41,936 nucleotides of DNA from Oscillospiraceae bacterium. Lineage in GTDB: Bacteria; Bacillota; Clostridia; Oscillospirales; Oscillospiraceae. Location of the stretch: assembly GCA_902775355.1 (NCBI GenBank), contig CACYLY010000027.1, positions 1-41,936 of the forward strand, given 5' to 3'. Positions 1 through 41,936 of this stretch are shown in pieces (positions within the stretch are counted from its first letter, which is position 1; each line of letters opens with the position of its first letter). Both the position numbers and the translations under genes were made by a program. Below the pieces are notes generated by a model, which saw only the letters and a program-made list of their open reading frames with translations, did no database searches and was not told the origin of the DNA.

Positions 1-155
1 AAAGTGAGATTTTTGTGTCGGACGAGGCGAAAAGCGCAGGAATACTGGCTATGTATTCCGAGCATTTTCAACGAAGTTCGGCGCGAAAAGATCCTTTTTA
101 CGGCTATCGCATCCCTTAGCTACACGCCCTTTCGTCGGGGCGTTTCCATGTTTGC
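1..155. other. Intergenic region with inverted repeats
   Basis: No gene is seen. The stretch holds an inverted repeat at 39-45/53-59 (GGAATAC/GTATTCC) and another at 124-129/138-143 (ACGCCC/GGGCGT), directly downstream of the minus-strand gene that ends at 156. Neither hairpin is followed by a clear U-tract, so a terminator is not proven. It may be part of a dispersed intergenic repeat. Confidence 0.3.
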
Positions 156-1166
156 TTATCCTGCATAGCTTTGGGTCAGCTCGTAATTGTCCGTATAGGG
201 CTCCAGCATATACCGGAACACCTCGTCCGTCGTCTGATAGCCCATGTAATAGAAGTAGTGCCCGGGGATGTTGGCCTCCACCCTCCGCTCGGGCTTCTGG
301 GGGGCAGGCAGGTTCAGGCTGCCGTCCTCGTTGCACCAGACGTTGTCAAAGCGCAGGGTATAGTAATAGCTCAGGCTCTTGTTCACTTTTTCCGCGGGGA
401 TGCTGATGGTCACCTCGTTGCGGTAGACCAGCACCAGGATGTTTCTGGGCCAGGTACTGTCCGTCTTCGCCGACAGCAGATAGAAGCCCACATAATACGA
501 GCGGTCCAGGTGCTCCGGTGCGCCCCAGCTGGTGCGCACGTTGTAGGCGATGGTGTCCTCCATCACCCGGCAGAGCTGGCCCAGTCCCTTGCTCTCCAGG
601 CGGGAGGCGTCGTCCAGATAGCCGACGAAGGCCGCGGGAGGACTCGTAATGGGGACCTGGACCGGGGCGGTAGTGGGCACCGCCGTCGGGGCGGCGGTGG
701 GCACCGTCGTCGGGGCGGTAGTGGGCGCCGTCGTCGGAGCGGCAGTGGGCGCCGTCGTCGGAGCGGCAGTGGGCGCCGTCGTCGGAGCGGCAGTGGGCGC
801 CGCCGTCGGAGCGGCAGTGGGCGCCGTCGTCGGGGTATTTCCCTGCTCGGAAACGGGAGTCGGGACCGTCGGCTGTTCTCCGGCGGGCGCGGCCGTGTGG
901 ACCGGATCTGAGGACTTGTCGGGCGTCTTGTCCCGGTTCAGCACCAGGATCAGCACCAGGGCGGCACTGGCCAGCACCAGCAGCGCCAGCACCAGCCACA
1001 GCCAGAGATTGCTTCCGCCGCTGGTCTTCCCACCGGTCCCCCCGCTGGTCTTCCCACCGGTCCCCCCGCTTTGTTCGCCCCCGCCCTCCGACCGGAGCCG
1101 GCCGCAGTTGGTGCAGAAGCGGGCGTAATCCGGGTTGGCGGTCTGGCATTCCGGGCATTTCCACAT
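156..1166 (-). CDS. Zinc-ribbon, membrane-anchored protein with Pro/Ala/Thr-rich stalk
   Basis: A 336-residue protein of unknown function. It opens with a zinc ribbon (CPEC near residue 4 and CTNCG near 18), followed by Gly/Ser/Thr-rich repeats. One hydrophobic membrane segment lies at about 54-76, then a low-complexity stalk of APT-type repeats at about 105-175, and a C-terminal domain of about 160 residues that I do not recognise. The likely topology is a cytoplasmic ribbon with the stalk and C-terminal domain outside. The start lies 10 nt after the dnaE stop, and the GAGGGA ribosome site overlaps that stop, so translation is probably coupled to dnaE. The repeat-rich stalk DNA is a likely site of length variation. 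Confidence 0.8.
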   Translation of the reverse strand: MWKCPECQTANPDYARFCTNCGRLRSEGGGEQSGGTGGKTSGGTGGKTSGGSNLWLWLVLALLVLASAALVLILVLNRDKTPDKSSDPVHTAAPAGEQPTVPTPVSEQGNTPTTAPTAAPTAAPTAAPTTAPTAAPTTAPTAAPTTAPTTAPTTVPTAAPTAVPTTAPVQVPITSPPAAFVGYLDDASRLESKGLGQLCRVMEDTIAYNVRTSWGAPEHLDRSYYVGFYLLSAKTDSTWPRNILVLVYRNEVTISIPAEKVNKSLSYYYTLRFDNVWCNEDGSLNLPAPQKPERRVEANIPGHYFYYMGYQTTDEVFRYMLEPYTDNYELTQSYAG

Positions 1167-1176
1167 AGGCTTTCCC

Positions 1177-4100
1177 TCACTTTATCACAACATTTTCTTT
1201 CCCCAGCATCTCCTGCAGCTCCAGGATCAGGCCCTCGTGGATCAGGCAGCGGGCACCGATGCGCTTTTTCTCCTTCTCGCACCAGAGGATCAGCTGCTGC
1301 TGGCCGGGGAACATCTTCAAAATCAGCTCGATGCGGTGAAGCCGGGGGTCCTCCCGGCTGGGGAGCTTGACCCAGAGCTTCTGCTCCGCCGGAGGCGGGG
1401 CGTTCCGGGGCGCTTCCCGGGGCGGCGGGGCGCTGCGTCCCGGCTCCCGGGCCGGCAGGACCGCGTCCGCGTCGGACAGGGGGCGGATGCTGTCCAGCAT
1501 CAGCTGGGGCTCCTTCTCGTCCCGCACGGAGATGCGGCCCCGGACCCAGAGCGCGGCGTTTTCCTTGAGATAGCCGCCGCCCTCGTCCAGCACCCGCTGG
1601 AAGGCGATGAGCTCCATGCTGCCGCTGTTGTCCTCCAGCTGGACGTAGCTCATCAGGGCCCCGTTTTTGGTGGGCCGGGTGCGGACGCTCTGGACCACCC
1701 CCGCCACGGTGACGCTCTGCCCGTCGGCATAGTCCCGGGGGCCGTCCTCGCCGGAAAAGTCCGCCAGGATCGCCCCGATGGAGGCCACGCCCAGGCGCTG
1801 CAGCTTCTCCCGGTACTCGTCCATGGGGTGGCCGCTGAGATAGAGACCGGTGACCTCCTTCTCCATGGCCATGAGCTCCCGCTTGGGGAACTCGTCCAGC
1901 TCCGGCACCAGGAAGGAGGAGGGGCTGTCCTCTTCCTCGCCGAAGCCGCCGAAGAGGTCCATCTGGCCGGAGATATTGTCCCGCTGGGCCCGGAGGATCC
2001 CGTCCAACACGGACTCATAGACCGTCAGCAGGGCCCGGCGCTTGTAGCCCATGCTGTCGAAGGCGCCGGAGCGGATCAGGTTTTCCACAGCCCGCTTGTT
2101 CAGCTCGCCCCCGGCCATGCGGCGGCAGAAGTCCTCAAAGTCCCGGAAGGGGCCGTTCCGCTCCCGCTCGGCCACCAGACTCTGGATAGCGCCCCAGCCG
2201 ATGCCCTTGATGGCCACCAGGCCAAAGCGGATGTGCTCCCCGGCCACGGTGAAGTTGGCGTCGGACTCGTTCACGTCCGGGGGCAGGGTGTCCACCCCCA
2301 GCTCCTTGGCGGCGGCGATGTACTCGGCTACCTTGGCGCTGCTGTCCAGCACGGAGGTCAGCAGGGCCGCCATATACTCCCGGGGATAGTGGCGCTTCAT
2401 ATAGGCCGTCCAGTTGGCCACGAAGGCGTAGCAGACGGCGTGGGCCTTGTTGAAGGCGTAGCTGGCGAAGTCCAGGATCTCGTCGTAGATGCTGTTGGCC
2501 ACGTCCTCCGGCACGCCCCGGGCCACGGCCCCGTCGATGTGCCGGGCGGGGTCGCCGTGGACGAAGGCCTTGCGCTCGGCGTCGATGACGGCGTGCTTTT
2601 TCTTGGACATGGCCCGGCGGATCATGTCCGCCTGGCCCAGGGAGAAGCCCGCCAGGCGCTGGAAGATCTGGATGACCTGCTCCTGGTAGACGATGCAGCC
2701 GTAGGTGACCTCCAGGATAGGCCGCAGCAGCTCGTGCTTGTAGCGCACCTTCTCCGGGTGCTGGGACCACTCGATGAAGCGGGGGATGGAGTCCATGGGC
2801 CCGGGCCGGTAGAGGGCGATGACGGCGGTGATGTCTTCGATGCTCTTGGGGCGCAGCTGCATGCAGACCCCGGTCATGCCGGTGCTCTCCAGCTGGAATA
2901 CACCGGTGGTGTGCCCGTCGGCCAGCATCTTAAAGGTCTCCGCGTCGTCCTCGGGGATCTTGTTCACCCGGAAGTCCGGCTCCCGGCGGCGGACCATCCG
3001 GGCCGCGTCCTCCAGCACCGTCAGGTTCCGCAGGCCCAGGAAGTCCATCTTGAGAAGGCCCAGCTCCTCCAGGGTGGTCATGGGGTACTGGCAGACCACG
3101 CTCTCGTCGTTTTTCGCCAGGGGCACGTAGGTATACACCGGGTTTTCGGTGATGACCACGCCGGCGGCGTGGGTGGAGGCGTGGCGGGGCATGCCCTCCA
3201 GGGCCCTGGCCACGTCGATGAGGCGCTTCAGGTTCTCGTCGCTCTCGTACATCTCCTTCAGGGGCTTGGAGAGCTTCAAGGCCTCGTCCAGGGTGATGTT
3301 CAGGGCTCCCGGGCCGGAGGGCACCTGCTTGGCCACCGCGTCCGTCTCCCCGTAGCTGACGCCCAGGGCCCGGCCCACGTCCCGGACGGCGGCCCGGGCG
3401 GCCATGGTGCCGAAGGTGACGATCTGGGCCACGTGGTCCTGGCCGTAGAGCCGGTTCACGTAGTCGATGACCTCGCCCCGGCGGTTGACGCAGAAATCCA
3501 CGTCGATATCCGGCATGCTCACCCGCTCCGGGTTCAGAAATCGCTCGAAGAAGAGCGAGTACTTGATGGGGTCCACGTCGGTGATGTGCAGGCAGTAGCT
3601 CACCACGCTGCCCGCGGCGCTGCCCCGGCCGGGACCCACGGGGATGCCGTTTCTTTTGGCGTAGCCGATGAAGTCCGAGACGATGAGGAAGTAGTCCACA
3701 AAGCCCATCTTCTCGATCATGCTCAGCTCATAGTCCAGCTGTTTGTGCACTTCGGGCCTGCCCGCAAAGCGCTCGGCAAAGCCCTGCTCGCAGAGCCTGC
3801 GCAGATAGGCGGCGCTGTCCCTCTCCCCCTCCGGCAGCTTGAAGCGGGGCAGGTAGTAGTGCCCGAAGGTGAAATCAAAATGACAGCGCTCGGCGATCTT
3901 CACGGTGTTGTCCGCCGCCTCGGGGTGCTCCGGGAAGAGGGCGCGCATCTCCTCCTCGCTCTTCAGGTAGAGCTCCCGGCTCTCAAAGCGCATCCTGTTT
4001 TGCTCGTCCACGGTCTTGCCGGTCTGGATGCACATGAGAACGTCCTGGTAATAGGCGTCCTCCTTCTCGATATAGTGGGCGTCGTTGGTGACCACCAGGG

Positions 4101-4695
4101 GGACCCGGGTTTCCTCGGAGAGGCGGATCAGCTCCTTGGCGGCCTGCTTTTCCTCCGGGATGCCGTGGTCCTGGATCTCCAGATAGAAATTCTCCGGTCC
4201 GAAGAGCGCCCGCAGCTCCAGGGCCTTTTTCTTCGCCCGCTCGTAGTCCCCGTGAAGCAGGGCCTGGGGGATCTCCCCGGCCAGGCAGCCGGACAGGCAA
4301 ATGAGCCCCTCGGCGTGCTCGTGCAGCAGCTCCCAGTCGATGCGGGGCTTCACATAGTAGCCCTCGGTGAAGCCGCAGGACACCAGGTAGCACAGGTTCC
4401 GGTAGCCCCGCTCGTTCTGACACAGCAGGATCAGGTGGGAGTAGCCGGAGTCGGTGCCGTGGTCCTTCTGGAAGCGGCTCCGGGGGGCCACATAGACCTC
4501 GCAGCCGATGATGGGCCGGATCCCCTCGGCCAGGCAGGCCTTGTAGAAGGCCACCGCGCCGTACATGACCCCGTGGTCCGTGACGGCCAGGGCGGTCTGT
4601 CCCATAGCCTTGGCCTTTTTCGCGATCCTGTCGATCCGGCAGGCCCCGTCCAGCAGGGAGAATTCGGTATGCACATGGAGATGGACAAAGGACAT
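1177..4695 (-). CDS. dnaE: DNA polymerase III subunit alpha (DnaE type)
   Basis: Replicative C-family DNA polymerase of 1172 residues, close to the usual DnaE length. The N-terminal PHP domain shows HLHVHTEFSLLDGA at about 6-18. The palm has GPGRGSAAGS near 355 and MPDIDVDF near 395-401, whose aspartates (396 and 398) are catalytic. Helix-hairpin-helix and OB-fold regions follow (PVLDEGGG and VRGRISVRDEKEP in the last 200 residues). An in-frame TTG lies nine nt upstream, but it directly abuts AAGGAAGG, so the ATG at 4695 with nine-nt spacing is the better start. It follows whiA in the same direction. The ribosome site and start context are part of a repeat shared with whiA. Confidence 0.97.
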   Translation of the reverse strand: MSFVHLHVHTEFSLLDGACRIDRIAKKAKAMGQTALAVTDHGVMYGAVAFYKACLAEGIRPIIGCEVYVAPRSRFQKDHGTDSGYSHLILLCQNERGYRNLCYLVSCGFTEGYYVKPRIDWELLHEHAEGLICLSGCLAGEIPQALLHGDYERAKKKALELRALFGPENFYLEIQDHGIPEEKQAAKELIRLSEETRVPLVVTNDAHYIEKEDAYYQDVLMCIQTGKTVDEQNRMRFESRELYLKSEEEMRALFPEHPEAADNTVKIAERCHFDFTFGHYYLPRFKLPEGERDSAAYLRRLCEQGFAERFAGRPEVHKQLDYELSMIEKMGFVDYFLIVSDFIGYAKRNGIPVGPGRGSAAGSVVSYCLHITDVDPIKYSLFFERFLNPERVSMPDIDVDFCVNRRGEVIDYVNRLYGQDHVAQIVTFGTMAARAAVRDVGRALGVSYGETDAVAKQVPSGPGALNITLDEALKLSKPLKEMYESDENLKRLIDVARALEGMPRHASTHAAGVVITENPVYTYVPLAKNDESVVCQYPMTTLEELGLLKMDFLGLRNLTVLEDAARMVRRREPDFRVNKIPEDDAETFKMLADGHTTGVFQLESTGMTGVCMQLRPKSIEDITAVIALYRPGPMDSIPRFIEWSQHPEKVRYKHELLRPILEVTYGCIVYQEQVIQIFQRLAGFSLGQADMIRRAMSKKKHAVIDAERKAFVHGDPARHIDGAVARGVPEDVANSIYDEILDFASYAFNKAHAVCYAFVANWTAYMKRHYPREYMAALLTSVLDSSAKVAEYIAAAKELGVDTLPPDVNESDANFTVAGEHIRFGLVAIKGIGWGAIQSLVAERERNGPFRDFEDFCRRMAGGELNKRAVENLIRSGAFDSMGYKRRALLTVYESVLDGILRAQRDNISGQMDLFGGFGEEEDSPSSFLVPELDEFPKRELMAMEKEVTGLYLSGHPMDEYREKLQRLGVASIGAILADFSGEDGPRDYADGQSVTVAGVVQSVRTRPTKNGALMSYVQLEDNSGSMELIAFQRVLDEGGGYLKENAALWVRGRISVRDEKEPQLMLDSIRPLSDADAVLPAREPGRSAPPPREAPRNAPPPAEQKLWVKLPSREDPRLHRIELILKMFPGQQQLILWCEKEKKRIGARCLIHEGLILELQEMLGKENVVIK

Positions 4696-4704
4696 TTCAA
4701 TCAA

Positions 4705-4783
4705 CCTTCCTTATAGGCTCCCCCGGGGGGGAGCTGTCAGACGCCGTCTCACGCAAGGCGGCTGACTGAAGGGGTTCCTCCCT
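4705..4783 (-). repeat. Palindromic repeat supplying the dnaE ribosome binding site
   Basis: Copy of a dispersed hairpin repeat also present in front of whiA (5844-5915). On the minus strand both run through a CCTTCAGTCA/CCCTCAGTCA block, a GCGTGAGA core and a GGCTCCC...GGGAGCC-type stem, ending in GCCTATAAGRAAG. Identity continues through TGATTGAAATGTC, which includes the start codon. AAGGAAGG at 4705-4712 is the dnaE ribosome binding site. Confidence 0.65.
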
Positions 4784-4900
4784 TCGGTCGGAAATGAACA
4801 GATAACAGTGAAAAGTGAACAGTTGCGCTTTCACGCCTGCGGCGTGAGGTTTTGAAATCCGTCACGCTTCGCGCGACGCCATCATTGTATGCTGTTCTCC

Positions 4901-4928
4901 GTTCACTGTTCGCTGTTCACTGTTCACT
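4901..4928. repeat. Four heptamers of GTTCACT type
   Basis: Perfect period-7 tandem: GTTCACT, GTTCGCT, GTTCACT, GTTCACT. The last part overlaps the 3' end of whiA and encodes its terminal SEQ-stop. Related heptamer runs occur at 15058-15094 and 18017-18047. Confidence 0.7.
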
Positions 4929-5834
4929 CTGTTCTGCTTGCTCCGCCATGCTCAGCAGCTTCTTCAGCCTGTGGTTCAGGCAGCTCTTGGTCACCGGCGG
5001 GTCGGAGAGCTTCGCCAGGTCCGCCAGGCTCGCCTCGGGATTGGCGATGCGCAGCATGGCCGCCTGCTGCAGGGGCTCCGGCAGCTCGAAGATCCCGCCC
5101 CAGGCCTTGGCCACGGCGCGGATGGCGTCGATCTGCTCCTGGGCGGCCAGGACGGTCTTGTCGGCGTTGGCGGTGTCGCAGTTGATGCGCCGGGTGACCA
5201 GGTTGCGCATCTCCTTGTCCACCTTGGCGGTCATCACGTTCATGGCGGAGACCGGCGCGCCAATCTGGGTGAGAAAGTCCGCGATGGCGTCGGCCTTCTT
5301 GAAATACAGCAGGCTGTCCCCCCGGCGCTGGGTCTCCCTGGGCTCAAAGCCCAGGTCCAGCAGGATGGAGGTCATCTCCCCGCTCACGTTCCGGTGGGGC
5401 GTGGCCAGCTCCAGATGGCTGCGCTTCTCCGGATCGGTGACGCTGCCGCCGGCCAGGAAGGCGCCGCGGACGAAGGCCTCCATGCTCCCCGGCTCCTCCA
5501 GCACGCCAAAGTTGATGTGGTGGCTGAGGGCGGCGTCGATCTCCCCGCCGAAGGCGTCGAAGATCCTTCTGAGCTTTTCCCGCTCGGTAACGGTAAAGCT
5601 CCGCTTGCCCCCCTCCTTCTCCGGGGAGACCCGGTCGAAGCTCGATCCGAAGGCCCGCCGCCACAGTCGGGGCAGCCGCTCGGCAAAGGCGGCGCTGGCG
5701 GTGATGATCCGCAGCTCCCGGGGGGAAAAGCTGTTGCAGTACATCAGCACCCCGTAGCATTCCGCCAGAGCGATATTCTTTTTTTCCAGCGGCAGCCTGC
5801 ACAGCTCCGCTTTTACCTCGGCGGAAAAAGACAT
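4917..5834 (-). CDS. whiA: DNA-binding protein WhiA
   Basis: WhiA-family protein of 305 residues: an N-terminal LAGLIDADG-like homing-endonuclease fold that has lost nuclease function in this family, plus a C-terminal helix-turn-helix. Visible family features are MSFSAEVKAELCR at the start, AECYG in the first helices, and a C-terminal region with SLADLAKLSDPPVTKSCLNHRLKKL. In Firmicutes WhiA influences cell division and chromosome segregation; sporulation control is known from actinomycetes. A GTG nine nt upstream is possible, but ATG at 5834 with AAGAAAG ten nt before it fits better. It sits between the GIY-YIG gene and dnaE. The usual upstream neighbour yvcK is not present. Confidence 0.95.
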   Translation of the reverse strand: MSFSAEVKAELCRLPLEKKNIALAECYGVLMYCNSFSPRELRIITASAAFAERLPRLWRRAFGSSFDRVSPEKEGGKRSFTVTEREKLRRIFDAFGGEIDAALSHHINFGVLEEPGSMEAFVRGAFLAGGSVTDPEKRSHLELATPHRNVSGEMTSILLDLGFEPRETQRRGDSLLYFKKADAIADFLTQIGAPVSAMNVMTAKVDKEMRNLVTRRINCDTANADKTVLAAQEQIDAIRAVAKAWGGIFELPEPLQQAAMLRIANPEASLADLAKLSDPPVTKSCLNHRLKKLLSMAEQAEQSEQ

Positions 5835-5843
5835 TTCAATCAC

Positions 5844-5915
5844 ACTTTCTTATAGGCTCCCTCTCTGCGGGAGCCGGCACGGCGCCTCTCACGCAAGCGC
5901 CGTGACTGAGGGAGT
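5844..5915 (-). repeat. Palindromic repeat supplying the whiA ribosome binding site
   Basis: Second copy of the repeat found upstream of dnaE. It keeps the GGCTCCC stem, the CTCACGCAAG core and the TATAAG-AAAG-TGATTGAAATGTC suffix running into the whiA start codon. The middle stem differs in sequence but keeps its palindromic form. Confidence 0.65.
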
Positions 5916-5973
5916 TCGCTTTCCTTATGCGCTCTTCTGTCCAAAGTGGGCTCCCGCGTAGCGGGGCGCCTCT

Positions 5974-6140
5974 GTCATCTCGACCGAGCGTAACAAGCAC
6001 TGTCATCTCGACCGAGCGAAGCGAGCGGAGAGATCTTTTCTCAAGACTTTTCATTCAGATCCCTCGACTCGCCCTGCGGGCTCGCTCGGGATGACAGGAA
6101 CGGGCGTAGCCTGTACCCGCACTCCGCTCGGGATGACGGG
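5974..6140. repeat. Dispersed GTCATC...GATGAC repeat cluster, left of GIY-YIG gene
   Basis: Two forward copies of GTCATCTCGACCGAGCG at 5974-5990 and 6002-6018 are followed by inverted CTCGGGATGAC ends at 6081-6095 and 6125-6137. The block 6083-6140 is repeated directly, with about five mismatches, at 6499-6556 on the other side of the nuclease gene. Confidence 0.75.
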
Positions 6141-6154
6141 GTACCGGGAGTTTT

Positions 6155-6442
6155 TTATTCCCAATCCTCGCTCAAGTCTCTCCAGGTGGGATTCATCGTC
6201 TCTACGAGGGCGTTCTTTTTCTCCCGCCGCCAGCGTTTCATCTGTTTTTCGCGCTCAAGAGCCGCATTTACGTCGCTTGTTTCTTCAAAGTATACCAGTT
6301 TGTGGACGTGATATGTCTTTGTGAATCCGTCAATGAGTTCGTTCTTGTGCTCATAGAGGCGGCGCTCAAGATTGTTCGTGACGCCGATATACATCACTTT
6401 GTCGTTCAAGTTTGTCAGCATGTAGACAAAATACTGGTTCAT
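6155..6442 (-). CDS. Small GIY-YIG nuclease-family protein (UPF0213-like)
   Basis: A 95-residue single-domain GIY-YIG protein. The fold signature is visible as FVYMLTN, then MYIGVTNNLERRLYEHK, with a downstream catalytic-type glutamate in the LEREKQMKRWRREKK helix. The frame stays open upstream, but that part only translates the GTCATC repeat (giving VIPSGAQ-like text), so Met at 6442 is the sensible start. Small proteins of this family are often mislabelled as UvrC fragments; their real substrates are mostly unknown. The gene is bracketed by 58-bp direct repeats and occupies the rapZ-whiA interval where yvcK normally lies. Possible roles are repeat-associated mobility or DNA repair; neither is shown. 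Confidence 0.88.
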   Translation of the reverse strand: MNQYFVYMLTNLNDKVMYIGVTNNLERRLYEHKNELIDGFTKTYHVHKLVYFEETSDVNAALEREKQMKRWRREKKNALVETMNPTWRDLSEDWE

Positions 6443-6498
6443 TCTCTTCACCCATTTCAGTTGCGCGAGGGGAAAGATCCCTCGGCTTCGCTGCGCTC

Positions 6499-6556
6499 CG
6501 CTCGGGATGACAGGAACGGACGTGGTCTGTACCTGCGCTCCGCTCGGGATGACGGG
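6499..6556. repeat. Right-hand 58-bp direct repeat flanking GIY-YIG gene
   Basis: Matches 6083-6140 at 53 of 58 positions by eye. It contains two CGCTCGGGATGAC ends and lies just upstream of the nuclease gene start. Confidence 0.75.
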
Positions 6557-6618
6557 AGGGACGGCGCGCAGTCCGGCGTTTTCCGCGCCGCCCCGATTCG
6601 CCGCTCGCGCTCCCCCGT

Positions 6619-7476
6619 TCACTTTTCAATATCCCGGTGTACGTTGACGCAGTTGACGCCCTTTGCCTCCAGGGCCTCCCGCAGGGCGGCGGCGATGGCA
6701 ACGCTGCGGTGACGTCCGCCGGTACAGCCCACGGCCACCACCAGATTCACCTTGCCCTCCTCCACATAGTGGGGGATCAAGAACTCCAGCAGCCCCGTGA
6801 GCATGTCCATGAACTGGCCGGTCTGGGGGAAGCTGAATACATAGTCCGACACCGGCTTGTCCAGCCCGCAGAGGGGGCGCAGGGCCTCCACATAGAAGGG
6901 GTTGGGCAGAAAGCGCACGTCAAAGACCAGGTCCGCGTCGATGGGGATGCCGTGCTTGTAGCCGAAGGACATGGCCGTGACCTGCAGCTCCCGCTTCTGT
7001 CCGGCCCCGGCGAAGAGGCCGAACATCCGGCTCTGGAGCTGACCCAGGGTCAGCTGGGAGCTGTTGAGGATGAAGTCCGCCCGGGCCTTGATGGGGGCCA
7101 GCAGCTCCTCCTCCCGGGCCACCGCCTGCTCCAGGGTCACGCCCTTCCCCGCCAGGGGGTGGGGCCGGCGGGACTCCTTGTAGCGCCGCACCAGGGTGCG
7201 CAGGTCCGCGTCCATGTACAGGATGCGCACCGTGCAGTCCATGGCCTTCAGCTCCTCCAGGGTGTTCAGCAGCTCCCCGAAACCGTCCCGCTCTCGCACG
7301 TCGGTGACCAGGGCCACCTTGTCATAGCGGCCGTGGGCGTCCAGGCACAGCTCGGCGAAGCGGGGGATCAGCGCCACGGGCATATTGTCCACGCAGTAGT
7401 AGTCCAGATCCTCCAGCACGTCCGCCGCGCGGCTCTTTCCCGCCCCGGAGAGGCCGGTGATGATAAGAAATTCCAT
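6619..7476 (-). CDS. rapZ: RNase adapter / nucleotide-binding protein RapZ (YvcJ)
   Basis: P-loop protein of 285 residues, the normal RapZ length. The Walker A motif GLSGAGKS lies at about residues 8-15, followed by DLDYYCVDNMP, typical of the family. The C-terminal half has the conserved SFGYKHGIP and GCTGGRHRSVAIA segments. In enteric bacteria RapZ guides RNase E to GlmZ; in Firmicutes YvcJ binds and hydrolyses nucleotides and its role is less clear. It is downstream of murB, separated by a short repeat-like spacer, and upstream of the GIY-YIG gene. The start at 7476 is preceded by AGAGGGGTG. Confidence 0.96.
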   Translation of the reverse strand: MEFLIITGLSGAGKSRAADVLEDLDYYCVDNMPVALIPRFAELCLDAHGRYDKVALVTDVRERDGFGELLNTLEELKAMDCTVRILYMDADLRTLVRRYKESRRPHPLAGKGVTLEQAVAREEELLAPIKARADFILNSSQLTLGQLQSRMFGLFAGAGQKRELQVTAMSFGYKHGIPIDADLVFDVRFLPNPFYVEALRPLCGLDKPVSDYVFSFPQTGQFMDMLTGLLEFLIPHYVEEGKVNLVVAVGCTGGRHRSVAIAAALREALEAKGVNCVNVHRDIEK

Positions 7477-7593
7477 AAAAGCACCCCTCTTTGGTAGCGT
7501 GAGAAGTGAAGAGTTTTGGGATTGCCTTCGGCGATGATTTCAATCCGTCCGCCCGGCGGACACCATAACGATTCACTTTTCACGATTCGTTAT

Positions 7594-8589
7594 TCACTCT
7601 TCTGCTGGTCCGTTCACCGTGACGATATTGCCGTGCACCCTGGGGCCCTTGTCCTCCAGCTTGTAGTCCGGGGCCAGGATGATGACCTCCGGCTCCAGGA
7701 CCACGCCGCTGTTTTCGTACACGGTCTTGCGCACGTGCAGCATCAGATCGTACACGTCGTGGGAGGTGGCGCCGCCCACGTTCACCACGAAGCCGGCGTG
7801 CTTCTCGCTCACCTGGGCGCCGCCCACGGTAAAGCCCTTCAGGCCCGCCTGCTCGATGAGGGCCCCGGCGAAGTGCCCCTCCGGCCGCTTGAAGGTGCTG
7901 CCGGCGCTGGGCAGCTCCAGGGGCTGCTTTGCCCGGCGCTTCTCGTTCAGCTCCCGCATTTTGGCGGCGATCTCCTCCCTGTCCCCCGGCTGGAGCCGGA
8001 ACACGGCGCTGAGGATCATGCAGCCCCCGTGGGTGCTGAAATAACTCTTGCGGTAGGAAAAGGCGCACTGCTCCTTCGACAGCTCGTAGAGCCCCTGGTC
8101 CGGCGCGTAGAGACAGACCACGCTCTCGATCACGTCCTTCAGCTCCCCGCCGTAGGCCCCGGCGTTGATGAACACGCCGCCGCCCACGCTGCCGGGGATG
8201 CCGCTGGCGAACTCCAGGCCCTGCAGGCCGTTCTGCTGGGCGAAGGAGGCCAGCCGGGACAGGGAGACCCCCGCCTCGGCGTAGATGGCCCCGTCGGGCA
8301 GGAGGAAGAGCTTCTGCAGCTTTTCGGTGCTGATGAGGAAGAGCTCCTGCAGTCCCTCGTCCGGGAACAGGATGTTGGTGCCGTTGCCCAGCAGGAAGGG
8401 GGCCAGCTGGTGCTCCTTCAGGATGCTGCAGATCCTGGCCAGGGAGCTCACGTCCTGGGGCACGGCCAGGGCCCGGGCGGGGCCGCCGATGCGGAAGGAA
8501 CAGTGGGCGGCCAGGGGCTCCTGCTCCAGCAGGGTCAGCCCGGGCAGGGCCTGCTTGATTTCGGCAATGGCTTTTTCCAGATTTTCCAT
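7594..8589 (-). CDS. murB: UDP-N-acetylenolpyruvoylglucosamine reductase
   Basis: Cytoplasmic flavoenzyme that reduces enolpyruvyl-UDP-GlcNAc to UDP-MurNAc in peptidoglycan synthesis. The FAD-binding region is visible as SFRIGGPARA, LGNGTNILF and GIPGSVGGGVFINAGAYGGE. The catalytic serine region is LPSAGSTFKRP, and a C-terminal EPEVIIL carries the expected glutamate. The 331-residue length and layout fit the type II (Bacillus-like) MurB. An earlier in-frame ATG at 8607 overlaps hprK, but TAAGGAGC six nt before the ATG at 8589 identifies the real start. That ribosome site overlaps the hprK stop, so the two genes are translationally linked. Confidence 0.97.
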   Translation of the reverse strand: MENLEKAIAEIKQALPGLTLLEQEPLAAHCSFRIGGPARALAVPQDVSSLARICSILKEHQLAPFLLGNGTNILFPDEGLQELFLISTEKLQKLFLLPDGAIYAEAGVSLSRLASFAQQNGLQGLEFASGIPGSVGGGVFINAGAYGGELKDVIESVVCLYAPDQGLYELSKEQCAFSYRKSYFSTHGGCMILSAVFRLQPGDREEIAAKMRELNEKRRAKQPLELPSAGSTFKRPEGHFAGALIEQAGLKGFTVGGAQVSEKHAGFVVNVGGATSHDVYDLMLHVRKTVYENSGVVLEPEVIILAPDYKLEDKGPRVHGNIVTVNGPAEE

Positions 8590-8599
8590 AGCTTGCTCC

Positions 8600-9538
8600 T
8601 TATACATTCCCCTTGTCGATGGCCATGTCGTGCTCGGCGGCCAGGGTCTCCGCCGCGTTGTAGCCCATCTTCTTCTGGCGGTTGTTCATGGCCGCCAGCT
8701 CCAGGATCACGGCCAGGTTCCGGCCCGGCGTCACCGGGATGGTCACGCAGGGCAGGTCCACGCCCAGGATGTTCTCGCTCTCGCTGGACAGACCCAGCCG
8801 GTCGTAGGCCTTGCCGGGGACCCAGTTTTCCATCTTCACCACCAGGTCGATGCCGGTGCTGGGCTTCACGGCGCCCACGCCGTAGATGTGGCGCACGTTG
8901 ATGACGCCGATGCCCCGCAGCTCCATGTAATAGCGGATGAGCTCCGGCGCGGTGCCCACCAGGTGGTCCCGGTTGATCTTCTTGATCTCCACGGCGTCGT
9001 CCGCCACCAGGCGGTGGCCCCGCTTGATGAGCTCCAGGGCGGTCTCGCTCTTGCCGATGCCGCTGTCTCCCATGAGCAGCACGCCCTCGCCGTAGATCTC
9101 CACCAGGACCCCGTGGGTGGTGAGCCGGGGGGCCAGGTAGTTGTGCAGGGCGGCGATGACGTTGGCCTGGAAGTCCGAGGTGTCCTCGTCGGTGACGAAG
9201 AGGTTCCGGTCGAAGCGCTCGGCCATCTCCACGCACTCCGGCGAGGGGGTGACCCCGTGGCAGACCACCAGGGCCGCGATGTCGTAGCCCATGAAGCGCT
9301 CGAAAGCCAGGCGCCGCTCCTCCCGGCTCAGGGTGCTGAGATAGGTGGATTCCACCCGGCCGATGATCTGCAGGCGCCGGGGGTCGAAGTAGTTGTAAAA
9401 GCCGGTGAGCTGCATGGCGGGGCGGTTCACGTCCGCCGTGGTCAGCACGGCCTGTTCATAGTCCTTGGCCAGGTGGATGGGGCGCAGATTGTGGTCGGCC
9501 ACGATGGTCTTGAGCTTGACGGAATACTTGCTTCTCAT
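8600..9538 (-). CDS. hprK: HPr kinase/phosphorylase
   Basis: Bifunctional serine kinase/phosphorylase acting on Ser46 of HPr, the sensor of carbon catabolite control in Firmicutes. The Walker A motif GDSGIGKS is at about 157-164, and the conserved RLVADD follows. The HprK signature region shows RGIGVINVRHIYGVGAV. Length (312 aa) is typical. A GTG two codons earlier is only three nt from GGAGG, whereas ATG at 9538 is nine nt from it, so the ATG is chosen. It is first in the hprK-murB-rapZ cluster and has its own promoter at 9571-9599. Confidence 0.97.
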   Translation of the reverse strand: MRSKYSVKLKTIVADHNLRPIHLAKDYEQAVLTTADVNRPAMQLTGFYNYFDPRRLQIIGRVESTYLSTLSREERRLAFERFMGYDIAALVVCHGVTPSPECVEMAERFDRNLFVTDEDTSDFQANVIAALHNYLAPRLTTHGVLVEIYGEGVLLMGDSGIGKSETALELIKRGHRLVADDAVEIKKINRDHLVGTAPELIRYYMELRGIGVINVRHIYGVGAVKPSTGIDLVVKMENWVPGKAYDRLGLSSESENILGVDLPCVTIPVTPGRNLAVILELAAMNNRQKKMGYNAAETLAAEHDMAIDKGNV

Positions 9539-9570
9539 GGGCACAGACCTCCGATGATAATATATGATTT

Positions 9571-9599
9571 ATTGTACTCACTTTTCCGGCTTTTGGCAA
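9571..9599 (-). promoter_or_regulatory. Promoter of hprK operon
   Basis: On the minus strand TTGCCA (9594-9599), a 17-nt spacer, and TACAAT (9571-9576), about 33 nt before the hprK ATG. This fits a sigma-A promoter. Confidence 0.7.
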
Positions 9600-9682
9600 G
9601 CACTTTCCACGCACCCGGGCGTTTTCTCTGCCTCCAAAGGCTTCGCCTTCGGAGGCAAGGGGTTTGCAGCCCGCTGCATGCG

Positions 9683-9764
9683 CAGCTTGGCCGCGGGAGA
9701 GGCCAAGCTGCACACTGGCGGTCTGAGCGGTGTTTTTTCCGAGGCGCATGTCCTCGGAAAAAAC
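9683..9764. repeat. Two perfect hairpins in the hprK-rpmB spacer
   Basis: A 10-bp stem CAGCTTGGCC/GGCCAAGCTG (9683-9692/9701-9710) and a 13-bp stem GTTTTTTCCGAGG/CCTCGGAAAAAAC (9732-9744/9752-9764). The second could end transcription in either direction because both arms carry T/A runs. The gene-free spacer 9539-10031 otherwise holds the two promoters and a tandem repeat. Confidence 0.65.
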
Positions 9765-9880
9765 GATCGAACTTTTTTCGCGCCTGCGGGCGCGAACTCT
9801 GTGAGACGGTTTGCCCCGCAGATACCCGGAAAAACGATCCTGCTTTTTTCGCGCCTGCGGGCGCGAACTCTGTGAGACAG
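9756..9880. repeat. Two tandem units with 71-bp period
   Basis: Unit one starts CGGAAAAAACGATCG at about 9755 and unit two CGGAAAAACGATCC at about 9827. Each contains TTTTTTCGCGCCTGCG, then GGCGCGAACTC and TGTGAGAC (9773-9808 and 9844-9879, identical over that span). Each unit carries a CGCGCC/GGCGCG hairpin. Confidence 0.75.
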
Positions 9881-9944
9881 ATCCCCCCGTGCGGAGCTTT
9901 TTCTGCGCCGGGAAGAAAAAATGCAAAAAAAGAAAAAATTCTTC

Positions 9945-9973
9945 TTGCATTTGCAAGGTTCCTCTGCTATTAT
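9945..9973 (+). promoter_or_regulatory. Promoter of rpmB
   Basis: TTGCAT (9945-9950), a 17-nt spacer and TATTAT (9968-9973), about 58 nt before the rpmB start. Good sigma-A match. Confidence 0.75.
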
Positions 9974-10031
9974 GTATGAGCTGTCTTTCCGGCGGAAAGC
10001 AGTAAACACAAGCAAGGAGGTGCTTCAACTT

Positions 10032-10220
10032 ATGGCAAAGTGCCAGTTCTGCGACAAAGACGTGGCCTTCGGCATCAAGGTCAGCCATTCTCACAGACGC
10101 TCTAACCGTACTTGGAAGCCGAACGTGAAGCGCGTCAAGGCCATCGTGAACGGCTCTCCCGAACATGTTTACGTCTGCACTCGCTGCCTGCGCAGCGGCA
10201 AGGTCACCCGCGCTGTGTAA
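10032..10220 (+). CDS. rpmB: 50S ribosomal protein L28
   Basis: Ribosomal large-subunit protein L28 of 62 residues. It begins MAKCQFCDKD and has the family core SHSHRRSNRTWKPNV. The four cysteines in CQFC and CTRC make it the zinc-binding (C+) form. The start is set by AAGGAGG at 10014-10020, 11 nt before the ATG; upstream in-frame codons lie outside a sensible start context. It is a single-gene unit with a promoter upstream and a hairpin terminator directly downstream. Confidence 0.98.
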   Translation: MAKCQFCDKDVAFGIKVSHSHRRSNRTWKPNVKRVKAIVNGSPEHVYVCTRCLRSGKVTRAV

Positions 10221-10242
10221 TCTCAACATTACCCGAAATCAA

Positions 10243-10270
10243 GCCTGTCGTGTGCTGCGACGGGCTTTTT
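10243..10270 (+). terminator. rpmB intrinsic terminator
   Basis: Stem GCCTGTCG/CGACGGGC (10243-10250/10258-10265, one G-U pair) with a seven-nt loop, followed by TTTTT. Confidence 0.85.
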
Positions 10271-10406
10271 CGGTCTTTTGCCCCCTTTTTCCCCGGCAAC
10301 CCCGTGTTAAACAAATCTTAATCCCGCTCCCTCTTGTTTCTTAAACGCCGGGAGCGTATCCTGCACTTGAAGCGGAAAGTCCCCTGCCCGCCGAAAGGAG
10401 TACTTC

Positions 10407-11132
10407 ATGTGTGAAGAGATCAGCTGGAAGGAATACCGTTCCCTCCGGCTTTCCGACTGGAAGAAAAAAGAATACCGCCATCTCTGGCTGCTGCTCTATT
10501 GGCCTGTGGAGCTGGCCTTTTTCACCGCCTGCGGCCGCCTCCCCTGGACCTACCACCCCATCTCCTGTGCTCTGGATTGGCAGATCCCCTTTCTGGAGGT
10601 CTTTATCGTCCCCTATGTGCTGTGGTTTGTCTGCGGCGCGTTTATTTCCCTCTATACCCTGCGCTGGAGCATCTCCCTCTTCCGCCGTTTCATGGACTAC
10701 ATGATCCTGACGATTCTGATCGCGGGACTGGTGTTTCTGGTCTATCCCAACTACTACCCCGGCCGACCGGTGACGGACTGGCCCGTCTCCCAGGCGGAGG
10801 CCTTCCGGGCCATGCCCCGGCAGAACGTCTTTTCCTGGATCGTCAGCATCACCTACGCCACCGATCCGCCCCGCAACGCCCTGCCCTCGGAACACGTGGT
10901 GGTGGCCTTCGGCATGGCCTGCGTGGTCCTGCAGGACAAACGCCTGGGCCGTCCGGCCTTCGCCGTCCCCTTTGTGGTGCTGCAGCTGCTCGTCTGTGTC
11001 AGCGTGCTGTTCGTCAAGCAGCACTCGGCGCTGGACGTTCTCGCCGCTCTGCCTCTGTGCCTGCTGGGCTATTTCTGCTGCTTCTGCCCCCGGACCCGCT
11101 TCCGCCGCCGGGAAAAGAGCACCGAGGGCTGA
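10407..11132 (+). CDS. PAP2-superfamily integral membrane protein
   Basis: A 241-residue multi-span membrane protein of the phosphatidic-acid-phosphatase 2 superfamily, closest in style to the PAP2_3 / inositolphosphorylceramide-synthase-like branch. Six hydrophobic segments are visible. The PSxH motif is NALPSEHVVV (His163), and the third motif is LFVKQHSALDV with His206 and Asp210. Such enzymes remove or transfer phosphate head groups on lipids at the membrane face. AAAGGAG at 10394-10400 supports the ATG. The next gene downstream is a serine-palmitoyltransferase-like enzyme, which makes a lipid substrate plausible. The substrate itself cannot be read from the sequence. Confidence 0.85.
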   Translation: MCEEISWKEYRSLRLSDWKKKEYRHLWLLLYWPVELAFFTACGRLPWTYHPISCALDWQIPFLEVFIVPYVLWFVCGAFISLYTLRWSISLFRRFMDYMILTILIAGLVFLVYPNYYPGRPVTDWPVSQAEAFRAMPRQNVFSWIVSITYATDPPRNALPSEHVVVAFGMACVVLQDKRLGRPAFAVPFVVLQLLVCVSVLFVKQHSALDVLAALPLCLLGYFCCFCPRTRFRRREKSTEG

Positions 11133-11158
11133 GCCGTTTTCGTACAATCTGAACAGTT

Positions 11159-11195
11159 CCCGGCGGAGAGGCCCTTCTTCGCCGGGTCTTCTTTT
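11159..11195 (+). terminator. Terminator after the PAP2 gene
   Basis: Stem CCCGGCG/CGCCGGG (11159-11165/11180-11186) followed by TCTTCTTTT. Confidence 0.8.
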
Positions 11196-11211
11196 GTGAG
11201 CTTTTCCCCGA

Positions 11212-11240
11212 TTGACAATTTTACAGCTGACCTGTATAAT
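11212..11240 (+). promoter_or_regulatory. Consensus sigma-A promoter of the oxoamine synthase gene
   Basis: TTGACA (11212-11217), a 17-nt spacer and TATAAT (11235-11240): a perfect match to both hexamers with ideal spacing. It implies strong, mainly unregulated expression of the following gene. The start codon is 73 nt downstream. Confidence 0.9.
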
Positions 11241-11313
11241 TACTTTTAGTTTTTGAATTATTTTCGGCAGGAGCCGGTCCCGTCTCCCCCATACAGACAA
11301 AGGAGAAGCGCTT

Positions 11314-12489
11314 ATGGATATCTTTGAGAAATGCCGCCGCTATACCACGGCCCGGGACATTCGGGCGCAGGGGATCTATCCCTATTTTCACGCCCTGGAA
11401 TCCCGGCAGGACGTGGAGGTCATCATGGAGGGCAAGCGGCGCATCATGCTGGGCTCCAACAACTATCTGGGCCTGACCACCGAGCCCAGCGTGGTAGAGG
11501 CCGGCCTCCGCGCCCTGGAGAAGCTGGGCACCGGCTGCTCCGGCTCCCGCTTCCTCAACGGCACCCTGCAGCTGCACCTGGAGCTGGAAAAGGAGCTGGC
11601 CGTCTTCCTGCACAAGGAGGGCGCGGTGACCTTCTCCACCGGCTTCCAGTCCAACCTGGGCATCCTCAGCGCCCTGGTTGGCCGGGGGGACTATGTGATC
11701 TGCGACCGGGAAAACCACGCCAGCATCTACGACGGCTGCAAGCTCTCCTACGGCAAGATGCTCCGCTACAAGCACAGCGACATGGCGGAGCTGGAAAAGC
11801 TTCTGGCGGGCATCCCCGACGAGGCGGGCCGCCTCATCGTCACCGACGGCGTGTTCTCCATGGGCGGCGACATCGCCAGGCTCCCGGAGATCTGCGCTCT
11901 GGCCGAGAAGTACGGCGCCCGGGTCATGGTGGACGACGCCCACGGTCTGGGCGTGCTCGGCGAGGGCGGTCGGGGCACCGCCAGCTACTTCGGCCTGGAG
12001 GACAGGGTGGACGTGATCATGGGCACCTTCTCCAAGTCCCTGGCCAGCCTGGGCGGCTACATGGCGGCCTCCGAGGAGGTCTGCGACTATGTGCGCCACA
12101 ACTCCCGGCCCTTCATCTTCTCCGCCTCCATCCCGCCCGCCGCCTGCGCCTCGGCTCTGGCGGCCCTGCGCTTCCTGGAGGCCCACCCGGAGCGGCCCGC
12201 CCGGCTGCTGGAGCTGGCCCGCTACGCCCGCCGGGGCTTCAAGGCCGCGGGCGTGCCCATCCGGGAGTCGGACGACACGCCCATCGTGCCGCTCTATACC
12301 TACGATCCGATCCGCACCCTGACGAAGAACCGGCAGCTCTACGAGGCCGGACTCTACGTGAACCCGGTGCTGCCCCCGGCCTGCGCCCCCGGCGAGTGCC
12401 TGCTGCGCACCAGCTACATGGCTACCCACACCGAAGCCCTCATCGACGAGGCCGTGGCCATCGCCGCCCGGGTCCTGCTGAGCGACTGA
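11314..12489 (+). CDS. Alpha-oxoamine synthase, serine palmitoyltransferase-like
   Basis: PLP enzyme of 391 residues in the alpha-oxoamine synthase family (KBL, BioF, HemA, SPT), which condense an amino acid with an acyl-CoA. Visible motifs are LGSNNYLGL near 46, GTGCSGSRFLNGT at 73-84, His135 in ENHASIYDG stacking on PLP, Asp207 and His210 in VDDAHGLG, and the Schiff-base Lys241 in MGTFSKSLASLGGY. GCSGSRFLNGT and TFSKSLASLGG match serine palmitoyltransferases as I remember them better than KBL (FICGTQ, TLGKA) or BioF. The end (RHNSRPFIFSAS, YVNPVLPPA, MATHT) also looks SPT-like. If so, the product would be 3-ketosphinganine or a related 2-amino-ketone lipid. AAAGGAG lies eight nt before the ATG. 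Glycine C-acetyltransferase or BioF activity remains possible. Confidence 0.8.
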   Translation: MDIFEKCRRYTTARDIRAQGIYPYFHALESRQDVEVIMEGKRRIMLGSNNYLGLTTEPSVVEAGLRALEKLGTGCSGSRFLNGTLQLHLELEKELAVFLHKEGAVTFSTGFQSNLGILSALVGRGDYVICDRENHASIYDGCKLSYGKMLRYKHSDMAELEKLLAGIPDEAGRLIVTDGVFSMGGDIARLPEICALAEKYGARVMVDDAHGLGVLGEGGRGTASYFGLEDRVDVIMGTFSKSLASLGGYMAASEEVCDYVRHNSRPFIFSASIPPAACASALAALRFLEAHPERPARLLELARYARRGFKAAGVPIRESDDTPIVPLYTYDPIRTLTKNRQLYEAGLYVNPVLPPACAPGECLLRTSYMATHTEALIDEAVAIAARVLLSD

Positions 12490-12520
12490 GGTTTTAGGTT
12501 TTAGATTCTGGAAATACAGA

Positions 12521-12547
12521 GCCCCGGAAGCGTGAAGCCTCCGGGGC
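12521..12547 (+). repeat. First copy of duplicated GCCCCGG hairpin
   Basis: GCCCCGGAAGC-loop-GCCTCCGGGGC, one base different from the hairpin at 12703-12729. The two hairpin copies flank a palindromic insertion. Confidence 0.8.
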
Positions 12548-12551
12548 AATG

Positions 12552-12694
12552 TGTAGACAAACCGAAAAGATTGTCATCTTGAGCGGAGGCGAAGCCGGAG
12601 TCGAAAGATCTAAAGTCTTGAAAACACGGGTTTTTTAGATCCTTCGACTTCGCTGCGCTTCGCTCAGGATGACAGGTTCCCCACTTTGTCTACA
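12552..12694. mobile_element. MITE-like palindromic element with 10-bp terminal inverted repeats
   Basis: A 143-bp element without coding capacity. It has perfect ends TGTAGACAAA (12552-12561) and TTTGTCTACA (12685-12694). Inside is a GTCATCTTGAGCG...CGCTCAGGATGAC imperfect palindrome of the same family as the repeats around the GIY-YIG gene. Hairpin copies sit on both sides. No transposase is present, so any movement would be in trans. Confidence 0.6.
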
Positions 12695-12702
12695 GTCTGA
12701 GC

Positions 12703-12736
12703 GCCCCGGAAGCGTGAAGCTTCCGGGGCAATGTGA
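12703..12736 (+). terminator. Hairpin between convergent genes
   Basis: Perfect 11-bp stem GCCCCGGAAGC/GCTTCCGGGGC (12703-12713/12719-12729) followed by AATGTGATTTTTTATT. It probably ends plus-strand transcription and faces the end of uraA. Confidence 0.7.
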
Positions 12737-12750
12737 TTTTTTATTCGGGA

Positions 12751-14166
12751 TCAGAACTTGCCGAGGGAGCCGGAGTTCTTCTCGTTGGGCATGTACTCGT
12801 CCCGCTTGCCGGGGAGGATGGCGTTGAGCAGGATGCCCACGATGGAGGCGACGGCCAGGCCGGAGAGGGCGATCTTCATGTCGCCGATCATGAAGGAGAT
12901 GGCGCCGGTGGCGTTGTTGCCGGCGGTGGTGATGTCCGCGCCCAGGCTGCCGGAGAAGTTGATGCCCAGGGCCAGGCCCAGGATGACCGCCGCGACGATG
13001 ACGTTGCGGGACTTCTGGAAATCGGTGTGGTTTTCCACCATGTTGCGCACGCCCACGGCGGAGATCATGCCGTAGAGGACGATGGACACGCCGCCGATGG
13101 TGGCGACGGGCATGGCGTGGATCAGCTCGGCGAACTTGGGGCAGAAGGCCAGGACGATGGCGAAGTAGGCCGCGATCCGGACGACCTTCGGGTCGTAGAC
13201 CTTGGTCAGCACCAGCACGCCGGTGTTCTCGCCGTAGGTGGTGTTGGCCGGGGCGCCGAAGAGGGCGGCGATGGTGGTGCCCACGCCGTCGCCGATCAGG
13301 GTGCGGTGCAGGCCCGGATCCTCGATCAGGTTCTTCCCGATGGTGCCGCCGATGGCGGAGATATCGCCCACGTGCTCCATCATCGTCGCAAAAGCGATGG
13401 GCACGATCATGATGATCGAGGAGATGAGGAAGCCGGCGTTAAAGTTCTCGGCGCCGAAGAGGCTGAAGACGGTCCTGTCGAGCTGAACGGGAAGGCCGAT
13501 CCAGGCGGCTTCCTTCACACTGCTGAAGTCCACATTGCCGGTCACGGCCGCGAGCAGGTAGGAAACGAGGACGCCCATCAGGATGGGGACGATCTTGAGC
13601 ATGCCCTTGCCCCAGATGTTGCAGGCGATGACCACGACGATGGCGGTCAGGGCGATCCACCAGTTGTCGGAGCAGTTGTTGATGGCGGAGGGGGCCAGGA
13701 TCAGGCCGATGGCGATGATGATGGGGCCGGTGACCACGGGCGGGAAGAAGCGCATCACGTTCTTCGAGCCGCAGGCCTTGCAGATCAGCGAAAGGACCAG
13801 ATAGAGCAGGCCGGCGCAGGCCACGCCCACGCAGGCGTAAACCAGCGACTCGGGCTCGCTGAAGCCGAGCTCGGCGCCGGCGGCCTTGACCGAAAAGTAA
13901 CCGCCGAGGAAGGCGAAGGAGGAGCCGAGGAAGACGGGGACCTTGCGCTTGGTGACCAGGTGCATGAACAGTGTGGCCAGGCCCGCGAAGAGCAGGGTCG
14001 CCGTGACGCTCAGGCCGGTCAGGATGGGGACCAGCACCGTGGCGCCGAACATGGCGAACAGATGCTGCAGGCCCAGCACCAGCATTTTCGGCGTGCCGAG
14101 GGTCCTGGCGTCGTAGATCGCTCCCTCTGTGCCGAGATCTTCCAGGTTCTTGTTTTTCTTGTCCAT
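12751..14166 (-). CDS. uraA: Uracil permease (NCS2 family)
   Basis: Integral membrane nucleobase transporter of 471 residues with the NCS2 arrangement of about 14 membrane segments. Family markers include LGLQHLFAMFGATVLVP near residue 31, the substrate-binding ATMMEHVGD segment with its glutamate, and GAPANTTYGENTGVL. It most likely imports uracil with protons. A GAGG motif eight nt ahead supports the ATG. It follows pyrR with a 76-nt gap and no terminator that I can see, so both should be under the PyrR attenuator: uracil uptake would fall when UMP is plentiful. Confidence 0.95.
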   Translation of the reverse strand: MDKKNKNLEDLGTEGAIYDARTLGTPKMLVLGLQHLFAMFGATVLVPILTGLSVTATLLFAGLATLFMHLVTKRKVPVFLGSSFAFLGGYFSVKAAGAELGFSEPESLVYACVGVACAGLLYLVLSLICKACGSKNVMRFFPPVVTGPIIIAIGLILAPSAINNCSDNWWIALTAIVVVIACNIWGKGMLKIVPILMGVLVSYLLAAVTGNVDFSSVKEAAWIGLPVQLDRTVFSLFGAENFNAGFLISSIIMIVPIAFATMMEHVGDISAIGGTIGKNLIEDPGLHRTLIGDGVGTTIAALFGAPANTTYGENTGVLVLTKVYDPKVVRIAAYFAIVLAFCPKFAELIHAMPVATIGGVSIVLYGMISAVGVRNMVENHTDFQKSRNVIVAAVILGLALGINFSGSLGADITTAGNNATGAISFMIGDMKIALSGLAVASIVGILLNAILPGKRDEYMPNEKNSGSLGKF

Positions 14167-14242
14167 TTTCTGTTCCTCTCTTTCTTTTGTTTGTCTCGCG
14201 CCGCGAGGGGCGCGCCTCTATATCAATCGTTTTTGCGCGTTT

Positions 14243-14785
14243 TCATTCGTTCATGTCCATCAGGAAAACGCCGGTCTCCCCGTCGAACTCGGGCAGGCGG
14301 ACCTCCACCAGCTCCTGGCGGGAGGTGGGCAGGTTCTTGCCCACATAGTCCGGCCGGACAGGCAGCTCCCGGTGCCCCCGGTCCACCAGCACGGCCAGCT
14401 GGATGCTCCGGGGCCGGCCGCAGGAAAACACCGCCTCGATGGCGGCCCGGGCGGTGCGGCCGGTATAGATCACGTCGTCCACCAGCACCACGTCCCGGTC
14501 GTTCACGTCGAAGGGCAGCTCGGTCTTCCGCAGCTCCGGCGTCTCGGTCAGGCGGCTCAGATCGTCCCGGTAGAAGGCGATGTCGACGCTGCCTACCAGC
14601 ACCTCCCGGCCCTCGATGCGCAGGAGGTTTTCCGCGATGCGCCGGGCGATGGGGCCGCCCCGGCGGCGCACCCCGATGAGCCGCAGATTCTCCGCGCCCT
14701 TGTTGCGCTCCAGGATCTCGTGGGAGATCCGGACAAGGGCCCGGTTCATGCCCGCCTCGTCCAGGATCTGCGCTTTCAGCTTCAT
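14243..14785 (-). CDS. pyrR: Pyrimidine attenuation regulator / uracil phosphoribosyltransferase PyrR
   Basis: RNA-binding regulator of pyrimidine genes, 180 residues, with the phosphoribosyltransferase fold. The PRPP-binding motif VVLVDDVIYTGRTARAA is at about 98-114. The N-terminal LIGVRRRGGPIARRIAE and the C-terminal DRGHRELPVRPDYVGKN are typical of PyrR rather than Upp. With UMP bound it holds the leader RNA in the anti-antiterminator form and so favours termination. Its own leader carries a binding loop and terminator (14806-14907). AAGGAG precedes the ATG. Confidence 0.97.
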   Translation of the reverse strand: MKLKAQILDEAGMNRALVRISHEILERNKGAENLRLIGVRRRGGPIARRIAENLLRIEGREVLVGSVDIAFYRDDLSRLTETPELRKTELPFDVNDRDVVLVDDVIYTGRTARAAIEAVFSCGRPRSIQLAVLVDRGHRELPVRPDYVGKNLPTSRQELVEVRLPEFDGETGVFLMDMNE

Positions 14786-14805
14786 GGCCCGTCTCTCCTT
14801 CGCAT

Positions 14806-14907
14806 CAAGAAAAAATGCCCTGCCGTTTCCGGCAAGACACGCAAAGGCGCGGGCGCGCTCCCGCGCACCCCTCCGCTATGAGCGATTTTGCCGGTCTCTC
14901 TGTACCG
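14806..14907 (-). promoter_or_regulatory. PyrR-controlled attenuator leader
   Basis: On the minus strand a PyrR binding loop is visible at 14891-14907: CGGT, then ACAGAGAG, then ACCG, containing the conserved CAGAGAG. Further down is a terminator with stem TGTCTTGCCG/CGGCAGGGCA around a GAAA loop (14816-14839), followed by TTTTTCTT, just before the pyrR ribosome site. The order promoter, binding loop, terminator, pyrR is the classic design. I did not fully trace the antiterminator pairing. Confidence 0.85.
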
Positions 14908-14935
14908 ATGCTTAAAAATCTCTTGTTCGCTTCGG

Positions 14936-14964
14936 ATTATACGGCAGACGGCGCCGAAAAGCAA
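14936..14964 (-). promoter_or_regulatory. Promoter of pyrR-uraA
   Basis: Minus strand TTGCTT (14959-14964), a 17-nt spacer and TATAAT (14936-14941). Transcription would start near 14929, just upstream of the PyrR binding loop. Confidence 0.8.
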
Positions 14965-15057
14965 GAGGCAAGGCGAAGTTCGGCGTCTCGCCCCAAAATC
15001 TTGCCCCTCCCCCGCCGCTTTTCGGGAAAAAGGCACAAGGACGCGGGGCGCGGGGCG

Positions 15058-15094
15058 CAGTTCGCAGTTCGTAGTTCGCAGTTCGCAGTTCGTA
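15058..15094. repeat. Heptamer tandem, TTCGCAG/TTCGTAG
   Basis: About five units of period seven. The same heptamer family is seen at 18017-18047, where all units are TTCGTAG. Confidence 0.7.
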
Positions 15095-15116
15095 AGGGCC
15101 CACGTCCGGCCCGTTA

Positions 15117-15303
15117 ACCTCCCCTTGCACAGGGGAGGTTGGAACGCTCCGCCGTTTCGTCCCGCACCCGTAGGGGCGACCTTTGGTCGCCCGCCGATTC
15201 GCACCCGCAAAGCCTTCCCCGCGCACGGGGAAGGTGGCATCCGCCGATCCCCCGCGAGGCGGATGACGGATGAGGTCTCTTTGCGCCGCTTGAACGGGCA
15301 GAC
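15117..15303. repeat. 187-bp composite repeat, copy A
   Basis: Chain of four palindromic modules: CCTCCCCTTG/CAGGGGAGG, GGGCGACC/GGTCGCCC, CTTCCCC/GGGGAAG and CATCCGCC/GGCGGATG. One mismatch to copy B at 15473-15659 by eye. There is no convincing gene in 14965-15774; the open frames there only read through the repeats. Confidence 0.85.
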
Positions 15304-15472
15304 TGCGGGGGGAAGGCAAAACCCTGCCCGCCGAATACGCGCCCACGTCCGTCCCCGCGCCGGAGGGGTGCCCTCCGCTTCGCTCCGCCCTTGCGGTCGC
15401 CCGCCAATGGGGTCGCCTACGGAGGACGGTACAACCCCTCCGTCACCCGGCTTGCGTGAGACGCCGGGCGAC

Positions 15473-15659
15473 ACCTCCCCTTGCACAGGGGAGGTTGGAA
15501 CGCTCCGCCGTTTCGTCCCGCACCCGTAGGGGCGACCTTTGGTCGCCCGCCGATTCGCGCCCGCAAAGCCTTCCCCGCGCACGGGGAAGGTGGCATCCGC
15601 CGATCCCCCGCGAGGCGGATGACGGATGAGGTCTCTTTGCGCCGCTTGAACGGGCAGAC
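15473..15659. repeat. 187-bp composite repeat, copy B
   Basis: Direct copy of 15117-15303, 356 bp downstream, in the same orientation. Between the copies lie further fragments of the same modules, such as the ACGCCGGGCG and TTGCGTGAGA pieces. Confidence 0.85.
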
Positions 15660-15774
15660 CCTGCCCGCCGAATACGCTCCGCCGTTTCGCCCCGCGCCGT
15701 AAGGGCGCATCACGATGCGCCCGCCGTTTCGCGCTTGCAGAGCCTCATAAATATCGTTTTTCGATGTTTTTGTA

Positions 15775-15803
15775 TTGACAAACAATATTCTCCGTGCTAT
15801 GCT
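15775..15803 (+). promoter_or_regulatory. Promoter of DUF2975-XRE operon
   Basis: TTGACA (15775-15780), a 17-nt spacer and TATGCT (15798-15803). It places the transcript start near 15810 and so rules out the upstream in-frame start at 15794. Confidence 0.8.
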
Positions 15804-15835
15804 CTGGGCAAGAGAGGCAAAGGGAGGGATATCCT

Positions 15836-16288
15836 ATGCAGGATTGGCTGAAAAGCAAGAGCATTCTGTTCTCTCAGATCTGCGTGGTCCTGTTCGCACT
15901 GCTGCTGGCGGTACTGGATCTGGGCTGCTGGCGGATCGTGAACTGGTTCGTCGCCCTGCGGGGCATGGACGGGCAGGCCGTCTGGGGGATCCTGGCGGTG
16001 CTGCTGCTTTGCAGCGTCTTCGGCTGGGTGCTGCTCTGGGCCCTGTGGCGGCTGCTGGGCAATCTCCGGCAGGCCCGGGTCTTCACGGAGGAAAACATCG
16101 CCCTGCTGCAGCGGGTGAGCCTCTGCTGCGCCGCCGCGGCGCTCATCTGCGTCGGGGGCTGCTTCTTCTACCTGCCCTTCCTCATCGCCGTAGCCGCGGC
16201 CGGCTTCATGGCCCTGATCGTTCGCATCGTCCGCAACGTCTTCCAGAAAGCGCTGGACATGAAGAACGAGCTGGACCTGATGATCTGA
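15836..16288 (+). CDS. DUF2975 family membrane protein
   Basis: A 150-residue protein with four predicted membrane segments (about 10-30, 45-68, 95-115 and 118-138) and a short cytoplasmic tail ending in NELDLMI. The pattern, and the XRE-type gene immediately after it, match the DUF2975 family, whose members are nearly always paired with a small helix-turn-helix protein. No biochemical role is established for the family; membrane sensing or control of the partner is a guess. AGGGAGGG lies just before the chosen ATG. Confidence 0.8.
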   Translation: MQDWLKSKSILFSQICVVLFALLLAVLDLGCWRIVNWFVALRGMDGQAVWGILAVLLLCSVFGWVLLWALWRLLGNLRQARVFTEENIALLQRVSLCCAAAALICVGGCFFYLPFLIAVAAAGFMALIVRIVRNVFQKALDMKNELDLMI

Positions 16289-16301
16289 GGGGGACCGGCG
16301 C

Positions 16302-16517
16302 ATGGAGATCCGCATCAATCTGGACGTGATGATGGCGAAGCGGAAGATCGGCAGCGCGGAGCTGGCCGAGCGCATCGGCATCACCCCCGCAAACCTCTCG
16401 ATCCTGAAAACCGGCAAGGCCAAGGCCGTGCGCTTCACCACCCTGATGGCCCTGTGCCATGAGCTGCGGTGCCAGCCGGGGGATCTGCTGGAATTCGTGG
16501 ACGACGAAGAGAAATGA
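16302..16517 (+). CDS. Small XRE/YozG-type transcriptional regulator
   Basis: A 71-residue protein made of one Cro/CI-type helix-turn-helix: MEIRINLDVMMAKRKIGSAE, then ELAERIGITPANLSILKTGK, then LMALCHELRCQPGDLLEF. This is the partner class found with DUF2975 genes. It starts 13 nt after the DUF2975 stop behind AGGGGG, so the two form an operon. It probably represses its own operon. A perfect palindrome at its stop codon (16511-16532) is either its operator or a weak terminator. Confidence 0.9.
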   Translation: MEIRINLDVMMAKRKIGSAELAERIGITPANLSILKTGKAKAVRFTTLMALCHELRCQPGDLLEFVDDEEK

Positions 16518-16532
16518 AGTAAACTTCATTTC
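16511..16532. promoter_or_regulatory. Perfect 10-bp palindrome overlapping XRE stop codon
   Basis: GAAATGAAGT-AA-ACTTCATTTC, followed by TTCATTTTT. It could be a weak U-tailed terminator or an operator for the XRE protein; the sequence alone does not decide. Confidence 0.55.
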
Positions 16533-16557
16533 TTCATTTTTGAAAGGAGAATCGCAT

Positions 16558-18012
16558 ATGACGGATCGCGAATTGCCGGCGGGCGAGACGCCGGTCGAGG
16601 GCGCCGGAGAAGCGCCCGTACGCAAGCCGGTCCTCCGCTGCCCTCGCTGCGGCGCGGGGCTGGTGGCCGGGGAGCGCTACTGCCCCGACTGCGGCCTGCG
16701 GACGGATCTGAACCCGCCCCTCTCCCCGCAGCCGGCCTCCAAGCCCTTTTCCGCCGGCTGGCAGGAGATCGTCGCCGCCTTCGCCGTGTATCTGCTGGCT
16801 TGGTGGTATCTGTGGGGCAGCATGCTGTTTTTCGGAGGTCTGGGAGAAAAGGGCTCTGCGTTCTGGACCCTGGTGTTCACGCTGGGCTTTGTAGCCCTGG
16901 CGGAGCTGCTCCATTGGAGGACGCCCCGGCCCCGGGAGAGCTGGATCTGGCTGGGCTGTCTGGGGGCGATCCTGCTCAGCCTGATGCTCTGGCCGGAGTT
17001 GGACAAGCTCGACAGTCACGTCTGGGACCCCTATCTGCGCAGCCTCTTCCTGCACCTGGCCGCGGTGTGGTGGCTGCTGAGCCGCAGCGGGCGACTCTGC
17101 GAGGGGAGAAGCGGCCATCTGCTGCCCCTGGACGGGATCCACGGCTTTCTGCTCTTCCCCTTCAAGCACTTCTATCTCCGCATCCGCACGGTCTTTTTCG
17201 CCCTCCGGCAGCCCTTCCGGAACCGGCGGCGCGTCAAGGGGGCGACCCTGCTCTGGTCGTGTCTGGCGCTGCTGGCGGCGGCGGCGCTGTTCGTGGTCGC
17301 GGCGGGGCTTCTCATGGACGCGGACAAGGGCTTTGACAGCCTGATGGGCCGGATCGGGGACTGGTTCCGCTTTGACTGGAACCGCGAATGGATCGGCAAG
17401 CTGCTCCTCTCTCTGCCGGTGGGCCAGTATCTCTTCGGCCTGCTGGCCGGGACCGGCCGGGAGGAGCCGGAAACGCTCCGGGAACGGGGCAAGGCGCTCT
17501 GCGGCTGGGTGGAGAGCCTGCGCAAGGTGCCGAACCTGGTGTGGACGCTGCTGACCGGGGCCTTCTGCCTGCTGTATCTGCTGTTTTTCGCGGTGCAGAG
17601 CCGCTATCTCTTCGGGGCCTTCACCCGGACCCTGCCGGAGGGCTTCATCGTGTCCCAGTACGCCAGGGAGGGCTTCTTTGAGCTGTGCAAGGTGATGGCG
17701 GTGAACTTCGCCCTGCTCTGGCTGGTGAGCCGCATGAGCCGGACCCCGGTCCGGGAGAACCGCCCGACCCTGATCCTCTGCCTGATCCTGCTGGCCGAGA
17801 GCCTGCTCTTCGCCGTCGTGGCCTTCTCGAAGATCGCCCTGTATATCGACTGCTTCGGCTTCACGCCCCTGCGGCTCCAGAGCAGCTGGCTGGTCTGCGT
17901 GCTTTTCGCGGGCTGCCTGGCCTTCGGCTGGAACCTGCTCACGGGCAAAAAGAGCATGCGGGCCTGGATGGTCTTCTCCGCCGTGACCCTGAGCGCCCTG
18001 TGCCTGGTGTAG
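16558..18012 (+). CDS. Zinc-ribbon multi-span membrane protein with DUF4173-like region
   Basis: A 484-residue membrane protein. Residues about 25-45 form a zinc ribbon (CPRCGAGL, then YCPDCGLRTD), followed by about 11-12 hydrophobic segments. The segment SQYAREGFFELCKVMAVN in the C-terminal half fits the YARxGFxEL motif of DUF4173, a membrane family without assigned activity. The start is the ATG at 16558 behind GAAAGGAGA, 40 nt after the XRE stop; upstream in-frame codons lie inside the XRE gene. It may be co-transcribed with the DUF2975-XRE pair. Codon use is like its neighbours. Confidence 0.85.
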   Translation: MTDRELPAGETPVEGAGEAPVRKPVLRCPRCGAGLVAGERYCPDCGLRTDLNPPLSPQPASKPFSAGWQEIVAAFAVYLLAWWYLWGSMLFFGGLGEKGSAFWTLVFTLGFVALAELLHWRTPRPRESWIWLGCLGAILLSLMLWPELDKLDSHVWDPYLRSLFLHLAAVWWLLSRSGRLCEGRSGHLLPLDGIHGFLLFPFKHFYLRIRTVFFALRQPFRNRRRVKGATLLWSCLALLAAAALFVVAAGLLMDADKGFDSLMGRIGDWFRFDWNREWIGKLLLSLPVGQYLFGLLAGTGREEPETLRERGKALCGWVESLRKVPNLVWTLLTGAFCLLYLLFFAVQSRYLFGAFTRTLPEGFIVSQYAREGFFELCKVMAVNFALLWLVSRMSRTPVRENRPTLILCLILLAESLLFAVVAFSKIALYIDCFGFTPLRLQSSWLVCVLFAGCLAFGWNLLTGKKSMRAWMVFSAVTLSALCLV

Positions 18013-18016
18013 CTTG

Positions 18017-18047
18017 CAGTTCGTAGTTCGTAGTTCGTAGTTCGTAG
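18017..18047. repeat. Heptamer tandem, four TTCGTAG units
   Basis: Begins four nt after the stop of the DUF4173-like gene. The unit is shared with 15058-15094. Confidence 0.75.
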
Positions 18048-18512
18048 CAGCGCCGAGCAATGCTCGGCGCTGCGGCACGTCTTGCCTCCCCCTCCGGGGG
18101 AGGTGTCGTCCGCCGATCCCCCGCGAGGCGGATGACGGAAGGGGTTGCCTCCCTCTTTGAGGGTCTTGGGTGTGTCGCGGCGCGTCTCACGCAAGCGCCG
18201 TGACGGAGGGCGTCGGCGCGGGGCGGCGGGCGCGACCTGAAGCGCCCCTACGGCGGAGGACGGACGTCGGCGCGTAGGGAGCGATCCCTTGATCGCTCCG
18301 CAGACAGAGGCTCGGTGTGAAACGGCGGGCGACGGTCGGTCGCCCCTACGAGGGGCGGACGGCGGCGGTGCGGGATGACGTGGAATACGGATTGCCACAT
18401 CAGTGACTCGGTCACTGGTTCGCAATGACGGTCGGCGGGAGATCGGCGGGCGACGGTCGGTCGCCCCTACGGCGTGGGGCGAGGGGCGAATCCGCACAGG
18501 GCAGGCCCCGCT
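18048..18512. repeat. Repeat-rich intergenic stretch without genes
   Basis: Holds many short palindromes: CGCCGAGC/GCTCGGCG at 18051-18069, a GGAGCGATC/GATCGCTCC stem near 18279-18298, and CAGTGAC/GTCACTG near 18403. Two exact 28-bp copies of a CGGCGGGCGACGG...CCCCTACG unit lie at 18323-18350 and 18444-18471. Modules of the 15-kb array recur. I see no supported coding sequence. Confidence 0.7.
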
Positions 18513-18551
18513 CTCCCCCGCCGCGTTTTTGCGGCGGGGGAGCTTTTTCTT
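18513..18551 (+). terminator. Strong intrinsic terminator
   Basis: Perfect 12-bp stem CTCCCCCGCCGC/GCGGCGGGGGAG (18513-18524/18531-18542) followed by CTTTTTCTT. Its tail runs straight into the -35 box of the next promoter. Confidence 0.9.
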
Positions 18552-18579
18552 GACAAGTCCCGGCCCCGCGGGGTACAGT
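18550..18579 (+). promoter_or_regulatory. Promoter of the GQQ-repeat gene
   Basis: TTGACA (18550-18555), an 18-nt spacer and TACAGT (18574-18579), 31 nt before the ATG. Confidence 0.65.
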
Positions 18580-18610
18580 AGGTCCAGAAACAGAGAAAGG
18601 AGCACGCCCT

Positions 18611-19330
18611 ATGCAGTGTCCGAATTGCGGCAATCTGCTGGCCGAAGGCAGCCGCTTCTGCCCCTACTGCGGCAGCGCCATTGAGGCCCCCGCTCCCCGT
18701 CCGGCCCCCGTCCTCACCGACGAGGGCGGCTTCTGGGGATCCGACGCCGATCAGCAGCCCAGCTACGGCCAGCAGCCCAGCTACGGCCAGCAGTCCAGCT
18801 ACGGCCAGCAGCCCTATTACGGCCAGCAGCCCAGCTACGGCCAGCAGCCTTATCCGCCGAGGACCGCGCCCGCCGACCCCCGCAACGATCCCCGGGGCAT
18901 GAATTGGTACAAGTTCATCATCTATTTTCAGCTCTTCGCCAACGCCGCGGTGAACGGCATCGCCGCACTGATGACCGCCACCGGCGCCCGGTATCAGGGC
19001 CAGGCCGACAAGGTGTATGCCGCCCTCCCGCAGCTGCGGACCCTGGATCTTGTCTACATCCTGCTGCTCCTGGGCCTGGTCGTCCTTGCCATTGTCGCCC
19101 GGATGCAGCTGGCTCGCTTCCGCCGCAGGGGACCCCTGCTCTACTACCTTCTCCAGATCGCCAACACCGCGGTGGCCGTGCTGTACCTGCTGGCGGCGAG
19201 CGCCGTTTCCGGCGTCCCCCTCTCCCAGCTGGACCTTTCGAACACCATCGTCAGCCTCGGGCTCAGTCTCGTGATGCTGATCATCAACATCATCTACTTC
19301 GGCAATCGCAAGGACCTGTTCGTGAACTGA
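18611..19330 (+). CDS. Zinc-ribbon membrane protein with GQQPSY repeats
   Basis: A 239-residue protein of unknown role. The zinc ribbon is at 3-21 (CPNCGNLL, then FCPYCGS). A low-complexity stretch at about 47-82 consists of six YGQQPSY-like hexapeptides, rich in Gln and Tyr. Four hydrophobic membrane segments follow (about 99-120, 142-165, 173-195 and 205-230). The Gln/Tyr/Gly tract resembles prion-like or phase-separating linkers, but this is only compositional. AAAGGAG precedes the ATG. The gene is 36 nt upstream of the GH13 gene and probably shares its transcript. It is one of three zinc-ribbon membrane proteins in the window. Confidence 0.85.
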   Translation: MQCPNCGNLLAEGSRFCPYCGSAIEAPAPRPAPVLTDEGGFWGSDADQQPSYGQQPSYGQQSSYGQQPYYGQQPSYGQQPYPPRTAPADPRNDPRGMNWYKFIIYFQLFANAAVNGIAALMTATGARYQGQADKVYAALPQLRTLDLVYILLLLGLVVLAIVARMQLARFRRRGPLLYYLLQIANTAVAVLYLLAASAVSGVPLSQLDLSNTIVSLGLSLVMLIINIIYFGNRKDLFVN

Positions 19331-19366
19331 CGCGGCCAGACAATACCATCATAAGGAGAACGCAGC

Positions 19367-20653
19367 ATGGCTGAAAATACCGATATCCGCCTGCAGACCC
19401 AGGTGATCTATTCCATCTACGTCCGCGCCCATACTCCCGAGGGGACCTTCCGGGCGGTGATCCCCGACCTGGACCGGATCCGGGCCCTGGGGACGGACAT
19501 CGTCTGGTTCATGCCCATCCACCCCATCGGGGTGAAGGGCAAAAAGGGCAGCCTGGGCTGCCCCTACGCCAACCGGGACTACCGCAGCGTGAACCCCGCC
19601 TACGGGACCATGGAGGACTTCCGGGCCCTGGTGGACGAGATCCACAGGCGGGGCATGAAGGTGCTGATCGACGTGGTGTACAACCACACGTCCCCGGACG
19701 CGGTGCTTTTCGCGGAGCACCCGGAGTTCTACTATCGAAATGCGGAGGGGAAGCCCGGCAACAAGTTCGGCGACTGGGCGGACGTGATCGACCTGGACTA
19801 CCGGGTGAAGGCTCTCTGGGACTATCAGATCGAGTCCCTGCGCTTCTGGGCCGGGATCGTGGACGGCTTCCGCTGCGACGTGGCCACCCTGGTGCCCCTG
19901 GCCTTCTGGAAGGCCGCCCGGAAGGCCGTGGCCGAGGTGAACCCGGACTGCATCTGGCTGGCGGAGACCGTGCACCGCAGCTTCGGCGCCCTGGCCCGCC
20001 GCCGGGGCCTGCCAGCCATGCGGGACACGGAGGCCTTTGAGGCCTTCGACATCGAATACGACTACGACGTGCGGGAGGCCTTCGACAAGGTCCTGCGCGG
20101 GACCGCGCCCCTCTCCCATTGGCTGGACCTGCTGGACTTCCAGGAATCCGCCTACCCCGCCAACTACAACAAGCTCCGCTGCCTGGAGAACCACGACCAG
20201 CCCCGCATCGCCTCGGTGATCCGGGACGAGGCGGCGCTCATCAACTACACCGCCATGCTGTACTTCCTCAAGGGCACGGTGCTGCTCTACGCCGGGCAGG
20301 AGTTTGCAGACGCCCACCTGCCCAGCCTCTTCGAGAAGGAGCCCATCGACCGGGACACCGGAAAGGACCTGAGCCCCCTGTTGCGCCGCCTGGGAGAGAT
20401 CCGGAAGACATGCTTTTCCGGGGCGGACAGCTTCTGGGGCCAGGCGGAGGACGAGCAGCGCATCGCGGTGCTGCGGCGGGGCGGCTGCGCCGGGGTCTTC
20501 TCCCTGGACGGCAAACCCGGCCTCGTCAGCCTGGAGGAGCGGCTGGAAATCCCCGACGGGCGCTATGAAAACCTGCTGGGCGGCGAAGCGGTGACGGTGG
20601 AGGGCGGAAAGCTCTTCTGCAGCGGCAAGCCCGCCATCTTCCGGCTGACTTGA
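19367..20653 (+). CDS. Intracellular alpha-amylase family (GH13) enzyme
   Basis: Glycoside hydrolase family 13 enzyme of 428 residues without a signal peptide, so it should act on alpha-glucans or oligosaccharides in the cytoplasm. All conserved regions are present: DVVYNH at 102-107, GFRCDVATL with nucleophile Asp171, acid/base Glu200 in LAETVH, and ENHDQPR with Asp277. The catalytic barrel is followed by a short beta C-domain from about 360. Glu200 is followed by TVHRS instead of the more usual sequences, so specificity (alpha-amylase, neopullulanase-like or glucosyltransferase) cannot be assigned. GGAG lies before the ATG. The promoter for the next gene overlaps its stop codon. Confidence 0.93.
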   Translation: MAENTDIRLQTQVIYSIYVRAHTPEGTFRAVIPDLDRIRALGTDIVWFMPIHPIGVKGKKGSLGCPYANRDYRSVNPAYGTMEDFRALVDEIHRRGMKVLIDVVYNHTSPDAVLFAEHPEFYYRNAEGKPGNKFGDWADVIDLDYRVKALWDYQIESLRFWAGIVDGFRCDVATLVPLAFWKAARKAVAEVNPDCIWLAETVHRSFGALARRRGLPAMRDTEAFEAFDIEYDYDVREAFDKVLRGTAPLSHWLDLLDFQESAYPANYNKLRCLENHDQPRIASVIRDEAALINYTAMLYFLKGTVLLYAGQEFADAHLPSLFEKEPIDRDTGKDLSPLLRRLGEIRKTCFSGADSFWGQAEDEQRIAVLRRGGCAGVFSLDGKPGLVSLEERLEIPDGRYENLLGGEAVTVEGGKLFCSGKPAIFRLT

Positions 20654-20678
20654 TTTCCGGTCCTTTTTCCTGTATGAT
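20650..20678 (+). promoter_or_regulatory. Promoter of the guanylate-kinase-like gene
   Basis: TTGATT (20650-20655), a 17-nt spacer and TATGAT (20673-20678), overlapping the stop codon of the GH13 gene. It makes the ATG at 20716 the first usable start on that transcript. Confidence 0.75.
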
Positions 20679-20715
20679 AGACGCAAGAATTCTCAACAGA
20701 AACGGAGACATTGCC

Positions 20716-21249
20716 ATGGCGAAACTGCTTGTGCTCTCCGGCCCCTCCGGCGCGGGGCTGGGCGAGATCGTGAAGACCCTTTTTGCGCGGCGGCAGTCGC
20801 TGCGCCCCGTCACCCCCGTCACCGCCCGGAAGATGAAGGCGGGCGAAACCGACGGCGTGGGCTTTTATTTCTACGACCTGGAGGGCTGGAACGCCCTGAA
20901 GGAGAGCGGGGACCTGCTGGAGTGCGTGGAGTTCGCCGGCAACGACTACGGCACCTCCCGCCGCCTGGTACAGGCTGAGCTGAACGCCGGGCACGACGTG
21001 CTGCTGAACCTGCCGGTGGAGCGGGCCGCCCAGCTCAAAAAGAACATGCCGGAGGCGCTGTGCGTGTATGTGGAGCCCTCCGCGCCGGTGCTGGAGCAGC
21101 GCTGCCGGGCCGTCGCCCGCAGCGAATTCGAGCTGCGCGTGCGCCTGGAGCAGGCGGAGAAGGAGCGGGCGCTGTCGGCTTTCTGCGACGCCCGGGTCAA
21201 CAGCGACGACCTTGACGCCGCCGCCGAAGAGCTGCTGCAGCGGCTCTGA
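20716..21249 (+). CDS. Guanylate kinase-like protein with degenerate P-loop
   Basis: A 177-residue protein with the fold order of guanylate kinase: LVLSGPSGAG at 5-14, a GETDGVGFYF segment matching the GMP-binding GExDGVDYYF, then LLECVEFAGNDYGTSRRLV, DVLLNLPVE and a C-terminal helical region. The P-loop lysine and following Ser/Thr are missing: GPSGAGLGE has Leu15 and Glu17 where active enzymes have Lys and Thr/Ser. The lid arginine region is also poorly conserved. It is therefore either a pseudo-kinase or an enzyme of changed function; a normal gmk should exist elsewhere in the genome. GGAG eight nt upstream fixes the start. Confidence 0.82.
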   Translation: MAKLLVLSGPSGAGLGEIVKTLFARRQSLRPVTPVTARKMKAGETDGVGFYFYDLEGWNALKESGDLLECVEFAGNDYGTSRRLVQAELNAGHDVLLNLPVERAAQLKKNMPEALCVYVEPSAPVLEQRCRAVARSEFELRVRLEQAEKERALSAFCDARVNSDDLDAAAEELLQRL

Positions 21250-21268
21250 ACGAAAAACGAAAACGCAG

Positions 21269-21311
21269 GAAAGCGAGGCTGTGAATCCAAAAGGTTCACA
21301 GCCTCGCTTTC
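21269..21311 (+). terminator. Hairpin after the guanylate-kinase-like gene
   Basis: A 17-bp perfect stem (21269-21285/21295-21311) with a nine-nt loop. The U-tract is weak (TTTCGTCT). Confidence 0.7.
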
Positions 21312-21544
21312 GTCTCTGCACAGGCTCCCCGTAGCGCCGAGCATCGCTCGGCGAAATCCACGTAGAACGACGCCGGGCAATGCCCGGCGCTACGGGCATT
21401 GGCGCGAAACGGCAGGAGGGGCAAGCCCCTCCCCTACGGGCACGGGACGGTCAAACCGCGTAGGGCGCGATGCCCACTTCGCGCCGCAGATCACGCACGC
21501 GGGGCGGGGCGGAACGGAGGGCGACCGAAGGTCGCCACTACGGC
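21312..21544. repeat. Palindromic intergenic repeats
   Basis: Gene-free. Contains CGCCGAGC/GCTCGGCG and CGCCGGGC/GCCCGGCG hairpins of the family at 18051, plus GGGCGACC/GGTCGCC-type modules seen in the 15-kb array. Confidence 0.65.
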
Positions 21545-21593
21545 GAAGACGGAGCGTTCGGCAAAAAACTTGCCGAACGCTCCGTCTTCTTTT
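21545..21593 (+). terminator. Long hairpin between convergent units
   Basis: Perfect 20-bp stem (21545-21564/21570-21589) followed by TTTT on the plus strand. It separates the plus-strand genes from the end of the Rnf-like operon. 21594-21688 is an A-rich spacer with degenerate TCAAAACTCA-like repeats. Confidence 0.8.
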
Positions 21594-21688
21594 CAAAACT
21601 CAATTCTAAAATTCTGCTATCAAAATTCAAAACGCAACTCTCAGCGCTCAAAACTCAGCTCTTGACTCTCAAAACGCAACGCACAAAA

Positions 21689-22180
21689 CTACTTCCGCTC
21701 TCCGATGTCGGTACGCTTGACCAGCAGGGCCGAGACCACGCCGATGACCACGCCGGCCACGGTGCCGCTGAGGATCAGCACCGGCAGATAGTAGACCACG
21801 TTTCGCCCCATCAGGACCCAGGCCATCAGGATCTGGCCCAGATTGTGCAGCACGCCGCCGGAGACGCTGACGAAGACGCAGCTGAGCTTGTCGATGCGCC
21901 GCAGCAGGATCATGCCCAGCAGACTCAGCACCGCGCCGGCGGCGCTGTACATGAGGCTGGCAACGTGGCCGAAAAGCAGGCTCACCAGCAGCACCCGCAG
22001 CAGGGAGACCCCCACAGCCTCCTTCCAGCCCAGCCGGTACAGGGCGAAGATCACCGCCAGGTTCGCCAGACCCAGCTTCACCCCCGGGATGCCCGGGGAG
22101 GGGACCAGGCTTTCCAGATAGGACAGGATCATGGCCAGCGCGATGCACATGGCCATGACCGTTACTTTTTTGGTTTTCAT
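21689..22180 (-). CDS. Gx transporter / heptaprenyl diphosphate synthase component I family
   Basis: A 163-residue membrane protein with about five hydrophobic segments and the family hallmark PSPGIPGVKLGLANLAV near residues 27-43. The family is named after a subunit of heptaprenyl diphosphate synthase, but the integral-membrane members are related to ECF-type S components and are common next to NusG-II and Rnf genes. Its substrate is unknown; a quinone- or isoprenoid-related role is often assumed. It is the last gene of the Rnf-like operon, nine nt after the NusG-II stop. Confidence 0.85.
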   Translation of the reverse strand: MKTKKVTVMAMCIALAMILSYLESLVPSPGIPGVKLGLANLAVIFALYRLGWKEAVGVSLLRVLLVSLLFGHVASLMYSAAGAVLSLLGMILLRRIDKLSCVFVSVSGGVLHNLGQILMAWVLMGRNVVYYLPVLILSGTVAGVVIGVVSALLVKRTDIGERK

Positions 22181-22189
22181 GCGATCACC

Positions 22190-22570
22190 TCAGCCGACCA
22201 CCAGGTCCACTCCGTCGGACTCCCCGCCCTCCACCGTGACGGTGAGGCGGTTGGGCAGACAGGTGATGACCTGGCCGGTATAGTGGATCTTCCCCTGCTT
22301 GACGCAGATGTGGTCCGGGCAGTTGGCCTCGGAGAGCCAGGCCTGCCCGTCCCGAATGACCAGGATGTTGCTGCCGCCGTTCAGGGGGAAGGTGCCGTTC
22401 AGCGAGAGGGAGTGGCGCTCCACCTCCACGCCGTCCACCCGGACCACGGCCACGCCCCCCTCCTGACGCCCGTGGTTGAGCGCCAGGAAGAGGATGCCGG
22501 CCAGGGCCAGCAGGGCGGCGATCAGGATCAGATCGGCCCGCAGCTTTTTGTTTGCGAAAAGGGCTTTCAC
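22190..22570 (-). CDS. NusG domain II-containing protein
   Basis: A 126-residue protein with an N-terminal membrane anchor (about 13-31) and an extracytosolic NusG_II domain. The signature CPDHICVKQGKIHYTGQVI, then TCLPNRLTV holds the three conserved cysteines. This stand-alone domain is unrelated to transcription NusG in function and frequently accompanies Rnf and ApbE genes; its job is not established. Translation starts at a GTG overlapping the rnfA stop (GTGA), so the two genes are coupled. Confidence 0.9.
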   Translation of the reverse strand: MKALFANKKLRADLILIAALLALAGILFLALNHGRQEGGVAVVRVDGVEVERHSLSLNGTFPLNGGSNILVIRDGQAWLSEANCPDHICVKQGKIHYTGQVITCLPNRLTVTVEGGESDGVDLVVG

Positions 22571-23100
22571 TTGAACTGGAAGGCGGTCAGCGCCAGGGCC
22601 GCGATGGCGGCGGCCAGGAGCTGGATGGGGAAGCCCCGGAAGGCCTTGGGCACCTGGTCCTCCTCGATCCTCTCCTGAATGCCGGAGAGCAGGAACATGC
22701 CGAGGAGGAAGCCCAGACCCGCGCCCAGTGCGCTGAGAAGCACCGTTCCCAGGCTCTCGGCCGAGAGCATGTTCAGGCCCAGGCCCAGCACCGCGCTGTT
22801 GAGGGCGATGATGGGGAAGAAGACGCCCAGCTTCTTGCCGCAGAGCAGCTGCAGCAGATACACCAGGATCAGGACCACCGCCAGAGCGGCCAGGATCTGC
22901 CAGTAGCCGGGGATGAGATCCCGCAGGAGCCAGAGGATCCCGGCGGAGAGCACCGTCACCGCGGTGACGGCCAGGCCCAGGACCAGGGTCTTCTCCCCCT
23001 TGCGGGCGAAGCCCAGCATGGGCGTCAGGCCCAGACCGGCGCTGAGGGCGTAGTTGTTCACCAGGACGAAGCCCAGAACGAGAAGAATCAGCTCTTTCAT
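22567..23100 (-). CDS. rnfA: RnfA-like membrane subunit lacking cluster cysteines
   Basis: A 177-residue, six-span membrane protein. Homology to RnfA/NqrE is clear from VLVNNYALSAGLGL near 12-25, NSAVLGLGL near 101 and VPKAFRGFPI near the end. Canonical RnfA has LGxCP and TNCAVLG, whose cysteines bind half of an intramembrane [2Fe-2S] cluster. Here they are Thr26 (LGLTP) and Ser102 (LNSAV), so the cluster ligands are absent. The start codon overlaps the rnfE stop (ATGA). The protein is a little shorter than the usual 190 residues. Confidence 0.9.
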   Translation of the reverse strand: MKELILLVLGFVLVNNYALSAGLGLTPMLGFARKGEKTLVLGLAVTAVTVLSAGILWLLRDLIPGYWQILAALAVVLILVYLLQLLCGKKLGVFFPIIALNSAVLGLGLNMLSAESLGTVLLSALGAGLGFLLGMFLLSGIQERIEEDQVPKAFRGFPIQLLAAAIAALALTAFQFK

Positions 23101-23735
23101 GCTTCAGCCTCCTTTTCCTCCACCGGGAAGTCCACGGCTGCGGCGGTGTTCCTGCCCGTCTCCTCCCGGGCGGGGAAGAGCCCGTTGTAGACCGCCAGCA
23201 GCAGGCTGAAAACGATCAGGCCGCCGGGGGTCTGGGTGAGCAGGGCGTTTTTATAGGGCTCCAGGAAGGCTACCGGCGCGCCGGCAAAGCTGGCGGAGCC
23301 GAAGAGCTCCCGGATGGCGGCCAGCACCAGGGTGAACACGGCAAAGGCGAAGCCGTTCTCCAGGGCGCTGAGCAGGCCCTTGCCCAGGCCGAAGTCCGCC
23401 GCGTCCTCGGCGGAGCCGAAGAGCATCAGGTCCACGGCCAGGACGGCCACGTAGAAGCCCAGCATGTTCAGCACATTGGGCAGGAAGGCCTGCATCAGCA
23501 GCTGGACCATGGAGGCGAAGCCCGCCACCACCAGCAGGGCGGCCGGGAGCAGGGCCTCCTTCGAGAGCAGCCTGCGCACAAGGCCCAGGACCAGGGCCGA
23601 GCACAGCAGCACGGCCATCACCGCCAGGCTCATGCCCAGGGCGGCGCGGACGTCGGTGCTGGCGGCCAGGGCCGGAGCAAGGCCCAGGAACATCAGAACC
23701 GTCGGGTTGCGAAACAGCAGTTTCCGTTCTTTCAT
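23097..23735 (-). CDS. rnfE: RnfE-like membrane subunit lacking cluster cysteines
   Basis: A 212-residue, six-span membrane protein of the RnfE/NqrD family. Homology is seen in RNPTVLMFLGLAPALAAST (canonical NxxLVQLLGLCPLLAVT) and GFYVAVLAVDLMLFGSAE (canonical GIFIPLIVTNCIVVGRAE). The two cluster cysteines are replaced by Ala20 and, by alignment without gaps, Leu103. The C-terminal tail after 195 is hydrophilic. The ribosome site AGGAGG lies inside the last codons of rnfG, so the genes are tightly linked. Together with RnfA it should form the pseudo-symmetric membrane core. Confidence 0.9.
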   Translation of the reverse strand: MKERKLLFRNPTVLMFLGLAPALAASTDVRAALGMSLAVMAVLLCSALVLGLVRRLLSKEALLPAALLVVAGFASMVQLLMQAFLPNVLNMLGFYVAVLAVDLMLFGSAEDAADFGLGKGLLSALENGFAFAVFTLVLAAIRELFGSASFAGAPVAFLEPYKNALLTQTPGGLIVFSLLLAVYNGLFPAREETGRNTAAAVDFPVEEKEAEA

Positions 23736-23739
23736 GTGC

Positions 23740-25038
23740 TCACCTCCTGTTTCCCGTGAGAAGCGCGAAGGCTTCGAACACGTCGTGCGTGGCGGTCTTC
23801 ATGGCGCCGGAGCTGATGGTAGCGCCGGCGATGAGGGTCGCATCGTCGTTGAAGGTCTCGGCGGTGCTGCCCAGGAAGCCCTCCCGGTAATCGGAGATCG
23901 AGAAGTCCGGGGCATCGTAGAAGTCGCCCAGGTAGATGGACTTGACCCGCAGGCCGCTGATGGCGCCCTGGGCGTCCAGTGCGAAGTAGACCTCCATCAC
24001 GCCGCCGCTCTCCTCTTCATAGAAGCCGTAGGGCCGGGCGATAAAGGCGTAATAGCTGCCCTCCGCCGTCTCCGCCTTCCAGGCGGCGACCACGGTGTTG
24101 CTCAGGCCCGGGATCTCCACGGGCACAGGCTCCGCGTCGTCGGGCAGGACCTTCCGGATCCCCTTGGGCGGGGTGGGATCGATCTCCTCCAGGTTGGCGG
24201 CGCTCAGGCTCCGGAGCTCCTCGGCCAGCGCGGGATCGGCGGTCTCGGTCACGTCCTCGCCGGCGGGGCTCAGGATCTTCAGGCCGCCCACCAGGGTGTA
24301 CACCGCCAGAAGCTGCTTCCCGTCCTGCTCGGCGAACCAGAGGCAGCCGCTGCCGTTTCCGGCCCGGTAGCCGCCGGTGACGCTGCCGCTGCCCGCAAGC
24401 TCCTCGCCCTGGATGGCCCCGGCGGCGTTGACGATGCCGGGATAGGCCACGGGGATCAGCTCCTGGATCAGCTGCTCGTCGCTCTTCTGCGCGGCGGCAA
24501 AGAGGCCGTTCGCGACCAGGGTCTCAAAGCCGTCGTTGACGGCGTTCTTGATGGCGGAGGAGGAGAAGGTGACGCCGGCCACCAGCTCCACGCCGGCCAG
24601 GGTGGAGTCCTGCCCCTCGAAGCTGGGCAGGAATTCCGGGCTCAGCTCCCGGGTCTCGCCGGAGCCGTCCACCGTCAGGGACACGATCCTGCCCTCGAAA
24701 TCCACCACCAGGGTCAGCTCGATGGGCACATCCTTGGTGTAGCCCTGGGTGGTGCTCAGGCTCAGGATATAGACCTGCTTTTCCTCGTCCCGGTAGACCT
24801 TCTGCACGGTCTCAGCGGTGACGGTCAGCTGGGCGTTTTCGGGATCGGCCCGGTCAAAGAGCATCACAGAGTCGCCCAGCTTTTCCTTCTCGGCGGCCAG
24901 TCTGGCCTCCTCGGCCCGGCGCTCGTTCTCCGCCACGATGGGGGCGGTAAAGGCGTTGACGCCCAGGACGCAGCCGGCCATCACGGCCAGCAGCAGCGCC
25001 AGGCACAGGAGGCTTTTCAGCAGATTGTTGTTCTTCAT
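23740..25038 (-). CDS. rnfG: RnfG-like protein with two FMN-binding domains
   Basis: Extracytosolic flavoprotein anchored by one N-terminal membrane helix (about 8-29). At 432 residues it is about twice the usual RnfG length and contains two FMN-binding domains. Domain 1, about 85-180, ends in VAGVTFSSSAI (Thr157). Domain 2, about 325-430, ends in IAGATISSGAM (Thr407). Both match the SGAT-type site to which ApbE attaches FMN through a phosphoester to threonine. About 130 residues between the domains are unassigned. The chosen ATG at 25038 lies eight nt after GGAGG; a GTG three codons earlier overlaps rnfD. It should take electrons across the outer face of the membrane complex. Confidence 0.9.
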   Translation of the reverse strand: MKNNNLLKSLLCLALLLAVMAGCVLGVNAFTAPIVAENERRAEEARLAAEKEKLGDSVMLFDRADPENAQLTVTAETVQKVYRDEEKQVYILSLSTTQGYTKDVPIELTLVVDFEGRIVSLTVDGSGETRELSPEFLPSFEGQDSTLAGVELVAGVTFSSSAIKNAVNDGFETLVANGLFAAAQKSDEQLIQELIPVAYPGIVNAAGAIQGEELAGSGSVTGGYRAGNGSGCLWFAEQDGKQLLAVYTLVGGLKILSPAGEDVTETADPALAEELRSLSAANLEEIDPTPPKGIRKVLPDDAEPVPVEIPGLSNTVVAAWKAETAEGSYYAFIARPYGFYEEESGGVMEVYFALDAQGAISGLRVKSIYLGDFYDAPDFSISDYREGFLGSTAETFNDDATLIAGATISSGAMKTATHDVFEAFALLTGNRR

Positions 25039-25039
25039 A

Positions 25040-25954
25040 TCAGACACCTCCCAGCGGCTTTCTCCGCGTCCACTTCTCCAGCCAGGGAGCCAGGATATTC
25101 ATGCACAGGATGGAGTAGGACACGCCCTCGGGCAGGGCGCAGAACCAGCGGATCACAAAGGTGATGAGGCCGCAGCCCAGGGCGAACCACATCCGCGCCC
25201 GCAGGGTGATGGGGGTGGTGGTGTAGTCCGTGGCCATGAACACGGCGCCCAGCACCAAGCCGCCGGCCAGCAGCTCGTAGACGGCGGTGTTGAAGCCGCC
25301 GAAAATCAGGCTCAGGACGAAGACGGTGCCCATGAAGATCACGGGGACCTGCCAGGAAATGACCTTGCGGATCAGCAGATACGCAAAGCCGATCAGCAGG
25401 GCCAGGATGCAGGTCTCGCCGATGGCGCCGCCCCGCTGGCCCAGGAACATCTGCAGCAGGGTGGGCAGCTGGGCCCCCTCGGTGCCGATCAGGTCCAGGG
25501 GCGTGGCGCCGGTGGTCCCGTCGGGCAGGGTGCCGCCGGCCACGGTGGAGGTGAAGGCCATCAGCAGGAACACGCGGGCGGTGATGGCGGGGTTGGCAAA
25601 GTTCCGGCCGATGCCGCCGAAGAGGCACTTGACCAGCACGATAGCGAAGACGCTGCCCAGGGCGCCCTGCCACAGGGGCACGTTGGCGCTCAGGTTCAGG
25701 GCCAGCAGCAGGCCCGTGACCACGGCGCTCAGGTCGCCCACGGTCTGCTTCTTTTTGCAGATCAGGTTAAACAGGAACTCGGAGAGCACCGCGGCGATCA
25801 CGCAGGTGAGGATCAGCCACAGGGCCTTGACGCCGAAGATCACGACGCCGGCCACGGCGGCGGGAAGCAGGGCCAGGATCACGTCCAGCATGATGCGCCG
25901 GTCGCTGGCGCCGCTGTGGATATGAGGTCCGGAGGACATGATGGGTTTTTCCAC
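25040..25954 (-). CDS. rnfD: RnfD-like membrane subunit
   Basis: A 304-residue multi-span subunit related to RnfD/NqrB. The covalent FMN attachment motif is present as DGTTGATPLD (Thr151), matching the canonical SGATPL. Other family traits are the N-terminal SSGPHIHSG and FGGIGRNFANPAI. It starts at GTG, with AGGAGG ten nt upstream, three nt after the rnfC stop. With its flavin site intact it should be a substrate of ApbE. NqrB/RnfD also houses the ion pathway in canonical complexes; I cannot tell whether ions are pumped here. Confidence 0.93.
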   Translation of the reverse strand: MEKPIMSSGPHIHSGASDRRIMLDVILALLPAAVAGVVIFGVKALWLILTCVIAAVLSEFLFNLICKKKQTVGDLSAVVTGLLLALNLSANVPLWQGALGSVFAIVLVKCLFGGIGRNFANPAITARVFLLMAFTSTVAGGTLPDGTTGATPLDLIGTEGAQLPTLLQMFLGQRGGAIGETCILALLIGFAYLLIRKVISWQVPVIFMGTVFVLSLIFGGFNTAVYELLAGGLVLGAVFMATDYTTTPITLRARMWFALGCGLITFVIRWFCALPEGVSYSILCMNILAPWLEKWTRRKPLGGV

Positions 25955-25957
25955 GGC

Positions 25958-27301
25958 TCACTTTCCTCCTTCCTTATGGGCTTTTTCCCAGTTGCGGATA
26001 AAGCCGATGGCTTTGTTGTTGGTCTCCGCCAGAGGGCGGTGGGCCGGGCAGACATAGCTGCAGCAGCCGCACTCCATGCAGACTCTGACCTGCTCCTTCT
26101 GGAGGATGGCGGCCTTTTTGTCCTCATCCTCCAGCTCCATGGCCCGGGAGAAGGCGGCGGGGTTCAGGCCCAGGGGGCAGACCGCCACACAGCGGCCGCA
26201 GTGGATGCAGGGGCTGGGGGCGGTTTTTTCCGTATCCTTCCGGTTCATGAGCACCACCGCGTTGGTGGCCTTGAGCAGGACATTGTCCAGGGAGTCCTGG
26301 GTCTTGCCCATCATGGCGCCGCCGAAGATGATCTTGGCCGGCTCCTCCTTCAGGCCGCCGCAGGCCTCCACCAGGTCCCGGACGGTCACGCCGATGGGGA
26401 CGATCAGGTTCTTGGGCTCCTTCACGGCGGAGCCCTCCACGGTGACGATGCGCTCCACCATGGGCATGCCGGTGACGAAGTACTCGGCCATCTTGACCAG
26501 GGAGTACACGTTGATGATGATGACGCCGAGGGACGCCATGCGCTGGCCCTTCTCCACCACCTTGCCGGTGGCGTTGTACAGCAGCACCTGCTTGGCGCCC
26601 TGGGGATAGACGCTGCTGAGGGGCAGCACCTTCACGGCCGGGTCGTCCTTGAAGCGCTCGGTCAGCTGCTCAATGGCGTCGGGCTTGTTCTTCTCGATGC
26701 CGATGATGAACTCCTCGCTGCCCAGGAACTGCTTCAAGAGCTCAATGCCCTTCTGGATCAGGTCGCCGTACTCCAGCATGACCCGGTGGTCGCAGGTGAT
26801 GAAGGGCTCGCACTCGGCGCCGTTGATGAGCACGGTCTGGATGTGGCTCTTCTGGGCCGCGGAGAGCTTGGCCCACACGGGGTAGGCCGCGCCGCCCAGA
26901 CCCACCGCGCCGCTGTCCCGCACGCACTGGAGGAACTCGTCCAGATTCGTGGGCTGGGGGATCTTCAGGTCCGGGCATTTTTCCATCTTGCCGTCGCTCT
27001 CGATGCGGATGGCAAGGGCCTTCTTCCCGGCCGCCGTATAGTTTTCGATGGCCTTGACCGTGCCGGAGACCGAGGCGTGGATGTGGGCGCTGCCGCGGTC
27101 CTTCTCCCTGGCGATCAGCTGGCCTACCGTCACATGGTCGCCCACCTGGACCACCGGCTCGGCGTTGGTGGCCGAGTGGGAGTTCATGGGGGAAACCGGC
27201 AGCAGCACTTCCTTGGGGATGGGGATGCGCACGGGGGCCATGCCCGCCGTGCTCTTATAATGGGGTAGTTTCAGGCTCGAGATGCTTTTTTTCAGGCTCA
27301 A
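25958..27301 (-). CDS. rnfC: RnfC-like iron-sulfur flavoprotein subunit
   Basis: Peripheral cytoplasmic subunit of 447 residues that normally exchanges electrons with NAD(H). The nucleotide/FMN region is conserved: AVGLGGAAYPVWAKLS and VLINGAECEPFITCDHRVML. An SLBB-type segment follows. Two [4Fe-4S] motifs are complete: CIHCGRCVAVCP from about residue 365 and CMECGCCSYVCP from about 408. The start is TTG, with AGGAGG eight nt before it; the N-terminal residues before the first ATG (MAPVRIP) belong to the family, which supports the TTG. It lies between apbE and rnfD. Confidence 0.94.
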   Translation of the reverse strand: MSLKKSISSLKLPHYKSTAGMAPVRIPIPKEVLLPVSPMNSHSATNAEPVVQVGDHVTVGQLIAREKDRGSAHIHASVSGTVKAIENYTAAGKKALAIRIESDGKMEKCPDLKIPQPTNLDEFLQCVRDSGAVGLGGAAYPVWAKLSAAQKSHIQTVLINGAECEPFITCDHRVMLEYGDLIQKGIELLKQFLGSEEFIIGIEKNKPDAIEQLTERFKDDPAVKVLPLSSVYPQGAKQVLLYNATGKVVEKGQRMASLGVIIINVYSLVKMAEYFVTGMPMVERIVTVEGSAVKEPKNLIVPIGVTVRDLVEACGGLKEEPAKIIFGGAMMGKTQDSLDNVLLKATNAVVLMNRKDTEKTAPSPCIHCGRCVAVCPLGLNPAAFSRAMELEDEDKKAAILQKEQVRVCMECGCCSYVCPAHRPLAETNNKAIGFIRNWEKAHKEGGK

Positions 27302-27314
27302 TTCTCCCGCCTCC

Positions 27315-28499
27315 TCAGTTTTCTGGTATTTCTTCGATCAAGTCGGCGAAGCCCGGGGTCCACTGCATCCTCCCGTCCGGGAAGATCCACAGCAGCTCCA
27401 CGCCGCCGATGCTTTCCGCAAGCGCCATGCCCTGCTCCGCCGACATACAGAAGAGGGCGGTGGACAGAGCGTCCGCCAGGGCGCTGTCCCGGGTGACCAC
27501 GGTGAGAGACGCGAAGTAGTCCGCCGGATACAGGGTGTCCCTGTCGATGATGTGGTGATAGCGCTGCCCCTTGACGGTGAAGTAGCGCTCGTAGACGCCG
27601 GAGGTGACGCAGGCCGTGTCCCGGATGCGGATCTTGCAGGCATAGCCCTGGCCGTCCTGCGCCGGGTCCCGGATGGCGGTCTTCCAGCCGCTGCGGTCCG
27701 GCCGGTCGCCGATGCAGCGGATGTTGCCGCCGATGTTCAGCACATAGCCCTCCGCGCCCACGGATTCCAGGTATTCCGCCGCCCGCTCCGTGGCGTAGCC
27801 CTTGCCCAGGGCTCCCACGTCGATGGAGGCCTCCGGATCCGCGATGCGCACGGTATTGTGCTCCTCGTCGATCTCCAGCAGCTCGATGCCGGTGTGGGCG
27901 TAAGCCTCCCGCAGGGCCGCCTCCTCGGGGATCGCGGCGTTTTTGGGGTCCTCCCCCGCCGCCTCCCGGCAGTCGTGCCAGAGGCGCAGCACCGCTCCCA
28001 GCATCACGTTCATTTCCCCGTCGGTGAGCGTGTACATCTCCCGGGCGCAGAGCAGGAAGTCGATGAGCTTCCGGTCCACCTCCAGGGGCGCGCCGCCGGC
28101 GTTTTTATTGACGGTGCACAGGTTCGTGATCCCGCTGTACTCGTGATAGATATCGAAGAGCTGGTGGTATTCCGACAGGATATGTGAAACTTCGGCAGAG
28201 CGGTCCTCGAACCGTTCTGCCGAATCTCCTGCGTAGTCGTATACATAGGAGACGGTGTCGAAATAGGTATAGTATACCATGCCCTTCGGCTCGATCGCCT
28301 GCGGCGCGGGGCTTTCCTGCCCGGCAGGCGCCGCGGAGGGCCTCCCGGGCTCGTCCCGGGAAGCCGGTTCCGCGGTTTGCGGCAGGTCGGATTTCTCCGC
28401 TCCGGTCTCCTCCGCCCCGGCGCCGCAGGCGCTCAGAAGCAGCAGGGAGAGCAGCAGCAGAGCAGCAAGGATCTGTCTGGATCGCCGCAAGATGTTCAT
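27315..28499 (-). CDS. apbE: FAD:protein FMN transferase (ApbE), lipoprotein
   Basis: Lipid-anchored enzyme of 394 residues that transfers FMN from FAD to threonine in SGAT-like motifs of extracytosolic proteins. It has a signal peptide with lipobox LLSAC (Cys25), a Pro/Ala-rich linker to about 70, then the ApbE domain: DVGALGKGYATE, VLNIGGNIRCIG, TSGVYERYF, HHIIDRDTLYPAD and the metal-binding TRDSALADALSTALF. The ATG directly abuts GGAG; a TTG three codons later has better spacing and could be the true start. It sits between the tandem FMN-binding-like protein and rnfC, so its likely targets are encoded on both sides. Confidence 0.95.
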   Translation of the reverse strand: MNILRRSRQILAALLLLSLLLLSACGAGAEETGAEKSDLPQTAEPASRDEPGRPSAAPAGQESPAPQAIEPKGMVYYTYFDTVSYVYDYAGDSAERFEDRSAEVSHILSEYHQLFDIYHEYSGITNLCTVNKNAGGAPLEVDRKLIDFLLCAREMYTLTDGEMNVMLGAVLRLWHDCREAAGEDPKNAAIPEEAALREAYAHTGIELLEIDEEHNTVRIADPEASIDVGALGKGYATERAAEYLESVGAEGYVLNIGGNIRCIGDRPDRSGWKTAIRDPAQDGQGYACKIRIRDTACVTSGVYERYFTVKGQRYHHIIDRDTLYPADYFASLTVVTRDSALADALSTALFCMSAEQGMALAESIGGVELLWIFPDGRMQWTPGFADLIEEIPEN

Positions 28500-28531
28500 C
28501 TCCTATGATTTGTCGGATGCTTTTTCAGCGC

Positions 28532-30499
28532 TCAGGCAGCGGCCTTTTCCTCGGCGGCGGGCAGCGCGTTGCCGGCAGCCTTGGCGATGACGTTGATCAT
28601 GCCGTCGACGCTGATGGAGCAGGTGGCGTACAGCTCCTCATCCACAAAGACATTGTGGCCTTCTTCGTTGGTCTTGGTCTCGGTGGCAAGCAGCTCCTCG
28701 GCGGTCTGGCCCAGGCAGAACTCGACAAAGCTTCTGGCCTGCTGGTACCACTCGTAGGTGCAGCCGGAGAACTTGACCATGTTGTAGTCTTCCTTCAGCT
28801 CCCGCTTGGTGCCGCCGAACTTCACCTCGCCGATCTCGCCGTCCTCGTCGATGGCGATCTGGGGCTGGGTGGCGTCGGTCAGGGCGGCCAGGATGACGCC
28901 CTCGTCGTCCACGACCACGGCGGCGTACTCACTGTACATCTTCACCACGCCGTCCTCGTCCTCGGTAGCGGCCTTGGACTCGTCAGCCTTGGTGATGATG
29001 GCCAGACCCAGATGGATCTCGCCCTTGGGGTTGAAGCGCATGCCCTGCTCGTCTTTGCAGGCCTTCAGGACGGCTTCCTTGAAGTCGCCGATGGAAATGG
29101 TGCAGCCGGCGTACAGCTCTTCGTCCACAGCCACCAGGTGCTCGCCGTCCTCCTTGAGCTCGATGGCCTCGACCTCTTCCGCGGTCTTGCCGATCAGGTA
29201 CTGCTCAAAGTTGGCGGCCTGCTCGTACCACTCCATGGTGGCGTCGGAATACTTGACCATGTTGTAGTCGTCGCCCAGCTCGACCTTGGTGAGGAACTCC
29301 TTCTCGGTGTCGACCTGGCCGTCCGTCACGTCCATCTTGCTCTGGGCCACGTCGATCTTCACGGCGACGATCTTACCCTCGCCGTCCAGGACCACAGCAG
29401 CGGTGGTGGCGTCCACCTGCGCGTTGCCGGCCTTGGAGCTGTTGGTGTTCAGGCTCACGCCCAGGCCCAGCTTGTACTCGCCGCCCAGGGCGTTGTTCAC
29501 GGCCTTGACCGTGACGTTGATCATACCGTCGACGCTGATGGAGCAGGTAGCGTACAGCTCCTCGTCCACGAACACATTGTGGCCTTCTTCGTTGGTCTTG
29601 GTCTCGGTGGCGCGCAGCTCCTCAGCGGTCTTGCCCACGCAGAACTCGACGAAGCTTCTGGCCTGCTGGTACCACTCGTAGGTGCAGCCGGAGAACTTGA
29701 CCATGTTGTAGTCTTCCTTCAGCTCCCGCTTGGTGCCGCCGAATTTCACCTCGCCGATCTCGCCGTCCTCGTCGATGGCGATCTGGGGCTGGGTGGCGTC
29801 GGTCAGGGCGGCCAGGATCACGCCGTCCTTGTCCACGACCACGGCGGCGTACTCGCTGTACATCTTCACCACGCCGTCCTCGTCCTCGGTAGCGGCCTTG
29901 GACTCGTCAGCCTTGGTGATGATGGCCAGACCCAGCTGGAAATCGCCCGCGGCGGTGAAGTCCATGCCCTGCTCGTCTTTGCAGGCCTTCAGGACGGCTT
30001 CCTTGAAGTCGCCGATGGAGATGGTGCAGCCGGCGTACAGCTCTTCGTCCACAGCCACCAAGTGCTCGCCGTCCTCCTTGAGCTCGATGGCCTCGACCTC
30101 TTCCACAGTCTTGCCAATCAGGTACTGCTCAAAGTTGGCGGCCTGCTCGTACCACTCCATGGTGGCGTCAGAGAACTTGACCATGTTGTAGTCGTCGCCC
30201 AGCTCGACCTTGGTGAGGAAGGTCTTCTCGGTGTCGACCTGGCCGTCCGTCACGTCCATCTTGCTCTGGGCCACGTCGATCTTCACGGCGACGATCTTGC
30301 CCTCGGCATCCAGGACCACGGCGGCGGTGGTGGCGTCCACCTGCGCGTTGCCGGCCTTGGAGCTGTTGGTGTTCAGGCTCACGCCCAGACCCAGCCTGTA
30401 CTCGCCGGCAACTTCTTCCGGCTCTTCGGCCAGCGCCGTGGCCGCGAACAGCGAGGCCATCATGCACAGGCACAGCAGCATTGCAAGGATCTTTTTCAT
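28532..30499 (-). CDS. Secreted protein with four tandem FMN-binding-like domains
   Basis: A 655-residue acidic secreted protein. The signal peptide ends near ALA|EEPE (about residue 24). The mature part is two long repeats of 308 residues, each made of an A and a B domain of about 150 residues: A1 33-176, B1 177-338, A2 341-484, B2 485-646. Every domain has EWYEQA or EWYQQA and a late motif like that of FMN-binding domains. A domains read YAGCTISIGDFKEAVLKA (Thr159, Thr467) and B domains YATCSISVDG (Ser320, Ser628). Canonical sites are SGAT-TS, so A domains could be flavinylated by the adjacent ApbE; B sites are more doubtful. Conserved cysteines recur in each domain. Start: second ATG, eight nt after AGGAG. 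It is first in the Rnf-like operon. Function is inferred. Confidence 0.8.
   Translation of the reverse strand: MKKILAMLLCLCMMASLFAATALAEEPEEVAGEYRLGLGVSLNTNSSKAGNAQVDATTAAVVLDAEGKIVAVKIDVAQSKMDVTDGQVDTEKTFLTKVELGDDYNMVKFSDATMEWYEQAANFEQYLIGKTVEEVEAIELKEDGEHLVAVDEELYAGCTISIGDFKEAVLKACKDEQGMDFTAAGDFQLGLAIITKADESKAATEDEDGVVKMYSEYAAVVVDKDGVILAALTDATQPQIAIDEDGEIGEVKFGGTKRELKEDYNMVKFSGCTYEWYQQARSFVEFCVGKTAEELRATETKTNEEGHNVFVDEELYATCSISVDGMINVTVKAVNNALGGEYKLGLGVSLNTNSSKAGNAQVDATTAAVVLDGEGKIVAVKIDVAQSKMDVTDGQVDTEKEFLTKVELGDDYNMVKYSDATMEWYEQAANFEQYLIGKTAEEVEAIELKEDGEHLVAVDEELYAGCTISIGDFKEAVLKACKDEQGMRFNPKGEIHLGLAIITKADESKAATEDEDGVVKMYSEYAAVVVDDEGVILAALTDATQPQIAIDEDGEIGEVKFGGTKRELKEDYNMVKFSGCTYEWYQQARSFVEFCLGQTAEELLATETKTNEEGHNVFVDEELYATCSISVDGMINVIAKAAGNALPAAEEKAAA
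28556..29479. repeat. 924-bp internal coding repeat, copy 2
   Basis: Encodes domains A2-B2. Direct tandem of 29480-30403 with a constant 924-bp offset and roughly twenty amino-acid changes in 308. This points to a fairly recent duplication. Confidence 0.85.
29480..30403. repeat. 924-bp internal coding repeat, copy 1
   Basis: Encodes domains A1-B1. Within each copy the A and B halves are themselves distant relatives, so the gene grew by an old and a newer duplication. Confidence 0.85.
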
Positions 30500-30575
30500 T
30501 TTCATTTCTCCTGTTTCATTTTTTTGCCCGCGTCAGGGCGCGGCAAAGCCTGCCCCGACCCTGCGGCGTCATCTC

Positions 30576-30604
30576 ATCATAGCACCGAAACGCGGGATTG
30601 TCAA
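30576..30604 (-). promoter_or_regulatory. Promoter of the Rnf-like operon
   Basis: Minus strand TTGACA (30599-30604), a 17-nt spacer and TATGAT (30576-30581), about 77 nt before the first gene. No terminator is seen from 28531 down to 21689, so nine genes may share this transcript. Confidence 0.8.
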
Positions 30605-30731
30605 CGAGATGACAAGCCCTTTCCGGGTTATTTCCCGCCTTTTCTTTCCATTGTGCTTTCCCCCCTGCCGAAACGCCCCGCGGCCCCGTCTTTTCCCGGA
30701 AGCTTCTCCTTTTTCTGCTGTTTATTTCCTC

Positions 30732-30760
30732 TTGCTTTATGCGGTGATTTCTGATATTAT
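30732..30760 (+). promoter_or_regulatory. Promoter of the surface protein gene
   Basis: TTGCTT (30732-30737), a 17-nt spacer and TATTAT (30755-30760). It lies divergent to the Rnf-like operon promoter, about 130 bp away. Confidence 0.75.
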
Positions 30761-30849
30761 ATGCTAAGAATAGTATCTCTGGGAGTATCTCTATGCTTCC
30801 CGGGCCTGTCATACCTGTCTGGACGATTGCAAATCAGGAGGAAATCGAC

Positions 30850-33573
30850 ATGAAGCGCAATAGTTTGAAAACTCTGGGCCTGCTGCTGGCGGTGATCATG
30901 ATCCTCAGCCTGCTGCCCCTGGGCGCGCTGTCCGCTCTGGCGGAGCCGCCGGAAACGGGCACGGAGATCGCCTCCGCCGGCCTGGCACTGAGTCTGCCCG
31001 CCGCCGGTGCCACCGGGGCGGAAGCCGGCCAGCCGGTCCCGGCCGCGGCGAGCGTCGCCTCCGGCGAGGGCTTCAGCGTCAAGGAGGCCTATTGGTACAA
31101 TGAATACGGCATCGCCCCGGAGAGCTTTGAGGCCGGAAAGGCGTATTTTGCCGAGATCGTGCTGACTCCCGAACCGGGCTTCGTCTTTACCGCGGACACC
31201 GCCGTCAGCATCGACAGTCTGGGCGTCAAGAGCGTCCAGAGCGAATCTGACGGGAGCATCCGCATCGTCACCGAGAACTATACCATCCCCGGTGAGGCGC
31301 TGGAGTGGTACAACGTTTGGGTCAGCGGCGTGCAGGTCAACAGCGACAACCTGAACGATATCCTGAACGACGGCGGCAAGGCCAGGTTTACTCCCTCCAC
31401 CGGCACCCTGACCCTGGACAATCCCGCCATCACCGCCATGCACGAGCCCAGCGGCGCCCTGATCCTGGCGGACGGGCTGAACCTGACCATCGAGGGCAGC
31501 GCCGCGCTGGGCGAGACCGCGGCGGACATGTTCATCTTCGTCCACGACGGCAACCTGACCCTCAAGGGCGATTTCAGCGCCACGGTCACGGGCAACGGCA
31601 TCGTCTGCGACAAGAATCTGATCGCGGAATCCGGCAAGATCGAGGTCGAGACCACCGGCGCCGACAAGGCCGGCGTCCTTGTGGCCAACGAGCTGCAGGT
31701 GAAGTTTGCCGAGATCAAAGCCACCGGCACCAGCTCCGGCATCCATGTCAATGGGCCCTTTACCCTGGAGGAGGGCGTGATCAAGGCCACCGCCACCGGC
31801 GAGGGCTGCGACTCCGAGGTCATGAAGCACGGCCTCTATTGCGGAGACGCCATGCTCATCAAGGGCGGCGACATCACCGCCACCGGCGAAACCACGGGCA
31901 TGTACAGTGTGAAGGACATCACCGTCAGCGGCGGCATGATCGTGGCCAAGGGCGGGGAGATCGGCATCTTTGTGGGGCCCGAGGGCAAGCTGGATCTGCA
32001 GAACGGCACCCAGCGCGTCACGGCCGACGGTCAGAACGCCAGCCACGGCGCCATCTATGCGCCGGAGATCGTCTTGGGCAGCGACCTGAAGGTCAAGGAG
32101 CCCGTGGGCGGCAAGGTCGCCAACAACAAGCAGCACATCACCCTGAAGGACGGCACCTCCGTCTCCAAGCACGCCCTCATCGAGAGCGGTACTCTCAGCT
32201 TTACCGTGAGCTTTGACACCTTCGGCGGCCCCGAGGTGCCCAGCCAGACCGTGCCCAGCGGAACCCCCGCGGCGAAGCCCGAGGATCCTGTGCTGGAAGG
32301 CTATGACTTCCTGGGCTGGTACGAGGACATCATGACCGACGAAGCGCCCTACGACTTCTCCAAGCCGGTCACCGCGGATCTGAACCTGCAGGCCTTCTGG
32401 TCCTGCCCTGTCCGGGTCAGCGTGAAGGATACCGAGGGGCACGCGGGCGTGGGCGGCCTGGTCTCCACCGGGGACGACATTTATACGACCAGCATCAGCG
32501 AAGGCGTCTGGCGGGAGGGCGGCCCCTTCTATGTCGCCTGCCAGCCCTCCACCGGCTATATCTTCGATCACTGGGAGGACGGCGAGGGCAACACGCTTCC
32601 CGAGACGGGCACCTCCTTCACCTTCTCCGCCAAGGAAGGCCCGAAGACCTTCGTGGCCGTGTTTAAGCAGCATGGCTTCACTGTCACCTTTGACGGCAAC
32701 GGCGGTCAGCCCGCCACCCAGACCCTGGTCACCGGAGACGGCGGGAAGCTGAACTCCATCGAGCTGGACGTTCTCAGCAGCGGCATGAGCCGCGAGGGCT
32801 ACAACCTGACCGGCTGGTCCAAGACCCCCGGCGGCGAGCCCTTCGGCATCGGCGCGGAGGTCTTCACCCAAGACACCACCGTCTACGCCGTGTGGACGAT
32901 CCAGGTCCACAGCGTGACCTTCAAGGCCAACGGCGGCTCCCAGACCCCCTCTCAGAGCGTCAAGCACAACGAAAAGGCCTTCGAGCCCGACGATCCCACC
33001 CGCAACGGCTACACCTTTGAGGGCTGGTATACCGACAGCGAGCTCACCCATGAGTACAACTTCTCCACCCCCGTCACCGCCGACCTGACGCTCTATGCCA
33101 AGTGGGACAAGGTGGTCAAGTACACCGTGGTCTCCGGCGGCGGCAGCATCTACGGCAAGACCAGCGGCAAGGACCTGGTGATCACCATCCGCCGCACCCC
33201 CAAGGACGCGGAGTGCTTCCAGCACTTCACCGGCGTGAAGATAGACGGCGGCGACCTGGTCAACGGGAAGGACTACACGGCGGAAGCCGGCAGCACCGTG
33301 GTGACCCTGAAGGCCTCGTACCTGGGCACCCTGAACTCCGGCACCCACATCATCACCTTCACCTTTGACGACGGCAAGGCCACCACCGGCCTCACCGTGA
33401 AGGCCGGCACCGGCGGCGGCGGGACCCGCCGCGGCGGCGGCAGCGGCGACAATCCGGACACCGGCGACCTGGGCAGCCCCCTGCTCTGGACCGGTCTGAT
33501 GGTCTTCTCCGGTCTAGGCCTGGGCGCCGTGGCCCTCAGCGGCAGAAAGCTGCGCCGGAACGCACATCGCTGA
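30850..33573 (+). CDS. Sortase-anchored surface protein with InlB B-type repeats
   Basis: A cell-wall protein of 907 residues. The signal peptide ends near ALSALA. An N-terminal region of about 400 residues contains repeated beta-rich segments with GLNLTIEGSAAL-like text, as in carbohydrate-binding or beta-helix surface proteins. Listeria-Bacteroides (InlB B-type) repeats follow at about 450-516, 611-684 and 691-752, with the telltale GWYTD and ADLTLYAKW; a related beta module lies at 518-596. An X2-like module is at about 757-850 (DYTAEAGSTVVTL, then KASYLGTL). The C-terminus has NPDTG at 868-872, a hydrophobic span and RKLRR, a sorting signal. AGGAGG eight nt upstream sets the start. A likely role is adhesion or glycan binding; the ligand is unknown. 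Confidence 0.9.
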   Translation: MKRNSLKTLGLLLAVIMILSLLPLGALSALAEPPETGTEIASAGLALSLPAAGATGAEAGQPVPAAASVASGEGFSVKEAYWYNEYGIAPESFEAGKAYFAEIVLTPEPGFVFTADTAVSIDSLGVKSVQSESDGSIRIVTENYTIPGEALEWYNVWVSGVQVNSDNLNDILNDGGKARFTPSTGTLTLDNPAITAMHEPSGALILADGLNLTIEGSAALGETAADMFIFVHDGNLTLKGDFSATVTGNGIVCDKNLIAESGKIEVETTGADKAGVLVANELQVKFAEIKATGTSSGIHVNGPFTLEEGVIKATATGEGCDSEVMKHGLYCGDAMLIKGGDITATGETTGMYSVKDITVSGGMIVAKGGEIGIFVGPEGKLDLQNGTQRVTADGQNASHGAIYAPEIVLGSDLKVKEPVGGKVANNKQHITLKDGTSVSKHALIESGTLSFTVSFDTFGGPEVPSQTVPSGTPAAKPEDPVLEGYDFLGWYEDIMTDEAPYDFSKPVTADLNLQAFWSCPVRVSVKDTEGHAGVGGLVSTGDDIYTTSISEGVWREGGPFYVACQPSTGYIFDHWEDGEGNTLPETGTSFTFSAKEGPKTFVAVFKQHGFTVTFDGNGGQPATQTLVTGDGGKLNSIELDVLSSGMSREGYNLTGWSKTPGGEPFGIGAEVFTQDTTVYAVWTIQVHSVTFKANGGSQTPSQSVKHNEKAFEPDDPTRNGYTFEGWYTDSELTHEYNFSTPVTADLTLYAKWDKVVKYTVVSGGGSIYGKTSGKDLVITIRRTPKDAECFQHFTGVKIDGGDLVNGKDYTAEAGSTVVTLKASYLGTLNSGTHIITFTFDDGKATTGLTVKAGTGGGGTRRGGGSGDNPDTGDLGSPLLWTGLMVFSGLGLGAVALSGRKLRRNAHR

Positions 33574-33593
33574 ATCCCTCTTTTATAACTATA

Positions 33594-33628
33594 AAAAATC
33601 CCCCGAAGCACGGCTTCGGGGGATTTTT
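33594..33628. terminator. Bidirectional terminator between surface gene and coaBC
   Basis: Perfect 16-bp stem (33594-33609/33613-33628) with an ACG loop and A/T runs on both outer sides, placed between convergent genes. Confidence 0.93.
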
Positions 33629-33642
33629 ATGTAAGATGAAGC

Positions 33643-34833
33643 TTAAAAGTGTTCAAGAATGGCGTCCAGCAGGGCGTCGGCGGCGGCGTCCTTGGACATG
33701 AGGGGCAGCTCCTTCTCCCCTGCCGCCGTGATGAGGGTCAGGACGTTGGTGTCCACCCCAAAGCCGGCGCCGGCCACCTTCACGTTGTTGGCGGCCACCA
33801 TGTCCAGATTCTTCTTCTCCAGCTTTTTCCGGGAGTTCTCCAGCAGATTCTCCGTCTCCATGGAGAAGCCGCAGAGGAACTGGCCGGGGCGCTTGTTCTT
33901 CCCCAGGGTCCCCAGGATGTCCAGGGTCCGCTCCAGGGGCAGGGCCAGGTCCCCGTCCTTTTTCTTGATCTTGTTGTCCGCCACCTGGGCCGGCCGGTAG
34001 TCCGCCACGGCGGCTGCCTTGATGATGATGTCCATCTCCGGGGCCCGGCTGGTCACGGCCTCAAACATCTCCTGGGCGGACTCCACGTCCACGATCTCCA
34101 TGTAGCCCGGCCTGGGCAGGCTGACGGGGCCGGAGACCAGGGTCACCTCCGCGCCCCGGCGGGCGGCGGCCCGGGCGATGGCGTAGCCCATGCGGCCGGA
34201 GGAGCGGTTGGTGAGATAGCGCACCGGGTCCAGGGCCTCCCGGGTGGGACCGGCGGTGACCAGGACCTTTTTGCCGGCCAGGTCCTTCTCGTGGGCCACG
34301 GCGTGCAGAACGCTCTCCAGCAGCACCTCGGGCTCCGGCAGCTTTCCCTTGCCCACGGCCCCGCAGGCCAGGCGGCCCTCGGCGGGCTCGATCACTTCCC
34401 AGCCGTAGCGCCGCAGGGTCTCCAGATTGTCCCGGGTCACCGGGTTTTCGTACATCTTCGTGTTCATGGCCGGGGCGATGAGCTTGGGGCAGTCGCAGGC
34501 CAGCACGGTGGTCGTCAGCATATCGTCCGCCAGGCCGTGGGCCAGCTTGGCCGCGACATTGGCCGTGGCCGGGGCGATGAGCACCAGGTCCGCCCGGTCC
34601 GCCACGGCGATGTGCTCCACGCTGTGGGTGAAATTGCGGTCAAAGGTGTCGGTCAGGGCCTTTTTCCCGGTGAGCTGCTCGAAGGTCAGGGGCGTGACGA
34701 ACCTGGTCGCGTTCTCCGTCATGATGACCTGCACCTCGGCCTGCTGCTTGACCAGGAGCGAGGCCAGGGCCGCCGCCTTGTAGCAGGCGATGCCGCCGGT
34801 GACGCCCAGAACGATGAATTTTCCCTTCAGCAT
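33643..34833 (-). CDS. coaBC: Bifunctional phosphopantothenoylcysteine decarboxylase/synthetase
   Basis: Fused CoA-pathway enzyme of 396 residues that joins cysteine to 4'-phosphopantothenate and decarboxylates the product. The CoaC half has GVTGGIACYKAA, the active-site histidine in SVEHIAVA, PAMNTKMY and ACGAVGKGKLPEP, with the reactive cysteine in the substrate flap. The CoaB half begins near 190 with VTAGPTREALDPVRYLTNRS, and has AAVADYRP and the KIKKKDG loop. The start at 34833 is eight nt after GGAGG; the in-frame codons before it lack a ribosome site. It lies divergent from the pantothenate transporter/coaX unit, so three steps of CoA supply are clustered here. Confidence 0.97.
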   Translation of the reverse strand: MLKGKFIVLGVTGGIACYKAAALASLLVKQQAEVQVIMTENATRFVTPLTFEQLTGKKALTDTFDRNFTHSVEHIAVADRADLVLIAPATANVAAKLAHGLADDMLTTTVLACDCPKLIAPAMNTKMYENPVTRDNLETLRRYGWEVIEPAEGRLACGAVGKGKLPEPEVLLESVLHAVAHEKDLAGKKVLVTAGPTREALDPVRYLTNRSSGRMGYAIARAAARRGAEVTLVSGPVSLPRPGYMEIVDVESAQEMFEAVTSRAPEMDIIIKAAAVADYRPAQVADNKIKKKDGDLALPLERTLDILGTLGKNKRPGQFLCGFSMETENLLENSRKKLEKKNLDMVAANNVKVAGAGFGVDTNVLTLITAAGEKELPLMSKDAAADALLDAILEHF

Positions 34834-34940
34834 GGAACATTCCTCCTCAAAAACCGTCTTTTGTATCACTATATCACAAAAGGCCGGATTTGCAAGCGAA
34901 ACACCCCGGGGCGTCCCCCTGGAAATCCTTCAAATAATGG

Positions 34941-34969
34941 TTGCATCTCCGCTGTCTTTGCGATATAAT
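34941..34969 (+). promoter_or_regulatory. Promoter of the ECF S component-coaX operon
   Basis: TTGCAT (34941-34946), a 17-nt spacer and TATAAT (34964-34969). The start site would be near 34976. Confidence 0.85.
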
Positions 34970-34974
34970 GCCCA

Positions 34975-35073
34975 CGGCGGCGAGAAAAGCCGGTCCCCTG
35001 TACCCCTGCGGACAGGAGGACGCAAGGCAAAGAGCCGCCGCAGTCTGACGCAGTGTATCCGGCGGAGCCGGAA
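34975..35073 (+). promoter_or_regulatory. Structured 5' leader, possible riboswitch
   Basis: The leader begins almost at the start of transcription with CGGCGGC (34975-34981), which pairs with GCCGCCG (35034-35040). It encloses a GTCCCCTGT/ACAGG-A-GGAC stem with purine-rich internal loops (GAGAAAA and GCAAGGCAAAGA). The same GCCGCCG can instead pair with CGGCGG at 35060-35065, next to a TCCGGC/GCCGGA hairpin that ends about 7 nt before AAGGAGG. That layout suits control of translation, but it matches no riboswitch class I can name. Confidence 0.45.
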
Positions 35074-35097
35074 CGCAAGCAAGGAGGTAAATTGCAT

Positions 35098-35793
35098 ATG
35101 GAAAGAAGATCTTATGCGCCGGTATTCGACGCCCGCACCATTGCGGAGTACGCCGTCTTTATCGCCATCATTCTCGCCATGCGGATCATGGGCCTGTCCA
35201 TGATTCCCGTGGGCCCGCTGAAAATGACGCTGACCATGGTCCCCATCGCCATCGGGGCCATGCTGCTGGGCCCTCTGGGCGGCGCGATTCTGGGTGGGGT
35301 CTTCGGCTTCACCAGTCTCTACGATGCCATGACCGGCACCTCCGTGATGACTGGCTTTTTCTTTCAGGTCAGTCCCTTCCTCACCTTTCTGCTGTGCGTG
35401 GGGACCCGCATCCTGGTGGGCGCGGCCACGGGCTGGCTCTTCCAGCTGTTCCGGAAGCTGGACCCCAAACGGATCTGGTGCTGGTTTGCCGGCGGGCTCG
35501 CCGCCCCAATGCTGAACACCATCCTGTTCATGGGCTTCATCGTGCTGGTGTTCTATCAGACGGAGTATGTGCAGAAGACCGCCGCCAAGCTGGGCGCGGT
35601 GAATCCCCTGATGTTCGTGATCCTGCTGGTGGGCCTGCAGGGTCTGGTGGAATGGCTCACCGGCTGCGTCATCGGCGGCGGCGTGGCCAAGGCCGTGGCC
35701 CGGGCCCTGAAGCGGGACGGGAAAGAGCCGGCGAAGGACGCCCGACCGCTCCCCGCCGAGGGGTCCCCGGAGAATGAGGAGGCGCGGAAATGA
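35098..35793 (+). CDS. ECF transporter S component, probably for pantothenate
   Basis: A 231-residue membrane protein with about six spans, of the ECF-type substrate-binding (S) component class. Family traits are PLKMTLTMVPIAIGAMLLGPLGGAILGGVFGFTSL around residues 42-76, read in parts, and a cytoplasmic, charged C-terminus. It would work with the shared energising module EcfA-EcfA'-EcfT encoded elsewhere. It overlaps coaX by four nt, which points to pantothenate as substrate (PanT-like). AAGGAGG at 35081-35087 sets the start. Other vitamins cannot be excluded from sequence alone. Confidence 0.85.
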   Translation: MERRSYAPVFDARTIAEYAVFIAIILAMRIMGLSMIPVGPLKMTLTMVPIAIGAMLLGPLGGAILGGVFGFTSLYDAMTGTSVMTGFFFQVSPFLTFLLCVGTRILVGAATGWLFQLFRKLDPKRIWCWFAGGLAAPMLNTILFMGFIVLVFYQTEYVQKTAAKLGAVNPLMFVILLVGLQGLVEWLTGCVIGGGVAKAVARALKRDGKEPAKDARPLPAEGSPENEEARK

Positions 35794-36566
35794 TTTTAGC
35801 CATCGACGTGGGCAATACCAACATCGTTCTGGGCGGCATCGAGGACGGGAAGCAGGTCTTCTCCTGCCGTCTGGCCAGCGACCGGAACAAGACCTTTGAC
35901 CAGTACGCCCTGGACATTCAGGGCATCCTCACCCTGCACAAGGTGGATATCTCCCGGATCGAGGGGGGCATCCTCTCCTCCGTGGTGCCCTATCTGCAGA
36001 CCGTGATCCCCCAGGCGGTGAAGCTGCTGACCGGCGTGGACCTGATGGTGGTGGGCCCCGGCATCAAGACCGGGCTCAACATCCGCATGGACGATCCGGG
36101 CACCGTGGGCAGCGACCTGATCGTGGGCGCCGTGGCCGCCCGGGCCAAGTACCCCGCCCCCATCGCCATCGTGGACATGGGCACCGCCACCACCGTCTCC
36201 GTCGTCGCGGAAAACGGGGCCTATATCGGCGGCATGATCATCCCCGGTCTCTGGGTCTCGGTGAACGCCCTGTCCGCCAAGGCCGCCCAGCTGCCCTACA
36301 TCGACCTGGCCGGCCCCACCAAGCTTTTCGGCACCAACACCGTGGACTGCATGCGCGCCGGCGCCGTCATCGGCTGCGCCGCCATGCTGGACGGGATCGT
36401 CGACCGGATGGAGGAGGAGCTGGGCAAGCCCGTCAGCGCCGTGCTCACCGGCGGCGTCAGCCCCCTGATCGTCCCCCACTGCAGGCACAAATTCCACCTG
36501 GAGCCGGACATCCTCATCGACGGCCTGCAGATCCTCTACGAAAAGAACAAAAACGGCAAAGCCTGA
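35790..36566 (+). CDS. coaX: Type III pantothenate kinase
   Basis: Kinase of 258 residues that phosphorylates pantothenate, the first committed step of CoA synthesis; the type III enzyme is insensitive to CoA feedback. The ASKHA fold is recognised by MILAIDVGNTNIVLGG at the N-terminus, GVGSDLI-like GTVGSDLIVGAVAA, DMGTATTVSVV and the C-terminal VLTGGVSPLI. It starts within the ATGA overlap with the S-component gene, so both are coupled. Its final 131 bp occur again at 40538-40668. Confidence 0.97.
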   Translation: MILAIDVGNTNIVLGGIEDGKQVFSCRLASDRNKTFDQYALDIQGILTLHKVDISRIEGGILSSVVPYLQTVIPQAVKLLTGVDLMVVGPGIKTGLNIRMDDPGTVGSDLIVGAVAARAKYPAPIAIVDMGTATTVSVVAENGAYIGGMIIPGLWVSVNALSAKAAQLPYIDLAGPTKLFGTNTVDCMRAGAVIGCAAMLDGIVDRMEEELGKPVSAVLTGGVSPLIVPHCRHKFHLEPDILIDGLQILYEKNKNGKA

Positions 36567-36567
36567 G
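36437..36567. repeat. 131-bp direct repeat, coaX copy
   Basis: Last 43 codons of coaX. Matches 40538-40668 at 129 of 131 positions (C/T and A/G differences), with an offset of 4101 bp. Confidence 0.95.
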
Positions 36568-36600
36568 CCCCCTGAACGGGCGCACAGCAGCCGAAAAAGC

Positions 36601-36645
36601 AAAAGCACCGGCCTGGTCAAAACAAGACCCGGCCGGTGCTTTTTT
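36601..36645 (+). terminator. coaX operon terminator
   Basis: Stem AAAAGCACCGGCC/GGCCGGTGCTTTT (36601-36613/36631-36643) with an inner GGTC/GACC pair, followed by a T run. Confidence 0.9.
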
Positions 36646-36669
36646 GCGGGAATGATTTGTATTGCAGGA

Positions 36670-36800
36670 TCAGGCGCCGTTCAGCGCTTCATAGGCGCCG
36701 AAGGGCTCTGTGCGGGCTTCCCGGCGGAGGACGGAGCTGGCGACGCGGCCGCAGACCAGCACGACCTCCGGGCAGCGGGCAAAGGCAGCGTCTGATCTTC
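36670..36800 (-). pseudogene. C-terminal fragment of an unidentified gene
   Basis: On the minus strand an open frame of about 42 codons runs to a TGA at 36670-36672 and reads GRSDAAFARCPEVVLVCGRV, then ASSVLRREARTEPFGAYEAL. It has the GC-rich third positions of host genes but no start codon: a stop appears just upstream. It looks like the tail of a host gene that once faced coaX and was cut off by the insertion. I do not recognise the family. Confidence 0.4.
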
Positions 36801-37010
36801 CCTGCCGATTTCATACCGAATATTGAGCCGCAGTATGACAAGCACAGGGCAGAGCCGGGAACCTGCCCGGCTCTGCCCTCAACTCTTGCCCGTGATATAA
36901 ACAGCGCCGGTCAAGGGGGTAACTTTCTATTTTTTTGCAAAAGTTGCCCCCTTAACTTGACGTCTCCTGATCCGCCGTGAAGTTTGCTGATGTATTTGAG
37001 CAAAAATTTT
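36801..37010. other. Junction region with hairpins, no gene
   Basis: Holds a 14-bp perfect hairpin (36846-36859/36866-36879) and a 14-bp near-perfect one (36913-36926/36940-36953, one G-T pair). GC content drops here from the host level, so this may be near the left edge of the foreign segment. Confidence 0.5.
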
Positions 37011-37142
37011 TCAAGGCCAAATCCGGAATCTGCTGAATCGCCAAGATCGGTACGCTGTGATTTTAGTCGTGATCTCAATCCTGTTTTCACTGATCGTATA
37101 CTCAGCAGGTTCTCTGGTCCATTTCATATTTTCGGCAAGCAT
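37011..37142 (-). pseudogene. Truncated DUF1349-like gene start
   Basis: A start behind AGGAGGAAAA reads MLAENMKWTREPAEYTISEN, then RIEITTK. This resembles the N-terminus of DUF1349 proteins, which continue with a TDxWQRTYYGF-like motif. Here the frame breaks after ITTK and ends after 43 codons, so only the first 25 or so residues are family-like. It is a broken remnant; the family assignment rests on recollection and is tentative. Confidence 0.35.
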
Positions 37143-37435
37143 TTTTCCTCCTGACAAATTTGAATTTGAAATCCCCAAAATCATAGGCATCCGCCAGTGA
37201 TTATAGGGCGTTAATGAAGTCCTCTGAAACCGTTGAAAACAAAGGATTTTCCGCGATCTGCTCACCGAATCCCTTTATTAATTGTTACACCGTTTCTACA
37301 ACGCCCGCGCCGCTCATAAGGGCAAAAGCAAGGGCAAGGAAAACTCATAACAGGATATAACAAGGAGTGGCAATCGGGAGCCTGTGACATATGTGCGAAT
37401 ACATCAACGGAACTATTATACAGGAGGATTTCACA
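37143..37435. other. Transposon-remnant spacer
   Basis: No intact gene. A short plus-strand frame ending in TAA near 37350 reads RFYNARAAHKGKSKGKENS and looks like the tail of a lost protein. The TnpV ribosome site is at 37422-37428. Confidence 0.35.
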
Positions 37436-37813
37436 ATGGAAAAGACTAAATATGACGAAAACAACGGATTGCGGTACGAACTGCGAGGCGACTATTACAT
37501 TCCCTGCCTAGCAGTACCGGCTCAAGAGGAAAGACCTATCGGCATTTGGGGGCGGCGGCACCTGCAATACATCAAGAAGGAGCGCAAACCCCTGTACATG
37601 GAACTGATGACCAGCGGCAGGCTGAATACATACCTTGCCGACATCAACGAAAAGGCGACGGAGCAAATGCTCCTGTTGGTAAAGCAGATGGCCGAGCGTG
37701 AGGGCGTCACCGAAGAGCTCAAAGCCCAAGATCAAATGCTTTGGGTACAGCGAATGAACAACATCCGGGACAGGGCAACAGAGCTTGTGAATCATGAGCT
37801 GATCTATGTATGA
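37436..37813 (+). CDS. tnpV: Transposon-encoded protein TnpV
   Basis: A 125-residue protein matching the TnpV family of clostridial transposons (Tn4451-like and related elements). Recognisable parts are GDYYIPCL, IGIWGRRHLQYIK, the MTSGRLNTYLADI core, LVKQMAEREGVTEELKAQ and MNNIRDRATELVNHELIYV. Its biochemical role is not known; it marks mobile DNA. AGGAGGA eight nt upstream of the ATG sets the start. No recombinase gene accompanies it, so this is probably a remnant of a larger element. Base composition is lower in GC than the host genes. Confidence 0.9.
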   Translation: MEKTKYDENNGLRYELRGDYYIPCLAVPAQEERPIGIWGRRHLQYIKKERKPLYMELMTSGRLNTYLADINEKATEQMLLLVKQMAEREGVTEELKAQDQMLWVQRMNNIRDRATELVNHELIYV

Positions 37814-37822
37814 GGTATCGGG

Positions 37823-37849
37823 CGGCGGGGAGCGATCCCCGCCGTTTTT
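37823..37849 (+). terminator. tnpV terminator
   Basis: Stem CGGCGGGG/CCCCGCCG (37823-37830/37837-37844) followed by TTTTT. Confidence 0.88.
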
Positions 37850-37923
37850 ATATCTGCACCTCGAATTTGCGCAAGCCATACTGATGGTATAAAAACATAT
37901 GATATTTTAGTATTGGCGGTGTC

Positions 37924-37952
37924 TTCCATTTGCCTTATCCTTCAAGTATAAT
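37924..37952 (+). promoter_or_regulatory. Promoter of the XRE-MFS operon
   Basis: TATAAT at 37947-37952 is perfect; the -35 at the right distance is poor (TTCCAT, 37924-37929). This suggests activation or regulation, possibly by the XRE protein itself. Confidence 0.5.
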
Positions 37953-37984
37953 AACAGCAGAAACAGTCAAAGGGGGATCAACAG

Positions 37985-39061
37985 ATGAAGCTATCGCTCT
38001 CTGAAAATATACGTTCGCTTCGGAAACAACGAAAGATGACGCAGGAAAAGTTGGCCGAAGCGCTGGGGGTTACGGTCGGCGCGGTCTATAAATGGGAATC
38101 TGGACAATCACAGCCCGAGCTGAATTTGCTCGTAGAAATGGCAGATTTCTTCGATACGTCGGTTGATATGCTGCTTGGCTACAGGATCCAGGACAACCGT
38201 CTGGATTCCGCTCTGGAACGGATCGGCGCATATTGCCAGTCGCTGGATCCGGCGGCGATTCCCGAAGCGGAAAAGGTATTGGGAAAATATCCTCATTCTT
38301 TTCGTGCCGTTTATGAATGTGCAAGTGTTTTCCTCGTTTACGGCGCCGCCAATCATGACCTGAGGCAACTCAAGCGAGCCTTGGAATTGTTTGAGCGATC
38401 AAGGATGCTGCTTCCGCAGAATGACGATCCCCGCATCAGCGACGCCACAATCTGCGGAAACCTGTCGATCGTCCGGTTCCTGCTCGGCGAACAGGAAAAG
38501 AGTCTCGAACTGTTGAAGAAAAACAATGCCGGTGGCATGTTCAGCAGTGATATCGGGGCATTCCTGTCGATCTATGGGGACGCCCCGGAAGAAGCTGGTC
38601 CTTTTTTGTCTGAAGCATTGTTATCGGGAGCATCCACCCTTTTCACCGCGATTCTCGGGTATGTGTTCCTGTATCGCTCCAGAAACGACTGGGCTTCGGC
38701 TATGGACATCCTTTCCTGGGGAATAGGTCTCCTGACCGGACTGAAGGAAGAGAACAAACCGGATTTCCTGGAAAAAACGCTTGCGGAAATGCTTGTTTTA
38801 TTTGCTTATGTCCAAGCGAAGATTGGTATGCAGGAAGAATCATCAGATTCGTTAAAGAAAGCTCTGACGATGGCACTTCGTTTCGATGCCATGCCTGATT
38901 ACAGCCTGAAAGCAATGCGTTTTGCTGAACACATGGATCAATCGACAGTTTTCGATATACTCGGTGCGACCGCTTCGGAAAGTATAAGCAACTTGATCGG
39001 CCTTCTGAAGGATCAGACATTCGCCGATCAATGGGAGGAGGCAACAAGGAATGAAAAGTGA
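37985..39061 (+). CDS. XRE-family regulator with TPR-like helical domain
   Basis: A 358-residue regulator. The N-terminal Cro/CI helix-turn-helix (about 5-62) reads IRSLRKQRKMTQEKLAEALG, then VTVGAVYKWESGQSQPELNLL. The remaining 290 residues are helical and TPR-like (ALELFERSRMLL, SLELLKKNN, SLKKALTMALRF), a layout shared with peptide- or ligand-sensing regulators. The gene overlaps the start of the downstream MFS gene by 11 nt, so it very likely controls that exporter. The GGGGG-type ribosome site precedes the ATG. GC content is well below that of the host genes, in line with transfer. Confidence 0.88.
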   Translation: MKLSLSENIRSLRKQRKMTQEKLAEALGVTVGAVYKWESGQSQPELNLLVEMADFFDTSVDMLLGYRIQDNRLDSALERIGAYCQSLDPAAIPEAEKVLGKYPHSFRAVYECASVFLVYGAANHDLRQLKRALELFERSRMLLPQNDDPRISDATICGNLSIVRFLLGEQEKSLELLKKNNAGGMFSSDIGAFLSIYGDAPEEAGPFLSEALLSGASTLFTAILGYVFLYRSRNDWASAMDILSWGIGLLTGLKEENKPDFLEKTLAEMLVLFAYVQAKIGMQEESSDSLKKALTMALRFDAMPDYSLKAMRFAEHMDQSTVFDILGATASESISNLIGLLKDQTFADQWEEATRNEK

Positions 39062-40355
39062 TAATCAAAAGAAAGGCAATGTTTTTCGAAACCGAAACTT
39101 CCGTTTGGTCTTCCTGGGTGCGCTGGTATCCGAGCTTGGCGCGATCCTGTACAGCTTCGCGGTGAGCTTCTACATCCTTGAGATCAGCGGCAACAACGCC
39201 TTCCTGCAGGGATTGTATCTGGGACTTTGTGGCGTTGCGATGCTGGTCTTCACACCGGTCGGCGGGGTGCTCGGCGACCGGAAAAACAAGGCGAAGATCA
39301 TGTATGGCTGCGATTATTTGAAGGGCGGCGTAATCATCCTCGCCACCGTGCTCATGCTGGTATTTCCCGAACCCCGTGCGCACATCGTTATTCTCTTTGT
39401 TCTTGGGATTTTCGGCAACGCAGTCAGCGGCGTCTTCAATCCTGCGGCAGGCGCGCTCTTCCCGCACATTGTCGAGGAGAGCCAGCTGCAGCAGGCCAAC
39501 TCCTATTTCACTATGAAAAGCTCCTTGGAGAGCATCCTCGGGGTCATCCTGGCCGGCATCCTCTACGCCGCTCTGCCGATTCACGTCCTGTTCTTCTTTG
39601 TCGGCATCTGCTTTGTGGCCTCCGGCATTTCGGAAATGCTGATCCGCTATGATTTCGTACCTTCCGAAGAGCCGTTGACGCTCCGGCTCGCGCTGCACGA
39701 CATGGGCGACGGAGTCACTTATCTGAAGACCAAAAAGGCGATCCTCGCTCTGTTGGCCTCCGTCCTGTTCATCAATTTCTTCTTTGCGCCGGTGACCGGG
39801 AATTTCCTTCCGTACTTTATCAAAACGGATCTGGCGAGCGCTCCGTACTATCTCTTTGACAATGTCCTGAAGCCCGAACTGTGGTCCTCTGTATTCAGCG
39901 TATGCATCGGCCTCAGCTCGCTGCTTGGCGCGGCGATCCTGAGCGGCCGTCCGCAGGCGGACAAATGCGGTCGGAAGGTTGCCCGTCTGCTCTGTTATGT
40001 GGCCGCCCTTATCATCGGGCTAACGTTTTGCTATGCGGTCTTCGTCGACCGCGGGGCGCGGATCAACGCATTTCTGATCGCGTTCAGCCTGGGCTGCGCA
40101 ATGATCGGGTTTTTGATCTCCTGTATCAACATCCCCGTCACAACTGCGATCATGCGGATCGTGGACAAAGACAAGCTGAGCAAGGTTAACAGCCTCACCA
40201 GCATCGGTTCACAGGGGATGATCCCCCTCGCATCGGTACTGGCCGGCGTGATCCTGAATGCTTTCGGCAGCACCGTCCTGCTGGCTTTCTGCTCCTTGGG
40301 CTTCACGGTCACTGCCATATCTCTGTTGTTCAGCCGACAATTCAAAGAGTTGTGA
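39051..40355 (+). CDS. MFS transporter, MefA/MFS_3-like efflux protein
   Basis: A 434-residue major facilitator with about 12 spans, of the MFS_3/MefA-like group that includes macrolide and other drug exporters. The N-terminal half has NFRLVFLGALVSELG and the loop motif GGVLGDRKNKAKIM between helices 2 and 3; FNPAAGALFPHIV fits the family's helix-5 region. Substrate is unknown; an antibiotic or a peptide is possible. GGAGGAGG nine nt upstream, inside the regulator gene, sets the start. It is translationally linked with the XRE-TPR gene and followed by two terminators. It is cargo of the segment bracketed by coaX repeats. Confidence 0.9.
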   Translation: MKSDNQKKGNVFRNRNFRLVFLGALVSELGAILYSFAVSFYILEISGNNAFLQGLYLGLCGVAMLVFTPVGGVLGDRKNKAKIMYGCDYLKGGVIILATVLMLVFPEPRAHIVILFVLGIFGNAVSGVFNPAAGALFPHIVEESQLQQANSYFTMKSSLESILGVILAGILYAALPIHVLFFFVGICFVASGISEMLIRYDFVPSEEPLTLRLALHDMGDGVTYLKTKKAILALLASVLFINFFFAPVTGNFLPYFIKTDLASAPYYLFDNVLKPELWSSVFSVCIGLSSLLGAAILSGRPQADKCGRKVARLLCYVAALIIGLTFCYAVFVDRGARINAFLIAFSLGCAMIGFLISCINIPVTTAIMRIVDKDKLSKVNSLTSIGSQGMIPLASVLAGVILNAFGSTVLLAFCSLGFTVTAISLLFSRQFKEL

Positions 40356-40414
40356 TAACCTTGATTACCAGGAATAGGCCCGGGTTACCATATGAAACTC
40401 TCATTAACCGTCTG

Positions 40415-40450
40415 ACGCCCTGCAAGCCTCAAACTTGCAGGGCGTTTCTA
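40415..40450 (+). terminator. MFS operon terminator 1
   Basis: Perfect 12-bp stem ACGCCCTGCAAG/CTTGCAGGGCGT (40415-40426/40434-40445) followed by TTCTAT. Confidence 0.85.
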
Positions 40451-40456
40451 TGTATG

Positions 40457-40485
40457 CACCGCAGGGGGCTCCTGCGGTGTATTTT
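40457..40485 (+). terminator. MFS operon terminator 2
   Basis: Stem CACCGCAGG/CCTGCGGTG (40457-40465/40471-40479) followed by TATTTTT, only 12 nt after the first stem. Confidence 0.85.
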
Positions 40486-40537
40486 TCTGTCTTAGCGTCC
40501 TCTGTCATAATCGTGACTGCGGGGGCGGGTCTGCTGT

Positions 40538-40668
40538 CGCCGTGCTCACCGGCGGCGTCAGCCCCCTGATCGTCCCCCACTGCAGGCACAAATTCCACCT
40601 GGAGCCGGATATCCTCATCGACGGCCTGCAGATCCTCTACGAAAAGAACAAAAACGGCAAGGCCTGAG
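40538..40668 (+). pseudogene. Duplicate 3' end of coaX
   Basis: Encodes the last 43 residues of CoaX, from AVLTGGVSPL to NKNGKA and its stop, with only two base differences from 36437-36567. There is no start or upstream part, so it cannot be expressed as a kinase. It is the right-hand direct repeat of a 4.1-kb insertion or duplication. Confidence 0.95.
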
Positions 40669-40686
40669 GCCGTGCCCGAAACGCAC

Positions 40687-40749
40687 AAGGGAGCTTCGAA
40701 AGAAGCTCCCTTCAGCTTGTCAAAAAAGTCCCTTTGGGGACTTTTTTGA
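40687..40749. terminator. Paired hairpins after the coaX copy
   Basis: AAGGGAGCTT/AAGCTCCCTT (40687-40696/40703-40712) and a perfect 13-bp stem TCAAAAAAGTCCC/GGGACTTTTTTGA (40720-40732/40737-40749). The second has A and T runs in its arms and could stop transcription both ways. Confidence 0.65.
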
Positions 40750-41026
40750 CTGCGCTTCCCCGCCGAGCATTTTGGCCGTACACAAAATGCTGTTTTCGAA
40801 AAGCCTTGTTTTGCAAGGTTTTTCGAGCGGCGGGCTATTGTACTCGAGAACTGCGCTTTGCCGCTGCCTGTGGCAGATACAGGCAAAGCGCAGTTTCCGC
40901 AGCCGCGCCATTGGCGGGCCGTCGCGAAGCAGGCCCGGGAATGGCAATGCGGCAAGGCGAGCAAGGGGCCTTGCCCCCCCGCTGCTCTGTCATCTGACGC
41001 TGCAGCGAGGTTTTTTGACAGTCTGA
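40750..41026. other. Hairpin-rich gene-free stretch
   Basis: Contains a perfect 14-bp hairpin (40849-40862/40882-40895) with a nested CTGCC/GGCAG stem, and smaller palindromes such as GCAAGG/CCTTGC near 40960. No gene is supported. Confidence 0.6.
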
Positions 41027-41059
41027 GGCACTCTGCGAGCTGCAGAGTGCCGTTTTTTT
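41027..41059 (+). terminator. Terminator upstream of the VanZ-like gene
   Basis: Perfect 10-bp stem GGCACTCTGC/GCAGAGTGCC (41027-41036/41042-41051) followed by GTTTTTTT. Confidence 0.9.
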
Positions 41060-41085
41060 ATGTGGAAAAATCCGTGGTGATGGTG

Positions 41086-41091
41086 TATAAT
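41086..41091 (+). promoter_or_regulatory. Promoter -10 of the VanZ-like gene
   Basis: TATAAT preceded by GGTG; no good -35 at 17 nt. About 65 nt before the start codon. Confidence 0.4.
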
Positions 41092-41155
41092 AAACTGCTT
41101 AATTTTGCGGGTGTGATGGAAGGATTCCTACAAGTCGGTAATTGAGGTGCAGCGC

Positions 41156-41737
41156 ATGATTGAGATATCTTTGTTAAGCGGAGAATTGGCTTTCACAGCG
41201 CTATGGCTCCTAAGCAGAGGAATGATATGGATACGACAGGAGAAGATTGTCTGGAAAAGAGAGGCTTTCCTTCTTTTGATGTATATCAATCTTGCTGTTC
41301 TGATTCGTTTTGTCTTTTACCCGTTTTTCACTGTAGATGGCCATGTCCAGCCGCTTATCATCAGCCTGAGCAGTATTCAGCCTATTCGGATCAATTTGAT
41401 TCCGTTTGTTTATATTCTCGATTATGATATCAAACGCGAAGCTGCAATCAATATCATCGGAAATATAAGCATGTTTATTCCTACAGGCATTATTCTGCCA
41501 ATTCTGTATAAACCCTTGAATTGTTTCTGGAAAGTGCTTCTTGCCGGCGCAGGATTGTCGTTTGCCATAGAGATGATTCAATTGTTCTTTCCCGGAAGTG
41601 TAACCGATATCGATGATCTGATCCTCAATACTGCTGGCGTTGCAATCGGATATGGTATCTATAAGCTTATGCACAGTTGCAGGAGAAAGGCACAAACCCC
41701 AGGTTATTCCCCTTGCATTCCCTTCACCCGACGGTAG
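41156..41737 (+). CDS. VanZ-like family membrane protein
   Basis: A 193-residue membrane protein with about five spans. The VanZ-family core is clear: NIIGNISMFIPTGIILP near residue 99 and FAIEMIQLFFPGSVTDIDDL, then ILNTAGVAIGYGIYKL. The founding member gives low-level teicoplanin resistance in VanA operons, but most VanZ-like proteins have no known role. The ATG at 41156 is eight nt after GAGG; a GTG three codons earlier is less likely. The gene is rich in A+T compared with the host genes, so it also looks acquired, although it lies outside the coaX repeat pair. Confidence 0.88.
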   Translation: MIEISLLSGELAFTALWLLSRGMIWIRQEKIVWKREAFLLLMYINLAVLIRFVFYPFFTVDGHVQPLIISLSSIQPIRINLIPFVYILDYDIKREAAINIIGNISMFIPTGIILPILYKPLNCFWKVLLAGAGLSFAIEMIQLFFPGSVTDIDDLILNTAGVAIGYGIYKLMHSCRRKAQTPGYSPCIPFTRR

Positions 41738-41936
41738 TAAGAACCCCTCAGTTTTACTACCATCTGACTACCATTGACGGCATTGACTTGCCGCATTTTG
41801 CCGTATTTTGCTTTTTCCGTGACAGAGTCACAGTTTATTAACAACTATTTCTGCCCGGCAAATCGCGGCATTTTATGCCATCGATACAGATAATGTTTGT
41901 TTGCTGCTGCGAAAAAAGCCGAGTTGGCGTGGTCGA

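What the first reader, a model, noticed from the sequence alone, without database searches (positions are those of the whole stretch)
22567..27301. Rnf-like complex without RnfB and without any of the RnfA/RnfE [2Fe-2S] cysteines
The gene order C-D-G-E-A matches clostridial rnf operons, but the next gene is NusG-II, not rnfB, and no RnfB-like ferredoxin gene is seen in the window. In canonical RnfA (LGxCP, TNCAV) and RnfE (LGLCP, TNCIV) four cysteines bind an intramembrane [2Fe-2S] cluster. Here they are Thr26, Ser102, Ala20 and Leu103. RnfC keeps both [4Fe-4S] motifs, and RnfD keeps its TGAT flavin site. Loss of the electron-entry subunit and of the transmembrane relay together looks like a coordinated change: a different electron route or a different function, not decay, since all frames are intact and tightly coupled.
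Basis: partly seen in the sequence, partly recalled or inferred. Interest (0 to 1): 0.88.

Follow-up and report, generated by a model that had tools for sequence, protein, structure and literature searches.

The report
Rnf complex lacking its ferredoxin half
Some gut bacteria carry a reduced version of the Rnf respiratory pump that has lost the parts handling ferredoxin electrons but kept the NADH and flavin parts, so it probably passes electrons from NADH to flavin proteins on the cell surface.

Summary
It is not a one-off: 44 further loci, nearly all titled Oscillospiraceae or Clostridia MAGs, share it, usually as surface protein-apbE-rnfCDGEA-eetA-eetB. RnfA cysteines and RnfE Cys2 are lost in all 44; RnfE Cys1 is kept in 12. 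rnfB is never adjacent, whereas 77 of 77 distinct cysteine-bearing rnfA loci examined have it. RnfC's NADH/FMN and [4Fe-4S] motifs, RnfD's flavin sites and two flavinylation threonines in an enlarged RnfG are conserved; dN/dS is low. The genome also has a distant canonical rnfCDGEAB, but 7 of 46 genomes with the variant show no RnfB. The RnfC tree makes the variant one clade beside complete, eetAB-linked operons. Best reading: the NADH half of Rnf kept as a one-way conduit, NADH -> RnfC -> RnfD -> RnfG -> surface flavin protein -> outside acceptor. Route, direction and loss of cluster-driven Na+ pumping are inferred. New variant of a known kind.

The parts
25958..27301 (-). RnfC, 447 aa: NADH/FMN module with two [4Fe-4S] motifs
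   Evidence: TIGR01945 398.9 bits, cut-off 245.95; Complex1_51K, RnfC_N, SLBB; aligned to 7zc6_C, 9eri_C, 8ahx_C; both cluster motifs in 43 of 43 rows, flavin/NADH motifs in 42 of 43, the other row cut
25040..25954 (-). RnfD, 304 aa: membrane flavin subunit; TGATPL threonine, and N121 and D243 at the A. woodii riboflavin positions N123/D249
   Evidence: TIGR01946 276.5 bits, cut-off 207.05
23740..25047 (-). RnfG-like, 435 aa: N-terminal helix, two FMN_bind domains
24568..24570 (-). RnfG T160 codon, first predicted flavinylation site (AGVT)
23818..23820 (-). RnfG T410 codon, second predicted flavinylation site (AGAT)
23097..23735 (-). RnfE, 212 aa, without the cluster cysteines
   Evidence: PF02508 97.3 bits; TIGR01948 104.1 bits, below cut-off 213.4
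23676..23678 (-). RnfE A20 codon, in place of cluster Cys (A. woodii C25)
23427..23429 (-). RnfE L103 codon, in place of cluster Cys (A. woodii C108)
22567..23100 (-). RnfA, 177 aa, without the cluster cysteines
   Evidence: PF02508 102.1 bits; TIGR01943 100.7 bits, below cut-off 229.3
23023..23025 (-). RnfA T26 codon, in place of cluster Cys (A. woodii C25)
22795..22797 (-). RnfA S102 codon, in place of cluster Cys (A. woodii C113)
22190..22570 (-). NusG domain II protein, 126 aa, taken as EetA
   Evidence: PF07009 2.7e-28; found in 43 of 44 related loci; the name EetA for this family is recalled
21689..22180 (-). EetB-family ECF S component, 163 aa (FAD export in Listeria)
   Evidence: PF07456 1.9e-40; PMC9973259 searches for EetB by PF07456; found in 38 of 44 related loci
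27315..28499 (-). ApbE flavin transferase, 394 aa, the only ApbE match in this genome assembly
   Evidence: PF02424 4.5e-66; one match genome-wide
28532..30505 (-). exported protein, 657 aa, four repeats of about 150-160 aa (two in relatives, mostly lipoproteins), probable multi-FMN carrier
   Evidence: Ser/Thr at the motif in both repeats in 40 of 40 rows; matches FMN_bind-type 2kzx, E 5.9e-5; no direct Pfam FMN_bind match

Best explanation
It is the NADH-side half of an Rnf complex, kept as a one-way electron exporter. NADH gives electrons to RnfC (FMN, two [4Fe-4S]); they cross the membrane through RnfD's riboflavin and covalent FMN, pass to two covalent FMNs on an enlarged RnfG, then to a multi-FMN surface protein, and leave to an extracellular acceptor. 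The ferredoxin half, RnfB plus the RnfA/RnfE [2Fe-2S] relay that links cytosolic ferredoxin with RnfG, is gone, so RnfA/RnfE remain as a cluster-free scaffold and cluster-driven Na+ pumping should be lost. ApbE and EetA/EetB in the operon attach the flavins and supply FAD outside. Shown by sequence: gene content, cysteine loss, retained RnfC/RnfD/RnfG cofactor motifs, conservation, purifying selection, ancestry. Inferred: electron direction, the surface protein as acceptor, loss of pumping, role of RnfA/RnfE.
For: RnfC and RnfD score above the Rnf subfamily cut-offs and keep cofactor motifs, while RnfB is absent and cluster cysteines are gone. RnfG T160 and T410 invariant in 43 of 43 rows. Operon context of export and flavinylation genes in 44 loci: E and A 44; D 43; G 44 with one D-G fused frame; EetA 43; C 42; ApbE 40; surface protein 39; EetB 38 (the gaps in C, D and ApbE and 4 of the 5 in the surface protein are loci cut at an end). 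7 of 46 genomes keep it with no RnfB found. The RnfA cluster shell is rebuilt uniformly: A. woodii T110 -> A in 45 of 45, T111 -> L/I in 45 of 45, against T in 21 of 21 canonical copies. dN/dS low. In A. woodii the cluster cysteines are needed for Fd-dependent NAD+ reduction, and Na+ transport is tied to cluster reduction (PMC11889175, passages read). A second, outward path was already proposed for multi-flavinylated RnfG (PMC8238504, section 18 read). In 9 of 44 loci an Nfn-type gene pair (name and role, NADH-ferredoxin-NADPH exchange, recalled) adjoins the operon, which fits an NADH-fed device.
Against: No experiment exists. RnfE E115 and V106 (A. woodii numbering) of the Na+ path stay invariant in 45 of 45 and R67 is K or R in 40 of 45, so some ion role may remain; Na+ passage through RnfD is also proposed in print (PMC12174285, passages). 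T111G had no phenotype in A. woodii (PMC11889175), so the T111 change may mean little. RnfE Cys1 persists in 12 of 45. The nearest relative, L037, lacks the surface-protein gene between the same neighbours, so that protein is not obligatory; EetB is not found in 6 of 44 loci that have room for it. The surface protein has no direct FMN_bind match in Pfam, Foldseek gave no clear fold match, and its best structural match, 2kzx, is tied with IscU. In 39 of 46 genomes an RnfB exists elsewhere.
Confidence: 0.66

Rival explanations
1. The complex borrows RnfB from the canonical rnf cluster and works as a second ferredoxin:NAD+ oxidoreductase by another membrane route.
For: The window's genome encodes RnfB at G000:C1; 39 of 46 genomes with the variant have an RnfB.
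Against: 7 of 46 genomes have no RnfB match at E 1e-20, including one 98% complete. The relay that takes RnfB's electrons is missing in RnfA in 45 of 45, and RnfE Cys2 too. In A. woodii removing these cysteines abolishes Fd-dependent NAD+ reduction (PMC11889175, passages).
Confidence: 0.08
2. Cluster-free RnfA/RnfE and RnfD still form an ion path, so NADH oxidation to outside acceptors is coupled to Na+ movement that balances the charge of exported electrons.
For: RnfE E115 and V106 equivalents invariant in 45 of 45; R67 position K in 30 and R in 10 of 45. RnfA and RnfE are present in all 44 loci. Na+ passage through RnfD/NqrB is proposed (PMC12174285, passages).
Against: RnfA T110, T111, Q85 and both cysteines are lost in 45 of 45 and E88 is kept in only 7. 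In A. woodii T110G stopped growth (T111G had no phenotype), and buried-site Na+ affinity depends on cluster reduction (PMC11889175, passages).
Confidence: 0.17
3. Electrons run inward: external reductants feed the surface flavins and the complex reduces NAD+.
For: Flavin chains can run either way (general knowledge).
Against: A multi-FMN protein was measured at -184 mV (PMC10339131, abstract passage); NAD+/NADH is about -320 mV (recalled). Inward flow is uphill and the cluster-gated coupling site is gone.
Confidence: 0.05
4. A decaying duplicate of the canonical operon.
For: Loss of a gene and of ligands; rnfD split into two frames in L075.
Against: All frames intact in the window; 44 other loci; dN/dS 0.03-0.33 in RnfA and RnfE; variant RnfC is not sister to the same genome's canonical copy.
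Confidence: 0.02

Closest known systems
Rnf complex, ferredoxin:NAD+ oxidoreductase (7zc6, 9eri, 8ahx)
   Same: RnfC, RnfD and the N-terminal part of RnfG with their cofactor motifs; RnfA/RnfE family; gene order C-D-G-E-A
   Different: No RnfB; no [2Fe-2S] ligand set in RnfA/RnfE; RnfG enlarged to two FMN domains; ApbE, EetA/EetB and a surface protein in the operon
Rnf operons with rnfB and all cysteines plus eetA-eetB in the same order of bacteria (L154-L160)
   Same: Among the nearest by RnfC tree; eetAB in 7 of 7, some with the surface protein or apbE. EetB beside Rnf genes in 572 Clostridia genomes is already published (PMC9973259, section 11)
   Different: They keep RnfB and all four cysteines in the copies examined
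Na+-NQR, held to be an rnf duplicate that lost rnfB (PMC4014512, passages read)
   Same: Descent from an rnf operon with loss of rnfB
   Different: NQR keeps the [2Fe-2S] and adds NqrF while RnfC's cofactors are lost (NqrA); here the opposite parts are kept
NQR/RNF-like one-way systems (PMC8238504, PMC11334425, passages read)
   Same: Proposed one-way flow from NAD(P)H to extracytosolic flavins
   Different: Those are two-subunit systems with an RnfD-PF00175 fusion; here RnfC is the NADH module and RnfA/RnfE remain
Listeria flavin-based extracellular electron transfer (PMC9973259, passages and section 11 read)
   Same: ApbE, EetA/EetB, lipoprotein flavin carrier
   Different: Listeria uses Ndh2 and demethylmenaquinone (Ndh2 recalled); here an Rnf half would do that step

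Membership tests
Rnf complex (ferredoxin:NAD+ oxidoreductase) | RnfB ferredoxin-accepting subunit in the operon | tested here: not met
   No PF04060 on the window's contig. Best RnfB-profile hits in the 44 related loci: none in 17; otherwise RnfC ferredoxin domains at 17-24 bits, except a 61-residue frame at 45.2 bits on the other strand (L042) and a ferredoxin 3.5 kb away at 34.3 bits without PF04060 (L068)
Rnf complex (ferredoxin:NAD+ oxidoreductase) | Four RnfA/RnfE cysteines binding the intramembrane [2Fe-2S] | tested here: not met
   0 of 4 in the window; RnfA 0 of 2 in 45 of 45; RnfE Cys2 lost in 45 of 45, Cys1 kept in 12 of 45
Rnf complex (ferredoxin:NAD+ oxidoreductase) | RnfC with NADH/FMN site and two [4Fe-4S] motifs | tested here: met
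Rnf complex (ferredoxin:NAD+ oxidoreductase) | RnfD covalent-FMN threonine and riboflavin residues | tested here: met
   T in 42 and S in 1 of 43 rows that cover the site; N 43 of 43 and D 44 of 44
Rnf complex (ferredoxin:NAD+ oxidoreductase) | RnfG FMN-binding domain | tested here: met
   but two domains, and TIGR01947 30.1 bits is below its cut-off of 102
Rnf complex (ferredoxin:NAD+ oxidoreductase) | Ferredoxin:NAD+ activity and Na+ or H+ pumping | not testable with these tools
   needs protein
Na+-NQR | NqrA-like (cofactor-free) subunit and NqrF in the operon | tested here: not met
   RnfC matches nqrA at 58.8 bits against a cut-off of 321.05 and keeps its clusters; no NqrF among the nine operon genes; the rest of the genome was not searched for NqrF
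NQR/RNF-like one-way system (PMC8238504) | NqrB/RnfD domain fused to PF00175 | tested here: not met
   RnfD matches PF03116 only
EetA/EetB-ApbE flavinylation module | PF07456 EetB next to ApbE and a flavinylated protein | tested here: met
   flavinylation itself is predicted from motifs; ECF-T and ATPase partners not searched
FMN-bind2 multi-flavin protein (28532-30505) | ~160-aa FMN-bind domains in even number with a flavinylated Ser/Thr | tested here: inconclusive
   Repeat size, even number and Ser/Thr fit; 2kzx link; no direct Pfam match and no clear Foldseek match

The most novel reading that the evidence does not exclude
A natural half-Rnf: in one lineage of gut Clostridia the ferredoxin side was deleted and the intramembrane cluster site rebuilt, leaving a dedicated NADH-to-cell-surface flavin exporter in which the former Na+ pump subunits RnfA/RnfE are a redox-inert scaffold or a charge-balancing ion path. 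It is the mirror image of NQR, which lost RnfB and RnfC's cofactors but kept the cluster.
Probability: 0.5. Interest if true: 0.85.

Novelty: new variant of a known kind. Interest (0 to 1): 0.72.

Why it matters
Rnf and NQR are taken to work by an electron loop that passes through the buried [2Fe-2S] cluster. A conserved complex with that loop cut in half would separate electron transfer from pumping by natural design, give a cluster-free RnfA/RnfE to test what that dimer does, and add an Rnf-derived NADH entry into flavin-based extracellular electron transfer in gut Clostridia, which I did not recognise in the listings and passages of my eight paper searches. It also gives a second outcome of rnfB loss besides the one proposed for the origin of NQR.

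Tried and rejected
Rejected: decay; shifted cysteines; recent duplication of the genome's canonical operon; a conserved replacement electron-entry gene beside the operon (19 representative loci, families shared by at least 4; besides shadow frames on the other strand the only shared extra genes were the Nfn-type pair, found near 9 of 44 loci).

Limits of the surveys: the class-wide search (391 genomes, 207 with matches) gave 30 loci, of which the window lacked the cysteines and 29 of 29 others had both. The order-wide search (394 genomes, 325 with matches) gave 30 loci, 5 of them variant, and the family search (120 genomes, 102 with matches) 30 loci, 5 of them variant. Lower-scoring matches were not inspected residue by residue, so further cysteine-less forms may exist. 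The genome-contig scan used two peptide patterns, one of which contains a changed Cys site, so it is biased towards the variant. The control loci were the best matches to variant RnfA and were not chosen by rnfB; two of their RnfB matches (L014, L110) are partial. Relatives of L080 were not surveyed.

Not found in print: searches returned no paper that I recognised from its listing or the passages read as describing an rnfB-less, cysteine-less Rnf; subscription papers are mostly not held.
Full report
What is there. On the - strand the window carries, in order, an exported repeat protein (28532-30505), ApbE (27315-28499), RnfC (25958-27301), RnfD (25040-25954), an RnfG-like protein of 435 aa (23740-25047), RnfE (23097-23735), RnfA (22567-23100), a NusG domain II protein (22190-22570) and a PF07456 protein (21689-22180). 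From ApbE to the last gene, gaps are at most 13 bases and three junctions overlap. RnfC and RnfD pass the Rnf subfamily cut-offs (398.9 against 245.95; 276.5 against 207.05 bits), whereas RnfE (104.1 against 213.4), RnfA (100.7 against 229.3) and RnfG (30.1 against 102) fall below theirs, marking a divergent set.

The cysteines. Against solved Rnf subunits the cluster cysteines align with RnfA T26 and S102 and RnfE A20 and L103, with no gap near them that could hide a shift. In A. woodii C25 and C113 of RnfA and C25 and C108 of RnfE hold the [2Fe-2S]; mutating the cluster cysteines removes two irons and Fd-dependent NAD+ reduction (PMC11889175, passages read).

The rest of the genome. G000 (87.5% complete) has one PF04060 protein and four PF02508 proteins: RnfB and a canonical RnfA/RnfE pair on contig C1, and the pair in the window. 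The C1 operon is a full rnfCDGEAB with all cysteines. The window's operon holds the only ApbE match of the assembly, so its flavinylation genes may serve both complexes.

Relatives. A scan of the genome-contig collection (84,980 species by its description) with five cysteine-less RnfA sequences gave 45 loci. 44 are the same system; one (L080) is a gammaproteobacterial Rsx-like operon. Of the 44, RnfE and RnfA are found in 44, RnfD in 43, RnfG in 43 plus one frame that fuses D and G (L046), EetA in 43, RnfC in 42, ApbE in 40, the surface protein in 39 and EetB in 38. The gaps in C, D and ApbE and four of the five in the surface protein are loci cut at an end (L041, L046, L052, L077). L037 lacks the surface protein although its neighbours are present. 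The six loci without EetB have room for it, and one of them (L059) also lacks EetA. In L075 rnfD is split into two frames. RnfA lost both cysteines in 44 of 44, RnfE lost Cys2 in 44 of 44, and RnfE Cys1 is retained in 12 (45 rows with the window). No RnfB lies beside any of the 44. Record titles name Oscillospiraceae, Ruminococcaceae, Clostridiales, Clostridia and the like (one only 'uncultured bacterium'), and many name ruminant gut sites.

Control. RnfA loci taken by similarity in the window's family, order and class: 79 rows with both cysteines (50 of 60 rows, 29 of 29), all with an RnfB match on the same strand (two of them partial); two rows repeat a place, so 77 of 77. The 10 cysteine-less rows are 8 distinct places, none with RnfB and all with EetA. 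Because the variant forms one clade this is one event, not many; L080 shows that the two losses can part.

Do they use an RnfB from elsewhere? Of 52 genome handles searched with the canonical RnfB, 42 matched at 1e-20. Six handles repeat another genome (judged from contig lengths and coordinates), so 46 distinct genomes: 39 with RnfB, 7 without. One of the seven is G402, 98% complete and 3% contaminated; two more are given as 90% and 79% complete, and for the other four no completeness is told. MAG gaps could explain some of the seven.

Ancestry. In an RnfC tree of 63 rows (quick IQ-TREE, SH-aLRT only, rooted on the long branch of L080) the 42 variant rows are one clade (100). Its neighbours are complete operons with RnfB and all cysteines (L160, L144, L150; joint support 99), then six further complete operons with eetA-eetB; the window genome's own canonical copy lies in another group. 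The RnfA tree also keeps the 46 variant rows together (support 89 between the two groups, 62 when L080 is counted). So the variant most simply arose once from a complete, probably eetAB-linked Rnf. The 21 canonical operons read were picked by me from RnfB or RnfA matches; all 21 had CC in RnfA, CC in RnfE and RnfB.

The surface protein. Repeats of about 150-160 residues, two in relatives and four in the window, with a lipobox-like motif in 36 of 40 rows and a Ser/Thr in 40 of 40 at the motif in both repeats. The model of one repeat pair is confident (pLDDT 92.4, pTM 0.90). Its only match below E 0.1 among solved-structure sequences is 2kzx (E 5.9e-5), whose matched stretch is an FMN_bind domain (25.8 bits, cut-off 22) and whose SGAT lies in the aligned motif region. 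This fits the FMN-bind2 class described as about 160 aa in even numbers (PMC10979944, passages), but Pfam and Foldseek did not confirm it.

Mechanism. Removing RnfB and the [2Fe-2S] leaves the NADH -> RnfC -> RnfD -> RnfG arm. Electrons reaching RnfG have no relay in RnfA/RnfE to the cytosol, so they should go on to outside flavins; the operon supplies a likely carrier, the flavin transferase and the FAD-export subunit (EetB: PMC9973259, passages and section 11). An outward second path was proposed for multi-flavinylated RnfG in complete Rnf (PMC8238504, section 18). In 9 of 44 loci an Nfn-type pair (PRK06222 and gltA families; name Nfn recalled) adjoins the operon, and all 12 genomes sampled have a match to its first member; it could feed NADH from other pools. 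Direction, acceptor and loss of pumping are inference.

Comparison. NQR is held to descend from an rnf duplicate that lost rnfB (PMC4014512 and PMC12174285, passages read); the first argues that RnfC then lost its cofactors. Here RnfC kept them and the cluster went instead. EetB beside Rnf genes in Clostridia is already in print (572 genomes, PMC9973259 section 11). I did not find this variant in print in eight searches.

Noticed in passing
L080:9836-14703 (Gammaproteobacteria bacterium LSUCC0112): Rsx-like operon with RnfA and RnfE lacking the cluster cysteines but with an RnfB (PF04060, Fer4) and with no RnfG between RnfD and RnfE; FMN_bind proteins exist elsewhere in the genome. A separate loss of the cluster with a different set of parts kept.
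   Followed up: partly
L046:701-2866: RnfD and RnfG of the variant lie in one open frame of 722 codons: a gene fusion or a sequence error.
   Followed up: partly
L075:7128-8143: rnfD of the variant is split into two overlapping frames: a frameshift or a sequence error.
   Followed up: no
L077:2401-4341: RnfG-like frame of 647 codons, longer than in the other complete rows (411-452), with flavinylation-like motifs near both ends.
   Followed up: no
L067:11396-13706, L068:1004-3410, L074:813-3099 and six more loci: An Nfn-type pair (PRK06222 and gltA families) sits directly up- or downstream of the variant operon in 9 of 44 loci.
   Followed up: partly
window:30793-33573: 926-aa surface protein with Listeria-Bacteroides repeats, a carbohydrate-binding domain and a C-terminal NPDTGD-type tail, divergent from the operon; a similar protein stands in the same place in L037.
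   Followed up: no
window:28532-30505: The repeat protein is doubled here (four repeats against two in relatives) and lacks the lipobox that most relatives have; the closest relative L037 lacks the gene.
   Followed up: partly
G000:C34:39558-39776 and G000:C74:128-346 (L167, L168): Two further FMN_bind proteins, each with one SGAT/TGAT-type motif and a hydrophobic segment near the N-terminus, on contigs without an rnf match; possible partners of the only ApbE.
   Followed up: no
L065:19810-20550: A canonical-type rnfC begins about 9 kb downstream of the variant rnfA in this genome, so the two Rnf sets can lie close together.
   Followed up: no
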